From Candidatus Nanohaloarchaea archaeon (GTDB taxonomy: Archaea; Nanohalarchaeota; Nanosalinia; Nanosalinales; Nanosalinaceae), in assembly GCA_014297435.1 (NCBI GenBank), contig JACOQA010000004.1, positions 62,001 through 126,000 on the forward strand: a stretch of 64,000 nt of DNA, read 5' to 3'. A model generated the notes under the pieces. It had not been told where the DNA came from. It was given only the letters and a program-made list of their open reading frames with translations, and ran no database searches. Positions 1-64,000 of the stretch are shown in pieces. The translations under genes and the position numbers were made by a program. Numbering within the stretch: the stretch's first letter is position 1; each line of letters opens with the position of its first letter.

Positions 1-111
1 GTTGTTCAGAAAGCAAAAGAACATGGTAAAGAAACTGTAGTTATAGGAATGGAGCCAGGCTTTTCCACAGCACTTCAGAACGCAGCGGACGAAGTAATCG
101 AACTAGACTAA
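1..111 (+). CDS. C-terminal end of a NYN/PIN-like protein (5' truncated)
   Basis: An open frame enters from the left edge and stops at 109-111, giving 36 residues. The tail [20 protein letters not shown] is a beta strand, then a small loop, then '[13 protein letters not shown]'. That ending resembles the last strand and helix of NYN/LabA-type nuclease domains, where the nuclease asks for an 'aaDefi.l' finish. The resemblance rests on a short tail only, so the family call is weak; the coding call is good because the frame runs uninterrupted up to a membrane-protein gene starting 3 bp after the stop. Confidence 0.5.
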
Positions 112-114
112 AAA

Positions 115-435
115 ATGGCTCCGATCAACTTCAACCTTACATCTACCTTCGATCTTCTTGTAGGCATATTAATGCTGTTTACTGCATCTCCCGTCCCAGT
201 AGTTTTTGCAGAAATACACGCATTCTTTCTGATCTTCAAAGGATCTGTAACCCAGATCAAGGGATTTCCTCCCGTGATGCCAATATTTATCTTGGGTACT
301 GTAGCAGACCTAATCTCAGCAGCTATAATATATACTGGTAAACCGCCGATATTTGCTGATTACAAAGTATGGATAGCAGGATTCTTGGCTTTCAAAGGTT
401 TTTCAAGCCTTCTCGGTATAATGTCGATGAGTTAG
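115..435 (+). CDS. small membrane protein, about three to four TM segments
   Basis: This 106-residue protein is almost entirely hydrophobic, with predicted membrane segments near residues 12-32, 33-45, 52-75 and 84-104. It has only a few charged residues, mostly in the short loops (for example 'TGKPPIFADYK'). The ATG lies 3 bp after the stop of the upstream NYN-like gene, so the two are probably cotranscribed. I do not recognise a family. It is more likely a structural or accessory membrane protein than an enzyme, because no conserved polar motif is visible inside the segments. Confidence 0.7.
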   Translation: MAPINFNLTSTFDLLVGILMLFTASPVPVVFAEIHAFFLIFKGSVTQIKGFPPVMPIFILGTVADLISAAIIYTGKPPIFADYKVWIAGFLAFKGFSSLLGIMSMS

Positions 436-442
436 AAAAAAT

Positions 443-967
443 TTATCTTCTGCCCTGAAGGTTCTGATTAATTCTCTTGAGGAGCTCAATAATCTGTTCG
501 TTCTGCGACTTGAGTTCTTCAAAATCCCCTCTCTGATTGGCTACCGATTCATTCGAGGGCTGCAGTTCGTTTCTGCCTCTCTGACCCTGTCTTCCAAGAT
601 CCTGCTGATTTCCCTGACCTTGGTGTCTTTGCTGTCTCTGGTTCTGATTCTGGTTGTTTAAACCTGCGTTCTCCATTTTTCTCTTCGTCTGGCTACTAAG
701 CTGAGGTGAGCTAGAGCCTGGATCAGGTCTTCCAGCTTGGGCGTTCGGATGCTGACTGTTCTGAGATCTCTGGTTCCGGGAAGGGTTCGGATTCTGGTTT
801 CTCTGACTCTTCTGGTTGTTGTTCATATTGTTTCCAGGCGGGGGATTGTTCTGTCCCTGATTATTATTTCCTAGATCCGGTTCGTCCAGCGAGCTGTCTA
901 GATCTGCCGAGTCAAATCTGGAATCCTCATCGTTAGAGCCCGGCTTTAAGTCATCGAATACGCCCAT
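443..967 (-). CDS. Q/N-rich low-complexity protein with C-terminal helix
   Basis: The frame is open further upstream, but that stretch overlaps the divergent gene's start and promoter, so I place the start at the ATG at 965-967 (MGVFDDLKPGS), giving 174 residues. An acidic N-terminus (about 1-35) is followed by roughly 100 residues dominated by Gln, Asn, Pro, Ser and Arg with many NQ, QN and GQ runs. The last 30 residues form a heptad-like helix ('FEELKSQNEQIIELLKRINQNL') of the kind that makes coiled coils. No catalytic domain is visible. The composition suggests a disordered scaffold or condensate-forming protein, possibly partnering the divergent two-gene operon through its coiled coil. 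Function is unknown. Confidence 0.65.
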   Translation of the reverse strand: MGVFDDLKPGSNDEDSRFDSADLDSSLDEPDLGNNNQGQNNPPPGNNMNNNQKSQRNQNPNPSRNQRSQNSQHPNAQAGRPDPGSSSPQLSSQTKRKMENAGLNNQNQNQRQQRHQGQGNQQDLGRQGQRGRNELQPSNESVANQRGDFEELKSQNEQIIELLKRINQNLQGRR

Positions 968-1009
968 AGAGCCTTGTTTAAAAACTTGGTTGATAAGGTT
1001 TCCGGCCTC

Positions 1010-1017
1010 TTTAAGTA
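1010..1017 (+). promoter_or_regulatory. TATA box for the 545/900-residue operon
   Basis: The sequence TTTAAGTA is centred about 26 bp before the GTG at 1040. This is the spacing expected if transcription starts on the first base of the start codon. No Shine-Dalgarno lies between, so the mRNA is likely leaderless and the GTG start is supported. Confidence 0.6.
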
Positions 1018-1039
1018 CAAGTTTGACTAAAAACCAAGC

Positions 1040-2677
1040 GTGAGCCACGGTCACGACTACTCTGATACTGAACACTGCGAGTTCGGTCACACCTTCGTAG
1101 ACGAAGACGGTCCCAAGTACCCCCGAGAGGTAGAAGGTGAAGAAATCTACAGCTTAAGCGACTTAGAGGAAGCTACTGATGACACATTTCTGAAACCTAT
1201 AATGGGCGATCAGTGGAAAAAGATGAAAGTCAAAGGCTCACAGGGAGACGGCTTCGGAGCAATACTAGAATCAATCGACACATTTGACACTGATAAGGAC
1301 TGGGAGGTTTCAATGGTAGCCGAAGAACTTTTTGTATCGCCTCAAAGCGAACTGCATGGAAGCTACATGCAGCAGAGACAGCAGGCAGAACAAAGAGTAA
1401 AGGAAACGATGAGAAGTCTTTCCGAACAGATAAAACAGAAACATATGCTAGAACACGATATTAGGAAGCTTAGATCAAGAGCTGAAGCGATGGAAGATCA
1501 GGATGACGCAGTTCTTAAAGGTGATTTCGTCGAGTTGGTCGATTCTGCTGGAGGCGGACAAGGTGCTGCACCTGGCTCACTTGACTTCCTTAGAAACAAC
1601 AATATCTACCCTACAATCGTCTCAGACTTCAATGAAATGGATTCTGTAGAGGATCTGGAAGACGATGGAGTTTTAGGAGACCTTCCAGAGAATGAGAAAG
1701 CCATACTAAAGAAAAAATTCAAAATGTACGAGAAGTGGAAAGATCTTTACGGCTCCGAGGTACAGAGAAAACTGAGAGAGCTTAAGGGCGAACTAAGAAG
1801 CACTGAAAGATCGATCAGTGAGACAAAAAACTGGTTAGAACCTTACATCAAGGACATGGTCACGATCAACGACATGACAGCCGGCGATACAGACCAAACG
1901 AAGGGAATGAACCCTCAGTACATTTCGAGAGGCTACTCGTCCATGGAGCGCCACATGACCTATATTGCTTATCAGCCTGTGAAGCCTGAGAACGGCAACT
2001 TGGTAGAGGCAGAGGATGAGGATCATGCCACGCATTTCAAGGTAATCTACCTCCATGGCGTACTGGTAAATATAGGTAATCCTTCAGAGCCGAGACAGGT
2101 CGGGAGTGAGACCGGTGTAATGATGTGGCATCCGGCAATCGTCTGCAGACACGTCTTCGAGAGAATATTCGAGCCCAAGATTGAGGAGGCTGACAAAAAG
2201 GTCGAAACCTTAATGGAAGAGTACACCGGAGAGTTTTCACCTACGGATACCGATCTTAAAGCTGCTAGAAACGCTGAAGACTTAGCTATAAGAGATCTCA
2301 GAAAGAAAGTAGGCGAAAAACTCAGAGAAAAGGGAGAACTCGATGAAAACCAGCAAGTTCCTTTAGAGTTCTCAGCGACAATCAGGAGGATAGAAGACGG
2401 CTTCGAAAGCGTCGAAAGTATTGCTGAAGATGACAGCTACGGAGAACCTTATCTTGAAGCTTTAGAGGAAGTTCTCGGGACTACCTTCACAGGTAATGGT
2501 GATGGGGATGACTGGGAAGAACCAACTAAATTTCAGAAAAAGATTAAGAGGTTTATTGGAAGTACAGATGATTTCGATATAAATTCTGACGCACAGTATG
2601 GAGAATATTCTTTCGAACTAATCACAGACTACTATATCGATTTGAAAAAAGGTCTAGGACTTTACACGATGAAATGA
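1040..2677 (+). CDS. unknown acidic protein with central coiled coils, first gene of a two-gene operon
   Basis: This 545-residue protein starts at a GTG placed 26 bp from a TATA box. The first 85 residues are acidic. Residues about 105-150 and 225-275 are charged helical stretches ('QQRQQAEQRVKETM', 'KLRELKGELRSTERS') likely to form coiled coils. Residues about 290-390 look folded, with aromatic and hydrophobic strands (HMTYIAYQPV, FKVIYLHGVLVNIG, GVMMWHPAIVCRHVF). A further charged helix and an acidic C-terminus follow. I recognise no family. Its stop overlaps the start of the 900-residue gene in ATGA, so the two are translationally coupled and probably act together. There is no signal peptide or membrane segment, so it is probably cytosolic. 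Confidence 0.75.
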   Translation: MSHGHDYSDTEHCEFGHTFVDEDGPKYPREVEGEEIYSLSDLEEATDDTFLKPIMGDQWKKMKVKGSQGDGFGAILESIDTFDTDKDWEVSMVAEELFVSPQSELHGSYMQQRQQAEQRVKETMRSLSEQIKQKHMLEHDIRKLRSRAEAMEDQDDAVLKGDFVELVDSAGGGQGAAPGSLDFLRNNNIYPTIVSDFNEMDSVEDLEDDGVLGDLPENEKAILKKKFKMYEKWKDLYGSEVQRKLRELKGELRSTERSISETKNWLEPYIKDMVTINDMTAGDTDQTKGMNPQYISRGYSSMERHMTYIAYQPVKPENGNLVEAEDEDHATHFKVIYLHGVLVNIGNPSEPRQVGSETGVMMWHPAIVCRHVFERIFEPKIEEADKKVETLMEEYTGEFSPTDTDLKAARNAEDLAIRDLRKKVGEKLREKGELDENQQVPLEFSATIRRIEDGFESVESIAEDDSYGEPYLEALEEVLGTTFTGNGDGDDWEEPTKFQKKIKRFIGSTDDFDINSDAQYGEYSFELITDYYIDLKKGLGLYTMK

Positions 2678-5376
2678 GCGAGAACTTTATACTTCAACGG
2701 TTGAGAGAGAAGTTCAGCCCTGATGAAGAAGCTGGCACAGAGGACTTAACTGCTCTGAATTACAAGGTAGGCAATACTTCCGGAATGGACGTTACACCTG
2801 AAATACCTTCAGAATTGGCTGAAAGAGTCGGTCAAATGGCGCAGAGAGCCGGAGGAGAGATGGAGATACAGATAGGCAACCCTTCAACTTTCTATATAGA
2901 CAGGGAAGATCTCTACCACACAGTCGAAGGTCTCGGTATAGATTTCTCAATCCACAGCGATCCAAACGTTGGCTATGCTTCGCCTTACCAAGTTGGCGAG
3001 GGAGGAGGTTTTGACGGAACCTTCAACTACTTCACGCAGTACCTGCAAGCATTTGCTTCGTTCAAACTGGAGGCAGAAAGCAGATCAGATCTTAAAATAG
3101 GCAAAGAGGACGGTATAAAAATTGGAAGAATAAATCCTCACGTCTCAGTAAGCCCTCTACCTCAAACAGAACAGGAAAGAGCCCAAGGAGTAGCTCTTGA
3201 CCCCTTAGGATATAGCCTATCAAAGCTTCAGGAGAATGAAATGGAGAATAGAAGGGACGCAGGGAAGAATATTTGGGATAACGAGAATTTCCTTCGCAAA
3301 TTCTACAGACTTTTCATAGTTGATGAGCTGGAAGACAACGAATACCAACTCTTCGACAGATTCTACATTCCCTATTCAAACAAGATTGACAAAGTCTGGA
3401 GAGAAAAACAGAATGAAACACTAAATAGAATCTACGAGAATAGATCCGGAGAGTTTTCGGGAGATAAGCTGGGGGACAAGATTAAGATTATACGTGTCGC
3501 TGGTCAAGCTGACCCTGCGATCGCCAACACCTGGCTTGATATATTGGAAGAGGCAGAGGATTTTGGAGATTCTGTGGAATTCGAAATTCCAACACGTCGA
3601 GACAGACCAAATAAAGAAATCGAAGTAAACAGTTTAGTGAAACTTGATGAATTGATTAAAAATCTCAACCCTAATTATGGCATCTCTGAACTCAGAAGAC
3701 TTCCAGAAGTTTACTACTATCTTAAAAAAGAGAAGCTGGAAGGAATTTCGCGCGGTACAACCGAAAACGAATTTGATGAGGACAAAAAGGAAAGACTTTG
3801 GGAACTTCTTCAAGAGCCTTTAGAAAACGCAATTGATGACCTTTGGAATCTCAAACCCGATGATGTCCAAGAAGAGGTTAAAGAGGGAGATCCAAGGGTT
3901 TCACTTGTACCTATTAACGCAAAAATTCAAGCCGTTTCAAACCATCTTGAGATACCTAATAGAAAGATACTGGAGAAGACTTTCTCTAACCACGCCCGCT
4001 ATAAGGATAATAGTAAGACTGGTATACGGCAACATATTGAAAACATGTATGCCGGCGAGAAAGGGTATTTTGAGAATGGAGATGATAGAACTCCTTCCAA
4101 GCGACACGAAAACTTTCTCCGAGCGGTAGCAGACCAGTTTGAACAGCAGATGTGGCAGGAATCAAACGTTTTTTACAGGGTAGGACCGGCATGGGTTTCT
4201 TCATCGGAGGAAACAGTCGAAGGAGAAGAAGGCATATATCATCAAGGTTGGAGGGCTCCTAAGTTTCTATGGAAATACTTGGTTGAGAGAAAACATGACA
4301 AAGCGCATGGAGGAGACTACGATCTTGATTTAACCGATCCAAGAAAAGATAATGGATACTTTGAAGCCCTAAACGACAGAGAGTTTCAGATGGATGTTGC
4401 TGCGGCTGTAGCAGGAACCTATATGTGGTCTATGTTTACGCAGGTTGAAGCTGACTTCGACATGGAGGGTACTTCTCACTTCAAAGGCAAGAGTAAGAAG
4501 GAGTCTTGGATTGACTGGATGAACAGGTTTGGTATTGGGATAAACATGGAGACTATGGCAGGTCAGCCTAGACAGTACTTCAAGCTCTGGCGTCCTGTAC
4601 ACGTGGTAGCCGCCTGTAGAGCAATCAACATAACTGCGAGAAGCAGATTGGAAGAGGGAGATGACTTGGGCGGTAAAAATCATATGGCTTCTGAACTAGA
4701 CGACTGTCCTGTAAAGTTCACTATCGACATGGAGCACGTCTCAAGCTTCGGTGTAGATCCAATAAAGGAGATGGAGATCTGGAAAGACAGAGAGAAAGAA
4801 CTACTAGAAAATCCTGTCGAAGTTGATGGCGAAGCAATTGAAGTTCCTGGAGATTCGAATCGACCTTTAGCCAAGATGTTGAGGATGTACCACTTGACAA
4901 AACCCGGTCACGAAACCAGTGGCGGTGTAGGACACACTCACGGTCCTTTCAGAAAAGGCGACAAGGAATTGTACACATGGCTTCATAAGATGGTTAAATG
5001 GGGTTTCACAAGAACGGGAGAGTCGGGCGAGAGAGCTTCAGTTATGTATGAGGTAGGAGGGGAGCAGGTCGGAACGGTATACCAGGCTAAGCTAGCTATG
5101 GATCTTATCGAACTAGGTGTTTCACCTGATGAGCTTGATCCTTCAGTGGTTGATCCAGGAAGCGAATATAAGAGCGAAAAAGAAGCTCTTATTGCCCGTT
5201 TCTTCGATATGGATCGTACAACTTATTCGAAGGAGTGGGCGAAGATTGAGCAACATGCATTCGATCCTCTAGATGGTCTGCTAGAAGCTGAAACGTTTGA
5301 CGTTACTTTCTCGGGAAGCGCCGCTCTTGAAAATAACAATAGAATTAACGAGTTTCTCCCAGAAGAATATCAGTAA
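2674..5376 (+). CDS. giant endonuclease IV / xylose-isomerase-like TIM-barrel protein with large insertion
   Basis: This 900-residue protein shows, in order, the spaced metal-ligand motifs of the AP_endonuc_2 TIM-barrel superfamily: His94 in 'FSIHSDP', His156 in 'INPHVS', Asp685-x-x-His688 in 'DMEHVSSFGVDP', His740 in 'MYHLTKPGH', His754/His756 in 'GHTHGPFRKGD' and Glu793 in 'MYEVGGEQ'. In E. coli Nfo the order is H69, H109, D179-x-x-H182, H216, D229-x-H231, E261. Here about 530 residues separate the second His from the DxxH, against about 70 in Nfo, so a 400-450 residue insertion is inferred. The insertion is charged and helical with no motif I can name. The start overlaps the upstream stop (ATGA). 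Substrate is unknown: DNA repair and sugar isomerisation are both possible for this fold. Confidence 0.7.
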   Translation: MSENFILQRLREKFSPDEEAGTEDLTALNYKVGNTSGMDVTPEIPSELAERVGQMAQRAGGEMEIQIGNPSTFYIDREDLYHTVEGLGIDFSIHSDPNVGYASPYQVGEGGGFDGTFNYFTQYLQAFASFKLEAESRSDLKIGKEDGIKIGRINPHVSVSPLPQTEQERAQGVALDPLGYSLSKLQENEMENRRDAGKNIWDNENFLRKFYRLFIVDELEDNEYQLFDRFYIPYSNKIDKVWREKQNETLNRIYENRSGEFSGDKLGDKIKIIRVAGQADPAIANTWLDILEEAEDFGDSVEFEIPTRRDRPNKEIEVNSLVKLDELIKNLNPNYGISELRRLPEVYYYLKKEKLEGISRGTTENEFDEDKKERLWELLQEPLENAIDDLWNLKPDDVQEEVKEGDPRVSLVPINAKIQAVSNHLEIPNRKILEKTFSNHARYKDNSKTGIRQHIENMYAGEKGYFENGDDRTPSKRHENFLRAVADQFEQQMWQESNVFYRVGPAWVSSSEETVEGEEGIYHQGWRAPKFLWKYLVERKHDKAHGGDYDLDLTDPRKDNGYFEALNDREFQMDVAAAVAGTYMWSMFTQVEADFDMEGTSHFKGKSKKESWIDWMNRFGIGINMETMAGQPRQYFKLWRPVHVVAACRAINITARSRLEEGDDLGGKNHMASELDDCPVKFTIDMEHVSSFGVDPIKEMEIWKDREKELLENPVEVDGEAIEVPGDSNRPLAKMLRMYHLTKPGHETSGGVGHTHGPFRKGDKELYTWLHKMVKWGFTRTGESGERASVMYEVGGEQVGTVYQAKLAMDLIELGVSPDELDPSVVDPGSEYKSEKEALIARFFDMDRTTYSKEWAKIEQHAFDPLDGLLEAETFDVTFSGSAALENNNRINEFLPEEYQ

Positions 5377-5385
5377 CGTATTAAT

Positions 5386-6003
5386 TTAGAATATACTCTT
5401 AATCTTTTCTAGACCGTATCTCAAAGGCTCTAATCTCCTTTTAATCATCTCTTTATATCTCATTTTGCTCGAATCTCTTCCAATCTCATCAGTTTCGGGT
5501 CCGAGTGTTTCGTGTTTCTCGACATCAAGTGCTTTGCTTCCTATCCAGTCGCTTCTCTTCTTGCAGTAGTCGCTTGCAACAGTTTGAACAGTACTATCTT
5601 TATGCGTATTTTCAGCTATTCTCTCGTAGTCGTCCCAGAAGGAATCTAACTCAATATTGTAGTTTTCAACTTCAAATCCGAGGTCTTCTAACCCATAACC
5701 TTTCTCTTCCTCCATTCTTTTAGAGATGTCTTCTTCTACCACCAATGTTGGATCCCATTCTTCGTAGACCTCATCTATCGCACTTATGTGATCTTCGAAG
5801 AAGTTGTACCTGATTTGATCCTCTTCTTCGCTTGGGGAAGGATGTAGTGCAACTACGTCAGGGGCTTCTTTGTCTTCGAGAAATTCCTCGTAAAGTTCCT
5901 CGTATTCTTCTTTATCAGTATCAGTTACATCTTTCTTAGGGTGTGGTGTTCCCAGTGCTTGACCTAGGTCGCTCCACGAAAACTCGAACTCTTTTTCTAC
6001 CAC
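5386..6003 (-). CDS. acidic protein of unknown function
   Basis: I place the start at the GTG at 6001-6003 because a TATA-like element (minus-strand CTTAAAAACC, 6027-6035) lies about 28 bp upstream; a TTG at 6018 is the alternative. The 205-residue product is very acidic, with runs such as DKEEYEELYEEFLEDKEAPD, and ends in a basic helix ('MIKRRLEPLRYGLEKIK'). No domain, signal peptide or membrane segment is recognisable. It converges on the 900-residue gene with only 9 bp between stops, and is divergent from the nucleotidyltransferase gene. It may belong to the same accessory block, but position is the only evidence. Confidence 0.65.
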   Translation of the reverse strand: MVEKEFEFSWSDLGQALGTPHPKKDVTDTDKEEYEELYEEFLEDKEAPDVVALHPSPSEEEDQIRYNFFEDHISAIDEVYEEWDPTLVVEEDISKRMEEEKGYGLEDLGFEVENYNIELDSFWDDYERIAENTHKDSTVQTVASDYCKKRSDWIGSKALDVEKHETLGPETDEIGRDSSKMRYKEMIKRRLEPLRYGLEKIKSIF

Positions 6004-6067
6004 AAAGTAACAATTCAATATATAAGGTTTTTAAGTTTCCGGCTGAACAATCCTTACGTGGATTCTC

Positions 6068-7318
6068 ATGAGTTCCAAGGATAAAATGAAGAAGATGAGG
6101 GAGAAATCCCAGGAAAGAAGAATGCAAGCCGCAGAAGAGTTCTCCGAAAAACTGAAGGACAAACTCGGCGACAAAGTAAAAGTAGTAGCTGTTTGGGGCT
6201 CTGTAGCTAAAGGAGAGCACGGTCATGAATCTGATATTGACACTCTCGTAATACTAGACGATACTAAACTAAAGAAAGATGTTCCTGACGACGCAAAAAA
6301 GAAAATCAGGAGAAAAGTAACACAAGCAGCCAAAGACACGGACGATAGAATCACTATCCAGTATTTCCCTTTCCTCACCGAATTCTGGGACTCACTGAGA
6401 AAAGGAGAACCACTAGCAATCGAAGCAGTAAGAAACGGTCAACCTGTCTACGACACAGGGATCTTCATGCCTGCCAAAAGACTTCTGCAGAGAGGTAAGA
6501 TTAAAGCTACCAGAGAATCAGTCAAGAAAAGACTGAAGATGGCTGCAGCAGGATACAAGAAAGCAGAAAAGAACCTGAGAAGCTCCATCCCGCACAAGCT
6601 AGAACAGGTTATGGCAAACGCAGGACAGGCACCAATCATGCTTGTAGGAAAGAACCCGCCACCTAAAGAAAAAGTACCTGAAACACTTGGTGAAATGTTC
6701 GTAGAGAAAGACATGCTCGAAGAAGAGTATGTTGATATCGCCCAAGAACTCTACGACTTCGGCGACAAAGGGGAGAAGAACGCTAAGGAAGTGACCGGCG
6801 AAGAAGTCGAAGAACATCTAAACAAAGCTGATGACTTTGTAAGACGGATGCACAAGCTTGTCTCACAGCTAGGAGCACAGAAAAAGGTTAAAGGAATTGT
6901 AGACGACTACAAGAAGTTTCTGAAAGCTAACGTGGCAGCACTCAAAGCCAAAGACATAGAACCTCCAGAAGACCGAGATGATCTTCCAGAAGTAGTAGAA
7001 AATAACCTTGACGTCGATGAGGATCACATCGAGATGTTCGACAAATGGGAGGACGTCGTCGAAAAGGTCAAGAACAAAGAAATGGATGAAGTTAACGAGA
7101 AAGAACTTTACGAACTCAAACAGACAACGAAAGAGTTTGTCTCCCAAGTAGGTAAGGACATCCAGAAGATGAAAGAGGAAAAGGCTGAAGAGATGACGCC
7201 AGAGATGGATACTTCGGATGTTGCGAAAGCAGCCGACACTGATGAAATGATTCCTAACTTGGAGAAGAAGGCGGAGAAAGAGGTTGACGAGGATGAAGAG
7301 AACGAGGAGAAAAAATAA
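6068..7318 (+). CDS. nucleotidyltransferase-domain protein with long helical C-terminal region
   Basis: Residues about 20-120 form a minimal nucleotidyltransferase (NTP_transf_2) domain: 'VVAVWGSVAKGEHGHESDID' carries the GSxxxG..DxD signature, with a third possible carboxylate in 'ITIQYFP'. Residues about 135-280 are a helical bundle of the kind that accompanies MNT domains. The last 130 residues are charged and acidic, ending in a Glu/Lys tail. At 416 residues it is far longer than a MntA-type antitoxin (about 100-140). The family transfers nucleotides to proteins, RNA or small molecules; the target here cannot be told. A TATA-like GTTTTTAAG at 6027-6035 would give a leader of about 10 nt. 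Confidence 0.75.
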   Translation: MSSKDKMKKMREKSQERRMQAAEEFSEKLKDKLGDKVKVVAVWGSVAKGEHGHESDIDTLVILDDTKLKKDVPDDAKKKIRRKVTQAAKDTDDRITIQYFPFLTEFWDSLRKGEPLAIEAVRNGQPVYDTGIFMPAKRLLQRGKIKATRESVKKRLKMAAAGYKKAEKNLRSSIPHKLEQVMANAGQAPIMLVGKNPPPKEKVPETLGEMFVEKDMLEEEYVDIAQELYDFGDKGEKNAKEVTGEEVEEHLNKADDFVRRMHKLVSQLGAQKKVKGIVDDYKKFLKANVAALKAKDIEPPEDRDDLPEVVENNLDVDEDHIEMFDKWEDVVEKVKNKEMDEVNEKELYELKQTTKEFVSQVGKDIQKMKEEKAEEMTPEMDTSDVAKAADTDEMIPNLEKKAEKEVDEDEENEEKK

Positions 7319-7364
7319 ATCCTCAACCACAATCTTTTCTATCTAAATTTTCAATTTTTCTGTT

Positions 7365-7982
7365 ATGCAGGTCTTCTGTTTCGGCGATTCAATAACTTAT
7401 GGAGGATCCCGTTCCTGGGTCTGGAAACTGAGAAAGCATATGGAGGAGAAAGATAACAGGCGTGAAAGAGATCCGTTAGTCTACAATCTCGGTGTTCCCG
7501 TCAACACCTCCAGAGATGTTCTTGAAAGGTTTGAACAGGAGTTCGAGGCCAGACCTGACTCTGGAAAAAAAGTTGTGATCTTCCAGTTCGGCATAAATGA
7601 CGTAACCCGGTTAAGGGAGAGCAACCAGAACAGGGTAAGGATAGAGGAGTTTAGACAGAACATAGAGAACCTTTACACAAAGGCAAGAATTAAGGCCGAC
7701 GAAGTTATCTTTCTAGGATTCACTCCCGTAATAGAATCAAAGACTACCCCTCTACAAGACGACAATTCACAGAGAATAATTTTCAAGGACGTAAGAGACT
7801 ATGAGGATGAGCTACACGAGTTCTGCCGTCAGAAAAACGTAGAATTTGTTGAACTGTTCGACCTTTTCATGGAGAATGGTTACTCCGAACTTCTGGAGGA
7901 CGGATACCATCCTAACGCAGCAGGTCAGAAACTGATCTTTGAAGCAGTAAAAAACAAAATTCACAGATTGGAGACAAAATAA
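7365..7982 (+). CDS. SGNH/GDSL-family hydrolase
   Basis: This 205-residue protein has the blocks of SGNH hydrolases: 'FGDSITYGG' at residues 5-13 with the nucleophilic Ser, 'QFGINDV' near residue 70 (block III GxND) and 'DGYHPNAAG' near residue 183 (block V DxxH, the Asp/His pair). Length is normal for the family. There is no signal peptide, so it is likely a cytosolic esterase or acyl hydrolase; the substrate is unknown. It lies between the nucleotidyltransferase and the APH-type kinase in the same direction, with short gaps. Confidence 0.88.
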   Translation: MQVFCFGDSITYGGSRSWVWKLRKHMEEKDNRRERDPLVYNLGVPVNTSRDVLERFEQEFEARPDSGKKVVIFQFGINDVTRLRESNQNRVRIEEFRQNIENLYTKARIKADEVIFLGFTPVIESKTTPLQDDNSQRIIFKDVRDYEDELHEFCRQKNVEFVELFDLFMENGYSELLEDGYHPNAAGQKLIFEAVKNKIHRLETK

Positions 7983-8016
7983 ATTGGTTTAAGATTAATT
8001 CTTTTTCTCTAAGTGC

Positions 8017-8967
8017 ATGGAAAACAGCAAATCCGATGCAGAAAAGGCACTTGAAAGCCTAGGAATTGACTACAAAGACTTGGAAAGCTTGGATAGTGGA
8101 AGCGATAGCCTGTTCTCCTTCAAATCCGGAGACAAATCTCTTATTCTAAAGATGAGAGGTTTCGAACATCTTCCTGAATCCTGGTTCAGAAAAGAACCTC
8201 TCTTCCTCGAGAAAGCATCGGAGGAGTTAGATATGCCGGTTCCAGAAACTGTGGACATGAACCTAAGGGCTGAAAACCCTTACTTTGTCATGGAAATGTT
8301 AGATGGAGATTCTCTCTCAAACAGAAAACATGATCTTGGAGAGGAGGACCTCTTAGAACTGTGTTTTCAGGCAGGGAAGATACTGGGAGAGCTTCATTCC
8401 TCCACTGAGTACGACAGATATGGCTGGATCAGAGAAAGCGAGGGCGACATCGACAGGGTTAGAATGTCATGGCAGCAAGTATTCCAGGCTATGTATGATG
8501 ACCGTATCGAAGGGCTTGAAGGAACAGAGTTCGCTGAATACAGAAAAGAGGTTAAGGCGTTTGTCGAGGATCGTATTGATTTGATGAATCCGGAAGGACC
8601 AGTCCTAGGACATGATGATTATCGCCCCGGTAATATCATGGTTCAAGAAAGCGAGATAGTCGGAATAATAGACTGGGCTAGAGCATACGCCACAGATCCA
8701 TTATATGATATGGTGAAAGCGGAGATGAACTTCATGAACGAGCTCGAAACTATTGTCGATGAGGAAGAAGTTTCGAACAGATTCAGAAAAGGATACAGAA
8801 CTAGCCGTGAGCCTAATTTAGGTAAAAGAGAAGAAGTTTACCGTGCAAACACAGTTCTGGGCATGATGAATGGTTTCTCCAATCACTGGGGAAACCTTAT
8901 GGAAGAGGAAAAGAGACGAGAGAAAGCAGATTATCTTTCAGAAAAACTAGAAAACCTTATCAGATAA
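8017..8967 (+). CDS. APH-family (aminoglycoside phosphotransferase-like) kinase
   Basis: This 316-residue protein follows the APH/choline-kinase fold. The N-lobe 'LILKMRG' (about residues 45-51) holds the ATP-binding Lys. 'VLGHDDYRPGNIMV' near residue 195 is the HxDxxxxN catalytic loop, and 'GIIDWARA' near residue 214 supplies the magnesium-binding Asp. Real substrates of such archaeal proteins are usually small metabolites (amino alcohols, sugars or homoserine-like compounds), not antibiotics. The start follows an AT-rich stretch 34 bp after the SGNH gene, so cotranscription is possible. Confidence 0.88.
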   Translation: MENSKSDAEKALESLGIDYKDLESLDSGSDSLFSFKSGDKSLILKMRGFEHLPESWFRKEPLFLEKASEELDMPVPETVDMNLRAENPYFVMEMLDGDSLSNRKHDLGEEDLLELCFQAGKILGELHSSTEYDRYGWIRESEGDIDRVRMSWQQVFQAMYDDRIEGLEGTEFAEYRKEVKAFVEDRIDLMNPEGPVLGHDDYRPGNIMVQESEIVGIIDWARAYATDPLYDMVKAEMNFMNELETIVDEEEVSNRFRKGYRTSREPNLGKREEVYRANTVLGMMNGFSNHWGNLMEEEKRREKADYLSEKLENLIR

Positions 8968-8999
8968 TTATCTTCCGGACCAAAAAAATCCCTAACGTC

Positions 9000-9398
9000 T
9001 CAAGAGCCATCTCTAATAATGATAACTGCCAAGAAAATTGTTGATATCAGACCCAGGAAAGGTCTGAGTGGCTCTATATAAGCCAGTATAGTTGAACTGG
9101 AGAGAAGAGCTAGTAAAACTATATTACATACCGGGCATCCGAATGCAAGAAAACCTGTAACTCCTCCTAATGCAGCAAATCTTTTATCCAGTGTACTACA
9201 TTTTTCCTGCCCGAAGTATACTGCTGCAAGCACAGAAGTTGTCAAAAGAAAGAAATAATCAAGAAGAGTAATAGGAACCATTCTAACGTAGAGCGGATTT
9301 GGGATTAATCCAGTAGTTAGACCTGTAGATAGGAAAAAGACAATACCGGCAATTAAACCCGTCAAAAGATTGAATTCATCGATGATTTCTAGATCCAT
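9000..9398 (-). CDS. membrane protein with intramembrane CPVC motif (redox island)
   Basis: This 132-residue protein has four predicted membrane segments (about 12-28, 43-62, 76-100 and 105-128). 'FLAFGCPVCNIVLLALL' places a CxxC pair at the start of the third segment. The same pattern, 'FIAGGCASCGVGVMSLL', occurs in the gene immediately upstream, so the two look like paralogues. They follow a DsbA-like gene, and a thiol-relay role like that of DsbB or CcdA is a reasonable inference, but I do not recognise either as DsbB, VKOR or CcdA. Spacing to the upstream gene is 10 bp. Confidence 0.75.
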   Translation of the reverse strand: MDLEIIDEFNLLTGLIAGIVFFLSTGLTTGLIPNPLYVRMVPITLLDYFFLLTTSVLAAVYFGQEKCSTLDKRFAALGGVTGFLAFGCPVCNIVLLALLSSSTILAYIEPLRPFLGLISTIFLAVIIIRDGS

Positions 9399-9408
9399 AA
9401 TCTCTAAC

Positions 9409-9939
9409 CTAGATGCTACAGGTTTCAGGGTTTCCAGTCCTAGTTATAAGAACTACCAGCAGCAACACGCCACCCAACCTTAGCAGGTTACCTCCGAACG
9501 GCATCGAGGCAAGAACACCGCCGAAACCGAGGAGCGACATCACCCCTACCCCGCATGAGGCGCATCCGCCCGCAATAAAACCGGGTATAGCACCCAGGCT
9601 GCTGAGATCTACTCGGTTCATTTTCAATTGAATTACTGTGTTTGTCATCGTTACACCGACAAGTACTGAGAAACTCGCGGTCAGCATTAATCCTGCATAT
9701 CCTGTGTTCATTATCAAGCCGGTTAGACGGGTTGTGAAGGCGATACCCCAGTACTGAATCCCGGAAGAAAGCATCTGAACCGAGTAAGCCGGATTAGCGG
9801 AAAAAATACTGAATAGAAAGGTGGCTAGAGCCACTGTTAAAGTGGCAAATGCCCTCTTTTTATCAGCCACCGCTCCTTTCAAACCCTGGAAAAGTTGCCT
9901 CCTCCAGTCAGCCGGATTTATCTTTATCGCGAAACCCAT
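9409..9939 (-). CDS. membrane protein with intramembrane CASC motif (redox island)
   Basis: This 176-residue protein has a basic cytosolic N-terminus (MGFAIKINPADWRRQLF), then segments at about 33-50, 62-80, 85-105, 125-145 and 150-168. 'AIPGFIAGGCASCGVGVMSLL' contains a CxxC embedded in hydrophobic sequence, matching the GCPVC of the next gene. It starts 4 bp after the stop of the DsbA-like gene, so the three genes form an operon. Role inferred from context: passing electrons between the cytosol and the extracytoplasmic DsbA-like protein. A fifth cysteine-containing site, 'PETCSI', lies at the very C-terminus. Confidence 0.75.
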   Translation of the reverse strand: MGFAIKINPADWRRQLFQGLKGAVADKKRAFATLTVALATFLFSIFSANPAYSVQMLSSGIQYWGIAFTTRLTGLIMNTGYAGLMLTASFSVLVGVTMTNTVIQLKMNRVDLSSLGAIPGFIAGGCASCGVGVMSLLGFGGVLASMPFGGNLLRLGGVLLLVVLITRTGNPETCSI

Positions 9940-9943
9940 GTTA

Positions 9944-10765
9944 TCACTTCATCCACTGGTCTCTTCTCTCAAACAGCTCGTCGTGGTAATCCCAGTAACT
10001 GTCCTGCTCATGTTCGTAGACACAGTTGGCTGCCTGATGTGCCATCGGTCCGTTCGGATGTAGCTGTGGAACCGGATAGTCCTTCGAGATAAGCTTGACC
10101 TTGCCTGTATCTACATACTTGCTTTCTAGGTTGCTTGCGATATTCATCTGGTCGATAGGGGTTCTTGATGAAGCATCAATCCCCTGCCATTCCGCGCAGA
10201 ACGGACATCCGAACTCGTTGTATTCTACGACTTTTATTGAAGCATTCTCACTTCCTTTGCTTGGTTCTCCCTCTAACTCGATGCCCTCAAGACTGGTCAG
10301 ATTTCCAGGTTTGTCGCTTTCTACTTTGTTTATGGCTTGATCGAATCTTGAAAGTGGCTGTGCGCCAGTAATTTTCACGAATCCTTTTTCCCTGTTTCCT
10401 ACGAAGAATGTTGGTGTTCCGAAGCTCCCGATGTTTTGAACCGCTTTATTTCTGTCCTCTATAGCTTCCTGGTTGTCTGAGTTTTTGTAGCACTGCATAA
10501 CTTGATCTGTATCAAGCTCAAGATCGTTGGAGATTTGCGTGAAAACCTCTTCAGGGCTCTGACTATCAGCGTTGCCGCTTGAACCATCTGATTTATCTGA
10601 ACCTATGTCCGTGTTTCCCTGTGGAGAGTTAGTTCCCTGTTGGGATGAAACACTCATGGTTCCTGCTGCGAATCCCCCTAAACCGCCAAGAACTAATCCC
10701 AGTACTAGAGAGGTTATGACTGCTTGGCGCGTGGTAAATTCCAGAGTTATATCATCTTCACTCAT
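9944..10765 (-). CDS. DsbA-like thioredoxin-fold protein with circularly permuted domain
   Basis: The 273-residue product has a short acidic N-terminus and one membrane anchor (residues about 15-36), then a Gly/Ser/Gln linker, so the domain is extracytoplasmic. In ordinary DsbA (Thioredoxin_4) proteins the CxxC comes first, then the helical insert, then the cis-Pro loop. Here the helical half ('LELDTDQVMQCYKN') and the cis-Pro motif GTPTFFVG (Thr117-Pro118) come first. They are followed by 'VVEYNEFGCPFCAEWQG' (Cys187, Cys190) and the 'YWDYHDELFERRDQW' segment that normally precedes the helical half. Both halves are complete, so this is a permutation and not a decayed gene. GGTGG upstream of the ATG serves as a ribosome site. 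Likely role: thiol oxidation or isomerisation outside the membrane. Confidence 0.82.
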   Translation of the reverse strand: MSEDDITLEFTTRQAVITSLVLGLVLGGLGGFAAGTMSVSSQQGTNSPQGNTDIGSDKSDGSSGNADSQSPEEVFTQISNDLELDTDQVMQCYKNSDNQEAIEDRNKAVQNIGSFGTPTFFVGNREKGFVKITGAQPLSRFDQAINKVESDKPGNLTSLEGIELEGEPSKGSENASIKVVEYNEFGCPFCAEWQGIDASSRTPIDQMNIASNLESKYVDTGKVKLISKDYPVPQLHPNGPMAHQAANCVYEHEQDSYWDYHDELFERRDQWMK

Positions 10766-10832
10766 TTTGAACCACCGGTATTCACTACATATGGTTTTGA
10801 AATAGCTTCTCTGAACTCGATCAGAAGATCTG

Positions 10833-10847
10833 GTATCATATCGATAC
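10833..10847. promoter_or_regulatory. inverted repeat GTATC-N5-GATAC between DsbA-like and HxlR genes
   Basis: GTATC (10833-10837) and GATAC (10843-10847) form a small dyad in the 149-bp divergent region, and two more GATAC copies lie at about 10888 and 10907 close to the HxlR start. HxlR-family proteins bind short dyads as dimers, so this is a candidate operator for the divergent regulator. It is short and could be chance. Confidence 0.3.
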
Positions 10848-10914
10848 TAGATATCCGAACGATATTAAAGGCCAAAGTGTAGTTGGTGATACATGGTTTC
10901 GAGGTCGATACACT

Positions 10915-11289
10915 ATGTCTAAAAACCAGGGTAGAATCCCGGTCTGGTGCAAGACAGAGGAATGGTGCGCACTCAAATCCACATCCAAGATCCTGGGTCA
11001 CAAATGGGTTCCGGCCATAATATACCACCTTCACGACAATGAAGGTCTAAGGTTCTCACAGATACAGGAAGAGGTTGGGGGAATCACCAACAAAACCTTG
11101 AGCGACAACCTCGACAGGATGCAGGACCAAGGAATAGTAAACAGAGAAGTGGAAAACGAGAAGCCGGTTAAGATAACTTATGAGTTGACTGAGTTTGGTG
11201 AAAAACTAGTACCTCTCATCGAGGAAATGATCTCATGGGGTCAGGACAACCTCAGAGAGGGCGAGAAAGAAGAAGCCTGGGTAAAATGA
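10915..11289 (+). CDS. HxlR-family transcriptional regulator, possibly thiol-sensing
   Basis: This 124-residue protein has the HxlR winged helix-turn-helix: 'GHKWVPAIIYHLHDNEGLRFSQIQ' is helix 2-3, 'ITNKTLSDNLDRMQDQGIV' the recognition helix, and the wing follows. Cys12 and Cys18 flank the N-terminus in 'VWCKTEEWC'. An N-terminal Cys is the redox switch in HypR/YodB-type members. It is divergent from the DsbA-like operon, so control of that operon by disulfide or electrophile stress is a sensible inference. A TATA-like TATTAAAG lies at 10863-10870. Confidence 0.85.
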   Translation: MSKNQGRIPVWCKTEEWCALKSTSKILGHKWVPAIIYHLHDNEGLRFSQIQEEVGGITNKTLSDNLDRMQDQGIVNREVENEKPVKITYELTEFGEKLVPLIEEMISWGQDNLREGEKEEAWVK

Positions 11290-11353
11290 AGTAACAAAAT
11301 GATCCTCCGGTTGACCATGAAGTATAAACGACAGTAAATTGTATTTTGTCTTT

Positions 11354-11581
11354 ATGGAAGAAAACGTAGGAGATACCGACAGCTTGGTCAGAATTGTAGT
11401 TGGAGCGGTTGCAGGTCTACTATCATTAGGAATACTGGCGGACGTACTGCCAGCAAGTATGAACCTACCGGAGATCGCATCACCGATACTAGGAATCATA
11501 GCAATCGCACTACTTGCCACAGGATTCACCAGCAAATGTGGGCTTTACTCCGCTCTCGGTATCAACACCAGCGAAAAATAA
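11354..11581 (+). CDS. DUF2892 (YgaP-type) small membrane protein
   Basis: I use the ATG at 11354 (MEENVGDTDSLVR), not the upstream in-frame one, because the family begins with 'N.G..Dr..R...G'. The 75 residues hold two membrane segments (about 14-34 and 44-60) and the family ending 'TGFTSKCGLYSALGIN'. DUF2892 proteins are the membrane part of rhodanese and sulfur-handling systems, which agrees with the nearby thiol-redox genes. T-rich sequence just after the stop may end transcription. Confidence 0.8.
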   Translation: MEENVGDTDSLVRIVVGAVAGLLSLGILADVLPASMNLPEIASPILGIIAIALLATGFTSKCGLYSALGINTSEK

Positions 11582-11673
11582 TTTTCATCTATCTTTTTTC
11601 TATTTCTTTCATAATACATTCTACAGAATTTTTTCTCCAAAGGATTATACCTCTCCCGACCTAATAATGGTCT

Positions 11674-11931
11674 ATGTCTAAGAAACTTCTGAAAATGGAG
11701 AAACGGATGTCCAGAGAGGAGATCTCTGAAAAGCTTTCAAGAATTGCCGAGGGAGTTGAAAATGGAGAAGTGAAACTTTCCTCAGGAAACGATTCAGTGA
11801 ATCTGCATCCTGGAGAGAATCCTGAGTTCGAACTCGAAGTTGAGGAGGAGAATGACGGTGATATCTCACTTGAGATAGAGATAGAATGGAATCCGGAAAA
11901 AGAAAAAAGGGAAGATATTGAGATAGGCTAG
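11674..11931 (+). CDS. amphi-Trp domain-containing protein
   Basis: This 85-residue protein matches the archaeal amphi-Trp family (TIGR04354 type): 'MSREEISEKLSRIAEGVENGEVKL' is the helical opening, then alternating strands, and it closes with the characteristic 'LEIEIEWNPE' amphipathic Trp strand. It is common in haloarchaea; its function is unknown. A TATA-like GGATTATACC at about 11642-11650 sits 27 bp before the ATG, so the gene looks leaderless. Composition is very acidic. Confidence 0.85.
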   Translation: MSKKLLKMEKRMSREEISEKLSRIAEGVENGEVKLSSGNDSVNLHPGENPEFELEVEEENDGDISLEIEIEWNPEKEKREDIEIG

Positions 11932-11940
11932 TGGAGAGCT

Positions 11941-12126
11941 CTAATCCAATAATCTATCATATATTTTCTCAGGCGGGCAGAAACCTGTAAATGAACTCTG
12001 CAACAGGTTGAAACCTGCGAACGCATCAATAAGGTAAAAGTAATCGTTCACGAACCATCCAAGCAGGAAACCTGCCAGGATTACTGTTCCTGCCAGTCTT
12101 CTGACGAACTGTTTTTTCTGCATCAT
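11941..12126 (-). CDS. DUF2892-like small membrane protein
   Basis: A 61-residue protein with a basic start (MMQKKQFVRR), two hydrophobic segments and the ending 'SFTGFCPPEKIYDRLL', close to the 'TGFCPl' signature of DUF2892. Its ATG overlaps the stop of the CARDB-like gene in ATGA, so it is translationally coupled as the last gene of the RND-export operon. The conserved Cys near the C-terminus suggests sulfur or redox chemistry. A second DUF2892 protein lies about 400 bp away on the other strand. Confidence 0.75.
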   Translation of the reverse strand: MMQKKQFVRRLAGTVILAGFLLGWFVNDYFYLIDAFAGFNLLQSSFTGFCPPEKIYDRLLD

Positions 12127-13418
12127 TCTTCACCTCCAGAATTCTCTTCTACAGGTTTTCGAAATCTATACTGGTAAACCGAGCCCAGAACGAGCAAAAG
12201 CGTTGCCAGCACGCCTACATAGATAAGTGGAGACTGTGTCCTTCCTGTGAGTTCTAGATCTGTTTCTTCGGTAAATGTATAAACCGAGTTATCTCCTTCC
12301 TCACTATCACCGTTAGCTCTGAGCTGTATCTTGATCTGGTGAGTTTTCAGGTTGGCTGATCTATCAGCAGAGATCTTCAACACAGCTTCTCCTGTATCTC
12401 CAGTCTCTATCCCACCTATGTAGTTTGAGCGGTCTTCCAGACTGAAGGGCTGGGTTCTTTCCGCGATCATTCTTACAGTTACCGACTCTGCATCCTGTCC
12501 TCCTACGTTCTCCACCTGAAGATGAAGTTGTTCTGTTCCCCCGGCTTTCATTCCTTTCTCTGCATTAACCAGCTCGAGATCAGGTCTGCCTTCAACCCTC
12601 AAAGGCACCTCAAGTTTCTTCGAGTACCTGTTGCCAGAAGTGTCCTCGTAAGTTGTCTTCAACCCAATCTGATGTAGTCCAGCCGAAAGATCCTCATCAA
12701 GATCCATTACTAGTGTTCTCTCCGTTGACTCTCCTTCACCCAATCTGTTGATGTAGAACTTCTCATCCTTCGAATAGGCTGGTGCGATTCCCTCCGGCGT
12801 CTCCGGTCTAATCTCTACCTTTTCGATAGGTTTGTTCCCTGTGTTTGTGTATCTGATATGTGTTTCAACGTAGTCATCTCCTGGTCTTGGAGTTTTGGGG
12901 TCGGTCTTGACGACATTGCTTGAAATGTCGACTCCTTCATTATCGACAGGCATGGAGAACTCTCTAATCACTCTAACGTTTGATTTTCCGTTCTGTGTGT
13001 TGATCTCTATGGGTTCACCGTTCTCCAAGTACTGGATATGTAGTTCGAAATCGTACATACCTGTTGGAGCACCAGAATCTATTTTTACCTGGTAGCGTTG
13101 ATTCCAGACGGCTTCAGGATAGAGGAATCCGATAGAATCGTCTCTGTCATCCTCTATCGTGACGTGCTCTCTTGCCAGACGGTTATCCGGTTTGAGAACC
13201 ACTTTCAGCTTTCTATCCTCATCCCAGTTTTTACCAGGATAGTTGTTTTCATGCATGTTGGCAGAGATGTTTACTCTGTCTCCTGCAGAAATGAATCCGG
13301 GATCGAAGCTTACTCCATCGAGTTTTGGAGCTCCTGAAGCAGCGCCTATAGAGATTGCGGCTATTGAAATTGTGATTGCAAGTTTGAAAGTTGTCGTGTG
13401 TGTAGTTGTGTTTGTCAT
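12123..13418 (-). CDS. exported CARDB/COG1361-like protein with C-terminal anchor
   Basis: The 431 residues start with a signal-like segment (about 10-28, cleavage near GAASGAP). Several Ig-like beta repeats follow, including 'NKPIEKVEIRPETPEG' and 'NAEKGMKAGGTEQLHLQVENVGGQDAESV', which is the CARDB-type 'N.G...a..v.v.l' pattern. One C-terminal membrane segment ('IYVGVLATLLLVLGSVYQYRF') and a short acidic tail close it. Such proteins sit outside the cell and are often encoded beside RND exporters in archaea, as here (15 bp after the second RND half). Probably an export partner or surface protein. Confidence 0.8.
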   Translation of the reverse strand: MTNTTTHTTTFKLAITISIAAISIGAASGAPKLDGVSFDPGFISAGDRVNISANMHENNYPGKNWDEDRKLKVVLKPDNRLAREHVTIEDDRDDSIGFLYPEAVWNQRYQVKIDSGAPTGMYDFELHIQYLENGEPIEINTQNGKSNVRVIREFSMPVDNEGVDISSNVVKTDPKTPRPGDDYVETHIRYTNTGNKPIEKVEIRPETPEGIAPAYSKDEKFYINRLGEGESTERTLVMDLDEDLSAGLHQIGLKTTYEDTSGNRYSKKLEVPLRVEGRPDLELVNAEKGMKAGGTEQLHLQVENVGGQDAESVTVRMIAERTQPFSLEDRSNYIGGIETGDTGEAVLKISADRSANLKTHQIKIQLRANGDSEEGDNSVYTFTEETDLELTGRTQSPLIYVGVLATLLLVLGSVYQYRFRKPVEENSGGEE

Positions 13419-13433
13419 AGTATTTTTTTCACC

Positions 13434-14492
13434 TTATACGATTGATTCTTTTCCATCTGCGAGTATTATCATAGTAGGTAACAGAAATACAGCTCCTATG
13501 TATGCAGATATGATTCCTGTGAAGAGGAAGATTCCCAAGGCGTGCATGCCTGTCAGGTTTGCGGCGAGCAATGCCAAGAATCCGACACCGGTTGTCATAG
13601 ATCCTCCGAGCAATCCTCGGGAAAGTTCTGTCATGGTCTCTGAAAGTCCTTCGGCTCCTCTCTTCGTGTTGAAGTATTTCTTGGTTACGTGTATACCGAA
13701 GTCTATTCCTAGCCCCATTATCATCGCGGCTGAGACCATGGATATTATTGTAAGGTTTGCACCGAGGTAGCCGCCGAGACCGAGCATCCATACCAATCCG
13801 AACATGACAGGTACTATCGGAAACATCATCCTCTTCAAGTCACGGAACACCCCGAAAAGAACGAGTAAGACCGCCCCAAACGATACTGCAGTTATAGTCA
13901 TGAAATCGGATATGATGACCTGGAATGTCGCAAGATCTATCATGTTGTAGCCAGTGAGATAGTAGTCCTCCGTAGTCTCAGCCTGTACGGCTGTATGTAT
14001 TTCATCATAAAGTTTCTGTATCTCACCAGAATTGGCTTGTGTGTCAGCTCTTACTGCAACTAGACCTGTTCTGTGGTTTTCTGATACCATGCTCCTGAAA
14101 TTGAAACTTTGAAGCCTTTCACTGTCCTCGGGAATCTTTCCGTACTTTCTTTCGAGAATGGATGCTGGAGATTCAACCGAATGAACGTTCTCGACTTTTT
14201 CTACTCTGTTACTAATTCTCTGTATCTCTACTAATAGTTCGGAGTTAAGTACATCCTTATCGGATTCAAACACGATGTATGTCGTGTCTCCTGAAAACTT
14301 CGCTCTCAAGGTATCGAGTGATTCGACGGTTGAGTCATCTTCTGGCAGGATTGCTTCGGTGCTTGGTTTAACCTCTAAGTTTAACGCTCCTGGAACTACA
14401 AGAAGTGTCAAAAGACCTATTATGAGTAAGACTTTCTTGGGTTTCTCTACCTGGTATTCTACCAGTTTTTCAGCGAGTCTCTCTATAATCAT
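13434..14492 (-). CDS. RND/MMPL-family exporter, second half protein
   Basis: This 352-residue protein has one N-terminal membrane segment (about 20-37), an extracytoplasmic domain of about 150 residues, and five membrane segments carrying the RND signature 'MIMGLGIDFGIHVTKKY' near residue 250 with the proton-relay Asp. It is half the size of a full RND protein and is homologous along its length to the next gene upstream (shared 'PG...E....P', 'GxGxD', 'TGM..L' patterns). The two probably pair to form one 12-segment pump. They are separated by 3 bp. Confidence 0.85.
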   Translation of the reverse strand: MIIERLAEKLVEYQVEKPKKVLLIIGLLTLLVVPGALNLEVKPSTEAILPEDDSTVESLDTLRAKFSGDTTYIVFESDKDVLNSELLVEIQRISNRVEKVENVHSVESPASILERKYGKIPEDSERLQSFNFRSMVSENHRTGLVAVRADTQANSGEIQKLYDEIHTAVQAETTEDYYLTGYNMIDLATFQVIISDFMTITAVSFGAVLLVLFGVFRDLKRMMFPIVPVMFGLVWMLGLGGYLGANLTIISMVSAAMIMGLGIDFGIHVTKKYFNTKRGAEGLSETMTELSRGLLGGSMTTGVGFLALLAANLTGMHALGIFLFTGIISAYIGAVFLLPTMIILADGKESIV

Positions 14493-14495
14493 TTT

Positions 14496-15560
14496 TCAGA
14501 AGTCGTGCCTCCAGTCGATCGATTCATGGATTTTCTTCATAACCTTCTCCTCGAGTACGAAAACTGAGGGAAGCAGGAGAAAGCTGAAAAGCAGTGCGTA
14601 GCCTATACCTATCGACATTATTAGACCGAACCTGTGCATCTCAGGCATCATACCTGTAAGAAACGCCATGAACGCGCTAATGGTCGTAATCGATGTTGCT
14701 AAAATAGCGACCCCTGTCTCTCCAACAGCTTCTGAAAGCGCCTCACCTATCGTGTTATCTTTCCTGTGAAACCTGTATGTATTGAGTATGTGAACCGAGT
14801 AGTCGATCCCTATACCTATAACCAGTGCTGCGACAGATCCCGCCAGGGTTGAAAGCGGTATTCCTAGGTAGCCCATGGTTCCGTATAGCCAGATAACTGA
14901 GAGCGCTACGACTATCAGAGGCATGAGTGCGGATGAAAAGCTTCCCTGAAAAAGACCTAGAGTTATCAAAAAAACGAGACCTAGGGATATCATAGTTGTA
15001 ACATTTTTATCACGAGAGACCATTGATGAGAGACGTTGCTGTACTGCTGGAACACCTGATATCTCGGTTTCGACTCCTTCAGGTTTTTCGTACTTGGTCT
15101 GTTCTTCTATTTCGTTGAATATCCTGTCCATTTCAGATCCAGAGTCCCCTAGATAAGTGTAGGCAGTAATTACTGCGTTTTGGTCTCTTTCGTCCACCAA
15201 TCCTTCTCTTTGGAGAGGTGACATAACTTGAGTTACGCCATTTATCTTCCTGATGTCGTTCGAAAGATCCTGTATATATTCTTCTGTCCGGTTGTCATGT
15301 ATGCTTTGAACTCCGTCCTCCATTTTTCCTGTTGAGATTTTTACTGCGATAGAGTCTTTGCCTATTCCTTCAGCTCTCAAGTTGTTCACGCCTTCTACAG
15401 GGGTTGAGCTCGAAGGCATCATGTTTTCCAGTGCTACTATGGTTTCGACTCTTGCCATTCCAGGAATCATGGCTAGCGAGAGAAATACGAACAGGAGTAC
15501 TATCTTGGTCGGATGTTTTTCCTGGATTGTTGTTATTTTCTCAAGGATTTTCTGTGACAT
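14496..15560 (-). CDS. RND/MMPL-family exporter, first half protein
   Basis: This 354-residue protein has the same layout as its downstream neighbour: one membrane segment, a large loop, then five segments with 'LVIGIGIDYSVHILNTYRF' around the conserved Asp. Only one half-domain is present, so a heteromeric pump with the downstream gene is likely. It leads a four-gene minus-strand operon (two RND halves, CARDB protein, DUF2892). A TATA-like ACATAAAAAAG near 15589 lies 27-29 bp before the ATG, so it looks leaderless. The divergent HTH gene probably regulates it. Confidence 0.85.
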   Translation of the reverse strand: MSQKILEKITTIQEKHPTKIVLLFVFLSLAMIPGMARVETIVALENMMPSSSTPVEGVNNLRAEGIGKDSIAVKISTGKMEDGVQSIHDNRTEEYIQDLSNDIRKINGVTQVMSPLQREGLVDERDQNAVITAYTYLGDSGSEMDRIFNEIEEQTKYEKPEGVETEISGVPAVQQRLSSMVSRDKNVTTMISLGLVFLITLGLFQGSFSSALMPLIVVALSVIWLYGTMGYLGIPLSTLAGSVAALVIGIGIDYSVHILNTYRFHRKDNTIGEALSEAVGETGVAILATSITTISAFMAFLTGMMPEMHRFGLIMSIGIGYALLFSFLLLPSVFVLEEKVMKKIHESIDWRHDF

Positions 15561-15637
15561 TTAGTTGAACTATGTTGCACAATCTTTTTTATGTTTACCA
15601 GGACAGGAAATTTACATCTTGCCGTGAAACCTAGTCT

Positions 15638-15967
15638 ATGGACTGCCCAACAGAAATCAAACAGCTGCTAAAAGTACTTTACAACCTATCAAGCTCCGAG
15701 ACAGAGGTCATGTACTTCCTGTGCAACAACGAGGCTCGAGCCTCGGATATAGCCGAGGAACTTGGCAAGGACAGATCAACAATCCAGAGATACCTTTCCA
15801 AACTGAGAACGACAGGGCTGGTAGAAAGAGAGAGTGTCGTTAAAGAGGGTAAGAGAGGTCGTTTCTACATCTACTCTGTGCCCGATAAGGCTGAGATGAA
15901 GCGGAAAGTCAAGGAACGGATGGAGGAATGGAAAGACGAAAAACTTGAGGTTCTGGAAGACCTCTAA
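15638..15967 (+). CDS. helix-turn-helix regulator (TrmB/ArsR-like)
   Basis: This 109-residue protein is a single winged helix-turn-helix: 'SSETEVMYFLCNNEARASDIAEELGKDRSTIQRYLSKLRTTGLVERE', with a wing 'EGKRGRFYIYSV' and a C-terminal dimer helix. Cysteines occur near the N-terminus (Cys3) and in 'FLCNNE'. It is divergent from the RND operon across 77 bp, the usual arrangement for a local exporter regulator. A weak TATA-like AAATTTACAT is centred about 26 bp before the ATG. Confidence 0.82.
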   Translation: MDCPTEIKQLLKVLYNLSSSETEVMYFLCNNEARASDIAEELGKDRSTIQRYLSKLRTTGLVERESVVKEGKRGRFYIYSVPDKAEMKRKVKERMEEWKDEKLEVLEDL

Positions 15968-16005
15968 CAACAAATTATTAAAAGTTCAACATTCTTACAC
16001 AAACT

Positions 16006-16254
16006 ATGTCTAAAGAAATAGAAGTTTTCACGACACCGGCTTGCCCCTACTGCACCAAGATAAAGAAGTGGCTCGATGAAAACGGTTACGACTACACAGA
16101 ACACAACGTAGCCGAAAACAAAGAAAAAGCCCAGGAAATGATCCAAGAAACAGGCGAAAGGGGAGTCCCACAGACCTTCATAGGCAAAGAAACAGTAGTA
16201 GGTTTTCAACCCGGAAAGATTCAGGAAGCTATCGAAGAAGAGATAGAAACCTGA
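16006..16254 (+). CDS. glutaredoxin
   Basis: This 82-residue protein has the full glutaredoxin fold with the 'CPYC' active site (residues 13-16), the cis-Pro motif 'GVPQTFIG' (about 52-59) and the closing 'VVGF.PGKI' segment in place of the glutathione-binding 'GG.DD'. It is cytosolic and reduces disulfides or mixed disulfides, with gamma-glutamylcysteine, thioredoxin reductase or another reductant as electron source (not determinable here). A TATA-like TTATTAAAAG at about 15974-15983 is 27 bp before the ATG, consistent with a leaderless mRNA. Confidence 0.92.
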   Translation: MSKEIEVFTTPACPYCTKIKKWLDENGYDYTEHNVAENKEKAQEMIQETGERGVPQTFIGKETVVGFQPGKIQEAIEEEIET

Positions 16255-16392
16255 AAACCAAGGACAAGAATAAATGTACAGGGAGGGGGACTACATCCTC
16301 GTCCTTCAAAAGTACTGTTCAGCCTTTAAATCCTCTAATAAAAGCTTTCCTATCCGCGAACCAATTTAAGGCGGCAACCAAAGCTCGTTAAT

Positions 16393-16581
16393 ATGTTTAA
16401 TTTAGACCTTGAGAACCCCCTAATTTTCACGACGTTTACAGTAGCCTTATGGATTTCAATGGCGATATTAGTAGAAGTAATTTTTGCCAACGGAAGTTTA
16501 GAGAGCGGTGTTATCAAGGGCTTTGCTGGAGGTATCGCATACTCGATTACGTACAGATATATACAAAACTTCTCTGACTGA
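16393..16581 (+). CDS. small two-TM membrane protein
   Basis: A 62-residue protein with two hydrophobic stretches (about 10-30 and 36-50) and almost no charge. The family is not recognised. AATTTAAGG at about 16366-16374 lies 24-26 bp before the ATG, which supports a real leaderless gene. It stands alone between the glutaredoxin and the ABC-exporter operon. Confidence 0.6.
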   Translation: MFNLDLENPLIFTTFTVALWISMAILVEVIFANGSLESGVIKGFAGGIAYSITYRYIQNFSD

Positions 16582-16665
16582 AAGGCGCCGGTCGCAGAAT
16601 TTTTGTTTGATTTCAGCCGAACAGCCTGTCAACTTATTAAATAAATGCCGTCAGCAGGAAATTGT

Positions 16666-17781
16666 ATGAAAAGACAGTTTTTCTGTATTACTATGCTACT
16701 GGTTTGTTCTACTGCTTCTTCTGCTGCGCTGGAAAATGTAGAACAGGTTAATAACTCAAACCTGGCGAAACATGAGGTCGTGATCGGAGAGAATCAAGAA
16801 ATCCGCTGGGCCGGATACGAAGCCGTATACAAAGACAGCAGAGATTACAGCGCCGAGAGAATTACATTCACAGACCCAGACGGGGTGCTGATGAAACAGT
16901 TCTCTGGAGAGGAGTTCTATGACGCCTTTAGCGAGATAAAACGGATCAGCGAGAATCTCTACCTAAGACTCGACAGCTTAAATCATGATAAAAAAGAGAT
17001 CAAGGCAACCGTCTGGGCTCCTGGGGACGAGTTTGGATCCTCAGATCTTAATATTACTGCCCCAGAGTACATAGTTAAGCAGAATGACGAAGATTTTACA
17101 GTCCCTATAAGAATTGAAAACAGTGGAGGCATTGAGGAAGCTTACGAGCTCTCAGCCGAATCATCAAGTCCTATTTCTACTTACTTTACTTACCAAGGCT
17201 ACAATATAACCAAGCTAGTCGTGGAGCCTGGAGAAGAGAAGGAAATAACCGCGGATATTGAGCTAGACGAAGATATAGGCAAAGGAGTGAAGAAAATCAA
17301 CTTCAGTGTTTTCAACAGAAGCTTCTCTTCTAAAGAGTTCCGCTTTCAGGTAACCAACAGCAGCGAAGATGAAAGAGAGTTAAGAATGAATCTTGATGAG
17401 AACTACCTCGAGAAATCATCAGGAACTACAGTTGAAACCACAGTAAGAGTTGAGAACATAGGTGATTCCCTGGTGAAGAACGTCGAGCCTTCGATATCCA
17501 CGCCGGAAAACTGGAACTACACCGTGAAACCTGAGGAAACCAAGAACATCAGTAGCGAGGAGTTCCAGGACTTTGAACTAGCTGTTTCCGTTCCTTCAAC
17601 TGCAACTAGCGGCGACTACTTCGTTGATATAGAGTTGGAAAACACTGAGAATTTTGATAAAAGAAATGTTAGAGTGAACGTTTCAGATAGCAGCGGTGGC
17701 TTCGGTCTGATCGGTGCTATACTCGCTTTAATGTCTATCATGCTTGTAGCAGGAGTTTACAAGGTATTTGGTAGAAGGTGA
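16666..17781 (+). CDS. exported NEW3/COG1361-like protein of an ABC export operon
   Basis: I choose the ATG at 16666 (MKRQFFCITMLL): a TATA-like TTATTAAAT is centred about 27 bp before it, and it gives a clean signal peptide (cleavage near SSAAL). The 371-residue protein has Ig-like domains with 'VEPGEEKEITADIEL' and 'VRVENIGDSLVKNVEPSIS', typical of the NPCBM-associated NEW3 fold. The end 'GGFGLIGAILALM...GVYKVFGRR' is a membrane anchor, close to but not a clear match for PGF-CTERM. It leads an operon with an ABC ATPase and permease and is probably the surface or substrate-handling component. Confidence 0.8.
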   Translation: MKRQFFCITMLLVCSTASSAALENVEQVNNSNLAKHEVVIGENQEIRWAGYEAVYKDSRDYSAERITFTDPDGVLMKQFSGEEFYDAFSEIKRISENLYLRLDSLNHDKKEIKATVWAPGDEFGSSDLNITAPEYIVKQNDEDFTVPIRIENSGGIEEAYELSAESSSPISTYFTYQGYNITKLVVEPGEEKEITADIELDEDIGKGVKKINFSVFNRSFSSKEFRFQVTNSSEDERELRMNLDENYLEKSSGTTVETTVRVENIGDSLVKNVEPSISTPENWNYTVKPEETKNISSEEFQDFELAVSVPSTATSGDYFVDIELENTENFDKRNVRVNVSDSSGGFGLIGAILALMSIMLVAGVYKVFGRR

Positions 17782-17790
17782 TAAACTTAA

Positions 17791-18510
17791 ATGGCAGTTG
17801 TAGAAATAAACAATTTAAGCAAAAGTTTTGACGGCTTTAAAGCCCTGGAAAATCTGGAAATGGAGATACAGCGAGGTGAAGTTTACGGTCTTCTCGGACC
17901 GAACGGCGCAGGAAAAACCACGTTGTTCCAGACAATGATGGGACAGCTGACGCCTACTTCGGGAGAAGTGGAGATACTCGGGGAAGACGCATACCGCGAC
18001 ACTTTTGAAGTGGCAAAAGAGGTAAGCTTTCTCCCTGCGGATATCCGTTTCTACGACAACCTGACAGCGAGGAAGAATCTGAAATACCTTGCTGATCTCG
18101 TAGAAGAGGACCCCGACATCGATGAACTACTGGAACTAGTCAACCTTAAGGAGGAAGCAGATAAGAAGGTCTCGGGATTCTCTCACGGAATGCAGAAAAG
18201 ACTGGGAATCGCCCAGACACTGATCAAGGATCCGGAAATAATCCTTTTCGACGAGCCGACCACAGGTCTCGATCCGGAAAGAAAGGAAGACTTCAAGGAC
18301 CTCATCAAGGAGATCAACGAGGAAAAAGGAATCACTGTAATTGTTTCCTCGCATATCCTCCACGAGTTAGAGGACATATGCGATCGAATTGGGGTTCTGA
18401 AGGACGGCAACATCAAGGTATCCGGCACTCCTCAAGGAATTATCGAAGAAGAGGGTGTTGATACTTTAGAAGAGGCTTACCTTGAGATAACTCGAGGTGA
18501 CTACCGATGA
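17791..18510 (+). CDS. ABC transporter ATPase (CcmA/NosF type)
   Basis: 239 residues with Walker A 'GPNGAGKTT' (about 36-44), signature 'FSHGMQKRLG' (replacing LSGGQ with SHGMQ, as in many ABC-2 exporters), Walker B 'IILFDEPTTGLD' and the switch His in 'VSSHIL'. It energises the permease encoded next, whose start overlaps its stop in ATGA. The ribosome site GGTGAT overlaps the upstream stop. The complex is an ABC-2 exporter or drug/antibiotic/copper-type system; the substrate is unknown. Confidence 0.92.
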   Translation: MAVVEINNLSKSFDGFKALENLEMEIQRGEVYGLLGPNGAGKTTLFQTMMGQLTPTSGEVEILGEDAYRDTFEVAKEVSFLPADIRFYDNLTARKNLKYLADLVEEDPDIDELLELVNLKEEADKKVSGFSHGMQKRLGIAQTLIKDPEIILFDEPTTGLDPERKEDFKDLIKEINEEKGITVIVSSHILHELEDICDRIGVLKDGNIKVSGTPQGIIEEEGVDTLEEAYLEITRGDYR

Positions 18511-19484
18511 AAGCTTTTACAGTTGCCAGGAAAGAGATTGCCGACCAGATGAACAGCAACAAGTTCCTGATCGTATTCGGACTGCTTCTACTTCTTACGG
18601 CAGCCACGGCATTCCAGGGCGCGCAGAACTATCAGGACAGTATGGACCGATTCCAGGAGGCACAGAATTCTGACTCTCAGATGGGATTCGCTCCGGACAA
18701 GCCTTCAGTCCTTGACGCATTCACTATGCTGACACAAGGGGTTAATTTCCCACTTATCGGAGGATTACTGGCATTACTGCTCAGCTTCAATACTGTATCC
18801 GGTGAACGGGATAAAAACACCTTGAAGCTATTAACCTCTTACCCTCTTCACAGAGATAGCATCATCACAGGAAAGTTCATGGCAGGAATCTTCACATTGA
18901 CGATAGCTTCCGCAGCATCATTCATGGTAGCCTCAGCAGTCATTATAGGCATGACCGGGGCAGCAGTAACCGGTGCCGCGGCAACACGCATCCTGCTGAT
19001 GCTTGGAGGAACAGTCCTCTACATGTCATGCATCTACGGGCTAGGAACACTCCTCTCAACAGTATTCAACGACAGTTCAACAGCTCTCACAGGAGGAATG
19101 CTCGTCCTGGTCCTTTCAACACTTGTAATCCCTCAGATGGCATTCATGCTTTCCGATGTCCTCGTAGAAGACTCTGAAGAGACGAGCATCACAATTGGCC
19201 AAGGAAGCTCTGGACTCAGCGATTCATATGAGAAGCGCATGGAAATACGGAACACGATCACGAAGCTGGCGCCATCAGGAAGTTACGGCAACTTCATGCA
19301 GTACATGCTGGGACAAGACCCAAGTAGCATAGGGGTAAGTACTGGAGGCGGCGATGCAGAAAGCGAACCATCAGTTATGGAAAGCCTCAATTCATCGCTA
19401 GGTAACCTGGGGCTTCTCGTGGGACAAGCAGCTCTGTTCTTCGGAGCAAGTTTCGTCATCTTTACAAGGAGGGAAATCTCCTGA
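18507..19484 (+). CDS. ABC-2 type permease (NosY-like)
   Basis: 325 residues starting MKAFTVARKEIADQMNSNKF, the usual NosY-type opening with a cytosolic helix. Six membrane segments follow, including 'VNFPLIGGLLALLLSF' and the 'SGERDKNTLKLLTSYPL' cytosolic loop that contacts the ATPase. A large extracytoplasmic insertion lies at about 215-285. The C-terminus (NLGLLVGQAALFFGASFVIF) is duplicated as a broken fragment at 22268-22347. It is translationally coupled to the ATPase. Confidence 0.9.
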   Translation: MKAFTVARKEIADQMNSNKFLIVFGLLLLLTAATAFQGAQNYQDSMDRFQEAQNSDSQMGFAPDKPSVLDAFTMLTQGVNFPLIGGLLALLLSFNTVSGERDKNTLKLLTSYPLHRDSIITGKFMAGIFTLTIASAASFMVASAVIIGMTGAAVTGAAATRILLMLGGTVLYMSCIYGLGTLLSTVFNDSSTALTGGMLVLVLSTLVIPQMAFMLSDVLVEDSEETSITIGQGSSGLSDSYEKRMEIRNTITKLAPSGSYGNFMQYMLGQDPSSIGVSTGGGDAESEPSVMESLNSSLGNLGLLVGQAALFFGASFVIFTRREIS

Positions 19485-19512
19485 TCTTTTTTCTTTTATA
19501 GGAGAAGATAGA

Positions 19513-19680
19513 ATGCTGATGGACCTGATAAGAAGAAAGATCGTGATGTTTCTAGGTCCTGATAACCTGAATGTCCCGGATTATTTCTGGATTGTAGCTC
19601 TGACAACAATAGTGGTTTTATCGCTCATTTTGAAATGGCGAGGACCTGAAGTAGAAGGAGGGATCATGGATCAAGTATGA
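19513..19680 (+). CDS. 55-residue single-TM protein downstream of the ABC permease
   Basis: An ATG at 19513 with GGAG 8 bp upstream (19501-19504) opens a frame of 55 codons with a basic N-terminus (MLMDLIRRKIVMFLG), one clear membrane helix (WIVALTTIVVLSLILKW) and a short acidic tail ending at TGA 19678-19680. It begins 29 bp after the permease stop, so it may be a small subunit of the exporter. No homology is known to me; the ribosome site and the positive-inside topology support it. Confidence 0.55.
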   Translation: MLMDLIRRKIVMFLGPDNLNVPDYFWIVALTTIVVLSLILKWRGPEVEGGIMDQV

Positions 19681-19720
19681 AGAACAACAGGAGTGAGTAC
19701 ATCCTTCTCCAACTTTTTCT

Positions 19721-20575
19721 TTATTGGTTTGGTATTTCTTTATAGTAGTTGAACATATCTGTGTAGGAGGGTTCGACAGTTTCCATATTCTCAGCGTCCT
19801 TCAGATTGTTTTCTGCAGCAATGAATCCTCTTACCTTGTCGTCAACTGTAAAAGTGAAGTTGTGTATTGCGAGATGGTTTAATCTTTCTGCATTCTCCAG
19901 GTCCGTTTCTATTACTTCTGGAATATTCTGCATGAGTTCTTCAGGTGTTCCTTCTGCTACAATTTCGCCGTTTGACAGGAATGCTATTCGATCTGCTATT
20001 TGGGCGTCCAGCGACAAGTGAGTTGAGATGACGAATGTAGCATCGGAGTTTGAATGTTCTCTGATAAGGGAATGTGTTTCTCTCACTGTTGTAAGATCAA
20101 GTGCCGCAGTAGGCTCGTCAAGAAGATAGGCTGATGCATCATTACTTAATGCGATAGAAAGCTCCAGTTTTCTTCTCATTCCGCCCGAATAGTTCTCAAC
20201 TTTCTTCTCAAGTTCATCTTTAATACCAAATTTCTGTGTATAATCTTTCCATCGTTCAGTAAACCGGGGATCTGCTTTCTTATAGAACTCTATATTTTCT
20301 TTACCGCTTAAACGATCAAGACATAAAGACTCCTGAACTAGAAGACTGACAAAACCCTCTTTCTCCGATATAGGAGTTCCAAGTGATTTGACTTCTCCTC
20401 CATCAATAGTTCTACTTCCTGAAAGACAGGATAGAAGTGTTGATTTACCGGAACCGTTCGCACCCATTATTACAAGAGTTTCACCTGCTCTGACTTCTAA
20501 ATCAAGGTTTTTGAGTATTTTATCGCCGCCTAAAGATTTTTCCAGGTTATTTGCAAGTAATACAGGTTCGCTCAT
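19721..20575 (-). CDS. ABC transporter ATPase
   Basis: 284 residues with Walker A 'GANGSGKST', signature 'YSGGMRRKLELS', Walker B 'AYLLDEPTAALD' and switch His in 'VISTHLSL'. An extra C-terminal domain of about 70 residues (after 'GTPEELMQNIPEV') is seen in daunorubicin/NatA-like exporters. Its start overlaps the stop of the upstream permease in ATGA. This is a second ABC-2 exporter, converging on the first one. Substrate unknown. Confidence 0.9.
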   Translation of the reverse strand: MSEPVLLANNLEKSLGGDKILKNLDLEVRAGETLVIMGANGSGKSTLLSCLSGSRTIDGGEVKSLGTPISEKEGFVSLLVQESLCLDRLSGKENIEFYKKADPRFTERWKDYTQKFGIKDELEKKVENYSGGMRRKLELSIALSNDASAYLLDEPTAALDLTTVRETHSLIREHSNSDATFVISTHLSLDAQIADRIAFLSNGEIVAEGTPEELMQNIPEVIETDLENAERLNHLAIHNFTFTVDDKVRGFIAAENNLKDAENMETVEPSYTDMFNYYKEIPNQ

Positions 20576-21414
20576 CTAGGCAACACCTTTTTGTTGTAAA
20601 GTTTCCGCATAAGCATGATTCCTGCTACAGCGGATATAAGACCATAAAACGCGAGTAGACCTAGAGATTCCATGCTTGAAGGCATTGCAGGAGGTATGAG
20701 GCCTGCTTCCGCATATCCGCCTTCGCCGATTAAATGGTAACTGAGAACCCGTGTTGAAAGAGAGTTTGGGATAAAGTTTAGCAGATCCTGACTTATCATC
20801 GCCATTCCAGGCATTACTCCGTTGTTGCCTGTTATCAGTGTAGCAATAACTGCCGTTATAGTAGTTAAAAGCTCAGCGTATCTTTCATTGCTGGAAGCCA
20901 TTACCATAGGGATTGAGACAATCATCCAGAGTACGCAGGAAAAAACAAAGGCTGCAACTATGATAGGTATAGAGCTAAATCCTCTTATAGAGTATGAGGC
21001 TCCAGTAACTGCGCCAACAAGTATTGTTACAAGAAAAGCAACTGAAGATATCATTACACCTGCTGACAACCGCCCTATAAGATCTGCAGAGGGCATCATC
21101 GGCATCGAACGATAGGTCTCATACCGTTGATCCTCAAAATCCGTGATCAACTGATTGCCGAATACATAGAGACATACGATCATGGAACCAAATACGCCAA
21201 GACCTATGGACAGACCTGCCTTCATTGATGCAGGAGCCGAATCAAAAGACGCCATGTAGACAAGATAGAGAAAAGGAGCAAAACCAAGAGCAATAAACAT
21301 CAGAGACCAGCTACTCAATACATCGCGTATACTTCGAATAGAAAACGCCTGAACCTGATCTAACCAGTTCCGAACACCATTGAGATCTTGAACCCTATCT
21401 TTAGTCTGTGACAT
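20572..21414 (-). CDS. ABC-2 type permease
   Basis: I take the ATG at 21412-21414 (MSQTKDRVQDLNG), with a GAGGTTATTC ribosome site 6 bp ahead; the in-frame upstream extension lacks one. The 280 residues hold a cytosolic N-terminus and six membrane segments, with the typical ABC2_membrane motif 'DFEDQRYETYRSMPM' in the first cytosolic loop. It pairs with the downstream ATPase. It is not closely similar to the permease of the other exporter, so the two systems are not a recent duplication. Confidence 0.88.
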   Translation of the reverse strand: MSQTKDRVQDLNGVRNWLDQVQAFSIRSIRDVLSSWSLMFIALGFAPFLYLVYMASFDSAPASMKAGLSIGLGVFGSMIVCLYVFGNQLITDFEDQRYETYRSMPMMPSADLIGRLSAGVMISSVAFLVTILVGAVTGASYSIRGFSSIPIIVAAFVFSCVLWMIVSIPMVMASSNERYAELLTTITAVIATLITGNNGVMPGMAMISQDLLNFIPNSLSTRVLSYHLIGEGGYAEAGLIPPAMPSSMESLGLLAFYGLISAVAGIMLMRKLYNKKVLPR

Positions 21415-21539
21415 ATGAATAACCTCAATAATAACAGGTTTACACAGCATCTTTTAATAAATAAGAGCAGACCTGGCAATCACCGAAATTTTCTCCTCTT
21501 CATCCTTATTTTTATCAAGGAAGAAACTCAAATACCAGT

Positions 21540-21827
21540 ATGACGCAGATTACTGAAAAACTCCGAGAAAACATTTTCAGATCATCGAGACGCAACAAGG
21601 TCAGCCTAGTGTACTTCGGATGTGCGGCAGGATTCTTTGGCCTATACTTCTTCCTGGATAAAAACCTGTTCACGTTAACCATGTTCACAGGCATGTTCCT
21701 GACAGGTATCTCGGAAGCTCTTCCTGAAGGCAGAAATGTTCTGGCAGGTGTTCTACGGATTACAGCAGTAATTATCTATCTGTCAATTCTTGCATTCTCG
21801 TTTTTGAGGCCCGAAGCCGTAATCTGA
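21540..21827 (+). CDS. small membrane protein
   Basis: A 95-residue protein with a basic cytosolic start (MTQITEKLRENIFRSSRRNK) and three membrane segments (about 22-38, 42-58 and 68-88). TTATTTTTAT at about 21507-21516 sits 27-28 bp before the ATG, so the gene is probably leaderless. It is divergent from the ABC permease. I recognise no family; haloarchaea have many such proteins. Confidence 0.65.
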   Translation: MTQITEKLRENIFRSSRRNKVSLVYFGCAAGFFGLYFFLDKNLFTLTMFTGMFLTGISEALPEGRNVLAGVLRITAVIIYLSILAFSFLRPEAVI

Positions 21828-21931
21828 GAGACAGTTTGCAATTAACAAAAAACCCCTTCACTAAGAACGCCTTTTTTCATTTAGAAAAGGATTTTTCCCT
21901 TTACTAAAAAAAGGAAAAATGAATAAATAGA

Positions 21932-22135
21932 CTACTTCATCTGTGTTATAGCGTAAGCCGTCATTAATCCTCCTGCTATAAGCAGTACAAAACCCTGTAA
22001 ATCTGCCGAGACCAGGTAAGGCATGCTGAAACCTATATCGACAGGTCCGACCATGGATTCATTGGTCAGGAGCGTCATCACTCCTAGAAGCCCCAATACA
22101 GAGCTTATAGGAAGGATTAGCTGTTCGTTGTTCAT
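21932..22135 (-). CDS. 67-residue membrane protein, second of a coupled pair
   Basis: I start at the ATG at 22133-22135 (MNNEQLILPI), preceded by an excellent GGAGGTG ribosome site; the longer in-frame extension is Arg/Cys-rich and implausible. Two membrane segments (about 7-22 and 42-60) are joined by a loop with 'ESMVGPVDIGFSMPYLVSAD'. Its start overlaps the stop of a 40-residue membrane ORF in ATGA. Function unknown. Confidence 0.65.
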   Translation of the reverse strand: MNNEQLILPISSVLGLLGVMTLLTNESMVGPVDIGFSMPYLVSADLQGFVLLIAGGLMTAYAITQMK

Positions 22136-22254
22136 ACTGTAACACCTCCAATATAATTTATAGCGCTCTCTGTACTGATTTGTAGCTGCCCGCCAGCACC
22201 CATGATCACGCCAACAAGCATGAAGAACACCGGTTGATCCGATCTCTCTGCCAT
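22132..22254 (-). CDS. 40-residue membrane microprotein, first of a coupled pair
   Basis: The ATG at 22252-22254 opens a 40-codon frame starting MAERSDQPVFFMLVGV and continuing through one hydrophobic helix with a Gly-rich part ('VIMGAGG'). It ends in ATGA over the next start, and the ribosome site for that next gene lies inside its last codons. This coupling is the best evidence that it is translated. A GGAG lies about 13 bp before its ATG, farther than ideal. Confidence 0.5.
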   Translation of the reverse strand: MAERSDQPVFFMLVGVIMGAGGQLQISTESAINYIGGVTV

Positions 22255-22267
22255 AAGGAATGCTTCT

Positions 22268-22347
22268 CCTGGCTTCTCGTGGGACAAGAAGCTCTGTTCT
22301 TTGAAGCAAGCTTCATCGTCTTCACAATTTTTTCTTTTATTTTATGA
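22268..22347 (+). pseudogene. broken duplicate of the NosY-like permease C-terminus
   Basis: Bases 22273-22326 align with 19413-19466, the end of the ABC-2 permease gene, with 7 differences in 54 positions by eye. Most differences are silent or conservative, giving LLVGQEALFFEASFIVF against LLVGQAALFFGASFVIF, and the frame ends at TGA 22345-22347. No start or remaining permease sequence lies upstream. It is a relic of a second copy of that operon end, now overlapping the leader of the 40-residue ORF on the other strand. Confidence 0.7.
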
Positions 22348-22566
22348 GAAAGCAACTCGACTATTAAAGTGGCTTTAAAGCTTAATTTAGAACCTGTTGG
22401 GGCGGGAGATCAGGGAAGAGATCCTTTCTGAAGTTGATTCAATTTTTGAACTGATCTTGAAGCTTAATTAACGTATGACTCGGCTGAATTAATTCTTTGA
22501 GATGTTTATAAAAAAACTTGAGAATTATAGGTGAAAAAGAAGAACGCAGGTAAGAACAGCGGAAAG
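22348..22566. other. intergenic region after the ATP synthase operon
   Basis: No convincing gene is present on either strand. The 10-bp sequence AAGCTTAATT occurs twice (22378-22387 and 22460-22469), and several short A/T-rich dyads are scattered through the stretch. It probably contains the end of the minus-strand ATP synthase transcript, but I cannot point to a single clear terminator. Confidence 0.5.
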
Positions 22567-23196
22567 TTACTCCTCTTCCGCCATCTCCTTGACCTTCTTC
22601 ATCCGGAAAGTCTCCTCACGCTCCGACTCCTCGAGCGCCTGGGAGATCTTGTCAAGAGCAGAGTTGAACTCGGGAATAACCTTGTGCTCTAGAGCGTTGA
22701 CCCTTCTCTTCGTCTTCTCGATCTCGTTCAGGAGCTTGATCAGCTTCGTCTGGGTCTCCGCCGCGTCAACAACTTTTTCGAGAAGGTCCTCGTACTTGTC
22801 TGCGGTGGAGTCGATTCTTGAGGTGGCTGAAGTTACTCCGTATTCTCTGTTGAGTACGTTCCTTGAGATCTTTTCTGACTCGATCTCAGGCACAACCACT
22901 CCCATGATGTTCGATGTTGAGGATGAAAGCCTTGGCTCCTCTGTGACAGGGAACGAGTTGGCTCTTATGGCATCCTCACCATCGTAGACTTTAGCTAAGA
23001 GTAGCTTGAGCTTTGCCTGAGAGTAGACATCAGCAAGCTCCTGATTCACTTCTCTTGCGTCTCCCGCAATCTCCATAAACTCGTGGATCAAACCATCACG
23101 TTTTTTCTCAAGGATATCGTGTCCGTTTTCCGCAAGTTCAATTCTCTCCTTCAACCTGAGTTCTTCAGAACGGGTTGGTTTTACATCTTGACTCAT
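22567..23196 (-). CDS. atpD: A/V-type ATP synthase subunit D
   Basis: 209 residues forming the central-stalk coiled coil: N-terminal helix 'VKPTRSEELRLKERIELAENGHDILEKKRDGL', a middle globular part, and C-terminal helix 'RRVNALEHKVIPEFNSALDKI', the family signature. It rotates inside the A3B3 head with subunit F. The ATG overlaps the upstream stop in ATGA. It is the last gene of the operon. Confidence 0.96.
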   Translation of the reverse strand: MSQDVKPTRSEELRLKERIELAENGHDILEKKRDGLIHEFMEIAGDAREVNQELADVYSQAKLKLLLAKVYDGEDAIRANSFPVTEEPRLSSSTSNIMGVVVPEIESEKISRNVLNREYGVTSATSRIDSTADKYEDLLEKVVDAAETQTKLIKLLNEIEKTKRRVNALEHKVIPEFNSALDKISQALEESEREETFRMKKVKEMAEEE

Positions 23197-23537
23197 TTAG
23201 CTGTCACCTCCTTGTCGCTGATAACGCCGTAGTCCTCTGCAAGCTCATCCAAGACGCTGCTTTCCTCTTCAAGAGTTCCCGAAACCTTTCCCGGTTTCCT
23301 GAGCACATAATGGGCGAACTTGTCTCCAATCGACTCACCTGAGTAGTTCTCGATATTCATCTCAAAACCGTAGCCCTCATCATAGTGCTCGATCTCAAGA
23401 TCGATTCTGCCAGGATCTTTTTGCCTTATGAAGATAGCCGGTTCTGTTTCACCGGCAGCTTCAAGGACTTTGGCAGCATGGAAGCTCTCCAGACCATGTA
23501 AGGCGTATGATTCTTCATTCCGGTTTTTCTGCATCAT
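23193..23537 (-). CDS. unassigned protein inside the ATP synthase operon (gene x)
   Basis: A 114-residue acidic protein between subunits B and D. I use the ATG at 23535-23537, which has GGTGATC 6 bp upstream; a GTG four codons earlier is part of that ribosome site. The sequence mixes strands and helices ('FHAAKVLEAAGE', 'IDLEIEHYDEGYGFEMNIENYSGE', 'FAHYVLRKPG') with no membrane segment. It is not a recognisable ATP synthase subunit. Tight coupling to atpD suggests an assembly or regulatory factor. Confidence 0.7.
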   Translation of the reverse strand: MMQKNRNEESYALHGLESFHAAKVLEAAGETEPAIFIRQKDPGRIDLEIEHYDEGYGFEMNIENYSGESIGDKFAHYVLRKPGKVSGTLEEESSVLDELAEDYGVISDKEVTAK

Positions 23538-23549
23538 TCTATTGATCAC

Positions 23550-24938
23550 CTAGTCGAACCTTGTCTCTCGTCCTTCAAGATGTTCTTCTCTCGTCTCAGG
23601 ATCGATCTTCGTTAGCTCGCCTTCAGGGACGATCGAAAGCAGATCCCATGCAAGCTCGAGAGAGTCTTCGATACTTCTGTCTTCTCTGAAGCCTTGTCCG
23701 ATGAAATGTTCTTCGAACTTCTTCGTGAACTCTAGAATCTTTTCGTCCTTGTCGGATAGAGCGTCTTCACCGACAATAGCGACTAAGTCTCTGAGAGACT
23801 GTCCTTCTGCATAGAGCGCGTAAAGCTGATCAGAGACATCTGGATGATCCTCTCTGGTGTAGCCTTCGCCGACACCGTTATCCATCAGACGGGATAGGCT
23901 TGGTAAGACATCGATCGGCGGGTTCTGTCCTTTCGAGTCGAGATCCCTGTCGACAACAATCTGTCCCTCCGTAATATAACCTGTAAGGTCTGGGATCGGG
24001 TGGGTGATGTCGTCGTTAGGCATTGTAAGGATCGGGATCTGTGTGACTGATCCTTCACGTCCCTGGATGATTCCAGCTCTCTCATATAACTCAGCGAGGT
24101 CCGTATACATGTATCCCGGATATCCTCTTCTTCCCGGAACCTCTTCTCTTGCCGCAGATACTTCTCTGAGTGCGTTTGCGTAGTTAAGCATGTCTGTCAT
24201 AATAACCAGAACTTCCATGCCTTTCTCGAACGCTAGGTACTCTGCTGTTGTTAGTGCCATTCTTGGCGTGATGATTCTTTCCGGTGCAGGGTCCGAAGCT
24301 TTGTTGAGGAATACTACAGATCTCTCAAGTGCTCCCGTCTCTCTGAACTCTTCGATGAACTCCTGGGATTCCTCTTCTGTAATTCCCATTCCTGCGAATA
24401 CTACTGCGAACTCTTCGTCTTCACCTGAAACGTCTGCCTGTCTTGCGACCTGCATAGCTAGTTCGCTGTGTGGTAGTCCGGATCCTGAGAAGATTGGAAG
24501 CTTCTGTCCTCGAACCAGTGTGTTCATAGTGTCGATCGAGGAGATACCTGTCTGGATGAAGTCTTCCGGAAGCTCTCTCGAACTAGGATTGATTGCCTGT
24601 CCGATGATATCCTCTTCTTCCTCAGGAATAATTTCCGGTCCATCATCGATAGGGTTGCCTGTTCCGTCGAGAACCCTTCCTAGAAGGTCCTCGGTGACTG
24701 GCATCTTGACGTTTTCGTCCATGAACCGGACGGATGCGTCCTGTCCGATTCCCTGTGTTTCCTCGTAGCACTGTACGACTACGACATCTTTCGAGGTTTC
24801 AAGGACTTCTCCCTTTCTCATCTCTCCGTCCGGCGTCTCGATCTCGACGATGTCTCCATAGGAGATATTGTCGGTTTTCTCTACAAATACTAGTGGTCCT
24901 TTAACCTGGTTGATTGTCTTGTACTCTTGTTTGGTCAT
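23550..24938 (-). CDS. atpB: A/V-type ATP synthase subunit B
   Basis: 462 residues, normal for the non-catalytic regulatory subunit. The start '[24 protein letters not shown]' is the beta-barrel. The nucleotide fold has the degenerate P-loop '[16 protein letters not shown]', as expected for B, which lacks the GKT. '[32 protein letters not shown]' is family-typical. It alternates with subunit A in the head. The ribosome site GAGGTGA lies just before the ATG. Confidence 0.97.
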
Positions 24939-24951
24939 TTTTGATTCACCT

Positions 24952-26691
<1,740 letters not shown>

Positions 26692-26718
26692 TTTTAGTTT
26701 AAACCTCGTAGCATTAAT

Positions 26719-27027
26719 TTACGAAATATCTACTCCGATAACTCTCTGGATTTTATCTTGAAGACCTGAAGACTCTGCTGTTTCTGAAAGTGTTACGACA
26801 ACAGGATCTACTGATTCTTCTACTTCACGTCTTACCCTGCCAGGCAGTTTTTCTAAGTCAGTCTGCTCTGCAACTAAAATCCCAATTTCTTCATGTTTCA
26901 ATAGTTCCTGGATCTTTTCCTCGTAGTTTTCAGGGTTGAAACTCTTCTGTACGCCGGCGAGTTCGAAGCCTAGAGTGAACTCGTCGTCACCGATTACTCC
27001 GATCGTTTTCTTCTTTTCTTCTTCCAT
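26719..27027 (-). CDS. atpF: A/V-type ATP synthase subunit F
   Basis: 102 residues with the small Rossmann-like fold: 'IGVIGDDEFTLGFELAGVQKSF' is the family opening, then 'IGILVAEQTD' and 'DPVVVTLSE'. It binds subunit D in the rotor stalk. The GGTGTC ribosome site precedes the ATG by about 7 bp, and the stop of atpC is 2 bp upstream. Confidence 0.94.
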   Translation of the reverse strand: MEEEKKKTIGVIGDDEFTLGFELAGVQKSFNPENYEEKIQELLKHEEIGILVAEQTDLEKLPGRVRREVEESVDPVVVTLSETAESSGLQDKIQRVIGVDIS

Positions 27028-27028
27028 T

Positions 27029-28027
27029 TTATGACACCACCAAGTTGTTTCTGATTGTTTCTAGGTTCTGGATACCTGTCTCCTTCGCTCTCAGAAGCAT
27101 TCTAAGGTTCTGAACCTCAATCATCTTCGCCATAATGTAACCGAGGATGCTTGTTGCACCGAGAGGCTCTGTGTGCTGTGAGACGAGCGCCCTGTCCAAT
27201 CTTGCAACCTCAAGCCTGTGCTCGATGTCCTCAATATTCGCTCCGTTCTTCTTTTCGAGCACTTCCTCATTAACCAGGTAGTCGATAGCTTCTTCGAACG
27301 ATTTTGAGCCAAGAACTTTCTCGAGATGTTTCGACTTCTTGTCTGAGACAAGCCATTCCTCAATTTCCTCTCTCTCGATCTCCTGTTTCTTCAGTCTTAG
27401 AGCGATCTTCAGGTTCTCGTACTCTATCTCTTCGTTTACGAACTTCTCGAACCACATTCCTCCGATCTTGCCTGAAATCCTGTCAAGATCTTGATAATAT
27501 GCACGGTCAAGATTTCTTTCAATCTTTCTGAGATCCTTTTCCTCTCCGATAAATGATTTGTAGTCGATAGGCGAGTTCTTGAATTCGATCGATCCAACTA
27601 TCTCCTCAAACGTTTTTTCTGAAAGATCCTCCAATTCCTCGACCGAGTAGTCACCCACAGGCACCAGAAGGTTCTCTATTTTTTGGTTCCCTCCTCCCTG
27701 TTTCCACCTTAGAAGTCTTTTCAGGCTTAGAATATCATAACGCCTCAGGTAAGTTTTGATTACAGGTTCAAGGCTTTCCGGTGCGATCTCGACAAGTTTT
27801 GACATCGTTCGTGAAAGATTTCTCATCAGCGCGAGCTCAACAAGTTCGATTCCCTCGTATTCAGAGCCTAGCTCGTTGATATCTTTTTTGTAAGCGCCTT
27901 CCTCAAGGTTTCTTGCTATTTCATTAGGCTTCATCTTGAGAAGATTCTCGTAGTCGCTTTCATCGAGAAGCTTCTTTCTCTTCGCGCTCACTCGAGCGTA
28001 CATGTAAGGATAGTCGCGCTGAACCAT
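27029..28027 (-). CDS. atpC: A/V-type ATP synthase subunit C
   Basis: I start at the ATG at 28025-28027 (MVQRDYPYMYARVSAKRKKLL), where GTGATC across the atpE stop gives a good ribosome site; a longer frame would overlap atpE by 23 bp. The 332 residues contain three repeated helical units, typical of the socket connecting the rotor stalk to the c ring. 'EPLGATSILGYIMAKMIEVQNLRMLLRAK' is the conserved C-terminal end. Confidence 0.94.
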   Translation of the reverse strand: MVQRDYPYMYARVSAKRKKLLDESDYENLLKMKPNEIARNLEEGAYKKDINELGSEYEGIELVELALMRNLSRTMSKLVEIAPESLEPVIKTYLRRYDILSLKRLLRWKQGGGNQKIENLLVPVGDYSVEELEDLSEKTFEEIVGSIEFKNSPIDYKSFIGEEKDLRKIERNLDRAYYQDLDRISGKIGGMWFEKFVNEEIEYENLKIALRLKKQEIEREEIEEWLVSDKKSKHLEKVLGSKSFEEAIDYLVNEEVLEKKNGANIEDIEHRLEVARLDRALVSQHTEPLGATSILGYIMAKMIEVQNLRMLLRAKETGIQNLETIRNNLVVS

Positions 28028-28034
28028 TTTTAGA

Positions 28035-28568
28035 TCACTCAAAAAGCTTTTCCGCAACTTCTTTCCTGTGCTTGGATTTCATTTCTTCAACGATTTTATC
28101 GAACGTAAAGCTCTGCCTCCTAGAACCATCCTTGGATACAACCACTATTCCTTCAATGTCTTCTTCTTCGAAATCGATGCTTACGGCATCCTCAAACTCT
28201 TCTCCCCCGATAACTTTCTCGGGTTCGAACTCGACCTTGTCGAGGCATTTCTCAACGAAGTCCTCTCTTTCCTTCTTGGTCAGGTCTTCGAGGCTTTCAC
28301 GGAAATTTTCGAATACCTCGTCTATCTTCGCTTGCTTCGCCTTCAACCTTTTTTCCTTGGCTTTCATACGAGCGTTGGAGATAGTCTTTGTTTCGTATGA
28401 ATCCTTCTCCCCTTCAAGTTCTTCTTCATACTCTTCCTTGACTGCCTCTGCCTCCTGTCTTGCTTCTTCCAGGATTTCTTCTCTCTGTTGTTCAGCTTCG
28501 TCTATTATTTCGTCTGCTTTTTGCTGTGCTTCTTCCAAAATCTCGGATTTGACTTCTTTTAGGCTCAT
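28035..28568 (-). CDS. atpE: A/V-type ATP synthase subunit E
   Basis: 177 residues: a long N-terminal helix ('EEAQQKADEIIDEAEQQREE', up to about residue 90) that pairs with subunit H as the peripheral stalk, then a globular C-terminal domain. It follows atpK after 69 bp that contain a strong hairpin. Its long helix shares the heptad style of AtpH, as expected for partners. Confidence 0.93.
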   Translation of the reverse strand: MSLKEVKSEILEEAQQKADEIIDEAEQQREEILEEARQEAEAVKEEYEEELEGEKDSYETKTISNARMKAKEKRLKAKQAKIDEVFENFRESLEDLTKKEREDFVEKCLDKVEFEPEKVIGGEEFEDAVSIDFEEEDIEGIVVVSKDGSRRQSFTFDKIVEEMKSKHRKEVAEKLFE

Positions 28569-28606
28569 TTGAGTATCACGTTTGTGTTTGAAATAAATTG
28601 AGAGTT

Positions 28607-28628
28607 GAAAACGGGTTGCCCCGTTTTC
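28607..28628 (-). promoter_or_regulatory. GCAA-tetraloop hairpin between atpK and atpE
   Basis: On the mRNA strand the sequence reads GAAAACGGG-GCAA-CCCGTTTTC, a perfect 9-bp stem closed by a GNRA tetraloop. It sits 9 bp after the atpK stop and about 40 bp before the atpE start. It is not followed by a long U tract, so it is more likely an mRNA-stability or processing element than a full terminator. It could leave the c-ring message more abundant than the rest of the operon. Confidence 0.7.
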
Positions 28629-28637
28629 CGCGGGCTT

Positions 28638-28868
28638 CTAAATGAAGCCGGTTGATACCAGCGCGACGACCAGTCCGAAGATAACCATGGTCTCCGGGAT
28701 AACTGTTAGGATAAGTACCTGGCCGAACAGGCTGTCGTCTTCTGCTAGAGCGCCAACTCCTGCAGATCCGATCTTTGCCTGTGCCCAGCCGGTTGCAAGT
28801 GCTGCAACTCCTAAAGCTATGGCTGCGCCGAGTGCTGGAAATGCTCCTATTCCTGCTGCTGTTGCCAT
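28638..28868 (-). CDS. atpK: A/V-type ATP synthase subunit K (c-ring proteolipid)
   Basis: 76 residues making one hairpin of two membrane helices (about 10-32 and 47-75) with the polar loop 'GALAEDDSLFG'. Glu in 'TVIPETMVIFGLV' (about residue 58) is the ion-carrying carboxylate. A Gln in the first helix ('GWAQAKIG') together with 'PET' is a pattern compatible with sodium coordination, but proton use cannot be excluded. A strong GAGGTGA ribosome site precedes the ATG. Confidence 0.95.
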   Translation of the reverse strand: MATAAGIGAFPALGAAIALGVAALATGWAQAKIGSAGVGALAEDDSLFGQVLILTVIPETMVIFGLVVALVSTGFI

Positions 28869-28894
28869 TGTGTGGTTTTCACCTCAAAATAATG

Positions 28895-30703
28895 TTAGTT
28901 AGAGTTTGCTCCGAATGGAGCGTATTTTTTACCGCCTCCTTCATAGAACTTTCCGAACATCTCCACGTAGTGGAGTCGGATTCCTTGAAGGAAGCCTTCC
29001 AAGATTTTAATGAATGTGTTGAACGTGTGACCGACCACCAACATGAATATTCCGAGTCCGACGCCCAGTAGGGATCCTGACTGGAACAGTGGGTCTGCTA
29101 GACCGTTCACTACTTTTGCGAGTGAAACCGCCGCGACCGACACGCCGAATATTCTTAGGTATGATAGTACGTTTGAGAGGAGCGATGGGATTTCTACGAC
29201 CCCTTCTATGCCCTCTCCCATGTAAAGCATGATTACTGCTAGGACGCCGACTACAGCGGCTGCACCTGTCATACCTAATATGGCTAGTGCGGCTGCCAGT
29301 TCGAGTACGATCCATGACCCTTTTTCTAGGAAGGCTTCTCTGAATCCGTGATTGGAATATTCGTTGTAGAATCCAAGCAGGAACCCTAAGTTGACGTGGA
29401 CGACTCCTATAACTGCTGCTATGCTGAATACTGTTCCTAGTTCGTGTGCTCTGTGGAAGAGTATTGGGATCTGGCTGAACACTTCCAGACCGAACTGACT
29501 GGCTAGTACGGAGTCATGACCGAATATTATGAAGCCAAACGCGTCACCGAACGCCAATCCAAATATTATGGTGGAGATTGATGCATACATCAGCGACTTG
29601 AAGATGTCGCGGGCTGCAGGAACCATTCTGTAACCTAGGTAGAATACTGCCAAGGTTGTCAGTCCGTATCCTGCGTCGCCGATCATGAATCCGAAGAAAA
29701 GTGGGAACGTCAAAAGTAGCATGAAAGATGGATCCAGCTCGTTGTATCGAGGCACTGAGACAAGATCGGTCAGTGACTCGAACGGCTGGACGAATCTGTT
29801 GTTATCATGTTTTACTGGCGGTTCCTCCTCCGCCTCTTCTTTCTGTACGTGGATTCTTCCTTCTGTCTTGTCAGCTAGTTCTTCCTCGACCTCAGCAAAA
29901 CGTTCTGAAGGGATCCAACCGTACGCGATAAACGTGTTTTCTGTTGTTGCAAAGTTTAGAGGTGCTTCAGCTTTCTCTACTCTTTCTGTCAGGAAGCTTT
30001 CGATGTTCTCAAGTCCTTCACGCCACTCTTCTGCTAAGCTTTCGAGCTCGTTTTCTTTCTGTTTCTTTGCTTCACGAAGCTCCTCTTTTCTATCCTCCAG
30101 GTTGTATGAAACCGTTTCGATTGAACCTGTAAGCTCTGTTTCCGGGACTGTCAATTCTATGGATGATGCTTTGTTGATAGCATCTCTGAACGCTTTGTCT
30201 TCGGTCTCGTGGTAGAAAATAACGGATGCTTTCTCTCCTTCGAACACGTCATATTGTGTGTTCGGTGCTTCCGAAGTCAGAATGTCCCGATCAATCCTTC
30301 CTACGAAGACATCCAAATTTTCTGTGCCTTCGAGATCTTCATAATTGACTCCGCTACCTCTAAGTTTCTTGAAGAATTTTTTCTTATCATTTACGTTGGA
30401 GATTCTTCTTTCCAGGGAAGCGATTTCTTCCTCTATATCGGAAATCTTTTCGTCCAATTGAGGAAGTTCGTTTTCGAGCTCTTCGATAGTCAGGTTCTTC
30501 CTGTGTCCCTCAACTTTAGGTAGTTTGGAGATTGTGGATCTCAAATCTACCAGTAGTTGTGAGATGTCTTCTGCTTCGTCTGAAGGCTTACCTGTGTTCA
30601 GTTCGCCGTCATAATCGTCTATATCTAGAACTTCAAGTCTGTAAAGTGTGTTAATTACGTTTTCCAGGTCTTTTTTGGCGCCTGTTACCGATATTTTGGT
30701 CAT
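28895..30703 (-). CDS. atpI: A/V-type ATP synthase subunit I (a subunit)
   Basis: 602 residues: a cytosolic N-terminal half with coiled-coil arms (residues about 60-125 and 205-240), then eight membrane helices from about residue 325. 'LLSNVLSYLRIFGVSVAAVSLAK' contains the essential Arg that strips ions from the c ring. The length is at the short end for the family (about 620-700). Confidence 0.96.
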   Translation of the reverse strand: MTKISVTGAKKDLENVINTLYRLEVLDIDDYDGELNTGKPSDEAEDISQLLVDLRSTISKLPKVEGHRKNLTIEELENELPQLDEKISDIEEEIASLERRISNVNDKKKFFKKLRGSGVNYEDLEGTENLDVFVGRIDRDILTSEAPNTQYDVFEGEKASVIFYHETEDKAFRDAINKASSIELTVPETELTGSIETVSYNLEDRKEELREAKKQKENELESLAEEWREGLENIESFLTERVEKAEAPLNFATTENTFIAYGWIPSERFAEVEEELADKTEGRIHVQKEEAEEEPPVKHDNNRFVQPFESLTDLVSVPRYNELDPSFMLLLTFPLFFGFMIGDAGYGLTTLAVFYLGYRMVPAARDIFKSLMYASISTIIFGLAFGDAFGFIIFGHDSVLASQFGLEVFSQIPILFHRAHELGTVFSIAAVIGVVHVNLGFLLGFYNEYSNHGFREAFLEKGSWIVLELAAALAILGMTGAAAVVGVLAVIMLYMGEGIEGVVEIPSLLSNVLSYLRIFGVSVAAVSLAKVVNGLADPLFQSGSLLGVGLGIFMLVVGHTFNTFIKILEGFLQGIRLHYVEMFGKFYEGGGKKYAPFGANSN

Positions 30704-30728
30704 TTCTTTCGGCTTGATTTCTTCCCAC

Positions 30729-31046
30729 CTACTGGAACTGTTCTTCGAAGCTTTCTTTCAGGAGCTTTTCTGCTTCTTCCATTCTGTCCGAGGCTTTTTC
30801 TCTTAGTTCTTCTGCCTCTTCTTCTGCTTCATCGATTATTTCTTCTCTTTCTTCATCGACTTTCTCTTTGAACCGGTTCATTTCCTCGTATTTTTCGTCT
30901 TTGGCTTCCTGTTCCGCGTCTTCTATAAGTTCTTCTGCCTCTTCTTCTGCTTCTTCTATCTTTTGCTGTTTCTTCTGTTTGGCATCCTCTAGAATGAGGT
31001 CTGCCTCTTCTTCCGCATTCTTGACTTCCTGTACTACGTCAGCCAC
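30729..31046 (-). CDS. atpH: A/V-type ATP synthase subunit H (peripheral stalk)
   Basis: I start at the GTG at 31044-31046 (read as MADVVQEVKNAEEEADL), with GGTGAT five bases upstream; the ATG further upstream would include the promoter region. The 105-residue protein is one uninterrupted acidic coiled coil of repeating 'EEAEEEAEEL' heptads, the partner helix of subunit E. It is the first gene of the operon. Confidence 0.9.
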   Translation of the reverse strand: MADVVQEVKNAEEEADLILEDAKQKKQQKIEEAEEEAEELIEDAEQEAKDEKYEEMNRFKEKVDEEREEIIDEAEEEAEELREKASDRMEEAEKLLKESFEEQFQ

Positions 31047-31082
31047 GTTATAATCACCGGCATGAAACCCTGAATACAGGAA

Positions 31083-31091
31083 GCTTATAAA
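31083..31091 (-). promoter_or_regulatory. TATA box of the ATP synthase operon
   Basis: The minus strand reads TTTATAAGC, centred about 41 bp before the atpH GTG. It would start transcription near 31060, leaving a leader of about 14 nt that contains the GGTGAT ribosome site. No other TATA-like box of this quality precedes atpH. Confidence 0.55.
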
Positions 31092-31181
31092 CCCTGTGAG
31101 CTTCCGCAACCATCTCCTGTTTAAAAGATTTTCTATAGGCTGGCGTTTGTTGAAAAGTCTTCTCTACCAAAAATCAAAATT

Positions 31182-32279
31182 ATGGAAGAAAGAGGCTTGA
31201 AAATATTCGCACCCGAAGAGGAAGAACCCGGTAAGGACTCAGACGTCTTCTTCAACGACGAGATGCGTACAAACAGGGATCTTTCCAGAATTGCTCTCAA
31301 AGTATTCCGCGACAAGATAGATGTTGATGAGTTTCGTATATGCGATCCTTTGTCCGCTTCAGGAGTGAGAGGTTTTCGGTATTCTGACCTAGGCAAACTT
31401 TACCTCAACGATACCAATCCAGAAGCAGTTGATTCAATAGAAAAAGGTTTAGAGGAGAACCAGATCGAGGCACAAGTATATAATAAGGATGCGAACGTTT
31501 TGCTCTCCGAGAACAGAAACCTCTTCCACTTCATCGATATTGATCCTTTCGGACCGTTTAACCGGTTTCTTGATTCTACAGCCCGGGCTTCAAATCACCA
31601 GAGTTTTGTGGGTCTGACCGCTACTGATTTGGCTGCGCCGGCAGGAAGCTATAAGAAAACATGTATGAGGCGTTATTCCTCGAAGCCGTTGAAGAACTCT
31701 TTCATGCACGAGACGGGTCTCCGCATATATATTAAAGAGGTTTTCCAGAACTACGCACGTTTCGATAAGTGTTTCGACCCCAAGATATGCTGGCACGAAC
31801 AGCACTACTCCAGAGTCATGGGGAGGGTAACTGAGTCAAAGAAGAGAACCAACCGCACGCTAGATAACATAGGATATCTTTCATACTGCCCCGAATGTAG
31901 ATGGAGGAAACTTGAAAGAGAAGAGGAATGCGGCAACTGCGGTGAAGACACACAGATTGCGGGACCGCTCTGGACAGGCAAACTTGTTGACAGAAGATTT
32001 ACCAAGGAAATGAAAGAAGAAATCCCTGAAGAATGGGTGGACGCCAATGAACTTCTCAGAAAAGTTCATGGCGAAGCAGAAATACTTACACCGTTTTACG
32101 ATCTACATAAACTGAGCTCAAGTCTAAGCATTCAGGTTCCCAAAAGAGAGAAAGTTCTTGAATCACTAGAAGACAGGGGATACCCGGTTTCCAGAACCCA
32201 TTTTTCGCCTACAGGTTTCAGGACTGACGCGCCTCTACAAGATATTCGAAGGGTTCTAAAAGAAGCTTCGGAAGAATAA
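31182..32279 (+). CDS. trm1: tRNA (guanine26-N2) dimethyltransferase Trm1
   Basis: 365 residues. 'FFNDEMRTNRDLS' is the family opening; 'ICDPLSASGVRGFRY' binds AdoMet; 'FIDIDPFGPFNRFLDST' is the catalytic DPFG motif; 'LTATDLAAPAGSY' follows. A zinc ribbon lies at 'YCPECRW...ECGNCGED'. It makes m2,2G26 in tRNA, which prevents misfolding. Length is normal for archaeal Trm1. It is divergent from the ATP synthase operon. Confidence 0.95.
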   Translation: MEERGLKIFAPEEEEPGKDSDVFFNDEMRTNRDLSRIALKVFRDKIDVDEFRICDPLSASGVRGFRYSDLGKLYLNDTNPEAVDSIEKGLEENQIEAQVYNKDANVLLSENRNLFHFIDIDPFGPFNRFLDSTARASNHQSFVGLTATDLAAPAGSYKKTCMRRYSSKPLKNSFMHETGLRIYIKEVFQNYARFDKCFDPKICWHEQHYSRVMGRVTESKKRTNRTLDNIGYLSYCPECRWRKLEREEECGNCGEDTQIAGPLWTGKLVDRRFTKEMKEEIPEEWVDANELLRKVHGEAEILTPFYDLHKLSSSLSIQVPKREKVLESLEDRGYPVSRTHFSPTGFRTDAPLQDIRRVLKEASEE

Positions 32280-32347
32280 AGCAATCTAAACCCTTTCCCT
32301 GCCCCCGCCAAAGATTTTTAAATCCATCGATTACAGCTTTCATTGTA

Positions 32348-32803
32348 ATGGCTTGGAGAAGGGCGACCGCCGGAGGAGAATTCTCTAAAGAAGCAGAAAT
32401 TAGTAATAGGGCTGATTTGAACCGTTTTCTTGAGGAATCAGAAGCAGATATACCTTATGAGGTAGATTTGCTTGTTAAGGATGAGGAAAGGCTTGAAGAA
32501 GAACCTTACAAAGAAGATCTTCCTGAAGTTGAAAACTTAGACTATGTGTTTGAAGGAGAAGTATTCGTTCTAGACATGTCAGTTGAAGAGTTTACTTGCG
32601 CAGCAACAGCAGGGGACGAAGTAAGCGCATACGTCTATGGAACGCTTTCTATAGAAGGCGATGGATACGAAAGAGAAGTTACGGTAGATGAATTCTATGA
32701 GACTCCCGCCACCGATGTCTTCCACTGGGACTCTGCTGGAGAGAATGAAAAGGGGGCAGAAATTAATGCTAACGTCGAAATGGCAGAAGCAGGCTCAGAC
32801 TAA
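32348..32803 (+). CDS. acidic protein of unknown function
   Basis: A 151-residue protein with a basic first ten residues (MAWRRATAGGEFS) and a strongly acidic remainder rich in beta strands ('YVFEGEVFVLDMSVEEFTC', 'VSAYVYGTLSIEG'). No membrane segment, signal or known motif is visible; one Cys sits in the middle. The ATG follows an AT-rich stretch ('TTTTTAAATCC') at about 32317-32327. It converges on the TFB gene. Function is not inferable. Confidence 0.65.
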   Translation: MAWRRATAGGEFSKEAEISNRADLNRFLEESEADIPYEVDLLVKDEERLEEEPYKEDLPEVENLDYVFEGEVFVLDMSVEEFTCAATAGDEVSAYVYGTLSIEGDGYEREVTVDEFYETPATDVFHWDSAGENEKGAEINANVEMAEAGSD

Positions 32804-32858
32804 TAATTAGGTAAAGATTAGAAAAATAGAATTGGGAGAGAATGCGGCTGCGTCTTCT

Positions 32859-33974
32859 CTAGTTGCTCTTTTCTTCGAGTTCTTCTTCGAGTCCGAGCTT
32901 CTCAGCTAGTTCTTTGTAGCGGTTTCTGATTGTTACTTCTGTAACTCCGACTACGTCGGCAACTTCTCTCTGTGTTCTTTTCTCGCCTTCTAGGACTGCG
33001 GCGATGTAGAGTGATGCTGCTGCAAGACCTGTAGGTCCTTTGCCGGAGAGTAGGTCTCTTTCTCTTGCTTCTTTGAGGATGTTTCTTGCTCTTGCCTGCA
33101 CTTCTCCTGAGAGCTGTAGCTTTCCTGCAAATCTTGGGACGTAGTCCTGTGGTTTTGCTGGAAGGATTCTTAGTCCGAGTTCTCTTGCGACGTAACGGTA
33201 AGCTCTTCCGATCTCTCGTTTTTCGATTCCTGATGCTTCGGAGATTTCGTCCAGGGTTCTTGGCGTTCCCTGTTTTCTTGCGACGATGTAGAGCAGTGCT
33301 GAGATGATGGATTCCATCGATCTTCCTCTTACTAGTCCTTGGTCTACAGCTTTTTCGTATAGGCGTGCGACTTCTTCATGGACTGATTCAGGAAGGTTTA
33401 GGTTGGACACCATCGAGTTGAGTTCAGAGAGTGCGAATCCAAGGTTGCGATCCTTGGACTTTGTGAGTCTCTTGTGCCATTTTCTGAGTCTGTAGTACTG
33501 GGCACGTTTGTTTCCTGAGACCTTGTAGAGTTCCCCTGAGCCTTTTCCGATCTCGGTGGATACTCCCATGTCGTGTTTTGTGTAGGTCAGAGGCTGTCCG
33601 GCTCTTGCCTTCTTTTCTCTTTCCTGTTCGTTGAATGCTCTCCATTCTGCGGATTCGTCGATTCTGTCTTCGTCAATGATTAGCCCACAGTCGACACAGG
33701 CGAGTTCTCCCTGTGCAGAGTCTTCTTTGAAGCGCTGGCTTCCACATTCAGGACATGTTAGAACTGTGTCGCCTTCTTCGGCTTCTTCACGTTTGATCTC
33801 GTAGCCTTCTCCCTGACCGACTTTTTCTTCCTCTTGTTCTGGTTCTTGGTCTGGTGTTTCAGCTTCTTCCTGTTCTGCTTCTTCTGCTTTTCCATCCTCG
33901 TCTTCTTCCCATTCCTCGGGGATCTGGTAGTCGTCGAACTGTCTCCTTGGTACGTTGTGCGAGTGTTCTGTCAT
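32859..33974 (-). CDS. tfb: transcription initiation factor B (TFB) with acidic N-terminal extension
   Basis: I start at the ATG at 33972-33974 (MTEHSHNVPRR), which has a strong GGAGGT ribosome site. The 371 residues hold a zinc ribbon ('TCPECGSQRF...LACVDCGLI', first Cys at residue 74), the B-finger, and two cyclin repeats ('NLGFALSELNSMVSNL', 'YVPRFAGKLQLSGEVQ'). The C-terminal HTH 'VADVVGVTEVTIRNRYKEL' reads the BRE. Typical TFB has the ribbon near residue 10, so about 65-70 Glu-rich residues are extra. It recruits RNA polymerase with TBP. Confidence 0.96.
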   Translation of the reverse strand: MTEHSHNVPRRQFDDYQIPEEWEEDEDGKAEEAEQEEAETPDQEPEQEEEKVGQGEGYEIKREEAEEGDTVLTCPECGSQRFKEDSAQGELACVDCGLIIDEDRIDESAEWRAFNEQEREKKARAGQPLTYTKHDMGVSTEIGKGSGELYKVSGNKRAQYYRLRKWHKRLTKSKDRNLGFALSELNSMVSNLNLPESVHEEVARLYEKAVDQGLVRGRSMESIISALLYIVARKQGTPRTLDEISEASGIEKREIGRAYRYVARELGLRILPAKPQDYVPRFAGKLQLSGEVQARARNILKEARERDLLSGKGPTGLAAASLYIAAVLEGEKRTQREVADVVGVTEVTIRNRYKELAEKLGLEEELEEKSN

Positions 33975-34167
33975 AATATTGTTACCTCCTGGACGCGATG
34001 GAGCTTGTTCAGATACATTTCGAATTATATGTTCAGCTTGAACGAACTCCGATACTTTTAACCAATACATCCCTTAACTTTATATACCTTTCCACCGGTT
34101 TGTTCATTCCCTACTCACAACACCTCTTAGCATGAATAATAAATGATTGTTTCCCACAATCGAAAAT

Positions 34168-35238
34168 ATGCTGGAAGAGGAGATGCGATTCAAGCGAGAA
34201 ATAATAGGAGTATCCGCGCTCCTCATCCTAGGCAGCCTATTTATACTCTATCCTTTTCTCGACGCCATAATATTCGCAATCGCAACCTCATATCTTTTGA
34301 GATCAATGCACAGGAGGCTGAACTCGAAACTTCACAACAACTTCCTGTCTTCGTTAATTGTGGTCAGTACCATAGTCGGCGTAATATTCCTGGGAACATT
34401 TCTGTTCATCAATAACTTCACAGAGGTCTCAAACGCCACCACAGGCGTGGCAGAAAACATGCAGAACAAAACCCAAGAGGTCATACAGAACCTAGAGACC
34501 TCAGAAGACGTAAAAATGCAGCTCCAAAACCAGCTGGACAAACTTCTCGAGCCTGAGAATGTCAGAAGCCAGCTTGAAGGTATAATAGCGTCTCTACCCG
34601 GTTTATTCATAGACCTCGGCATATTCCTCGTGACCGCTATCTATCTATTCCGAGACGGAACAGACCTGAAACGAAAATTCTTCTCACTGGTAGAGGATCT
34701 ACCTGACAACGAGGAGAAAATTGTCCGAACACTGACAACATCAATAGACTCCATATTCAGAGGTGTATTCCTTACCCAGTTTACAGTAGCCGCGATACTT
34801 GGTCTAATAACAGGAATAGGATTCTACCTCATAGGCTCAATAACAACACCAATACCATTCACAATTCTATGGGCGATACTAATTGGAATAGCAGCCCTAA
34901 TGCCTCTATTTGCGGCATTCATGATCTACGGACCAATAGGATTCTACTACCTGTTTGTCGGCATGCCAGTTAAGGGAACACTGATCCTGGCATTCGGAAC
35001 AATCGTGCTTAACGTCCTGCCAGAAGTATTCCTAAGACCTTATGTCGGTTCAAAACAAATGAATGAGCATCCGCTGATCATCTTTATAGGGTTTATAGCC
35101 GGTCCACTTACTCTTGGTCTGAAAGGTCTAGTACTCGGACCCGTACTACTGATACTTGCAAAGGACTTCATCATGAATTACAGCGAACTCGTCTCCGATC
35201 AGGATTCGACCCGCAACGAGAACAGCGAGAACCAGTAA
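34168..35238 (+). CDS. AI-2E/PerM-family membrane transporter
   Basis: The ATG at 34168 is about 27 bp after AATAATAAATG, so I prefer it over the TTG at 34147. The 356-residue protein has paired N-terminal membrane segments, a helical extracytoplasmic region (about 100-160, 'AENMQNKTQEVIQNLETSED'), and five or more later segments with 'AILIGIAALMPLFAAFMIYGP', the PerM signature 'G...liP..g'. Family members export small molecules or act as Na+/H+ antiporters; the substrate is unknown. Its 3' end overlaps nob1 convergently by 68 bp. Confidence 0.85.
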   Translation: MLEEEMRFKREIIGVSALLILGSLFILYPFLDAIIFAIATSYLLRSMHRRLNSKLHNNFLSSLIVVSTIVGVIFLGTFLFINNFTEVSNATTGVAENMQNKTQEVIQNLETSEDVKMQLQNQLDKLLEPENVRSQLEGIIASLPGLFIDLGIFLVTAIYLFRDGTDLKRKFFSLVEDLPDNEEKIVRTLTTSIDSIFRGVFLTQFTVAAILGLITGIGFYLIGSITTPIPFTILWAILIGIAALMPLFAAFMIYGPIGFYYLFVGMPVKGTLILAFGTIVLNVLPEVFLRPYVGSKQMNEHPLIIFIGFIAGPLTLGLKGLVLGPVLLILAKDFIMNYSELVSDQDSTRNENSENQ

Positions 35239-35629
35239 CTTTTCTACCGCAGTTAGAACAGTTTAACTCCCACCTATACTTCTCATCAGTTCCGAGATCC
35301 AAAAATCCTTCAAAATCTGCTTCAAGGTGGAGCGCAAGATTCTGAAGCGGTTTATCATCCGTAACCAGTGTATGCCCTGTTTGAACTGCAAGTGCAAGAA
35401 GTTTCTCATCTTCGTCCGAGGTAGGTGAATTAATCTCATCTGACTTCGATCTTACTTTTCCCAGAATCTTTTCAGAAGGCGTTCTTACTTCATATTTGAG
35501 GTTACGAAGGTTGTTACGACCTTTAGAGCTCTTAATCTCTTCAAGAACTTCAGGAACCATCAAAGCAGTGTCAAAAGCATAACTACCTCTCCCATGCACG
35601 ATTACGTTAGTGTCGACAACGGCTTTCAT
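35171..35629 (-). CDS. nob1: Nob1-type rRNA endonuclease (PIN domain plus zinc ribbon)
   Basis: 152 residues: 'VVDTNVIVHG' is the first PIN strand with catalytic Asp, 'TSDEDEKLLALAV' and 'TLVTDDKPLQNLAL' carry the remaining carboxylates, and 'NCSNCGRKV...RCSRCGS' is the C-terminal zinc ribbon. Nob1 trims the 3' end of pre-16S rRNA. It looks leaderless: TTTTAAGCA (minus strand, 35651-35659) is centred about 26 bp before the ATG. The 3' end overlaps the AI-2E transporter gene. Confidence 0.88.
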   Translation of the reverse strand: MKAVVDTNVIVHGRGSYAFDTALMVPEVLEEIKSSKGRNNLRNLKYEVRTPSEKILGKVRSKSDEINSPTSDEDEKLLALAVQTGHTLVTDDKPLQNLALHLEADFEGFLDLGTDEKYRWELNCSNCGRKVTGSRCSRCGSNPDRRRVRCNS

Positions 35630-35655
35630 ACACCCTTAGTTTAAGACCTATGCTT

Positions 35656-35708
35656 AAAACCGGTTGGATTCGGTTCGAGAACCGGTTTTTTCGGGGGATC
35701 GGAACCGT
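35656..35708. promoter_or_regulatory. AACCG/CGGTT cluster between nob1 and histone
   Basis: AAAACCGGTT (35656-35665) and AACCGGTTTT (35680-35689) form a perfect 10-bp inverted repeat, with CGGTT-CGAG-AACCG nested inside and a further GGAACCG at 35700-35706. The cluster lies between the nob1 TATA (35651-35659) and the histone TATA (CATATTAAAA, 35711-35720). Because it precedes both starts it cannot terminate either gene, so it is probably an operator or architectural site. Confidence 0.45.
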
Positions 35709-35752
35709 TTCATATTAAAAGCTGTTTCGTGAATTCTTCGACGTGATCTATA

Positions 35753-35953
35753 ATGAGTCTACCTAACGCACCTATCGAAAGAATTATCAGGAAGGCAGGA
35801 GCAGAAAGAGTTTCAGAAGGAGCTGTAGAAGAGCTTAAAGATGCTGTCGAAGAAGTTGGCGAAGAAATTGCACGTGACGCAATCGAAATGGCTGACCACG
35901 CAGGAAGAAAAACAGTCAAAGCGTCTGACGTGGAAATGTCGGCAGAGCGATAG
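35753..35953 (+). CDS. archaeal histone
   Basis: 66 residues matching HMf-type histones: 'LPNAPIERIIRKAGAERVSEGAVEELKDAVEEVGEEIARDAIEMADHAGRKTVKASDVEMS' covers all three helices (quoted in part: residues 3-11 and 52-58 are the DNA-contact loops). It lacks tails. The protein wraps DNA as dimers or longer polymers. GTGAT lies 8 bp before the ATG. It is followed 9 bp later by aIF5A, so the two are probably one operon. Confidence 0.96.
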   Translation: MSLPNAPIERIIRKAGAERVSEGAVEELKDAVEEVGEEIARDAIEMADHAGRKTVKASDVEMSAER

Positions 35954-35962
35954 TGATAGAGA

Positions 35963-36346
35963 ATGCCGACACAGATTGAAGCAGGAAAAGTCAGAAACGG
36001 CACCTACGTCATGATTGACGAGGAGCCATGCGAAGTAAGAAGCGTTTCGAAGTCAAGCCCAGGAAAGCACGGAAGTGCGAAGGCGAAGATCAAGGCCAAA
36101 GAGATCTTCGGCGGCAAGAACAAGCACATCACCAAGCCTGTCGATTCGATGATGATGTCCCCGGACGTAGAGAACAAAGTGGGACAGGTTGTTTCGAAGG
36201 AAGGAACAATCGCTCAAGTAATGGACATGGACACGTACGAGACAGAGGAAATGGAACTTCCAGAAGACCTCACGATCTCAGAAGGAGAAGAGATCGAGTA
36301 CAAGCAGATTGAAGACAGGAAGCTTTTCGAAGGCAAGAGGGAATAA
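35963..36346 (+). CDS. eif5a: translation factor aIF5A
   Basis: 127 residues with 'SKSSPGKHGSAKAKI', where the Lys in PGKHG (about residue 36) is the site of hypusine or deoxyhypusine modification. The C-terminal OB fold follows ('KEGTIAQVMDMDTYETEEMEL'). It relieves ribosome stalling at proline-rich and other difficult sequences. It lies just after the histone gene, and T-rich sequence after its stop probably ends the transcript. Confidence 0.96.
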   Translation: MPTQIEAGKVRNGTYVMIDEEPCEVRSVSKSSPGKHGSAKAKIKAKEIFGGKNKHITKPVDSMMMSPDVENKVGQVVSKEGTIAQVMDMDTYETEEMELPEDLTISEGEEIEYKQIEDRKLFEGKRE

Positions 36347-36418
36347 AACCCCCTCATTTATTTCTACACATCTTTTCTTTTTCGAAGGATTAAAGTGGTT
36401 CTCCTCAAATTTTAGTAC

Positions 36419-37765
36419 ATGAACTATCAACGCCTAAGAGAAAAAGTTCTCGAAAAACACTATCCCTCAGACGAAGAGATTCAGGAACTAGAAAAACAGT
36501 ATCAGGAGATATCGGAACTGATCGAGTCAGAGTTCGGTCTTGAAACCCACTTTGCAGGATCAGCATCCAGAGGAACCTGCATGAAGGGCGACCGAGATAT
36601 CGATGTCTTCGTTCTATTCCCTGAAGGCACTGACACAAACACGTTAGAGGAGAAAGGACTAGAAATTGGAAGAAAGGTTTTCGAGGAAATCGGAAGAGAT
36701 TATGAAGTGGACTACGCAGAACATCCCTACACGAAGGGAGAGATAAAAGAACATGAAGTCGAGATAGTGCCCTGTATCGATACAGAAGCCGAGAATATTA
36801 CTTCTAGTGTTGATAGAACCCCTCACCACTCTCGCTGGGTGAAGAATAACCTGGATTCAAAGCAGAGAGAAGATGTTGTAATGTTGAAAAGGTTCCTGAG
36901 ATCTGAAGGCATCTACGGATCCTCTTTGAAGACCGAGGGTTTTTCCGGCTATCTCTGTGAAGTTTTGATAAACAAGTACGGCAGCTTCCAAAATTTGACC
37001 GAAGAAGCGGTGAATTGGCGCGAGAAACCTGTTTTAGATCCTGAAGAACATCACGAAGAGCTTCCTGAAAAGTTGGAGAAAAAGTTCAGCGATGAAGCAC
37101 TGATAGTGATCGATCCTGTGGACCCGGAGAGGAATGTTGCCTCAGTCTTAAGCAAGGAGAATCTTTCACGTTTCGTATTCGCTTGCTGGAAGTTCAAACA
37201 GAGTCCTGGAATAGATTTCTTCGAAATAGAAGAGAAAACTTACACCGAGTTTGAGGTAAAGCAGGAGGTGCAGGGTAGAGGAGACTTCCTTGTTCTCGAG
37301 TTCGAAAATGTCGATGAGGTAGAAGATATTGTCTATCCTCAGTTGAGGAAGACTCTTGGTCGGATCGAAGACGAACTAAAGAATAGAGATTTCCGTATAT
37401 TCGATTCAGGTTTCCATGTAGGCGACAAAACCAGAATTTTCCTGGAATTAGAGAGAGAACTGCCTGAGATAGAGGAGATGAAAGGTCCAAAGCTTTTCCA
37501 TGGAGAGAAACACGTGGAAGAGTTCTGCTCCAAGTACGATAATGTCTTTGTCCAGGACGATAGGCTGGTCGCCAAAGTCGACCGTGAGTACGTGGATGGG
37601 AAACAGTTCCTACAGGAATTCCTAAGTTCTAATCTGGAAGAGAAAGGAATACCAGAAAATATTGAGGAGGAGCTAAGCGATTATGGATTTGTTGATCCGC
37701 TGGATGGCGGGGAAAAATGGTTAAATTACTTGGGCGAGAAGCTGAGAGTAGAGGCTAAACAATAA
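36419..37765 (+). CDS. cca: class I CCA-adding tRNA nucleotidyltransferase
   Basis: 448 residues, normal for archaeal CCA enzymes. 'HFAGSASRGTCMKGDRDIDVFVLFP' is the catalytic GS...DxD site; 'FSGYLCEVLINKYG' and the 'RFVFACWKFKQSPG' region form the neck and body domains; the tail binds the T arm. It adds or repairs the 3' CCA of tRNAs; neither tRNA in this window encodes CCA. Its stop overlaps the next start in TAATG. Confidence 0.95.
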   Translation: MNYQRLREKVLEKHYPSDEEIQELEKQYQEISELIESEFGLETHFAGSASRGTCMKGDRDIDVFVLFPEGTDTNTLEEKGLEIGRKVFEEIGRDYEVDYAEHPYTKGEIKEHEVEIVPCIDTEAENITSSVDRTPHHSRWVKNNLDSKQREDVVMLKRFLRSEGIYGSSLKTEGFSGYLCEVLINKYGSFQNLTEEAVNWREKPVLDPEEHHEELPEKLEKKFSDEALIVIDPVDPERNVASVLSKENLSRFVFACWKFKQSPGIDFFEIEEKTYTEFEVKQEVQGRGDFLVLEFENVDEVEDIVYPQLRKTLGRIEDELKNRDFRIFDSGFHVGDKTRIFLELERELPEIEEMKGPKLFHGEKHVEEFCSKYDNVFVQDDRLVAKVDREYVDGKQFLQEFLSSNLEEKGIPENIEEELSDYGFVDPLDGGEKWLNYLGEKLRVEAKQ

Positions 37766-38334
37766 TGGGAGAAGTCAACATAATCATAGGTCTTTCAGGA
37801 GTTGGAAAAGGAACAGTTCTAGAACAGGCGATGCTAATCACTGACGAGGACTACAAGGTCATTAACTACGGCGACAGGATGGTTGAAATCGCCAAGGACC
37901 AGAGACTCGTCGATTCAAGAGACGATCTGAAGAAATTGGATACTGAAACCAACAAACAGCTGCAGAAGGATGCTGCAGAGTCAATTTTCGACGATGCTGA
38001 GGATAACGATGTTATTGTCGAGACTCATGCCGCAATCCAGACACCTTTTGGCTATCTTCCCGGTCTTCCGAAATGGACGCTTGAAAATCTCGAGCCTTCT
38101 AAGATTATAATGCTTAGAGCTGAGCCCAAGGCGATTTATGAGAGAACCTTGGAGGACGATTCACGGGATCGCGAACATGAAGAGGTAGAACAGATCGAGG
38201 AGTACCAGGAAGTTGCGCGTGAAATGGCTTCGACAGGCGCAGTATTGACAGGAGCATATCTTTCTGTCATCGAGAACCCTGATGGTCATGCAGAGCAGGC
38301 TGCTGAAGATCTAATTGAGGTTCTTAGAGGTTAA
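37765..38334 (+). CDS. adkA: archaeal-type adenylate kinase
   Basis: 189 residues with P-loop 'IIGLSGVGKGTVLEQ' at 7-21 and the archaeal AdkA layout, with short LID and 'VETHAAIQTPFGYLPGLP'. It interconverts AMP, ADP and ATP, and may also assist ribosome biogenesis in archaea. The ATG shares bases with the stop of the CCA gene. Its stop overlaps the end of the convergent membrane gene by 4 bp. Confidence 0.93.
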   Translation: MGEVNIIIGLSGVGKGTVLEQAMLITDEDYKVINYGDRMVEIAKDQRLVDSRDDLKKLDTETNKQLQKDAAESIFDDAEDNDVIVETHAAIQTPFGYLPGLPKWTLENLEPSKIIMLRAEPKAIYERTLEDDSRDREHEEVEQIEEYQEVAREMASTGAVLTGAYLSVIENPDGHAEQAAEDLIEVLRG

Positions 38335-39038
38335 TCAAGGTAGAGTTCTGGTGAGAGCACCATCAAGTAAGTGGTGACCACCGAACTCAATATTCTTCCT
38401 ATAATGAAGCCTGCCTGACCGAACGATTTTACTACAGTCGATGAGCTGAACCAGAGACTTACTCCAAGCAGGATGAATGAGAGTACTGTCAACGATATCA
38501 CAGCTGTTCTCTTTTCTTTGCTTCCCGCATATGATTTTTTCCAGCTTTTCAGCACGCCTTCCGTATCAAGAAGGGTGACCGGCACGAAGTAAGAAGTATA
38601 TGAGAGGAAGAACATCAGTACTAGAGTTATTGCTGGACCTACTATTCCAGCCCAAATTATTCCCTGTGAGTAGAAAACTATTCCTATGGATGAGGGAAGT
38701 GCGATAAGGACCCCTATTAAGAGTAATGCTGTAGCAGCCTTCAGTAATTTGCCAATGTTGTGTGCTGCTTCGGAGAATCCTTTTTTCAGTCCCGAATTGT
38801 TTTTCACCATCGAGACCAGCATCAGCCATACGAAGAGACTTATTATGGATAGCAGGTACATACCTCCAAAACTTGCTGTTACCGCTGATGTAGAGAGTTG
38901 GTTCCCCGATGTGTAGTCGTTGAGAACTAGAATTAGGAAGGCTGAGCTGATCAGGCTTGAGACTATTCTTGGAAGGAATAGTTTTGGTTGACCTGCCAGA
39001 TTTTTGAGGCTTTTCTTCAGCACCTCGAGATTGTTCAT
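38331..39038 (-). CDS. six-TM membrane protein of unknown function
   Basis: 235 residues with a cytosolic helix (MNNLEVLKKSLKNLAGQPKL) and six membrane segments, of the type seen in archaeal DUF4013/DUF7847-like proteins ('L....k.p.l....l...l'). The fifth-to-sixth loop contains 'VTLLDTEGVLKSWKKSYAGSK', a conserved-looking amphipathic helix in that group. No transport motif is visible. Single gene, converging on adkA. Confidence 0.7.
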   Translation of the reverse strand: MNNLEVLKKSLKNLAGQPKLFLPRIVSSLISSAFLILVLNDYTSGNQLSTSAVTASFGGMYLLSIISLFVWLMLVSMVKNNSGLKKGFSEAAHNIGKLLKAATALLLIGVLIALPSSIGIVFYSQGIIWAGIVGPAITLVLMFFLSYTSYFVPVTLLDTEGVLKSWKKSYAGSKEKRTAVISLTVLSFILLGVSLWFSSSTVVKSFGQAGFIIGRILSSVVTTYLMVLSPELYLD

Positions 39039-39166
39039 GTTCGTTTCTTGGGGAAGTGAAGATTAAATATTCAGGTCTGAGTTCGCAGGTTTTTGTTTCG
39101 AGTCCATGTAGATCGGTCGAAACCTTGAGAGGTTGTCACTAAGAATGGAACACAGTTTAACGCATC

Positions 39167-39227
39167 TTAAATCGTTTTCTTAGTTGTTATCAATCAAAAT
39201 GATTAAAAGAGTTGTATTAAATCGTTT
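39167..39227. repeat. direct repeat TTAAATCGTTT, two copies
   Basis: TTAAATCGTTT occurs at 39167-39177 and 39217-39227, 50 bp apart, flanking the TATA-like GATTAAAAG (39201-39209) of the next gene. The second copy covers the TATA-to-start interval, a usual repressor position. Could be chance in AT-rich sequence. Confidence 0.35.
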
Positions 39228-39233
39228 AGATAT

Positions 39234-39515
39234 ATGGCGAGCCTTTGGGACATCGGTAAAAGTACTGAGGAAAAGCTCGCCGATGACTTGAAGAGTAACG
39301 GCGAATTTCAAGAAATGGTCGAGCAGCATCGGCACAAGTTCGAAGACAGGTTCGAGCAAAATATGGAGGATGACGTTCCAACGCATCCATACAAGATCTA
39401 CAGGAACATCGTTGAATCAAACGAACTCAGCGATGAAGAAAAGGTAGCACTTGAACAGATGAAAGACGAATTTTCTGAAAGATGGCAGAACCTGAAGAAT
39501 CAACGAACTAACTAA
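39234..39515 (+). CDS. small charged helical protein of unknown function
   Basis: A 93-residue protein, mostly helical and rich in Glu, Lys, His and Asp ('KLADDLKSNGEFQEMVEQHRHKFEDRFEQ'). The ATG is about 28 bp after GATTAAAAG, which fits a leaderless gene. No motif is recognised. It is followed by a clear intrinsic-terminator-like hairpin. Confidence 0.65.
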   Translation: MASLWDIGKSTEEKLADDLKSNGEFQEMVEQHRHKFEDRFEQNMEDDVPTHPYKIYRNIVESNELSDEEKVALEQMKDEFSERWQNLKNQRTN

Positions 39516-39531
39516 AGATTCATCGGCGAGC

Positions 39532-39560
39532 AAAGGTCGGGGAGGGGAAATCCGACCTTT
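39532..39560 (+). terminator. hairpin plus T-rich tail
   Basis: AAAGGTCGG (39532-39540) pairs with CCGACCTTT (39552-39560), a perfect 9-bp stem with an 11-nt loop, followed by TTATTTTG. It lies 16 bp after the stop of the 93-residue gene and before a convergent gene, so it probably ends transcription in at least the plus direction. Confidence 0.65.
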
Positions 39561-39578
39561 TTATTTTGTCCCGATTGA

Positions 39579-39869
39579 TTAGACTATCTCAACATAATTT
39601 CCATCAGATTCTTTCCTACCATCTTCAAGGATAAATTTGAGATCTGTCGTTAGGTCATCATCATGAACACTGAGCTTGTATTCCTCGTGTTCAGATTCCA
39701 GGTTTTCTCTTAGTCTGGGGCTTTTTTCCATGTGCATTTCAGGTCCATAGGCGAAACCTTTCTTGTGTAGAACCTCTTTAGACTTGGAGTAGGCCTCCTC
39801 TGGCTCGTATGAATCAAATAAGTCCTCGAAACTTATCACCAAGTCATAGATGTCCGGATCCGACGACAT
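39579..39869 (-). CDS. small acidic protein of unknown function
   Basis: 96 residues, alternating strands and helices ('IYDLVISFEDLFDSYEPEEAY', 'TTDLKFILEDG'), strongly acidic, no motif recognised. The minus strand TTATTTAATTG is centred about 26 bp before the ATG, fitting a leaderless start. It lies 31 bp downstream of the Elp3 gene in the same direction but has its own promoter signal. Confidence 0.6.
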   Translation of the reverse strand: MSSDPDIYDLVISFEDLFDSYEPEEAYSKSKEVLHKKGFAYGPEMHMEKSPRLRENLESEHEEYKLSVHDDDLTTDLKFILEDGRKESDGNYVEIV

Positions 39870-39900
39870 GTATTGTTATTTAGAAGTAACAATTAAATAA

Positions 39901-41481
39901 TTAGTTGAGGTCCTTCACCATGTAAGGTCCTTCCTTCTCGTAGTCGAACTTTCTGTAATACTCCCTAGTTCCGACAGCTGAGATAACGACAATCTTGTCT
40001 TTTCCAAGTTCCCGGGCTTTTTCCTCGGCCGTTTCCATAAGTTTTGTTCCGTACCCCGTGTGTTGTGTGTCGCCTTCTTCTCCTATTTCTGTGGCGCTTC
40101 CCATAACCTTGAGCTGACGGATAATCAAGGTGTTCTCATCTATCTCAGACCTGAAAGATTCAGGTGGCGCCCTCAAGCGTGTAAAACCAAGTATGATATC
40201 CTGATCGGTATCCTCATAGCTTAGGAAGTACTCTTTTCCGCTGGATGCATCGTAACTTCTCTCAACAAGCTCGACTTCTTCAGGTTCCCGACCATGTTTA
40301 GCTTTCTGGTGTCCTACCTCTCTACATCTTATACATCTACATCTTTCTCCTTCTTTCTCCATCTCCTGCAAAGCCATCTGTCTCATGTTTGTTAATTGAG
40401 GGCCTGCATCAACCTCTGTGGAGGGAATATCACGCATCACACGTTTGACTCGTACGTGAGGAGGCATGTGGTTCTTCAGTACTTCTTTAAGTCGTTCCTT
40501 GGCTTCTTCACTTGAGATAGGTTCGAAGTCTCCTTCCTCATACTGTCTATAAAGCTCTGTTCCCTGAATGACCTCACAAGGATAGATTTTGACCTCGTCA
40601 GGCTGATAATCTTCGTTTGAGAAAGCTTCCTTGAACTTCTCGATATCTTCCTCATAGCCCTCACCAGGAAGACCAAGCATCAAATGGTATGCAACTTTAA
40701 AACCGGCATTTTTGAGGCGTTTTGTGGCTTCAATTACTTTATCCATTCCGTGACCTCTGTTCGTTACTTCATGAGTCTCATCGAAGACGGTCTGTACACC
40801 CATCTCGGTTCTAGTACCGCCCATTTCTAGTATGCGGTCAATATGTTTTGTTTCACAGATATCAGGTCTTGTCTCGAAGGTTACGCCTACGTTTCTGACC
40901 TGTGCAGTCTCGTTCATTTTCTGTGCTTCTTCAAGAGTTTCGGCATCATCCAGCCCGGATTCTTCTGGATACGTGTTGAACGCGTCAAAAGCTCTTTTTA
41001 CGAATTTTTTCTGGTAATCAGGATCCTGGAACGGGAAGGTTCCTCCCATAACGATAAGCTTTGATTTATCGATCGAGTGTCCGTTTTTCTCATACTGCTC
41101 CAGTCTATCTGTGGCCTGATCGTAGGGGTCGTACTGGTTTCTGATTGCACGTCTTGTCGCAGGTTCCTTCCCAGTGTAGCTCTGTGGTGCGTCCTTTCCT
41201 TTCGGACAGTAGATGCAGCCTCCGCCACACGGTGCTGGACGTGCCATAATCGCTATATTGGCTATACCGGAGATTGTACGCATCGGCTTTGTCTTAAGAA
41301 GTTTTTCTGCCTCTTCCTCATCATCTTCAACAAATTTTAGGATATCCGAGTTCTTGGGCATTCCGTCGAAAGAGTGCTTTGAACAGAGGTCCTTTTTCCT
41401 CTGTTCGATCTCGTCCTTTGACTCAATTTCTCCGTTTTCGATCTCATCTATTATACCACGGGAGATTTTCTTCAGCGCCAT
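39901..41481 (-). CDS. elp3: Elp3 tRNA-modifying enzyme (radical SAM plus GNAT)
   Basis: 526 residues. 'RPAPCGGGCIYCPKG' is the 4Fe-4S radical SAM cluster motif; 'MGLPGEGYEEDIEKF' style loops and 'FPFQDPDYQKKF' are family-typical; the C-terminal GNAT domain shows 'EIGEEGDTQHTGYGTKLMETAEEKA' for acetyl-CoA. It makes the cm5U34 modification in the anticodon wobble position. It looks leaderless, sharing a TATA element with sppA. Start spacing to sppA is 54 bp. Confidence 0.95.
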   Translation of the reverse strand: MALKKISRGIIDEIENGEIESKDEIEQRKKDLCSKHSFDGMPKNSDILKFVEDDEEEAEKLLKTKPMRTISGIANIAIMARPAPCGGGCIYCPKGKDAPQSYTGKEPATRRAIRNQYDPYDQATDRLEQYEKNGHSIDKSKLIVMGGTFPFQDPDYQKKFVKRAFDAFNTYPEESGLDDAETLEEAQKMNETAQVRNVGVTFETRPDICETKHIDRILEMGGTRTEMGVQTVFDETHEVTNRGHGMDKVIEATKRLKNAGFKVAYHLMLGLPGEGYEEDIEKFKEAFSNEDYQPDEVKIYPCEVIQGTELYRQYEEGDFEPISSEEAKERLKEVLKNHMPPHVRVKRVMRDIPSTEVDAGPQLTNMRQMALQEMEKEGERCRCIRCREVGHQKAKHGREPEEVELVERSYDASSGKEYFLSYEDTDQDIILGFTRLRAPPESFRSEIDENTLIIRQLKVMGSATEIGEEGDTQHTGYGTKLMETAEEKARELGKDKIVVISAVGTREYYRKFDYEKEGPYMVKDLN

Positions 41482-41503
41482 AGTACACAGCTCCGGATGA
41501 AAT

Positions 41504-41512
41504 GTTAAAAAG
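41504..41512. promoter_or_regulatory. shared TATA element for elp3 and sppA
   Basis: GTTAAAAAG (minus strand CTTTTTAAC) is centred at 41508, exactly 27 bp from both divergent start codons (41481 and 41535). Neither gene has a Shine-Dalgarno. One element can therefore serve both leaderless genes in opposite directions. Confidence 0.55.
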
Positions 41513-41534
41513 AAAGCCCGAGTGCTGAAAACCT

Positions 41535-42392
41535 ATGAGAAAATACCTGATTTTACCGATTTTCCTAGTTTTAGTTGTATCTCAAGCCTCTGCAGGATGG
41601 TTCGATAGTGGAGGACAGGCAGCAGTGATTAAGCTTAGTGGATCTATAACCCCTTCATCTCAAACCGGTTTAGGCGCAACTAGTTCGATAACTCCTGAGA
41701 AGATCAGAAATCTTAATGCTCAAGCAATCCGTAACAACGCCCAGGCGATAATCTACGAATGGAATTCAGGTGGGGGAGCCGTAGTTGCCTCGAAGGAGAT
41801 TAGACGCGAGATCGAGTCAGTGAAAATACCAACTGTCTGCCGCTTCCGTGATTTGGCGGCATCGGGCGCATATCTTGCCTCACTAAGCTGTGACCGTATT
41901 GTTGCCGATTCGGCTTCTATAACGGGAAGTATCGGCGTGAGAAGCTCTTACCTTGAGTTTTCCGGTCTACTCGATAAATACGGTGTCGAATATGTCAACA
42001 TCTCTTCGGGCTCTCTGAAAGAAGCAGGCTCCCAGTTCACTAACCTTTCGGAACAGGAAAGACAGCTGCTTCAGGAAAAGGTGGATAAGCTTGGAAACCA
42101 GTTTATTTCGGAAGTTGCACAGGAGAGAGATCTTAACTCTTCGGAGGTCAAAAAGGTAGAGAAAGGACAGATTTTCCTTGGTTCTGAGGCTAAAAGACTC
42201 GGTCTTGTCGATACTTTGGGCGGTAGAAAGACCGCGGTTGATGTAGCAGGGAACATGACTGGAAGACAGCTCACAACTTTTGAAGTTGAGACTGGTTCCA
42301 GCTTCAGCTTTCTCTCGTTGCTTGGCTCTGATTCACTGTTGAAAAAGTTTCTATCTAACGGGGAAAGTCCTGTAAAGGCAGAATGGAGATAG
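41535..42392 (+). CDS. sppA: signal peptide peptidase SppA-like protease
   Basis: 285 residues with an N-terminal signal anchor (about 4-19, 'LILPIFLVLVVSQASAG'), then the S49 protease fold: 'IYEWNSGGGAVVAS', the nucleophile Ser in 'RDLAASGAYLAS' and the general-base Lys in 'SSGSLKEAGSQF'. It degrades leftover signal peptides or membrane fragments. Length suits the single-domain archaeal or short SppA. A hairpin follows the stop. Confidence 0.92.
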   Translation: MRKYLILPIFLVLVVSQASAGWFDSGGQAAVIKLSGSITPSSQTGLGATSSITPEKIRNLNAQAIRNNAQAIIYEWNSGGGAVVASKEIRREIESVKIPTVCRFRDLAASGAYLASLSCDRIVADSASITGSIGVRSSYLEFSGLLDKYGVEYVNISSGSLKEAGSQFTNLSEQERQLLQEKVDKLGNQFISEVAQERDLNSSEVKKVEKGQIFLGSEAKRLGLVDTLGGRKTAVDVAGNMTGRQLTTFEVETGSSFSFLSLLGSDSLLKKFLSNGESPVKAEWR

Positions 42393-42405
42393 AAAGTAGG
42401 GACCG

Positions 42406-42428
42406 GAAACTGTGTGAAAAACAGTTTC
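42406..42428. terminator. hairpin between convergent sppA and regulator genes
   Basis: GAAACTGT (42406-42413) pairs with ACAGTTTC (42421-42428) around GTGAAAA. It sits 13 bp after the sppA stop and 14 bp after the convergent regulator's stop. There is no long T tract on the plus strand, so it may act in either direction or simply protect 3' ends. Confidence 0.45.
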
Positions 42429-42442
42429 AACGGGTAAAAAGA

Positions 42443-43285
42443 CTATTCTGGTTTCTCCGGTCCTTCAGGCGGTTCTTCTGAGTGATGCCAGAGCATGTCG
42501 AATACAGGCTCCATCGTATCCTGAGCCATGTGGTCTGACTTGGTCCAGAAAGCTGTGTCCTGTGTCTCGTGTACTTCGTCGTGTGTCATCGACATGGTTA
42601 ATGCATCGTTGTCGATGATCGCAAATCTTCCCTCGGGTACGTCGAACTCGTCTTTACCTTCCATGTGTTTGACTTCTGCGTGTTCGGAAACTGCTTCGTA
42701 TGCGTCCCTGTTCTTGTCAGTTACAGGCGCGAGAATCTTCAGGTTAACTCCTGCATCTTTGGCTTCTTCGATTACATCTGCATGGTTCTCGTAAAGGTTG
42801 TTCAGACCTTCTTCCGAGGTCGCGATCTTGATCGATTCCTCTGCTTCTTTGAACATGGTTCCCATGTGCTGGTTGATCTGGTGGTGTCCTTTGAGGGAGC
42901 CAGACATTTCCTCTGGTTCAACTAGTTCAAGACCCTGGTCGTAGAGGTCTTCTAGTTCGTTGACGGCTTCTGAGTCTTTGAAACTGTCAAGTTTTTCTAG
43001 TTTATCCTCCAGATCGCGCTCGTGGCTTTTCTTTATGTTTTCTATGGCTTGCTGAGGAGGGATTGCCACGTATTCCATAGGTTGGGAGGATTTGATTACT
43101 GCGAAGCCTTTCTCCGCTAGTGATTCGAGAACGTCGTAAGCTCTGGATCGAGGGACGTTTGTCATCTCCGACAGCTCTCCGGCTGTCGACACACTCCGCC
43201 CTAGGAGCGCTGAGTATATTTTTCTTTCATACATGTTCAATCCGATGTCTTCTAGCTTGTCCAGAGTTTCTTGGCTTGCGACCAT
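42443..43285 (-). CDS. TrmB-family transcriptional regulator
   Basis: I start at the ATG at 43283-43285 (MVASQETLDKLEDIGL), with GGTG upstream. The 280 residues hold a TrmB winged helix ('NMYERKIYSALLGRSVSTAGELSEMTNVPRSRAYDVLESLAEKGF') and a C-terminal PLD-like effector domain ('SIKIATSEEGLNN', 'FAIIDNDALTMSM'). Members sense sugars or other metabolites. The TATA-like GGTTTATAAC near 43323-43332 forms part of an inverted repeat with GATAAGTTTAT, so autoregulation is possible. Confidence 0.88.
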   Translation of the reverse strand: MVASQETLDKLEDIGLNMYERKIYSALLGRSVSTAGELSEMTNVPRSRAYDVLESLAEKGFAVIKSSQPMEYVAIPPQQAIENIKKSHERDLEDKLEKLDSFKDSEAVNELEDLYDQGLELVEPEEMSGSLKGHHQINQHMGTMFKEAEESIKIATSEEGLNNLYENHADVIEEAKDAGVNLKILAPVTDKNRDAYEAVSEHAEVKHMEGKDEFDVPEGRFAIIDNDALTMSMTHDEVHETQDTAFWTKSDHMAQDTMEPVFDMLWHHSEEPPEGPEKPE

Positions 43286-43403
43286 GTTTTTTACACCTTC
43301 TATTAACAAAACTTTTCAGTACGGCAGTTATAAACCTTATCCGGCTGTTTACCGCCTGACCAGATAAGTTTATTATCGCCTAGTAATAATTACTACTGAA
43401 GAT

Positions 43404-44048
43404 TTATAAATACTTGTTCGCCCTCTTCCTGAGTTTAGTCAGAAAGCCTCCTGCCTTCTTTCCATAAATTTCTCTCTCCTCATGAAGACCTTTCCACTCA
43501 AGACCGTCAAAAGCCGAACCAACCTGATTTCCATAACCATCATAGAAACAGACCTCGTTCAAACCAAACTTGGAAGGTCTCTCGACTTCATCCAAAGAAA
43601 AGCCAAAACCCAGGATATCAAGAGGCTCTTTTCCTGTAGGCACACCAAACTGTTCAGAAACCCTTTCGGGATCAAAACCCCCGATCCAGCAAGAACCTAT
43701 ACCTTCTTCCTCAGCAACCAGCCTCATGTTCTGAACCGCACAAGCAGCCTCGGCATTACACGCCTCTCTTGCCATATGATCGCTGAACCTGCGGGACATC
43801 CTGTCAATATCTCCCAGAATAATTACTGCAGTTGGAACCTCCTCCAACCTGTGGTCGCCCGCAGATTCTGAAAGAAACTCCTTCTTGTGCTCGTCCTCAA
43901 CTACGATAAATTCAAGGCTTTGAACGTTTCCTGGCGAAGGCGCGTTCCTTCCCGCCTCCAGAACCTTCCCCATGGACTTCCGGGGGATAGTATCATCTTT
44001 ACAGCTCCTGAAAGATTTGAGACCAAGCACTGAATCGAAGACGCTCAT
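43404..44048 (-). CDS. nitroreductase-family FMN oxidoreductase
   Basis: I start at the ATG at 44046-44048 (MSVFDSVLGLKSFRSC), since a TATA element is centred 26-27 bp upstream. The 214 residues contain the usual nitroreductase features: 'RSCKDDTIPRKSMGKVLEAGRNAPSPGNVQSLEFIVVED' FMN-binding start and 'AAVQNM...GSCWIGGF' middle. Substrate is unknown; F420- or quinone-linked reduction is typical. Basic C-terminal tail. Shares its promoter region with DNA ligase. Confidence 0.85.
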   Translation of the reverse strand: MSVFDSVLGLKSFRSCKDDTIPRKSMGKVLEAGRNAPSPGNVQSLEFIVVEDEHKKEFLSESAGDHRLEEVPTAVIILGDIDRMSRRFSDHMAREACNAEAACAVQNMRLVAEEEGIGSCWIGGFDPERVSEQFGVPTGKEPLDILGFGFSLDEVERPSKFGLNEVCFYDGYGNQVGSAFDGLEWKGLHEEREIYGKKAGGFLTKLRKRANKYL

Positions 44049-44069
44049 AATAAATTGGTTGGTGCCCAC

Positions 44070-44079
44070 GGTTTAAACC
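44070..44079. promoter_or_regulatory. palindromic shared TATA element for nitroreductase and DNA ligase
   Basis: GGTTTAAACC is a perfect palindrome centred at 44074.5, 26-27 bp from both divergent start codons (44048 and 44102, 54 bp apart). The symmetry means the same sequence is read as a TATA box in both directions. Confidence 0.55.
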
Positions 44080-44101
44080 TTTCAGCCCGAAAAATTCTCT
44101 C

Positions 44102-46813
44102 ATGAAGTATTCAAAACTAGTTGAAAAATACAAGCAGCTTGAGGAAACACAGTCCACACTCGACAAAACAGATATTCTAGCAGAACTCTATTCCGAGAAC
44201 CCGGAAAACCTGGAATCTTTGGTGCTTCTATCTATGGGAAGACCTTTTCCTGACTGGAAGGACCTAGATCTCGGTATCTCAAGCAAGACCATGGTAGATA
44301 TAATTAAAGAGGCGACAGGAAGATCGGAGGATGAGATAGAAAGTGTCTGGAAAGAAAAAGGCGATCTTGGAGTTGCCGCTGAAAAAATGGTGGAGAAAAA
44401 AACCCAGCGGCGTCTGATGACCAAAGAATTAACGGTTGAACGCGTGATGGATAAACTGGAGAAAGTGGCAACAATGGGCGAAGGTGGAGGCGAAACGGGC
44501 AGCGTTTCGATGGCTACGAAGAAGAAAGAAGTAGCAGATCTAGTTTCATCCGCAGAACCTGAAGAGGCTAAATGGGTGACCAGAATATTCCTTCAGAACC
44601 TCCGGCTTGGAGTAGCAGAAGGACTTGTTCGAGACGCATTAGCTGAAGCATTTTTCGATGGCAAAAACACCGATATAATCCAGCACGCATACGACCTGAC
44701 CAACGACTTCACCGAGGTAGCGAAAGCCTGCACTGAAGGGGTCGAAGCGCTCGAAGAACTGGAGATAGAGGTCTTCAGACCTATCAACTCGATGCTGGCG
44801 AAGAAAGTTGATACTATCGAAGAAGGTTTCGAATCTGTAGGCGAACCTGCCGCAATCGACTACAAATACGATGGCATGAGATGTATCTCAGGTTATACTC
44901 CGATATACGTAAAGGATAAAGGGATCGTGTCTGTACGCGATGTCAAGAAAGGCGATAAGGTTTTAACACATAAAGGGCGGTTTAAGAAGGTTGAAGCAAA
45001 AAGCAAACGTCAAATAGACAGTGACGAAGATGTTTTCCGATTCTCAAGTTATCTCGGCAACGACTTCAAAATCACGGAAGGTCACGAAATTCTAACAGAT
45101 GAAGGCTGGATAAACGTTGAAGACCTGGAAAATGAGAGACTTGTTTTTCCCATACCCGACATAGAAGTTGATACCGACAAGCCTTCAGATCTCAACTTGA
45201 AAAGAAATGGCGGCTACAAAAAGAAGATAGAATTGACGCCCGAAGTATGGAAAATAATAGGTTTCTGGGTCGGAGATGGATATTCAAACAAAGCAAACGG
45301 AAACCAAAGAATAGGCCTAGTATTCAACGAAGAGGAAAAGGAACGATTCCAAGAATATCGGGAATTAGTGAAAAATAATCTTAAAATTCCCGAGAACGAA
45401 CTCAGAACACATTCTCACAACGACGGCAAGACCCTCTACTGGACTGACCCGCCTTTCCTAAGGTGGATGTCAAAGAACTTTAGAAAACAAGATCAGAGCG
45501 GCTGGAAAGATAAACGGGCGCCCGAATGGTTCTGGAAGCTCACAGAAGAAGAATTCAGAAGTTTCTTAGACGGTTGGATTGAAGCAGACGGCCAAAAAGA
45601 CGAGAAAGGAAAATGGAAGAACGTTACAACTAAAGAAAGATCTCTAGCAACAAAAGCCCAACTTATCGCTTCAAAACACGGCATAAAATCCGGTATTCGA
45701 AAACTAAGAATAGATGGAAGTACCTATTATCGCCTAGTTTTCACCGTATCAAACAAGCATGTGGAAATCGACGGAAATAAAATGAAATTGAGAATTCTAA
45801 AGAAAGAGAGACTTTCGCGTAACTCCCCTAAAGAAGTAGATCCTCGACAGAAAGTATATAATCTTCAGGTAACCGACGATGAAAGTTACTGCACCACCAC
45901 TGTTGCACTACATAACTGTCAGATACATAAGAAAAAGGATGAAGTGAAGCTATTCACTAGAAGGCTTGAGGATGTCACTAAACAGTTCCCGGATGTTGTA
46001 GAGGCGGTTAAGAACAATATTGATGCCGAAAAATGTATTATAGATACCGAGATCTTGGCCTACGATCCTGATACAGGTTCTACGATCCCGTTCCAGAAGC
46101 TTTCGAAACGTATCAAGAGAAAATACGATATCCAGAAACTGAAAAAGGAGATACCTGTAGAGGTAAGACCTTTCGATGTTATCTACCTAGAAGGTTCGAT
46201 GCTTGAGGAGAACTATAGTGAGAGATGGTCGAAGCTCGGAGAAATTGTGGAAGAGGAGAAACAGGAGTTGAGACTGGTAGACCACTTTGAAACCTCTGAG
46301 GAAGAAAGAGTCCAGGAACTTCAACAGAAAGCTCTGTCTGAAGGTCATGAGGGTATAATGATGAAAGCTTTAGATGCCAGATACAAACCCGGTAACCGTG
46401 TCGGATACATGGTTAAGTTGAAGCCTGTCATGGAGACACTGGATCTTGCGATTATCGGTGCGAAGTGGGGCGAAGGTCGACGTAGCGGCTGGCTTTCCCG
46501 ATTGAAACTTGGTTGCTGGGACGATAAGTCAGGCGAATATAAGATGGTTGGACGTATGGCCACAGGTCTAACTGATGAGCAATTGGAAGAGATAACTGAG
46601 AAACTTGAACCTTTGATTGTAAGCGAGGATGGACGAGATGTTGACGTAAGACCTGAAGTTATCGTGGAGGCGGAGTACGAGGAGATACAGAAAAGTCCTA
46701 ACTATTCTTCAGGTTACGCCTTGAGATTTCCACGTATGAAGCAGTTCCGGGATGATAAGGAAAACGCCGACTCACGTGAAAAAGTGGTTAATCTGTACGA
46801 GGATCAAAATTAA
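44102..46813 (+). CDS. lig: ATP-dependent DNA ligase containing an intein
   Basis: 903 residues including a 345-residue intein, leaving a 558-residue ligase, normal for archaea. N-terminal helical DNA-binding domain (about 1-210); motif I 'KYDGMR' at residues 255-260 with catalytic Lys255; after the intein come 'DTEILAYDPDTG' (motif III), 'EGIMMKALDARYKPGNR' (motif IV) and 'LKLKPVMETLDLAIIGAKWGEG' (motif V). It seals nicks in replication and repair. The ATG is probably leaderless. Confidence 0.96.
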   Translation: MKYSKLVEKYKQLEETQSTLDKTDILAELYSENPENLESLVLLSMGRPFPDWKDLDLGISSKTMVDIIKEATGRSEDEIESVWKEKGDLGVAAEKMVEKKTQRRLMTKELTVERVMDKLEKVATMGEGGGETGSVSMATKKKEVADLVSSAEPEEAKWVTRIFLQNLRLGVAEGLVRDALAEAFFDGKNTDIIQHAYDLTNDFTEVAKACTEGVEALEELEIEVFRPINSMLAKKVDTIEEGFESVGEPAAIDYKYDGMRCISGYTPIYVKDKGIVSVRDVKKGDKVLTHKGRFKKVEAKSKRQIDSDEDVFRFSSYLGNDFKITEGHEILTDEGWINVEDLENERLVFPIPDIEVDTDKPSDLNLKRNGGYKKKIELTPEVWKIIGFWVGDGYSNKANGNQRIGLVFNEEEKERFQEYRELVKNNLKIPENELRTHSHNDGKTLYWTDPPFLRWMSKNFRKQDQSGWKDKRAPEWFWKLTEEEFRSFLDGWIEADGQKDEKGKWKNVTTKERSLATKAQLIASKHGIKSGIRKLRIDGSTYYRLVFTVSNKHVEIDGNKMKLRILKKERLSRNSPKEVDPRQKVYNLQVTDDESYCTTTVALHNCQIHKKKDEVKLFTRRLEDVTKQFPDVVEAVKNNIDAEKCIIDTEILAYDPDTGSTIPFQKLSKRIKRKYDIQKLKKEIPVEVRPFDVIYLEGSMLEENYSERWSKLGEIVEEEKQELRLVDHFETSEEERVQELQQKALSEGHEGIMMKALDARYKPGNRVGYMVKLKPVMETLDLAIIGAKWGEGRRSGWLSRLKLGCWDDKSGEYKMVGRMATGLTDEQLEEITEKLEPLIVSEDGRDVDVRPEVIVEAEYEEIQKSPNYSSGYALRFPRMKQFRDDKENADSREKVVNLYEDQN
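44882..45916 (+). other. LAGLIDADG intein in the DNA ligase motif I
   Basis: Residues 261-605 of the ligase frame. It begins with Cys1 (CISGYTPIYV, block A), has 'FKITEGHEILTDEGW' (block B with the conserved His), LAGLIDADG motifs 'IIGFWVGDGYS' and 'FLDGWIEADGQ' for the DOD homing endonuclease, 'QKVYNLQVTDDESYCT' (block F), and ends 'ALHN' (block G) before the +1 Cys. Both endonuclease motifs keep their acidic residues, so it may still home. Insertion is directly after the KYDGMR nucleotidyl-transfer motif. Confidence 0.93.
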
Positions 46814-46836
46814 AGAAAAAAGGTAGAAATGGGTTT

Positions 46837-47202
46837 TTAGTCGTGTTTCTGTGCTTTGTGAATGCTTAGTCCTCTCGAAGTGTCGAAAGTTCTTCCACAT
46901 TCTTCACAGGTATGTCCTTCCTGTTCTACAGCTTCCTTGACCTGTTCCTGCGTCTGTTCAACTGAGGAACTTGTGTCTTCTTCGGTCTGGAACTGCTGCT
47001 GGAGACCTTCTCTGCTGTCCTTCTCTTTCCTCATCTTCCACTCATCGCTTTCAAGCCAGACTACAAACGCTCCTACAAGTACTAGAAGCGGTCCAATTCC
47101 TGCCTGGACTAGATTTACGAGTTGTTCGAAGTAGGTTACTGAGGAGAAGACTCCTACGATAACCATTACGGCTCCAATCAGAATCTTTAATGCCGGATTC
47201 AT
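46837..47202 (-). CDS. membrane protein with C-terminal C2H2 zinc finger
   Basis: I start at 47200-47202 (MNPALKILIGAVMVI), with GTGAT upstream. The 121-residue protein has two membrane segments (about 4-22 and 32-50), a charged linker, and one C2H2 finger: 'CEECGRTFDTSRGLSIHKAQKH' spaced C-x2-C-x12-H-x4-H. A membrane-tethered finger could bind nucleic acid or protein at the envelope. Haloarchaea have related proteins. Function not known. Confidence 0.8.
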   Translation of the reverse strand: MNPALKILIGAVMVIVGVFSSVTYFEQLVNLVQAGIGPLLVLVGAFVVWLESDEWKMRKEKDSREGLQQQFQTEEDTSSSVEQTQEQVKEAVEQEGHTCEECGRTFDTSRGLSIHKAQKHD

Positions 47203-47264
47203 AGTATCACAGAGGAATAATAACACATCGATGTTTTATGTGTTTCGGCTCCCCAGTACTCAAT

Positions 47265-47813
47265 ATGCTCCGGAAAACAATCACTCTTGTCACAAGTAAC
47301 GAGGACAAGCTTGAATCCTTCAGGAATGCCTCTAAAAATACCGAGATAAATTTTGAGAGAAAAAATATCGACTACCCGGAAGACCATGACTCGAATTCAA
47401 CGTCAGAGATAGCAGAGAAAGGCGCAAACCACTGCTTCGAAAAACTTGGGGAACCCGTAATAGTGACGGATATAGGCTTATTTATCGACTCGCTGAACGG
47501 TTTCCCGGGCGTCAACACAAGTTTTGTCCTTGATACAATCGGAAATCAGGGGCTCCTCAAACTTCTTGAAAACGAGGAAAACAGGAACGCAGAGGTCAAA
47601 CTATCCATAGGATACTGCGACAAAGAGAGGAACTTTTCAGTAACAGCCTCAACCAAAGGAACGATCACGGAGAAACAGAGAGGTGAAGGATTTGGTTTCG
47701 ATCCAGTATTCAGACCAAAAGGTTTCGATAAGACGTTCGGAGAGGATCCTAAGATGCGGGACAGAGAGTCTCCGAGAAAGGATGCGATAGAAAAGTTTCT
47801 GAAAAAACTTTAG
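47265..47813 (+). CDS. HAM1/RdgB-type nucleoside triphosphate pyrophosphatase
   Basis: I start at the ATG at 47265 (MLRKTITLVTSNEDKLES), about 27 bp after TGTTTTATG. The 182 residues show the ITPase pattern: 'LVTSNEDKLESF', 'VIVTDIGLFIDSLNGFPGVNTSF', 'GEGFGFDPVF' and 'DRESPRKDAIEKF'. It removes ITP and XTP from the nucleotide pool. It is divergent from the zinc-finger gene and lies upstream of L15e. Confidence 0.88.
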   Translation: MLRKTITLVTSNEDKLESFRNASKNTEINFERKNIDYPEDHDSNSTSEIAEKGANHCFEKLGEPVIVTDIGLFIDSLNGFPGVNTSFVLDTIGNQGLLKLLENEENRNAEVKLSIGYCDKERNFSVTASTKGTITEKQRGEGFGFDPVFRPKGFDKTFGEDPKMRDRESPRKDAIEKFLKKL

Positions 47814-47820
47814 ATTGCTT

Positions 47821-47867
47821 GTATGGAACCATTTTCGGAAGGTTTCTGAAGGGAGGTAGTTCCATAC
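47821..47867 (+). ncRNA. extended stem-loop between the ITPase and L15e genes
   Basis: GTATGGAAC (47821-47829) pairs perfectly with GTTCCATAC (47859-47867), and an upper stem TTTTCGG / CTGAAGG (two G-U pairs) closes a 7-nt loop, with a small asymmetric internal loop between. It starts 7 bp after the ITPase stop and ends before the L15e TATA (GTTTATAATA, about 47899-47908). It may be a 3' UTR structure or a small RNA; the class is not determined. Confidence 0.45.
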
Positions 47868-47944
47868 ATAGGCTTCACTAGCAGGTGCAAGCGCCACCGT
47901 TTATAATATTTTGCTTCTTCATAAAGACTACGAGGTTATCAAAA

Positions 47945-48520
47945 GTGGGATACTACGAGTACGCTAAGGACCAGTACGAGCAGCCTAAGGAGAATCTTGA
48001 TGAACTCTGGCAGCAGCGTCTGGTCGAATGGAGGCAGCAAGACTCAATCATAAGTGTCGAAAACCCGACGAGACTTCCAAAAGCAAGAGAACTCGGCTAC
48101 AAAGCAAAGAAAGGTTTCAACACCGCCCGAGTAAAAGTAAAGAAGGGGGCTACAAAGAGGAAAAGACCTGCAGGCGGAAGAAGCCCAAGAAGATCCGGTC
48201 AGAGCCGTTACAGCTCCAAAAAATCGAAGCAGGTAATTGCAGAGCAGAGGGCTGCTAAGAAGTTCTCCAACCTTGAAGTACTCAACTCCTATTGGGTATG
48301 TGAGGACGGAAACTACAAATGGTATGAGATCATCATGGTCGACCCTGAAAGACCTGAGATCCAGAACGATGACGACATCAACTGGATCTGCGATCAGGAA
48401 AACAGAGCTGAGAGAGGCGTAACACCAGCAGCCAAGAAGTCCAGAGGACTTCAGAACAAAGGGACCGGCGCAGAGAAGGTAAGACCTTCGATCTCCAGCA
48501 ACAAGGACAAAGGGAAATAA
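47945..48520 (+). CDS. rpl15e: ribosomal protein L15e
   Basis: I start at the GTG at 47945 (read MGYYEYAKDQYEQPK), with a GAGGTTATC ribosome site about 9 bp upstream; the longer frame has a hydrophobic extension foreign to the family. The 191 residues have 'RLVEWRQQDSIISVENPTRLPKARELGYKAK', 'RRSGQSRYSSKKSKQVIAEQRAAKKFSNLEVLNSYWV', all L15e hallmarks (shown in part). Basic, unlike its acidic neighbours, as expected for an rRNA binder. Confidence 0.96.
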   Translation: MGYYEYAKDQYEQPKENLDELWQQRLVEWRQQDSIISVENPTRLPKARELGYKAKKGFNTARVKVKKGATKRKRPAGGRSPRRSGQSRYSSKKSKQVIAEQRAAKKFSNLEVLNSYWVCEDGNYKWYEIIMVDPERPEIQNDDDINWICDQENRAERGVTPAAKKSRGLQNKGTGAEKVRPSISSNKDKGK

Positions 48521-48574
48521 ATTCTCCTCCTTCTTTCTTAAAACGTTAAATTCTTCCTTCAAGATCTTTCTTAT

Positions 48575-49192
48575 ATGACAAACTACTACGAAACCTGTTT
48601 GAGAGAAACTTCAGACGAGATTAAGCAGAAGACCTCAGATTTAGGCTGGGAGTCAACTAACTGCGACTACGAAACAGTTTTTCTTGAAGCCGAGAATTGG
48701 GGAGAACTGAAACGAAAAATTGACCGGAACCGTGGAGACGCCGACATACTAGTGTTCAAGGGCGGCGACGAACAGCTTAACCGTAAAGCCGCTGAGTCCT
48801 CGAGAATTGACGTTCTACTTCATCCCGAAAAAGGCAGAAAGGATTCAGGTATCGATCATGTAGTGGCTGAGAAAGCTGCAGATAATCATGTAGCTATAGG
48901 ATTTGATCTAAAGCAGTTACTGGAGAAGGAAGGAAAGCACCGTTCTTTTGTTTTGAAGCACTGGCGCAGGAACCTGAAGCTGTGCGAAAAATACGGAACA
49001 CCTTATGTAATTACATCTGGAGCCAGCGAAAAACTGGATTTGAGAGCTCCAAGAGATCTTAAAGCTATAATAGACTCTCTGGGTTTCGAAGGACGTAAGT
49101 CAGTATCTGATTATCCTAAGAGAATACTTGAAAGATCCGAGAATGTTGAAAGTCAGGTTCGGTCTGGAGTAGAGGAGGTCGATAGAGAATGA
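48575..49192 (+). CDS. rnp3: RNase P protein component 3 (Rpp30)
   Basis: 205 residues forming the PHP-like TIM barrel of Rpp30: 'RIDVLLHPEKGRKDSGIDHVVAEKAADNHVAIGFDLKQLL' and 'YGTPYVITSGASEKLDLRAPRDLKAIIDSLGF' are typical (quoted in part). It pairs with Pop5 to activate the catalytic RNA in tRNA 5' processing. The stop overlaps the Pop5 start in ATGA. Gene order L15e-Rpp30-Pop5 is conserved in Euryarchaeota. The RNase P RNA gene is not in the window. Confidence 0.92.
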   Translation: MTNYYETCLRETSDEIKQKTSDLGWESTNCDYETVFLEAENWGELKRKIDRNRGDADILVFKGGDEQLNRKAAESSRIDVLLHPEKGRKDSGIDHVVAEKAADNHVAIGFDLKQLLEKEGKHRSFVLKHWRRNLKLCEKYGTPYVITSGASEKLDLRAPRDLKAIIDSLGFEGRKSVSDYPKRILERSENVESQVRSGVEEVDRE

Positions 49193-49521
49193 AAAGGCTT
49201 CCTCCTTCGATTAGACAAAAAAAGAGGTATGTAAGATTCAATATTCACTCAGAATCAAATTTTGATCTTGGAGAGGTTGTAGATTGTTTCTGGGACGCTG
49301 TTATTGATTTTTCTGGAGTTCAGGGAAGTTCAAAGATCGATCCATGGATTATAGGAAATACTTTTGACGAGACAAAGCAGGAGGGAGTAGTTAAAGTTCG
49401 AAGATCTGAGGTAGAGAGTTTTAGAGCCGCAATTACACTTGTTGAAAATATAGGCGGAGAAGATGCTTTTGTAGAGGTGATTCAGGTTTCAGGCTCGCTT
49501 GATAAGGTTAAACGTAGTTGA
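49189..49521 (+). CDS. rnp2: RNase P protein component 2 (Pop5)
   Basis: 110 residues. 'LPPSIRQKKRYVRFNIHSE' is the characteristic Pop5 start and the ferredoxin-like fold follows, with 'GVVKVRRSEVESFRAAITLVENIGGEDAFVEVIQVSG' (quoted in part). It is coupled to Rpp30 in ATGA. Its 3' end overlaps a convergent 60-residue membrane gene by 14 bp. Confidence 0.93.
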   Translation: MKRLPPSIRQKKRYVRFNIHSESNFDLGEVVDCFWDAVIDFSGVQGSSKIDPWIIGNTFDETKQEGVVKVRRSEVESFRAAITLVENIGGEDAFVEVIQVSGSLDKVKRS

Positions 49522-49690
49522 GGATGTTGAATTTCTCTGTTATGAAGTCGATTATGCTTCCGATATCAGGAAGTTGAGGTCTGTAGAGTCCAGGAGGGTC
49601 CTGTGCGTAGACGAATACGAAGAGTACTACTACGACCAATAGAATGAAGAAGCTCAACAGAACTAAGTTTTTTCTCTGTGAGGGATTCAT
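49508..49690 (-). CDS. 60-residue single-TM protein
   Basis: Basic start (MNPSQRKNLV), one strong membrane helix (about 10-28), then an extracytoplasmic Pro-rich tail ending 'FNILNYV'. The minus strand GTATAAAAA about 28-30 bp before the ATG supports expression. It could be a Sec-like or signal-anchor accessory. Family not recognised. Confidence 0.6.
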   Translation of the reverse strand: MNPSQRKNLVLLSFFILLVVVVLFVFVYAQDPPGLYRPQLPDIGSIIDFITEKFNILNYV

Positions 49691-49811
49691 CCGGACATTT
49701 TAAGATGTAATATCTATTTTTATACAAGTTCTGTAGGACTTGTTTCCAACTGTTTCAACACTACGGCATCCCACCTTTTAAAAGAGTTTATTTTAAATAC
49801 AGATATACTTC

Positions 49812-49846
49812 ATTTAAAAAGGCGTTATCGGTTTTCTCAGAACGCC
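49812..49846 (+). promoter_or_regulatory. tbp promoter with inverted repeat overlapping the start site
   Basis: The TATA box ATTTAAAAA (49812-49820) is followed immediately by GGCGTT (49821-49826) and its mirror AACGCC (49841-49846), which ends where transcription should start (near 49843). The position between TATA and start site is classic for an archaeal repressor, possibly autoregulating tbp. Confidence 0.5.
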
Positions 49847-49866
49847 ACCCCGAGGTGAACCAAACA

Positions 49867-50430
49867 ATGAGCGAAGAAGGTTTTGACGAGGACGACGGAA
49901 TAAAAATCGAGAACGTAGTTGCTTCCACCACACTAGACAGGAGGATGCCCCTCGACAGGATAGCGATCTACCTAGAAAACACCGAATACGAACCAGAACA
50001 GTTCCCAGGACTAGTATACAGACTGGAAGAACCAAAGGCCGCAGCACTACTGTTCGGATCAGGCAAAGTTGTATGTACAGGAACACAGAGCCCGGACATG
50101 GCAAAAGAAGCCGTACACAAGATCATCGACGAACTAAGAGAAGCAGACGTCGAGATCGGAACAAAGCCAGAGATCACAGTACAGAACATGGTCGCATCAT
50201 CAGAACTCGACCACACACTCAACCTGAACAGGATTGCATTCGAACTAGTCGGTACAGAGTACGAACCAGAACAGTTCCCAGGACTAGTATACAGGATCGA
50301 AGAACCAAACGTAGTATTCCTACTCTTCTCATCAGGAAGAATCGTTTGTACAGGAGGAAGAACCTACGAAGATGTCCGCAACGGCATCAACAAGCTAAAA
50401 GAGAACCTCGAGGAGATCGGGGCTCTCTAA
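49867..50430 (+). CDS. tbp: TATA-binding protein
   Basis: I start at 49867 (MSEEGFDEDDGIKIEN), with GAGGTGA 8 bp upstream. The 187 residues form the two-fold saddle: 'IENVVASTTLDRRMPLDRIAIYL' and 'VQNMVASSELDHTLNLNRIAFEL' open each half, and 'YEPEQFPGLVYR' is present in both. It binds the TATA boxes noted across this window together with TFB. An acidic N-terminal tail fits halophilic TBPs. A 35-bp exact DNA repeat joins the halves. Confidence 0.97.
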   Translation: MSEEGFDEDDGIKIENVVASTTLDRRMPLDRIAIYLENTEYEPEQFPGLVYRLEEPKAAALLFGSGKVVCTGTQSPDMAKEAVHKIIDELREADVEIGTKPEITVQNMVASSELDHTLNLNRIAFELVGTEYEPEQFPGLVYRIEEPNVVFLLFSSGRIVCTGGRTYEDVRNGINKLKENLEEIGAL

Positions 50431-50448
50431 AAGCAATTCTCTTTATTC

Positions 50449-50895
50449 TTAATATTTCTCTAAAGCCTTCAAGGCAGCCCTTCTAGCATTCTCCGGAATA
50501 TCATCAAGCTCTTCAATCTCACTTTTAGAGAACCACTCAATATCCTCCTCACTGTACTCGTAGTCATTCACTCTTCCAGTTATCTTCCCCATGTACTGAA
50601 ACTCGAGATGCCAGTGACCATCTTTAATCCTGTGAAGGTTGACGTTGAAAGGTTCCGGAAGATCAGTAGAACCATCTCCGTACTCTTCTACAGAACCGAC
50701 AATACTAATTTCATGGCCAGTCTCCTCCAAAACTTCTCTTTTAGCAGTCTCCGTAGGAGTCTCGCCTTCCTCTACATGTCCGCCGGGCTGCAACCACATA
50801 TCTAGCTTCTTATGATTCAATAACAAGACTCTACCGTCCTTGACAATATAGGCGCCCGCCGTGAAATCTCTGTCAGCGTCTTTAGGAACCTTCAT
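50449..50895 (-). CDS. Nudix hydrolase
   Basis: I start at the ATG at 50893-50895 (MKVPKDADRDF); a TTG two codons earlier is the alternative. The 148 residues contain the Nudix box 'GGHVEEGETPTETAKREVLEETGHEI' (G-x5-E-x7-RE-x2-EE). The substrate is a nucleoside diphosphate derivative, not specified. Downstream of the carbinolamine dehydratase gene by 6 bp, so one operon. Confidence 0.9.
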   Translation of the reverse strand: MKVPKDADRDFTAGAYIVKDGRVLLLNHKKLDMWLQPGGHVEEGETPTETAKREVLEETGHEISIVGSVEEYGDGSTDLPEPFNVNLHRIKDGHWHLEFQYMGKITGRVNDYEYSEEDIEWFSKSEIEELDDIPENARRAALKALEKY

Positions 50896-50901
50896 ATCCA
50901 A

Positions 50902-51198
50902 TTACCAGTCAATACTCCGGACTTTTTCAGTAATCTCTTCCGCTAGCTCAATATCCTTTTCGGTTATTGCTTCCTCTTCATGGCTCCATAGATCGATCTC
51001 TACAGCTCCATACTCAACTTTAACTTCGGGATGGTGGAAGTGGGATTCTGCGAGTGTAAATACTGTGTTTGCGAAGAAAACAGATTTCTTGTAGTCATCG
51101 AACTCTATTCGGGTAGATAGTTTTCCGGCTTCGAGACCCCATATTTCTAGGTCTTCAAGCGCTTCTTTAAGTTCTTCATCTTCAAGTCGTTCGGCCAT
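50902..51198 (-). CDS. pterin-4a-carbinolamine dehydratase
   Basis: 98 residues with the PCD motif 'AESHFHHPEVKVEYGAVEIDLWSHEEE' (E-x3-HHP...Y...W), including the three active-site His/Trp positions. It recycles pterins, or in archaea may serve molybdopterin-related or unknown pterin chemistry. Starts 53 bp from the divergent MCM start. Confidence 0.92.
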   Translation of the reverse strand: MAERLEDEELKEALEDLEIWGLEAGKLSTRIEFDDYKKSVFFANTVFTLAESHFHHPEVKVEYGAVEIDLWSHEEEAITEKDIELAEEITEKVRSIDW

Positions 51199-51250
51199 AG
51201 CTTTTCTGGTGTAGTGAATCCTTTTCAGCTTTTCCGCCCCATATTACAAT

Positions 51251-53260
51251 ATGAGTCCGGGGGGATCAGTAGAGTACGGGGAAGCAGTCAACGAGTTCGA
51301 GGAGTTTTTCTCGGATAAATACTATGATAAGGTAGCTGACGCAGTTCAGGACGGCGAGGAATCTATCGTCGTTGACTTTATGGAAATGGACATGTTCGAA
51401 CCACGTCTAAGCGACTACCTGAGAGAAGATCCGGAATCCGCAATTAATGCTGCCGAAGAAGGTGTTCTAGGCGTAGATATTGTTTCAGACGAAGATTTCA
51501 AGGTACGTTTTACCAACATGCCGGAAGAAGATTTTGTCCTACTCAGGAACCTCCGTTCCAAACACATAGGAAAGTACATTCCTATCGAAGGGATGATCAA
51601 GAGAGCTTCCCAAGTCAAACCGGAAGTTGTATCCGCTATATTCGAGTGCGCGCAATGCGGCGACCGGTACGAGAAAGAACAGGATTCTTCAGAGCTGAAA
51701 AGCCCTTACAAATGTGACTGCGGGTCCAGAAAGTTTGAAACAGTCGAAAAAAGGATGACGGACACACAGACAATAACTGTAGAAGAGAACCCAGAGTCAA
51801 GAGAAGGTTCTGAACAGCCTTCCACACTTCAGATAAGATTGGAAGGAGATCTTGTGGATCCTGACTTCCAGAAAAAAGTTGTACCTGGTAACGTCGCAGA
51901 AATAACCGGCGTTGTAAAAGAAAGACCGTTGAAGAAGAACTCGAAGAAGTTCGATATCTACATGGAAGGAAACTACCTCGAACCAACACAGCAGGAGTTC
52001 GAAGAGCTTACTCTTAACGACGAGGAGCGGGAGAAAATCGAGGAGATGGCGGAAGACCCCGAAATATTTGATAAAATAGCGCGTTCGATCGCTCCCTCAA
52101 TCTACGGTCACCAACAGATCAAGAAAGCTATTGCATTACAGATCTTTGGAGGAGTAAAGAAGACTAGAGAAGACGGAGTCAAATCTAGAGGCGATATACA
52201 CATGCTCCTAATTGGAGAGCCTGGTACAGGCAAATCTCAGATGCTTAAGTTTACAGGAGAGCTTGCGCCGAAAGGACGTTACGTTGTAGGTAAATCAAGC
52301 ACCGGAGCCGGCTTGACTGCCGCAGTTGTGAGAGATGAGACTACGGGAGAGTTCGAGCTTGAGGCAGGAGCCGTTGTCTTAGCGAACAAAGGTACCGCGG
52401 TTATTGACGAGATTGATAAGATGTCAGAGGAGGATCGTTCCAGCCTTCACGAGGCGATGGAGCAGCAGCAGATCTCCGTTTCGAAAGCAAATATCCAGGC
52501 GACCTTAAATGCTCAGACCTCTATCTTGGCGGCCGGAAACCCTAAGTTCGGGCGTTTCGATCCTTACGAACCGATTCCACAGCAGATTGAGATTGGGGAC
52601 ACTCTACTCTCTCGTTTCGACTTCATCTTCCCGGTTAAGGACGAACCGGATGAGTCGAAGGACACGAAGCTTTCCTCACAAGTTTTAAAGAATCATATTG
52701 ATCCTGAGGAGACTGATGCAGAGATACATCAGGAAAGGCTAAGGAAGTACGTTGCTTACGCAAAGAAGAACTACAAGCCTGACTTGACTCAGGCTGCGGC
52801 CGACAAGATACAGGAGTTCTACGTATCGATGAGACAGAAAGGCGGAAATGAGGCAGGCGACTCCGTCCCGGTTACGGCAAGACAGCTTGAAGCTCTTGTC
52901 CGTGTCGCCGAGGCGTCAGCACGAGCCGAGTTGAAGGAAGAAGTTGAGGTGGAAGATGCCGAGAGAGCTATCGACATACTGACCTACTGTTTAGAACAGG
53001 TAGGAGTTGACCCTGAGACAGGCGAGTTTGACGCCGACATTATCGAGACCGGCACCTCCTCAAGCCAGAGAAACCGTGCTCAGACAATCAAGCACATTTT
53101 GAAGCAGATGGCGGGTGAAAGCTCTGTGGAACTAGAAGAAGTTCTGGACGAGGCAGAGGAGGAAGGACTTGATAGAGATAAGACTGAGCAGCGGATTAAA
53201 CAGTTGATGCGGGACGGCGAAGTGTTCGAGCCTGAGCCCGGAAAGGTCAAGATGATGTAG
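51251..53260 (+). CDS. mcm: MCM replicative helicase
   Basis: 669 residues. N-terminal domain with zinc site 'CAQCGDRYE...YKCDCGS'; AAA+ core with Walker A 'GEPGTGKSQ', Walker B 'AVIDEIDKM', and arginine finger 'LLSRFDFIFPV'; C-terminal winged helix ending 'EPEPGKVKMM'. It unwinds DNA as a hexamer. No intein is present, although MCM often carries one in haloarchaea. Probably followed by the RPA-associated gene in the same transcription unit (55-bp gap with its own TATA-like box). Confidence 0.97.
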   Translation: MSPGGSVEYGEAVNEFEEFFSDKYYDKVADAVQDGEESIVVDFMEMDMFEPRLSDYLREDPESAINAAEEGVLGVDIVSDEDFKVRFTNMPEEDFVLLRNLRSKHIGKYIPIEGMIKRASQVKPEVVSAIFECAQCGDRYEKEQDSSELKSPYKCDCGSRKFETVEKRMTDTQTITVEENPESREGSEQPSTLQIRLEGDLVDPDFQKKVVPGNVAEITGVVKERPLKKNSKKFDIYMEGNYLEPTQQEFEELTLNDEEREKIEEMAEDPEIFDKIARSIAPSIYGHQQIKKAIALQIFGGVKKTREDGVKSRGDIHMLLIGEPGTGKSQMLKFTGELAPKGRYVVGKSSTGAGLTAAVVRDETTGEFELEAGAVVLANKGTAVIDEIDKMSEEDRSSLHEAMEQQQISVSKANIQATLNAQTSILAAGNPKFGRFDPYEPIPQQIEIGDTLLSRFDFIFPVKDEPDESKDTKLSSQVLKNHIDPEETDAEIHQERLRKYVAYAKKNYKPDLTQAAADKIQEFYVSMRQKGGNEAGDSVPVTARQLEALVRVAEASARAELKEEVEVEDAERAIDILTYCLEQVGVDPETGEFDADIIETGTSSSQRNRAQTIKHILKQMAGESSVELEEVLDEAEEEGLDRDKTEQRIKQLMRDGEVFEPEPGKVKMM

Positions 53261-53315
53261 AAACTTACCGTCGCACGTATAAAAATTCATAAGAATATCT
53301 TAGGTACAGGATACC

Positions 53316-54062
53316 ATGCCCCAGCAGAAACGACAGACAGCGAAGCTCGCGAACGCACAAAAACTGAACTCCGGAAAATACTTCCAGAAAGAAGGATTCA
53401 CACCTAACTACCTTCTGACACCGGAAGGACAGAGATATTCGAGAGCTAGGGTTGTGGCTACAGTTGTCGACACGTTTGTAAACGAAGACGAAACTTACGG
53501 TTCAATTACTTTAGACGATGGAACAGACACTATCCAGTTGAAGTTTTTCAACGAACTAGATGATTTAGAAGACTTCGAGGTCGGAGATGTTGTAGAAGCT
53601 GTGGGCAAAGTACGAGAGTACCAGGGACAGATCTACATGAACGCTGAGATCCTCGAAGAAAGAGACGTAGAGAAAGAGCTTCTTCACGAACTCAAGTTGA
53701 AGAAGACAACCGAGGAATGGAACCAGATTCGGGAAACAGTAAAACAGCTCAAGGAATCAGGTAAAGATCAGGAAGAGATAGAGAAGGAGATGGCTGGAAA
53801 GCTTGATGAGGCTGAAGTTGACGCTCTACTTCAATCATTTGGAGAACAGTTCGACCAAGGAGTTTCCGACGAGGAAAGAGAGAACCTTGAAAGAGAGGTT
53901 ATCGAAGCTGTAGAGAATCTTGAGGATGATGAAGGAGCCGACTACGAGGATATAGCGGATGAAGTCGATGCTCCAGAAGACCAGCTAGAAGACACAATCA
54001 ATTCGCTTCTGAGCGAGGGAACATTCTACGAACCGGAACCTGGCAAGATCAAGAAGCTTTAA
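53316..54062 (+). CDS. RPA-associated OB-fold protein (COG3390 type)
   Basis: 248 residues: an OB fold at about 40-125 ('RARVVATVVDTFVNEDETYGSITLDDGTDTIQLKFF'), a helical linker, and a C-terminal winged helix ending 'EPEPGKIKKL', the same style as the MCM end. These proteins accompany single-strand binding proteins in euryarchaea and help replication or repair. GTATAAAAATT (53277-53287) gives a leader of about 7 nt. Confidence 0.85.
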   Translation: MPQQKRQTAKLANAQKLNSGKYFQKEGFTPNYLLTPEGQRYSRARVVATVVDTFVNEDETYGSITLDDGTDTIQLKFFNELDDLEDFEVGDVVEAVGKVREYQGQIYMNAEILEERDVEKELLHELKLKKTTEEWNQIRETVKQLKESGKDQEEIEKEMAGKLDEAEVDALLQSFGEQFDQGVSDEERENLEREVIEAVENLEDDEGADYEDIADEVDAPEDQLEDTINSLLSEGTFYEPEPGKIKKL

Positions 54063-54073
54063 GGTGGAAACCG

Positions 54074-54601
54074 GTGAAACCCGGAACCACAATCTTTCTT
54101 ATTCTATGTATAACTGCTTCAGGATGCATATCCACGGATAAAAGCCCTGAAAATAGAGAAAAGAATCTTTCTGTCGAAGTTTCCAGAGTTGTTGACGGAG
54201 ATACTGTAGAAGTAGTTTTGAATGGTTCTAAGGAAGACATCCGTTTGATCGGGGTTGATACGCCGGAAGTGCATGTAGAGGTTGATCCCGCAGAGTACGA
54301 GGGAATACCAACAAATGAAACAGGAGAAAAGTGTTTGGAGAAATGGGGCGAAAAAGCTTCTAACTACGCAAAAGGCAGGATTTCCGGAACAGTAGAGTTG
54401 GAGGTCTCAACTAATAGCGGTAAAATTGATAGAGGCAGTTATGACAGAATTCTCGGCGAAATATGGGTAAATAATACGTCTTTTAACCGTCAACTGGTTC
54501 TAGATGGTTATGCGCGTTCTTACTCTACTGATGGTCCTTACATGCGTGAAGAGGTTGAAGCGATCAGGAATAATAGAGGTCTGTGGGGTTGTACGGGTTG
54601 A
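54074..54601 (+). CDS. lipoprotein thermonuclease (SNase-like)
   Basis: Starts at GTG 54074 after GGTGG. The 175 residues have a lipobox 'TASGC' (Cys18), then the SNase fold: 'VSRVVDGDTVEVVL', 'IRLIGVDTPEV' (catalytic Asp/Arg pattern) and 'NRQLVLDGYARSY'. It is a secreted or membrane-bound calcium-dependent nuclease, perhaps used to scavenge DNA. It lies 11 bp after the OB-fold gene. Confidence 0.9.
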   Translation: MKPGTTIFLILCITASGCISTDKSPENREKNLSVEVSRVVDGDTVEVVLNGSKEDIRLIGVDTPEVHVEVDPAEYEGIPTNETGEKCLEKWGEKASNYAKGRISGTVELEVSTNSGKIDRGSYDRILGEIWVNNTSFNRQLVLDGYARSYSTDGPYMREEVEAIRNNRGLWGCTG

Positions 54602-54632
54602 AGTTAAGAAGATTTCCAACTAGTAAAGTTTT

Positions 54633-55028
54633 ATGAGCGATTACGAAGACCTTCTCGACAAAGGACTGGAAGAAGCCGATGAAACATCACAGGGAGAACG
54701 TTTCGAGCTACCTGAGGCAGAGACCAGGAAAGAAGGATCAAAAACCATTCTTGAGAACTTCAAGGAAATTGCGGAAACCGTTGGAAGAGAGGAGAAACAT
54801 TTCTCAAAGTTTATCCAAGACGAATTAGGTACCAACGGTCACATCGAAGGCTCCGAACTTGTGTTGAACGGAGAGTTCAGAAGAGGTAATGTTAACGGAA
54901 GGATCGAGAACTATGCTAGAGACTGGGTTTACTGTCCAGAGTGCGAGTCTCCAGACACGAAGATTGTGAAGGAGAAAGGCGTAGAAATGATGAAATGTCA
55001 GGCTTGTGGAGCTAGAAATCCCGTCTGA
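54633..55028 (+). CDS. translation initiation factor aIF2 subunit beta
   Basis: 131 residues. A helical start, the core 'TILENFKEIAETVGREEKHFSKFIQDELGTNGHIEGSELVLNGEF' (quoted in part) and the C4 zinc ribbon 'YCPECESPDTKIVKEKGVEMMKCQACGA'. It is part of the aIF2 trimer delivering Met-tRNA to the ribosome. An AT-rich 'GTAAAGTTTT' precedes the ATG. Confidence 0.94.
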   Translation: MSDYEDLLDKGLEEADETSQGERFELPEAETRKEGSKTILENFKEIAETVGREEKHFSKFIQDELGTNGHIEGSELVLNGEFRRGNVNGRIENYARDWVYCPECESPDTKIVKEKGVEMMKCQACGARNPV

Positions 55029-55056
55029 GACTTGAAGAGTCTGAAAGCCCGACCTC

Positions 55057-55091
55057 TTTTATAAAGGTTTCCTGTCATTTAGGTGACAAGG
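55057..55091 (+). promoter_or_regulatory. promoter with inverted repeat and 60-nt leader
   Basis: TTTTATAAAG (55057-55066) is followed by CCTGTCA / TGACaAGG (55071-55091), which ends at the expected start site (near 55088). The gene itself starts at 55150, so a leader of about 60 nt is predicted, unusually long here. Confidence 0.45.
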
Positions 55092-55149
55092 TGTAGGGAG
55101 TGGCAGGTTTGAAGCCTCTTCTCCTAATTCAATTTTCAGGTGTAACACT

Positions 55150-55380
55150 ATGAACGATCAAGCTAACGCACAGCAAGTTATGCAGGTAATGCAGCAGAAG
55201 CTAGGAAACCTAGAACTAACAACACACGCACTTCTTTCCGTACTACAGGAAAAAGATATTGTAGACCAGGAAGAAGTTAACGAGGAAGCTCAGAAGATTG
55301 TCGAAGAGATGCAGGAACAGCAGGCAGAGATGGGCGACCAGATGGGAGACCTAGAAGATCAGCTAGAGGACGACGAGTAA
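55150..55380 (+). CDS. small coiled-coil protein, conserved in halophiles
   Basis: 76 residues rich in Gln, Glu and Met ('NAQQVMQVMQQKLGNLELTTHALLSVLQ') making one or two amphipathic helices, with an acidic end. It resembles small helical proteins of haloarchaea; the function is unknown. GGTG lies 9-10 bp before the ATG. Long leader, see the promoter entry. Confidence 0.65.
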   Translation: MNDQANAQQVMQVMQQKLGNLELTTHALLSVLQEKDIVDQEEVNEEAQKIVEEMQEQQAEMGDQMGDLEDQLEDDE

Positions 55381-55488
55381 TATCGTCGTTTTCCCTTTCT
55401 ACGTTTCTGAATTATTAATTTAGATCAGCGCCAGTTCAGCCAAATTCTACGAAAGAACTTATATGATTTATTGTTCTATAATGACAAC

Positions 55489-55767
55489 ATGTCCACCATC
55501 CGAAGGAAAGTTGAACCTGAAGACTTCATATCAGATGACAAAGATTCGGACAGAGAGTACAGAACAATCGAATATGAAGGAAAAAAGCTAATTGTTTCCG
55601 AGCTCAAACTAAACTATGGCGATGGAGTAGCGGATGTTCCAGGCTATCTAGAAGAAGAAACAAACAGTGTTAACCCGGTGCCAGAAGAAGATAGGGAAGA
55701 GATCCAAGATTTAGTTCAAGCCTCATCCCCCAACAACCTAGAGAAAGACGATATACTGTTCTGGTAA
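55489..55767 (+). CDS. small acidic protein of unknown function
   Basis: I start at the ATG at 55489 (MSTIRRKVEPEDF), with CTTATATGA centred about 27 bp upstream. The 92 residues have a beta-rich middle ('YRTIEYEGKKLIVSELKLNYGDGVADVP') and acidic tail ending 'DDILFW'. No family recognised. It converges on nth with 3 bp between stops. Confidence 0.65.
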   Translation: MSTIRRKVEPEDFISDDKDSDREYRTIEYEGKKLIVSELKLNYGDGVADVPGYLEEETNSVNPVPEEDREEIQDLVQASSPNNLEKDDILFW

Positions 55768-55770
55768 AAC

Positions 55771-56424
55771 CTACATTTCTCCATACTTTTCACAAAGCTC
55801 ACAGCTATCCTCTCTTGCTGTACAGCCATTCCTGCCGTGCGTAATCAGAAGGATGTGAAACGGATACTTGATATCATCAGGAACTTTTTCCTCCATAATC
55901 TCATGTGTTTTACTTCTCGAGCACCCTTCCGGAACTAAACCTAATCTCTGAGAAAGCCTGTGTACATGTGTGTCCACTGGGAAGGTCGGCATTCCGAAAT
56001 GGAAACAAAGTATTACTGAAGCTGTCTTCGGTCCGATTCCAGGTATCTCGGTCAACCAGTTCTTCGCCTCCTCCACATTCATGTCGTTGAGAAACTCGAT
56101 GGAGTATTCTCCATCGTTCTCTTTCCTGATTATCTTCAAAGCCTTCTGGATTCGCTCTGCCTTTGTAGGTCCAAGACCTACAATACGTATAGTCTCCGTC
56201 AACTCGTCGTGCGGAGCGTTCTCAATCGCTTCATAGTCATCTCCGTACTCTTCTTTGAGGTTCCGGAAGCCTTTATCGCGGTTGATATCGTTGGTGTTCT
56301 GGGAGAGAATTGTTTCAATAACCCAGTCGATACCTGACTTTTGATCAGGTCTCTCAGGTTCACCGTACCTCCCAAGAAGATCTTGGTAAATTTCCCGTAT
56401 TTTTTCTTGTTCGTCCATAAACAT
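55771..56424 (-). CDS. nth: endonuclease III (Nth) with incomplete Fe-S motif
   Basis: 217 residues with helix-hairpin-helix 'LTEIPGIGPKTASVIL' (catalytic Lys in GPK) and catalytic Asp in 'FPVDTHVHRLSQRLG'. The C-terminal iron-sulfur motif should be C-x6-C-x2-C-x5-C, but here only the first three Cys are present ('NGCTAREDSCELCEKYGEM', then stop). Either the cluster is lost or a fourth ligand lies elsewhere. It removes oxidised pyrimidines from DNA. Confidence 0.92.
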   Translation of the reverse strand: MFMDEQEKIREIYQDLLGRYGEPERPDQKSGIDWVIETILSQNTNDINRDKGFRNLKEEYGDDYEAIENAPHDELTETIRIVGLGPTKAERIQKALKIIRKENDGEYSIEFLNDMNVEEAKNWLTEIPGIGPKTASVILCFHFGMPTFPVDTHVHRLSQRLGLVPEGCSRSKTHEIMEEKVPDDIKYPFHILLITHGRNGCTAREDSCELCEKYGEM

Positions 56425-56447
56425 CGATTTGGTCGAGAAGTTTCAAA

Positions 56448-57326
56448 TTAGTTCGACCTACCTAATTGTAAGCCGTAAAACCTCTCAAGTATTGATCTGT
56501 TAGGATCGAAACCGCCAACAAACTTGCCCGGAAGTTTTTTGGAAAGATCTCTCTGACCTCTAAGATAAACTTCACCCTCCAGCCCCTCTAAGACTTGTCT
56601 GATCTCATTAAGATGCGATTCAATTTGCTCCTCACGTTTCTTTTCAAAACGTCCCTGTGAGAAACCGCCTTTACCATGTTCACGGTCAATTCTGGACTTC
56701 AGAACCTCAACTTCTTCGAATCCCCCACCTTTCTCGGTATAAATATAGGTTTCTCCGGCTGAAACAAGTGTGAAGTATTTCTTTCTCTTGAAGAATTCCA
56801 TTATTGGCTCGACATCAAATTTTTCTTCGATAGAGAACTTTTCGGGGTAGAAAGGCGCCACCTTTAGAATAAATGATCCTAGCTCCTCATCGATAAACGC
56901 AACAAAACCATTCTCGCCCTGAATCCGCGAATACTGGTTTTTCGTAATAGAGTTCTTGATCGAACGAAGATCTCTATGATCTTCAAGCTTACCGGGACTG
57001 TAAATACTGACTAGTTCGCCGCCTCCTGACTCAATAGTCGATAGCTTTTCCAAGAGTCTTCTGGCAGAATTGTAGTCCAAGTTCTCGAATGTCCCATCCC
57101 ATTCTTCCTCTTCCTCTTCGACCTCATTATCTTTATCCTGTTTGTCTTTCAGCCGGTTAAGCTCTTCTTCGGCCTCCTGTTTCTTCCTGGAAAGTTCTTT
57201 CCGTCTTTCCTCTTCAGCCTTAAAACGGTTCCTCCAGCTTTCTTTGTCCTGTTTTTCCTCTTCAAGCTTCTGTTCGAGCTCTTCGATTCTTTCCTCAAGT
57301 TCTTCTGTGTTCCAGGGAAGCTTCAT
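56448..57326 (-). CDS. Vms1/VLRF1-type peptidyl-tRNA release factor
   Basis: 292 residues: an N-terminal coiled coil (about 8-70) and a release-factor-like domain with 'FVAFIDEELGSFILKV' and 'HGKGGFSQGRFEKKREEQI', the archaeal VLRF1 loop corresponding to the GGQ/GSQ loop of eRF1 and Vms1. It frees nascent chains from stalled large subunits. The start is far from the divergent OB gene (89 bp). Confidence 0.82.
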   Translation of the reverse strand: MKLPWNTEELEERIEELEQKLEEEKQDKESWRNRFKAEEERRKELSRKKQEAEEELNRLKDKQDKDNEVEEEEEEWDGTFENLDYNSARRLLEKLSTIESGGGELVSIYSPGKLEDHRDLRSIKNSITKNQYSRIQGENGFVAFIDEELGSFILKVAPFYPEKFSIEEKFDVEPIMEFFKRKKYFTLVSAGETYIYTEKGGGFEEVEVLKSRIDREHGKGGFSQGRFEKKREEQIESHLNEIRQVLEGLEGEVYLRGQRDLSKKLPGKFVGGFDPNRSILERFYGLQLGRSN

Positions 57327-57414
57327 GGTTTCAGGTACTTCTCCACGGGTTTAAAGCCTTGTACAGCGGAAAAGTTAAAAAGGTAGTCGATAACTTCTGG
57401 ATGTGGGATAAGAC

Positions 57415-57717
57415 ATGACTGCAAAGACTGTTGAGGAACTTTCACCCGAGGACGACGATATTGAAATCGAAGGAAAAATTGCCGAACTACCGACTCCACG
57501 TGCCGTGACCACCCAGTACGGCCAGAAAAAAATTACTACCGTAGTTTTCGAGGACGAGACCGGAAAGATCGACCTCACCCTCTGGGAAGAGGAAATTGAG
57601 GCAGTTGAAGAGGGCGCAAGCGTCAGGATAGAAGGCGCCTACGTCCGTGAATGGGCTGACGATATTCAGCTCAACATCGGCCGCGATGGAAACATCGAAC
57701 AGGTAGAAGAGGAATAA
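57415..57717 (+). CDS. single-OB-fold nucleic-acid-binding protein
   Basis: 100 residues forming one OB fold: 'DIEIEGKIAELPTPRAVTTQYGQKKITTVVFEDETGKIDLTLWEEEIEAVEEGASVRIEGAYVREW' (quoted in part; the 'G.i..l..p....t..G......v..D.tG.i.l..W' pattern). It resembles archaeal single-strand DNA binding proteins of the RPA/SSB type. Followed by a GGGAC/GTCCC hairpin. Acidic ends. Confidence 0.85.
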   Translation: MTAKTVEELSPEDDDIEIEGKIAELPTPRAVTTQYGQKKITTVVFEDETGKIDLTLWEEEIEAVEEGASVRIEGAYVREWADDIQLNIGRDGNIEQVEEE

Positions 57718-57728
57718 ACTAGAAACCC

Positions 57729-57744
57729 GGGACCGGAAAGTCCC
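57729..57744 (+). terminator. short hairpin after the OB-fold gene
   Basis: GGGAC (57729-57733) pairs with GTCCC (57740-57744) around CGGAAA, 12 bp after the stop codon. The tail is only mildly T-rich, so it is a weak terminator or a 3' protection element. Confidence 0.4.
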
Positions 57745-57813
57745 TCACAACCTTAACTTCTATTTCTATATACTGGGATTTTTAACTTCTCAGCATCAAA
57801 CTTGGCATAAAGG

Positions 57814-58902
57814 ATGGGAATCGAGGAACGTATACAGGAGCTTGAGGACAAACTTGAGGAAACTCCTGTCAACAAAGCAACGGAGACTGAGAGAGGTCGT
57901 ATCAAGGGCCAGATCGCTGACCTGAAGGAGGAGAAGCAAAAGAAGCAGAAAAGTACCGAAGACACTTCCGGATACGCTGTTGAGAAGAAAGGCGATGCCA
58001 CAGTCGCACTTGTAGGATTCCCGAGTGTCGGAAAATCTTCTTTACTCAATAAACTTACTAACGCTGATTCCGAGACAGGGGAATACGAGTTCACAACCTT
58101 AGATGTCGAGCCCGGCATGTTGAAACATAGAGGCGCAAACATACAGATACTTGACGTACCTGGCTTGATTGGAGGTGCCGCAGATGGTAGAGGTGGAGGA
58201 CAACAGGTTCTCTCTGTTGTCAGAAACGCCGACCTGATTCTATACATGCTTGACCCCGAGGAGATGAGAGAAGAGGAGATCAAACAGGAGATATACAACG
58301 TCGGAATACGTACAAATATCGAACCCCCGAACATGAAGGTGGAGAAGAAAGGAAAAGGCGGTATAACAGTCTCCTCAACTGTAGACCTAGATATTGAACA
58401 CGATACTGTCGAAAGCATTATGCATCAGAAAGGTTTCGTAAATGCTAACGTTACTATAAGAGAGGAAATGGATCTTGACCGTTTTATCGACGGTTTAATG
58501 AACAACAGGAAGTACATTCCTGCAATTACCACAGTTAACAAGATAGATCTGATTGATTCCAGTAAAGTAAATGATTACGAGGAAGAGTACGATTTACTTA
58601 TATCTGCGAAGGACGGAAAGAATCTCGATGAGCTGAAGGATTTGATCTTCGAGGGACTAGGGCTTATCAGGATCTACATGAAGGAAAAAGGCGAAGAAGC
58701 CGACAAAGACGACCCCCTGATTCTTAGAGAAGGAGATACCGTTGAAAGTGCGCTTGAAACACTTCCCGGTGATATGAAGGATCGTTTCAAGAAAGCCAAA
58801 GTCACAGGTCCTTCATCGAAGTTCCCTAACCAAAAGGTGGGAGTAGAGCATGAGTTGATGGACGAAGATGTTCTTGAGTTAAACTTGAGGCATCTTAGTT
58901 GA
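57814..58902 (+). CDS. DRG-family GTPase
   Basis: 362 residues: N-terminal coiled coil ('QELEDKLEETPVNKATETERGRIKGQIADLKEEKQK'), then GTPase motifs G1 'GFPSVGKSS', G3 'DVPGLIGGAADGRGGGQ', G4 'NKID', and the C-terminal TGS domain beginning about residue 290. It is a ribosome-associated GTPase found in archaea and eukaryotes, thought to aid translation. Confidence 0.94.
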   Translation: MGIEERIQELEDKLEETPVNKATETERGRIKGQIADLKEEKQKKQKSTEDTSGYAVEKKGDATVALVGFPSVGKSSLLNKLTNADSETGEYEFTTLDVEPGMLKHRGANIQILDVPGLIGGAADGRGGGQQVLSVVRNADLILYMLDPEEMREEEIKQEIYNVGIRTNIEPPNMKVEKKGKGGITVSSTVDLDIEHDTVESIMHQKGFVNANVTIREEMDLDRFIDGLMNNRKYIPAITTVNKIDLIDSSKVNDYEEEYDLLISAKDGKNLDELKDLIFEGLGLIRIYMKEKGEEADKDDPLILREGDTVESALETLPGDMKDRFKKAKVTGPSSKFPNQKVGVEHELMDEDVLELNLRHLS

Positions 58903-58937
58903 ATAAAAATAAAGAGAGAAAATTCCAGAGGATTTCT

Positions 58938-59255
58938 TTACTCTTCATCACTACGCTTTTCCTGTTCTCTTTCGATTAGGTCTCTGAGCGCGGAGGCTAG
59001 GAATCCTAATGTAATAGCGTCGCCTACAATTTTTAGCGAAGGGAATGCTAGTGGACCCATCTTGAGGAGACCTCCTTGAGTGTCGATAAGCGGTGTAAAC
59101 ATCATAATCGAGAATACCGCTGTGGCTGCCGCAACTTTAATACTCAGTCTCTCCTCGAAGTCCTTGTGGTACACATCAAGATACCAGATTGTAAGCATTG
59201 CAGCCACAAGTCCTCCTGCGCCTATAAATGCACTTATGAGCGTATAAGTTTCCAT
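58938..59255 (-). CDS. three-TM membrane protein of unknown function
   Basis: 105 residues with membrane segments at about 6-25, 40-58 and 65-92, and an acidic C-terminus ('EREQEKRSDEE'). The second loop holds 'DTQGGLLKMGPLAFPSLKIVGD'. No family recognised. It is divergent from the cdc6 gene, with a 161-bp gap that also contains possible replication-origin repeats. Confidence 0.65.
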   Translation of the reverse strand: METYTLISAFIGAGGLVAAMLTIWYLDVYHKDFEERLSIKVAAATAVFSIMMFTPLIDTQGGLLKMGPLAFPSLKIVGDAITLGFLASALRDLIEREQEKRSDEE

Positions 59256-59356
59256 AAAGTCGAATTAGCTAAGCTCAGTTTTAAACCTTCCCTAAAAACG
59301 TATTACAAAAACCCTCTATTTTTGGAGCTTAAACCATTTTTGTATTACATATTTCT

Positions 59357-59410
59357 AGCGGAAGTAACGGAAAGGTACGTCTCCCTGTTTTAAACTACCG
59401 GAAGTATTAT
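59357..59410. other. CGGAAGTA repeats upstream of orc1/cdc6 (possible origin elements)
   Basis: CGGAAGTA occurs at about 59359-59366 and 59399-59406 in the gap before cdc6, and the inverted ACTTCCGGTAA lies just after it at about 60454-60464. Origin-binding repeats often flank cdc6 in archaea, but these do not match a published ORB consensus that I can quote. The TATA of cdc6 (GTTTTAAAC, 59387-59395) lies between the first two. Confidence 0.35.
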
Positions 59411-59416
59411 AGTTCC

Positions 59417-60436
59417 GTGAGAACTCCGAACACTGTTATAGAGGACGCGAGGGTGCTAACAGCCGACTTTCTGCCGAACAGAATGGTTCACAGGAACTCA
59501 CAGCTCAACGAGATAAAACGCTGCCTCGAACCCATACTCGACGGAAAGAACCCGAGAAACATGCTGCTCTACGGACCTCCAGGAACCGGAAAATCAACCA
59601 TGGCAGAGTACGTAGTCGATGAACTACAGAAACACTCCTCCACAGTTGTGTGGGGAAGCGTCAACTGCTGGAGATACCCCTCAAGATTCAAAGTATACTA
59701 CAACCTACTACAGGACATAGGAGTCAACCTGATCCACAGGACAGGAACACCTACGGACGAACTGGTTGACAAGTTCAGGGAAAAAGTATCGGGAAGACCG
59801 AGCATCGTTATACTCGATGAGGTAGACCAGATCGAAGAGGAAAGAATACTCTACGACTTTGCCCGAGAAAACAACATAGGGTTGATAATGATCGCCAACA
59901 AGGAAACCGCATTATACGATGTCGACCAGAGAATAAGATCCTCTCTGGAAGGAACCAAAGAAGTACGTTTCCCAGCCTACCCGCAAGAAGAACTAGTCGA
60001 CATCCTAAAGGATAGGAGGAAGTGGGGTTTGAGAAAAGAGGCTGTAGACAACCAGCAACTAAACAGAATCGCTTCAAGAGCGGATGGTGACGCCCGGGTT
60101 GCGATAAACGGTTTGAGGATTGCTGCGGAAGAAGCAGAGAACAGGGACATGGAAGAAATTACTGACGCAATAGTCGAGAACGCCCTGCCGCAAGCCGAAG
60201 AAGAGAACAAATCCAAGTCAGTCGATAAGTTAAACGGACACCAGGAAGTTCTCTACGAGATCATTAAGGAAGAGGGAGAGATTTCTCCAGGCGAACTGTA
60301 CGAGGAGTACGAGGAAAAGGTGGATGATCCGAAGACCGAAAGAACCCGAAGGAAGTACTTGAAGAAGATGGATCACTACCGCTTGATCGAGTCAGAAGGA
60401 GAAGGTCGTTGGAGGAAGTACCGGTTACAGGAGTAG
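59417..60436 (+). CDS. cdc6: Orc1/Cdc6 replication initiator
   Basis: Starts at GTG 59417, 26 bp after GTTTTAAAC, so leaderless. The 339 residues contain Walker A 'YGPPGTGKSTM', Walker B 'IVILDEVDQI', sensor 2 region 'RIASRADGDARVAINGLRIA' and a short C-terminal winged helix. It binds origins and loads MCM. Somewhat shorter than the usual 380-400 residues, mainly in the winged-helix end. Confidence 0.93.
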   Translation: MRTPNTVIEDARVLTADFLPNRMVHRNSQLNEIKRCLEPILDGKNPRNMLLYGPPGTGKSTMAEYVVDELQKHSSTVVWGSVNCWRYPSRFKVYYNLLQDIGVNLIHRTGTPTDELVDKFREKVSGRPSIVILDEVDQIEEERILYDFARENNIGLIMIANKETALYDVDQRIRSSLEGTKEVRFPAYPQEELVDILKDRRKWGLRKEAVDNQQLNRIASRADGDARVAINGLRIAAEEAENRDMEEITDAIVENALPQAEEENKSKSVDKLNGHQEVLYEIIKEEGEISPGELYEEYEEKVDDPKTERTRRKYLKKMDHYRLIESEGEGRWRKYRLQE

Positions 60437-60507
60437 AGATTTTTTCTATCGGAACTTCCGGTAACCTCCTCGTTTGTTTATAAACCGAGTCTTGTCCTTT
60501 GAAAGAT

Positions 60508-60702
60508 ATGTCCGCAAACATTCGTGCCTACGAGGACCATTTCGAGTACCTTCCCGAGAAGGAGAAAAAAGCCGTAAAACAGCTCTTAGATGCCGAAGAA
60601 GAGGATAAGGTTCCTATGATGATCGTGAAACAGGTCGACCGCAACAAGATGTATGAGGAAGAAGAAAACCACACTATATCTAGGATGCGAAGAAAGCCTT
60701 AG
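60508..60702 (+). CDS. small charged protein of unknown function
   Basis: I start at the ATG at 60508 (MSANIRAYEDHFEYLPEK), 26 bp after GTTTATAAACC. The 64 residues are helical and highly charged ('KEKKAVKQLLDAEEEDKVPMMIVKQVDRNKM'), with a basic tail ending 'RMRRKP'. No family recognised. The good promoter spacing supports expression. Confidence 0.6.
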   Translation: MSANIRAYEDHFEYLPEKEKKAVKQLLDAEEEDKVPMMIVKQVDRNKMYEEEENHTISRMRRKP

Positions 60703-60781
60703 AAACCTTTATGAACTCCGCAAAACGATTAGAACGGTTTTCAAGAGCAAGGGTTTATAAGCGTGCAGGGGGATTTTTAGC

Positions 60782-60892
60782 ATGATGCAAACCGATTTCA
60801 TGGATGAGACTGGTCGACAGATTCCGGTCGAGTTCGAACAGGGAAACCTCTTTTCCCGCGCGGTAAGCAAACTAATGGGTTTCAGAAACTAG
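60782..60892 (+). CDS. 36-residue leaderless microprotein
   Basis: ATG-ATG at 60782-60787 sits 26-28 bp after GTTTATAA (60753-60760). The frame begins MMQTDFMDETGRQIPVEF and ends 'SKLMGFRN' at TAG 60890-60892. Gene-like codon choice, an ordered helix-strand look and the exact promoter spacing favour a real small protein. Either ATG may be used. Confidence 0.5.
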   Translation: MMQTDFMDETGRQIPVEFEQGNLFSRAVSKLMGFRN

Positions 60893-61008
60893 GGAGGGGA
60901 ACCCGACCCGAGATTTCTTCTTTTCTATTATCAACCAGTTAATTGTAGATCAACCCGCTTAAATCTTTCCGATAAAGCTCTAATACCATTTGAACAGTTA
61001 TACTACAT

Positions 61009-61254
61009 ATGGGGAAGGCGGATATACTTGAAGACGAAGATATTGAAGAAATCTATGTAGAAGTCCGAGGTTCGGGCGAGACTTATGAAACAGTCTTAGA
61101 GAAACTTGGGGAGCTAAGTATTGATTACAACGAATCAGAAGATCCTTCAACCTATACTACAGGCGTGGTAATGAAAGTGAATCCTGAGAAAGGTCTTGGA
61201 GGAAAATTTAAAGGAGAAGAGGCGTTGGACGCCTTAAACGTTTTACTCGAGTAG
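61009..61254 (+). CDS. small acidic protein of unknown function
   Basis: 81 residues with a strand-helix pattern ('EIYVEVRGSGETYETVLEKLGELSIDYNES', 'TTGVVMKVNPEKGLGGKFKGEEALDAL'). No family recognised; it overlaps the end of S8e by 12 bp in convergent orientation. Promoter signals are weak. Confidence 0.6.
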   Translation: MGKADILEDEDIEEIYVEVRGSGETYETVLEKLGELSIDYNESEDPSTYTTGVVMKVNPEKGLGGKFKGEEALDALNVLLE

Positions 61255-61617
61255 TTCTCCGTTTACAACTCCTTCCTGCCCAGGTCTTGAAGTAATTCTG
61301 GCCTTTCCTTCAGAAGTTGTTACGATTGCGCCCTTGGTTAGTAGCGAACGTCTTACGAAGTTAGGGTTCGCATCGTTCTCTTCAACTGCTTCGATATCTG
61401 CGCTTACAACACCATCATCGGTTGCGAGGTTGATTGTCTCAGCGCCCTTTACTACGTTTTTGTTGTTTCCTCCGCGAGTATCTTTTTTCTCCACCTTCTT
61501 TTCATCGAGCTGCGGTTCCGAGAACTCGGATCCCAGGTCGTGTTTCCGGGACTTTCTGTAGCTTCGTGTTCTTCCGCCCGTCTTCTTTCTTCCGTTCTGT
61601 CTGTGCCAGATTGCCAT
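61243..61617 (-). CDS. rps8e: ribosomal protein S8e
   Basis: 124 residues, the short archaeal form: 'AIWHRQNGRKKTGGRTRSYRKSRKHDLGSEFSEP' is the rRNA-binding basic start and 'ARITSRPGQEGVVNGEL' the conserved end (quoted in part). It is a basic protein among acidic ones. The minus strand TTTATAAAAT is centred about 28 bp before the ATG, so leaderless. Confidence 0.95.
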   Translation of the reverse strand: MAIWHRQNGRKKTGGRTRSYRKSRKHDLGSEFSEPQLDEKKVEKKDTRGGNNKNVVKGAETINLATDDGVVSADIEAVEENDANPNFVRRSLLTKGAIVTTSEGKARITSRPGQEGVVNGELLE

Positions 61618-61671
61618 ACAGTAATGCTCTAGCTGAAATTTTATAAAAACCTCTCTAACCCTTCAACTCCA

Positions 61672-61693
61672 CGGATATACGGCGTTATATCCG
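61672..61693. promoter_or_regulatory. palindrome CGGATATA-N6-TATATCCG between rps8e and lsm
   Basis: An 8-bp perfect inverted repeat (61672-61679 and 61686-61693) with loop CGGCGT lies midway between the S8e TATA (near 61645) and the LSm TATA (GTTTATATAAG, about 61718-61728). A dyad at this place can be an operator acting on both divergent promoters. Confidence 0.45.
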
Positions 61694-61763
61694 CCTCAGA
61701 ACGTGGCACAGGGCAGGGTTTATATAAGTTGTAGGAAGAACTTCGGTTATAGGTGTTTCTAAG

Positions 61764-62000
61764 ATGGGAGACAACGACGACGGAAAGAGGCCACTCGACG
61801 TACTAGATACTGCAAAAGGAGACAGAGTAATCGCAAAACTGAAAGGCGGCCAGACAGTTTCCGGCAACCTGAAGGCTTTCGACCTCCACCTCAACATGTG
61901 GCTCGAAGAAGCTTCAGTCACGGATGAAGACGGAGGACAGACAGACTACGGAAAACTCTTGATCAGAGGCGACAACGTAATACTAGTCAGCCCGGAGTGA
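61764..62000 (+). CDS. LSm (Sm-like) RNA-binding protein
   Basis: 78 residues with Sm1 '[30 protein letters not shown]' and Sm2 '[14 protein letters not shown]', the ring-forming fold that binds U-rich RNA. GGTG lies before the ATG. It is cotranscribed with L37e, 7 bp downstream; this pairing is typical of archaea. Confidence 0.95.
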
Positions 62001-62007
62001 TTCAATA

Positions 62008-62163
62008 ATGGGATTAAACAAAGGAAAACGTAACAAGAAGACTCACGGTAAGTGCCGCAGATGCGGCAACAAGTCGTTCCACCTCAGGAAGAAAGAATGT
62101 GCTTCCTGCGGATTCGGAAAGACAAAGAAGATGAACAAGCCAGAGAAAAAGAGGAAAGCATAA
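62008..62163 (+). CDS. rpl37e: ribosomal protein L37e
   Basis: 51 residues: start '[19 protein letters not shown]', the zinc ribbon C-x2-C (CRRC, CASC), and basic C-terminal tail 'PEKKRKA'. It binds 23S rRNA. The stop overlaps the next start in TAATG. Small, so easily overlooked. Confidence 0.94.
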
Positions 62164-62393
62164 TGGAGAAGAACTACTCGGTAATCATTCTCTCCGCAGC
62201 GGGAGACTTCCTTGTTGAAGAGGAAGACCAGCTGGAGAAAAAGGAGAAAGGTGTAGTAGCCAGAAAGCCTTACATCTACACCGAAGAGGATGAAGCTCAG
62301 AGGATCGATGCCGAGAAGATCTTCGTTCCGTACAGTTCGATGGACAACATCCAATACGGCGAGTTCGACATCGAAACTGTCGAGCTAGAATAA
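62163..62393 (+). CDS. small acidic protein coupled to L37e
   Basis: I start at the ATG at 62163-62165 ([17 protein letters not shown]), which shares bases with the L37e stop. The 76-residue product is acidic ('EEEDQLEKKEKGVVARKPYIYTEEDEAQRI') with strand-like 'SVIILSAAG' and 'DIETVELE'. No family recognised; coupling to LSm-L37e suggests an RNA- or ribosome-related role. Confidence 0.7.
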   Translation: MEKNYSVIILSAAGDFLVEEEDQLEKKEKGVVARKPYIYTEEDEAQRIDAEKIFVPYSSMDNIQYGEFDIETVELE

Positions 62394-62401
62394 AGGTATC
62401 T

Positions 62402-62444
62402 CCCATCAAAGGGGCATTTGAGCCCTTTCTTATCTTTTGATGGG
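62402..62444 (+). promoter_or_regulatory. mutually exclusive hairpins before tRNA-Lys
   Basis: AAGGGGC (62409-62415) pairs with GCCCTTT (62422-62428) around ATTTGA, followed by U-rich sequence, a terminator-like fold. Alternatively CCCATCAAA (62402-62410) pairs with TTTGATGGG (62436-62444), whose last three bases are the first bases of tRNA-Lys. The two folds share AA, so only one can form at a time. Confidence 0.5.
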
Positions 62445-62515
62445 CCCGTAGCTCAGTCTGGCAGAGCACCGGCCTTTTAAGCCGGGCGTCGCGGGTTCAA
62501 ATCCCGTCGGGCCCA
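62442..62515 (+). tRNA. tRNA-Lys (anticodon TTT)
   Basis: A 74-base cloverleaf: acceptor GGGCCCG with CGGGCCC, discriminator A, D arm GCTC...GAGC, anticodon stem CCGGC/GCCGG with loop CTTTTAA (anticodon TTT), T arm GCGGG-TTCAAAT-CCCGT. No encoded CCA and no intron. No TATA-like box sits 27 bp upstream, so it may be cut from the LSm-L37e transcript. Confidence 0.96.
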
Positions 62516-62539
62516 ATTTCAATAAAAAACCCTGTTTCT

Positions 62540-63016
62540 TCAGAAACCTACACTTCTCTTAACAATTCTACTAATTTTGGTCAGCTTTCCTGCGATACTC
62601 AAACGCCCAATATAGGCTCCTAGGAGAGCCTCTTCTTCGAAAGGCAGGAACTCAGCGATAGCTCTACCTACCCGTGCCTCACGCATGATTGAGAATACAG
62701 GGATTATTAACAAGAAGTCGAGCCAGTGCTGTTCGAAGAACTGTTTTCTTGAGGTTGCAAGTCTTGCCGCCACCACAAGCCGGGCACTGAAGTAGATTAT
62801 TAGTCCGTAGTTCAGTAAGTTGACCGCTGTTCGAGTTCCTGGGTTGACAGGCAGCACAAACATGACTGTGATTATTGATCCTATGCCGATTAATGCAAAT
62901 GGAAGCAGTTGATCTAGGATTTTCTTGGCTCTAGAAGCTCTTTTCTGGGAAAATCTGGACTCTAGACCTTCCTCGATGTTTTCGACTCCTTCTCTGTAGT
63001 CTTCTTCCAGACCCAT
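62540..63016 (-). CDS. voltage-sensor-like membrane protein without pore
   Basis: 158 residues with a charged cytosolic start and four membrane helices (about 38-55, 63-85, 97-113 and 118-150). 'QFFEQHWLDFLLIIPVFSIMREARVGRAIAE' resembles the S3-S4 part of voltage-gated channels ('f....n.lDl..iiP......r..r..R'), with Arg residues spaced along the last helix. No pore or selectivity filter follows. Function uncertain. Confidence 0.65.
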   Translation of the reverse strand: MGLEEDYREGVENIEEGLESRFSQKRASRAKKILDQLLPFALIGIGSIITVMFVLPVNPGTRTAVNLLNYGLIIYFSARLVVAARLATSRKQFFEQHWLDFLLIIPVFSIMREARVGRAIAEFLPFEEEALLGAYIGRLSIAGKLTKISRIVKRSVGF

Positions 63017-63135
63017 TAAAGATGTGTTTAACCCAGGTCCGTCTTAAAACTTGGCGATCTAGAACCTTTTACACGAGGAAAAGACGGCAAGGAGCAAGAC
63101 CTTTTAGAATGTTAAGGTTCAAGCCTTGTTTGTAA

Positions 63136-63210
63136 GGACCGGTAGCTTAGCCAGGTTATAGCGCCACGCTGATAACGTGGAGATCCCCAGTTCAAATCTG
63201 GGCCGGTCCA
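63136..63210 (+). tRNA. tRNA-Ile (anticodon GAT)
   Basis: A 75-base cloverleaf: acceptor GGACCGG with CCGGTCC, discriminator A, anticodon stem CCACG/CGTGG with loop CTGATAA (anticodon GAT), T arm CCCAG-TTCAAAT-CTGGG. No intron or encoded CCA. CCTTTTAGAA (about 63099-63108) is about 30 bp upstream and fits its own TATA box. Confidence 0.96.
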
Positions 63211-63329
63211 CTCTGATTAATTGTCCTTGCTCTTCTTGACCTGAACTTTGACGTAAAGCTTGGGTTTCTGAGGAAACTTTCAAGACGACCAAGTTGTTAT
63301 TAAAAAGTTAATACAGATCGGTATTTTTT

Positions 63330-64000
63330 ATGGAAGACTTCCTGAGTCTGAAAGAGATAGAGGAAAAGAAAAACGAACTAAGGCAGGAAAGAGCCGAACT
63401 TGGAAACCCTCATGCACGAGAACTGAAAGACCTAGAGGAACCTATAGATTACATACTTGAAACCGAGGACAAATTCTTTGATCCACTACATGCGGTAGAG
63501 CTATTTGGAGAGGCTATCGACGTATGGAACTTTATAGATGAGTCATACAAGAAAAGTTACGGAACCGATTTTGAACCTTTAGATCAGATCCTGGACGGTA
63601 CAACATTCACATGGGAGCAGGAGATGGAGGAGACCGAAGGACCTTTAACCCCAATCAATGAACCATCCTCAGATATTTTCGACAAGATGGACAAAGCATT
63701 CATGTTCTACGAAATCTCGGATCTTAGTGAAACCCCGGTTCTAAGCGAAGAGTTTGATGACTGGTTCAGCAGATTATTTGAGAAAGGCAGAAACATAGCG
63801 TTGATAGATGGCGCGGTCGACTCCTATAACGGCGGAAAGGACTATCAGGATCTTGTGATGGATACAGGAAACTATATGGACTTCCTGTTGGATCAGCAGA
63901 GAAAGGATTTAGGCACAACTTTGCCGTTGAACAGGATAAACCACGATAGGATGAAATCTATGTTCAGCACCGAACAGGTCGAAAACCCTGAGAAGTACAA
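63330..64000 (+). CDS. unknown acidic protein (3' end outside window)
   Basis: The ATG at 63330 is about 27 bp after GTTATTAAAAAG, fitting a leaderless gene. The frame stays open for 223 codons to the window end. It starts with a charged coiled-coil-like helix (MEDFLSLKEIEEKKNELRQE) and continues as an acidic helical protein with aromatic residues ('AVELFGEAIDVWNFIDESYK', 'KAFMFYEISDL'). No motif is recognised so far. The general style (long, acidic, helical) is like the 545-residue protein near the left end, but I see no alignment. Confidence 0.6.
   Translation, partial: MEDFLSLKEIEEKKNELRQERAELGNPHARELKDLEEPIDYILETEDKFFDPLHAVELFGEAIDVWNFIDESYKKSYGTDFEPLDQILDGTTFTWEQEMEETEGPLTPINEPSSDIFDKMDKAFMFYEISDLSETPVLSEEFDDWFSRLFEKGRNIALIDGAVDSYNGGKDYQDLVMDTGNYMDFLLDQQRKDLGTTLPLNRINHDRMKSMFSTEQVENPEKY

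Follow-up and report, generated by a model that had tools for sequence, protein, structure and literature searches.

Our analysis indicates that a membrane-anchored protein encoded in the 64,000-nucleotide stretch of nanohaloarchaeal DNA studied here (the window) is a natural circular permutant of the Thioredoxin_4/DsbA-type thiol-disulfide oxidoreductases, predicted to form one DsbA-like domain (probability about 0.9). Half B of this protein, which is the C-terminal half of an ordinary DsbA, precedes half A, which is the N-terminal half of an ordinary DsbA.

Order of the two halves in the encoded protein

The gene is an intact open reading frame with an ATG start (Table 1). Pfam matched residues 72-145 to positions 122-190 of the 191 positions of DSBA and residues 166-272 to positions 4-94 of the 165 positions of Thioredoxin_4. 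Hence, the end of one profile is matched ahead of the start of the other, and the profile order is swapped. Already as encoded, the protein exceeded the curated cut-offs of both profiles (Thioredoxin_4 70.1 bits, cut-off 23.2; DSBA 39 bits, cut-off 25.6). Rejoining of the halves in the order A-B resulted in one continuous match with scores of 83.7 and 46.2 bits, respectively, and the NCBIfam profiles behaved in the same way on the native and the rejoined order. The CxxC motif (CPFC) and the GTP motif, which mark membership in the Thioredoxin_4/DsbA-like oxidoreductases, are both present. The canonical chain order, with the CxxC half before the cis-Pro half, is reversed, and the protein was therefore filed as a circularly permuted variant rather than as an ordinary member.

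In a rotation scan every circular rotation of the domain was scored with a profile built from 100 proteins of normal order, which omits most of the close nanohaloarchaeal clade. The window domain peaked at 168.9 bits when opened at residues 152-156 in the linker, versus 106.8 bits as encoded. All of the 24 distinct permuted open reading frames found in this study peaked near the B/A junction, and 5 normal-order controls had their peak at offset 0-2. The window protein consists of two complete, swapped halves that are predicted to make one domain, and its unpermuted homologues L039 and L040 are encoded at a syntenic locus. A low-complexity linker lies between the anchor and half B, and the C-terminus of the protein reads ...YWDYHDELFERRDQWMK.

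An earlier note, made from the DNA sequence, had proposed that the halves of a DsbA are swapped by circular permutation. This was borne out by the Pfam order, the rejoined scores and the rotation scan; the rotated order scored higher than the native one with Pfam, NCBIfam and in the rotation scan. The GTP motif was confirmed to precede the CPFC motif in the intact reading frame, and the membrane anchor that had been described was recovered by hydropathy. The view that both halves are complete agrees with the Pfam matches, the rotation scan, separate trees of the halves and the match to the structure 1UN2, by which they amount to exactly one domain.

The DsbA part of the gene and its orthologue in genome G010 differ by a dN of about 0.09 and a dS of about 2.5, the latter being near saturation, which indicates purifying selection. 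An assembly error was ruled out as the source of the order, since three other genomes, two of which are single-contig, encode proteins with this order (66-77% identity).

Table 1. Coordinates of the probably permuted DsbA-like gene, its parts and the adjacent gene in the window
Feature	Position	Strand	Basis
DsbA-like gene, probably circularly permuted	9944..10765	-	273 aa open reading frame; Pfam and rotation scan
N-terminal membrane anchor, residues 15-33	10667..10723	-	hydropathy; N-terminal segment 43-47% identical to L039/L040
Half B, residues ~69-149: helices and beta-beta-alpha with cis-Pro motif	10319..10561	-	DSBA profile 122-190/191; helices and strands of the model
GTP motif, residues 116-118 (cis-Pro loop position)	10412..10420	-	sequence; TP motif in 24/24 permuted proteins
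Linker, ~residues 150-158, old C-terminus to old N-terminus	10292..10318	-	rotation-scan peak 152-156
Half A, residues ~159-273: beta-alpha-beta with CPFC and first helices	9947..10291	-	Thioredoxin_4 profile 4-94/165
Active-site motif CPFC, residues 187-190	10196..10207	-	both Cys in 24/24 permuted proteins
Cys92, half B partner of presumed helical-domain disulfide	10490..10492	-	24/24 permuted proteins; aligns with C146 of Wolbachia alpha-DsbA1
Cys248, half A partner of presumed helical-domain disulfide	10022..10024	-	24/24 permuted proteins; aligns with C97 of Wolbachia alpha-DsbA1
Adjacent membrane protein, 176 aa, CxxC (C126, C129) and C174	9409..9939	-	directly downstream of permuted and normal-order DsbA genes at many Nanohalarchaeota loci

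Predicted fold, cut site and precedents

Structures were predicted with AlphaFold2 as monomers, with an alignment of 32 rows for the window protein. The alignments comprised nine permuted rows and half A fragments from normal-order proteins; half B fragments were left out because their ends were misplaced when added. Due to this make-up, the predicted packing of the halves depends on a small number of paired rows as well as on what the network had learned from ordinary DsbAs, perhaps also from 1UN2. The window model had a mean pLDDT of 79 and a pTM of 0.72, with residues 71-273 mostly near or above 90 and weaker spots at about 151-160 and 191-210. In the VIA-align ranking the top match was 1UN2, an E. 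coli DsbA that had been circularly permuted by engineering, with Z 11.3 over 169 aligned residues (68-272 of the model, rmsd 3.8); BdbD came second (Z 8.9 over 105 residues). With Foldseek, the best E-values belonged to normal-order DsbAs, each covering roughly half of the domain; 1UN2 was eighth by E-value and had the highest TM-scores among the matches listed. The model of the bacterial permutant L088 (mean pLDDT 85.7) matched 1UN2 with Z 14.4 over 164 residues, the next match having 8.4. Judged by these Z-scores to 1UN2, both predicted models have the thioredoxin fold with a helical subdomain. The structure prediction that had been proposed along with the permutation thus gave a single compact domain, for which the engineered permuted DsbA was the best match over the full domain. 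Fold comparison was the only way by which 1UN2 was retrieved: a sequence profile of the permuted proteins matched DsbA-type proteins in the PDB at E <= 0.001, with 1UN2 absent. A viral structure library gave no match at E <= 0.001.

The construct 1UN2 (CPDSBA Q100T99) is cut at T99|Q100. In E. coli DsbA numbering its start lies near Q100 and its end near T99, and its chain positions 96-194 are E. coli DsbA residues 1-99, which fits the name. In 22 out of 24 natural permutants the chain ends map to E. coli DsbA residues 97-101. The other two, L186 (1207-2079) and L187 (1432-2277), are cut near position 118, which argues for a separate permutation event. Alignment of the window family with a normal-order protein placed the break between ...QWMK and ...SPEEVF, so that little beyond the normal-order loop GGQDN was lost. 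1UN2 and the natural permutants have in common the half order B-A, termini in the same loop and the joined old termini. In contrast to the laboratory construct, the natural permutants evolved, and they carry a membrane anchor, a CPFC-type site and an extra cysteine pair.

The rearrangement would have led from a normal-order, membrane-anchored ancestor (anchor-A-B) to the order anchor-B-A, with little lost beyond the A/B loop. As a likely route, the A-B unit may have been duplicated in tandem, after which the first A and the last B would have been lost. A short linker would then join the old C- and N-termini, and the new termini would lie in the helical-subdomain loop (about 97-101 in E. coli DsbA). 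The chain is expected to fold as one DsbA-like domain in which the CPFC of half A faces the cis-Pro loop of half B; the proline of the GTP motif would be in cis. Tandem A-B arrays are plausible duplication stages. No B-A-B intermediate was found among the open reading frames surveyed; a protein of genome G002 that had been considered as one was rejected, being plain A-B.

Natural circular permutation is known in other protein families, and permuted forms of DsbA have been used in the laboratory to study how proteins fold. A series of engineered permuted DsbAs is attributed to Hennecke, Sebbel and Glockshuber 1999 in the passages of PMC12667903 and PMC3281007 that cite it. TRXL1 of UGGT is, like the window protein, a natural DsbA-like domain with rearranged order, in this case with the helical subdomain first (PMC8024514, PMC7687155). 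However, only the helical bundle is moved in TRXL1, the thioredoxin part is in order and the protein is not a redox enzyme. The window protein is not of this type, as the entire cis-Pro half also precedes the CxxC half. Within the disulfide-forming pathway, a natural circular permutation has been proposed for DsbB versus VKOR (PMC4555120), which concerns a membrane quinone reductase and not a DsbA-fold enzyme. For a natural catalytic DsbA with swapped halves no description was found in the open-access literature. The statement of the earlier note that no permuted archaeal DsbA is well described agrees with this search, but permuted DsbAs made by engineering have been familiar for a long time.

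Conserved cysteines and a candidate redox partner

The 24 permutants without exception keep the CxxC and TP motifs and two further cysteines, one per half. By alignment, their counterparts in Wolbachia alpha-DsbA1 are C97 and C146, the residue numbers being taken from the title of 3F4T. Cys92 and Cys248 may form a helical-domain disulfide that spans the new cut and holds the two swapped halves to each other. In Wolbachia alpha-DsbA1 a second, non-redox-active disulfide of the helical domain slows the reaction with alpha-DsbB (PMC3839904). Both alpha-DsbA1 and BdbD (Thioredoxin_4 PF13462 / DSBA PF01323) share two homologous halves, the CxxC, the cis-Pro motif and the helical insertion with the window protein, and alpha-DsbA1 has a helical-domain cysteine pair like the permutants. 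The order of these enzymes is A-B, whereas that of the window protein is B-A.

We infer extracytoplasmic thiol-disulfide exchange as the likely activity of the permuted DsbA, and likewise its redox activity and role in vivo. The surrounding genes point to redox work, short of proof. The stop of the permuted gene and the start of the next gene lie within 5 bases. This next gene encodes the membrane protein of 176 residues, in whose family the CxxC and a C-terminal cysteine are found in nearly all of 18 aligned rows. Searches of Pfam, NCBIfam and PDB sequences gave no convincing match for it. The permuted DsbA may be recycled via a membrane partner, possibly this protein; from its position and cysteines it might be guessed to be a new redox partner of DsbA. 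Profile searches of the genome gave no match to VKOR or DsbD_TM and one match to DsbB over the cut-off. A shorter paralogue of the 176-residue family with 132 residues and a cysteine pair of its own (C88/C91) is encoded at 9000-9398 (-) of the window.

Relatives, distribution and number of order changes

Five permuted genes were found in 4 out of 28 Nanohalarchaeota genomes. These were the window gene, two genes in G010 and one each in G009 and G012. Thus, the survey of the phylum that had been proposed revealed further members of the same order beside normal-order relatives. The nearest normal-order proteins, L039 (genome G005) and L040 (G015), are 58-61% identical to the window protein in half A and 53-56% in half B. 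They share its anchor, which by sequence is homologous to that of the window protein, and its locus, but differ by the order anchor-A-B. G009, with the permuted form, and G015, with the normal order, are given as the same genus. Common to both orders is a neighbourhood of the 176-residue membrane protein, an HxlR regulator, a YgaP-like membrane protein and further genes, not each gene being present in each genome. The HxlR-type regulator gene of the window (10915-11289, +) is divergent from the DsbA gene and is found beside normal-order and permuted genes alike.

Outside the phylum, permuted genes were detected in one archaeal genome of another phylum (G038), in at least 8 out of 379 sampled genomes of Patescibacteria, based on reading of the loci, and in at least 4 out of 400 sampled genomes of Chloroflexota. 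These counts are lower bounds owing to strict E-value cut-offs and the sampling of genomes. The permutation had been placed in archaea by the earlier note; the order does occur there, but this was too narrow, since bacteria have permutants too. Scanning of genome contigs with the single window protein as query gave no match, whereas a search of these contigs with an alignment as query succeeded and revealed additional permuted genes. Besides the permuted ones, 105 normal-order open reading frames and 30 tandem arrays were found. The arrays carry two, three, four or eight A-B units (L098:1877-6982, L117:1894-4605, L082:1213-3507 and others), with up to eight domains in one protein of 1701 residues, and belong to records of Deltaproteobacteria, Myxococcota and Chloroflexota.

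In trees of rotated domains, parsimony counted 10 order changes with 209 units (FastTree) and 9 with 74 units (IQ-TREE); many inner branches of these trees are weak and parsimony cannot separate gain from reversal, and an exact number of permutation events would be an estimate. The window clade nests with normal-order genes (support 100/94, IQ-TREE, 74 units). Half A and half B, run separately, gave the same normal-order relatives for this clade, which shows that the two halves of the window protein share one history.

Retention of the anchor by all permutants and one cut site in most of them would fit a single ancient permutation, the scatter being caused by transfer, loss or reversal and not by repeated permutation. 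The AU test also did not reject a clade of the bacterial and G038 permutants (p = 0.083) or a clade of the two Microgenomates groups (p = 0.36). It did, however, reject all 24 permutants as one clade (lnL loss 190, p = 4.6e-5), and the order of the halves has thus changed more than once. For the five Nanohalarchaeota permutants as one clade, which was named after tree inspection, p was 0.027. Together with the position of the window clade inside normal-order genes and the different cut place of two proteins, this makes a single permutation unlikely, and several independent permutations are likely. Somewhat better than even, in our estimate, are the chances of a wider view, in which DsbA was permuted many times independently (9-10 order changes by parsimony). 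On this view the cut would mostly lie in the one helical-domain loop that was also opened in the engineered permutant of known crystal structure, perhaps since a disulfide already linking the halves lends stability to the cut domain, and the Nanohalarchaeota would have the two orders as alternatives at a single locus.

Other alternatives concern the protein itself. Half B of one chain might pack with half A of another, resulting in a domain-swapped dimer or oligomer at the membrane. The B/A linker of only about 10 residues would be in line with such an exchange, and several DsbA relatives oligomerise, but AlphaFold2, by which only monomers were predicted, closes the monomer for two distant permutants that both match 1UN2 nearly over the whole domain, and we consider the exchange quite improbable. 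It is hardly credible that the gene arose when remnants of two broken DsbA genes were fused, or as a chimera between paralogues. A 5'-truncated joined to a 3'-truncated copy would give B then A, which is also a usual route of permutation; yet the halves are complete, make exactly one domain together and have their normal-order relatives in common, purifying selection acts on the product, and joining truncated copies of one gene is permutation by another name. A folded but redox-dead domain that only binds has a counterpart in the rearranged, non-catalytic DsbA-like domain of eukaryotic UGGT (PMC7687155). It appears improbable in view of the CxxC in every permutant and of a neighbouring membrane protein with a conserved CxxC.

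A natural circular permutant of DsbA means that permuted and unpermuted versions of one enzyme occur naturally at one locus in related genomes, with a natural cut nearly equal to that of a crystallised construct. It thereby becomes possible to test directly how the permutation evolved, what it costs in folding and what part the helical-domain disulfide plays. Order-dependent annotation reads permuted DsbAs as two partial domains, which should be taken as a warning. Among the nanohaloarchaeal DsbA-like proteins several carry a C2H2-like zinc finger before the anchor (L036:13616-14548, L041:5060-5977, L044:5769-6698, L042:7124-8107 and L046:5160-6146).
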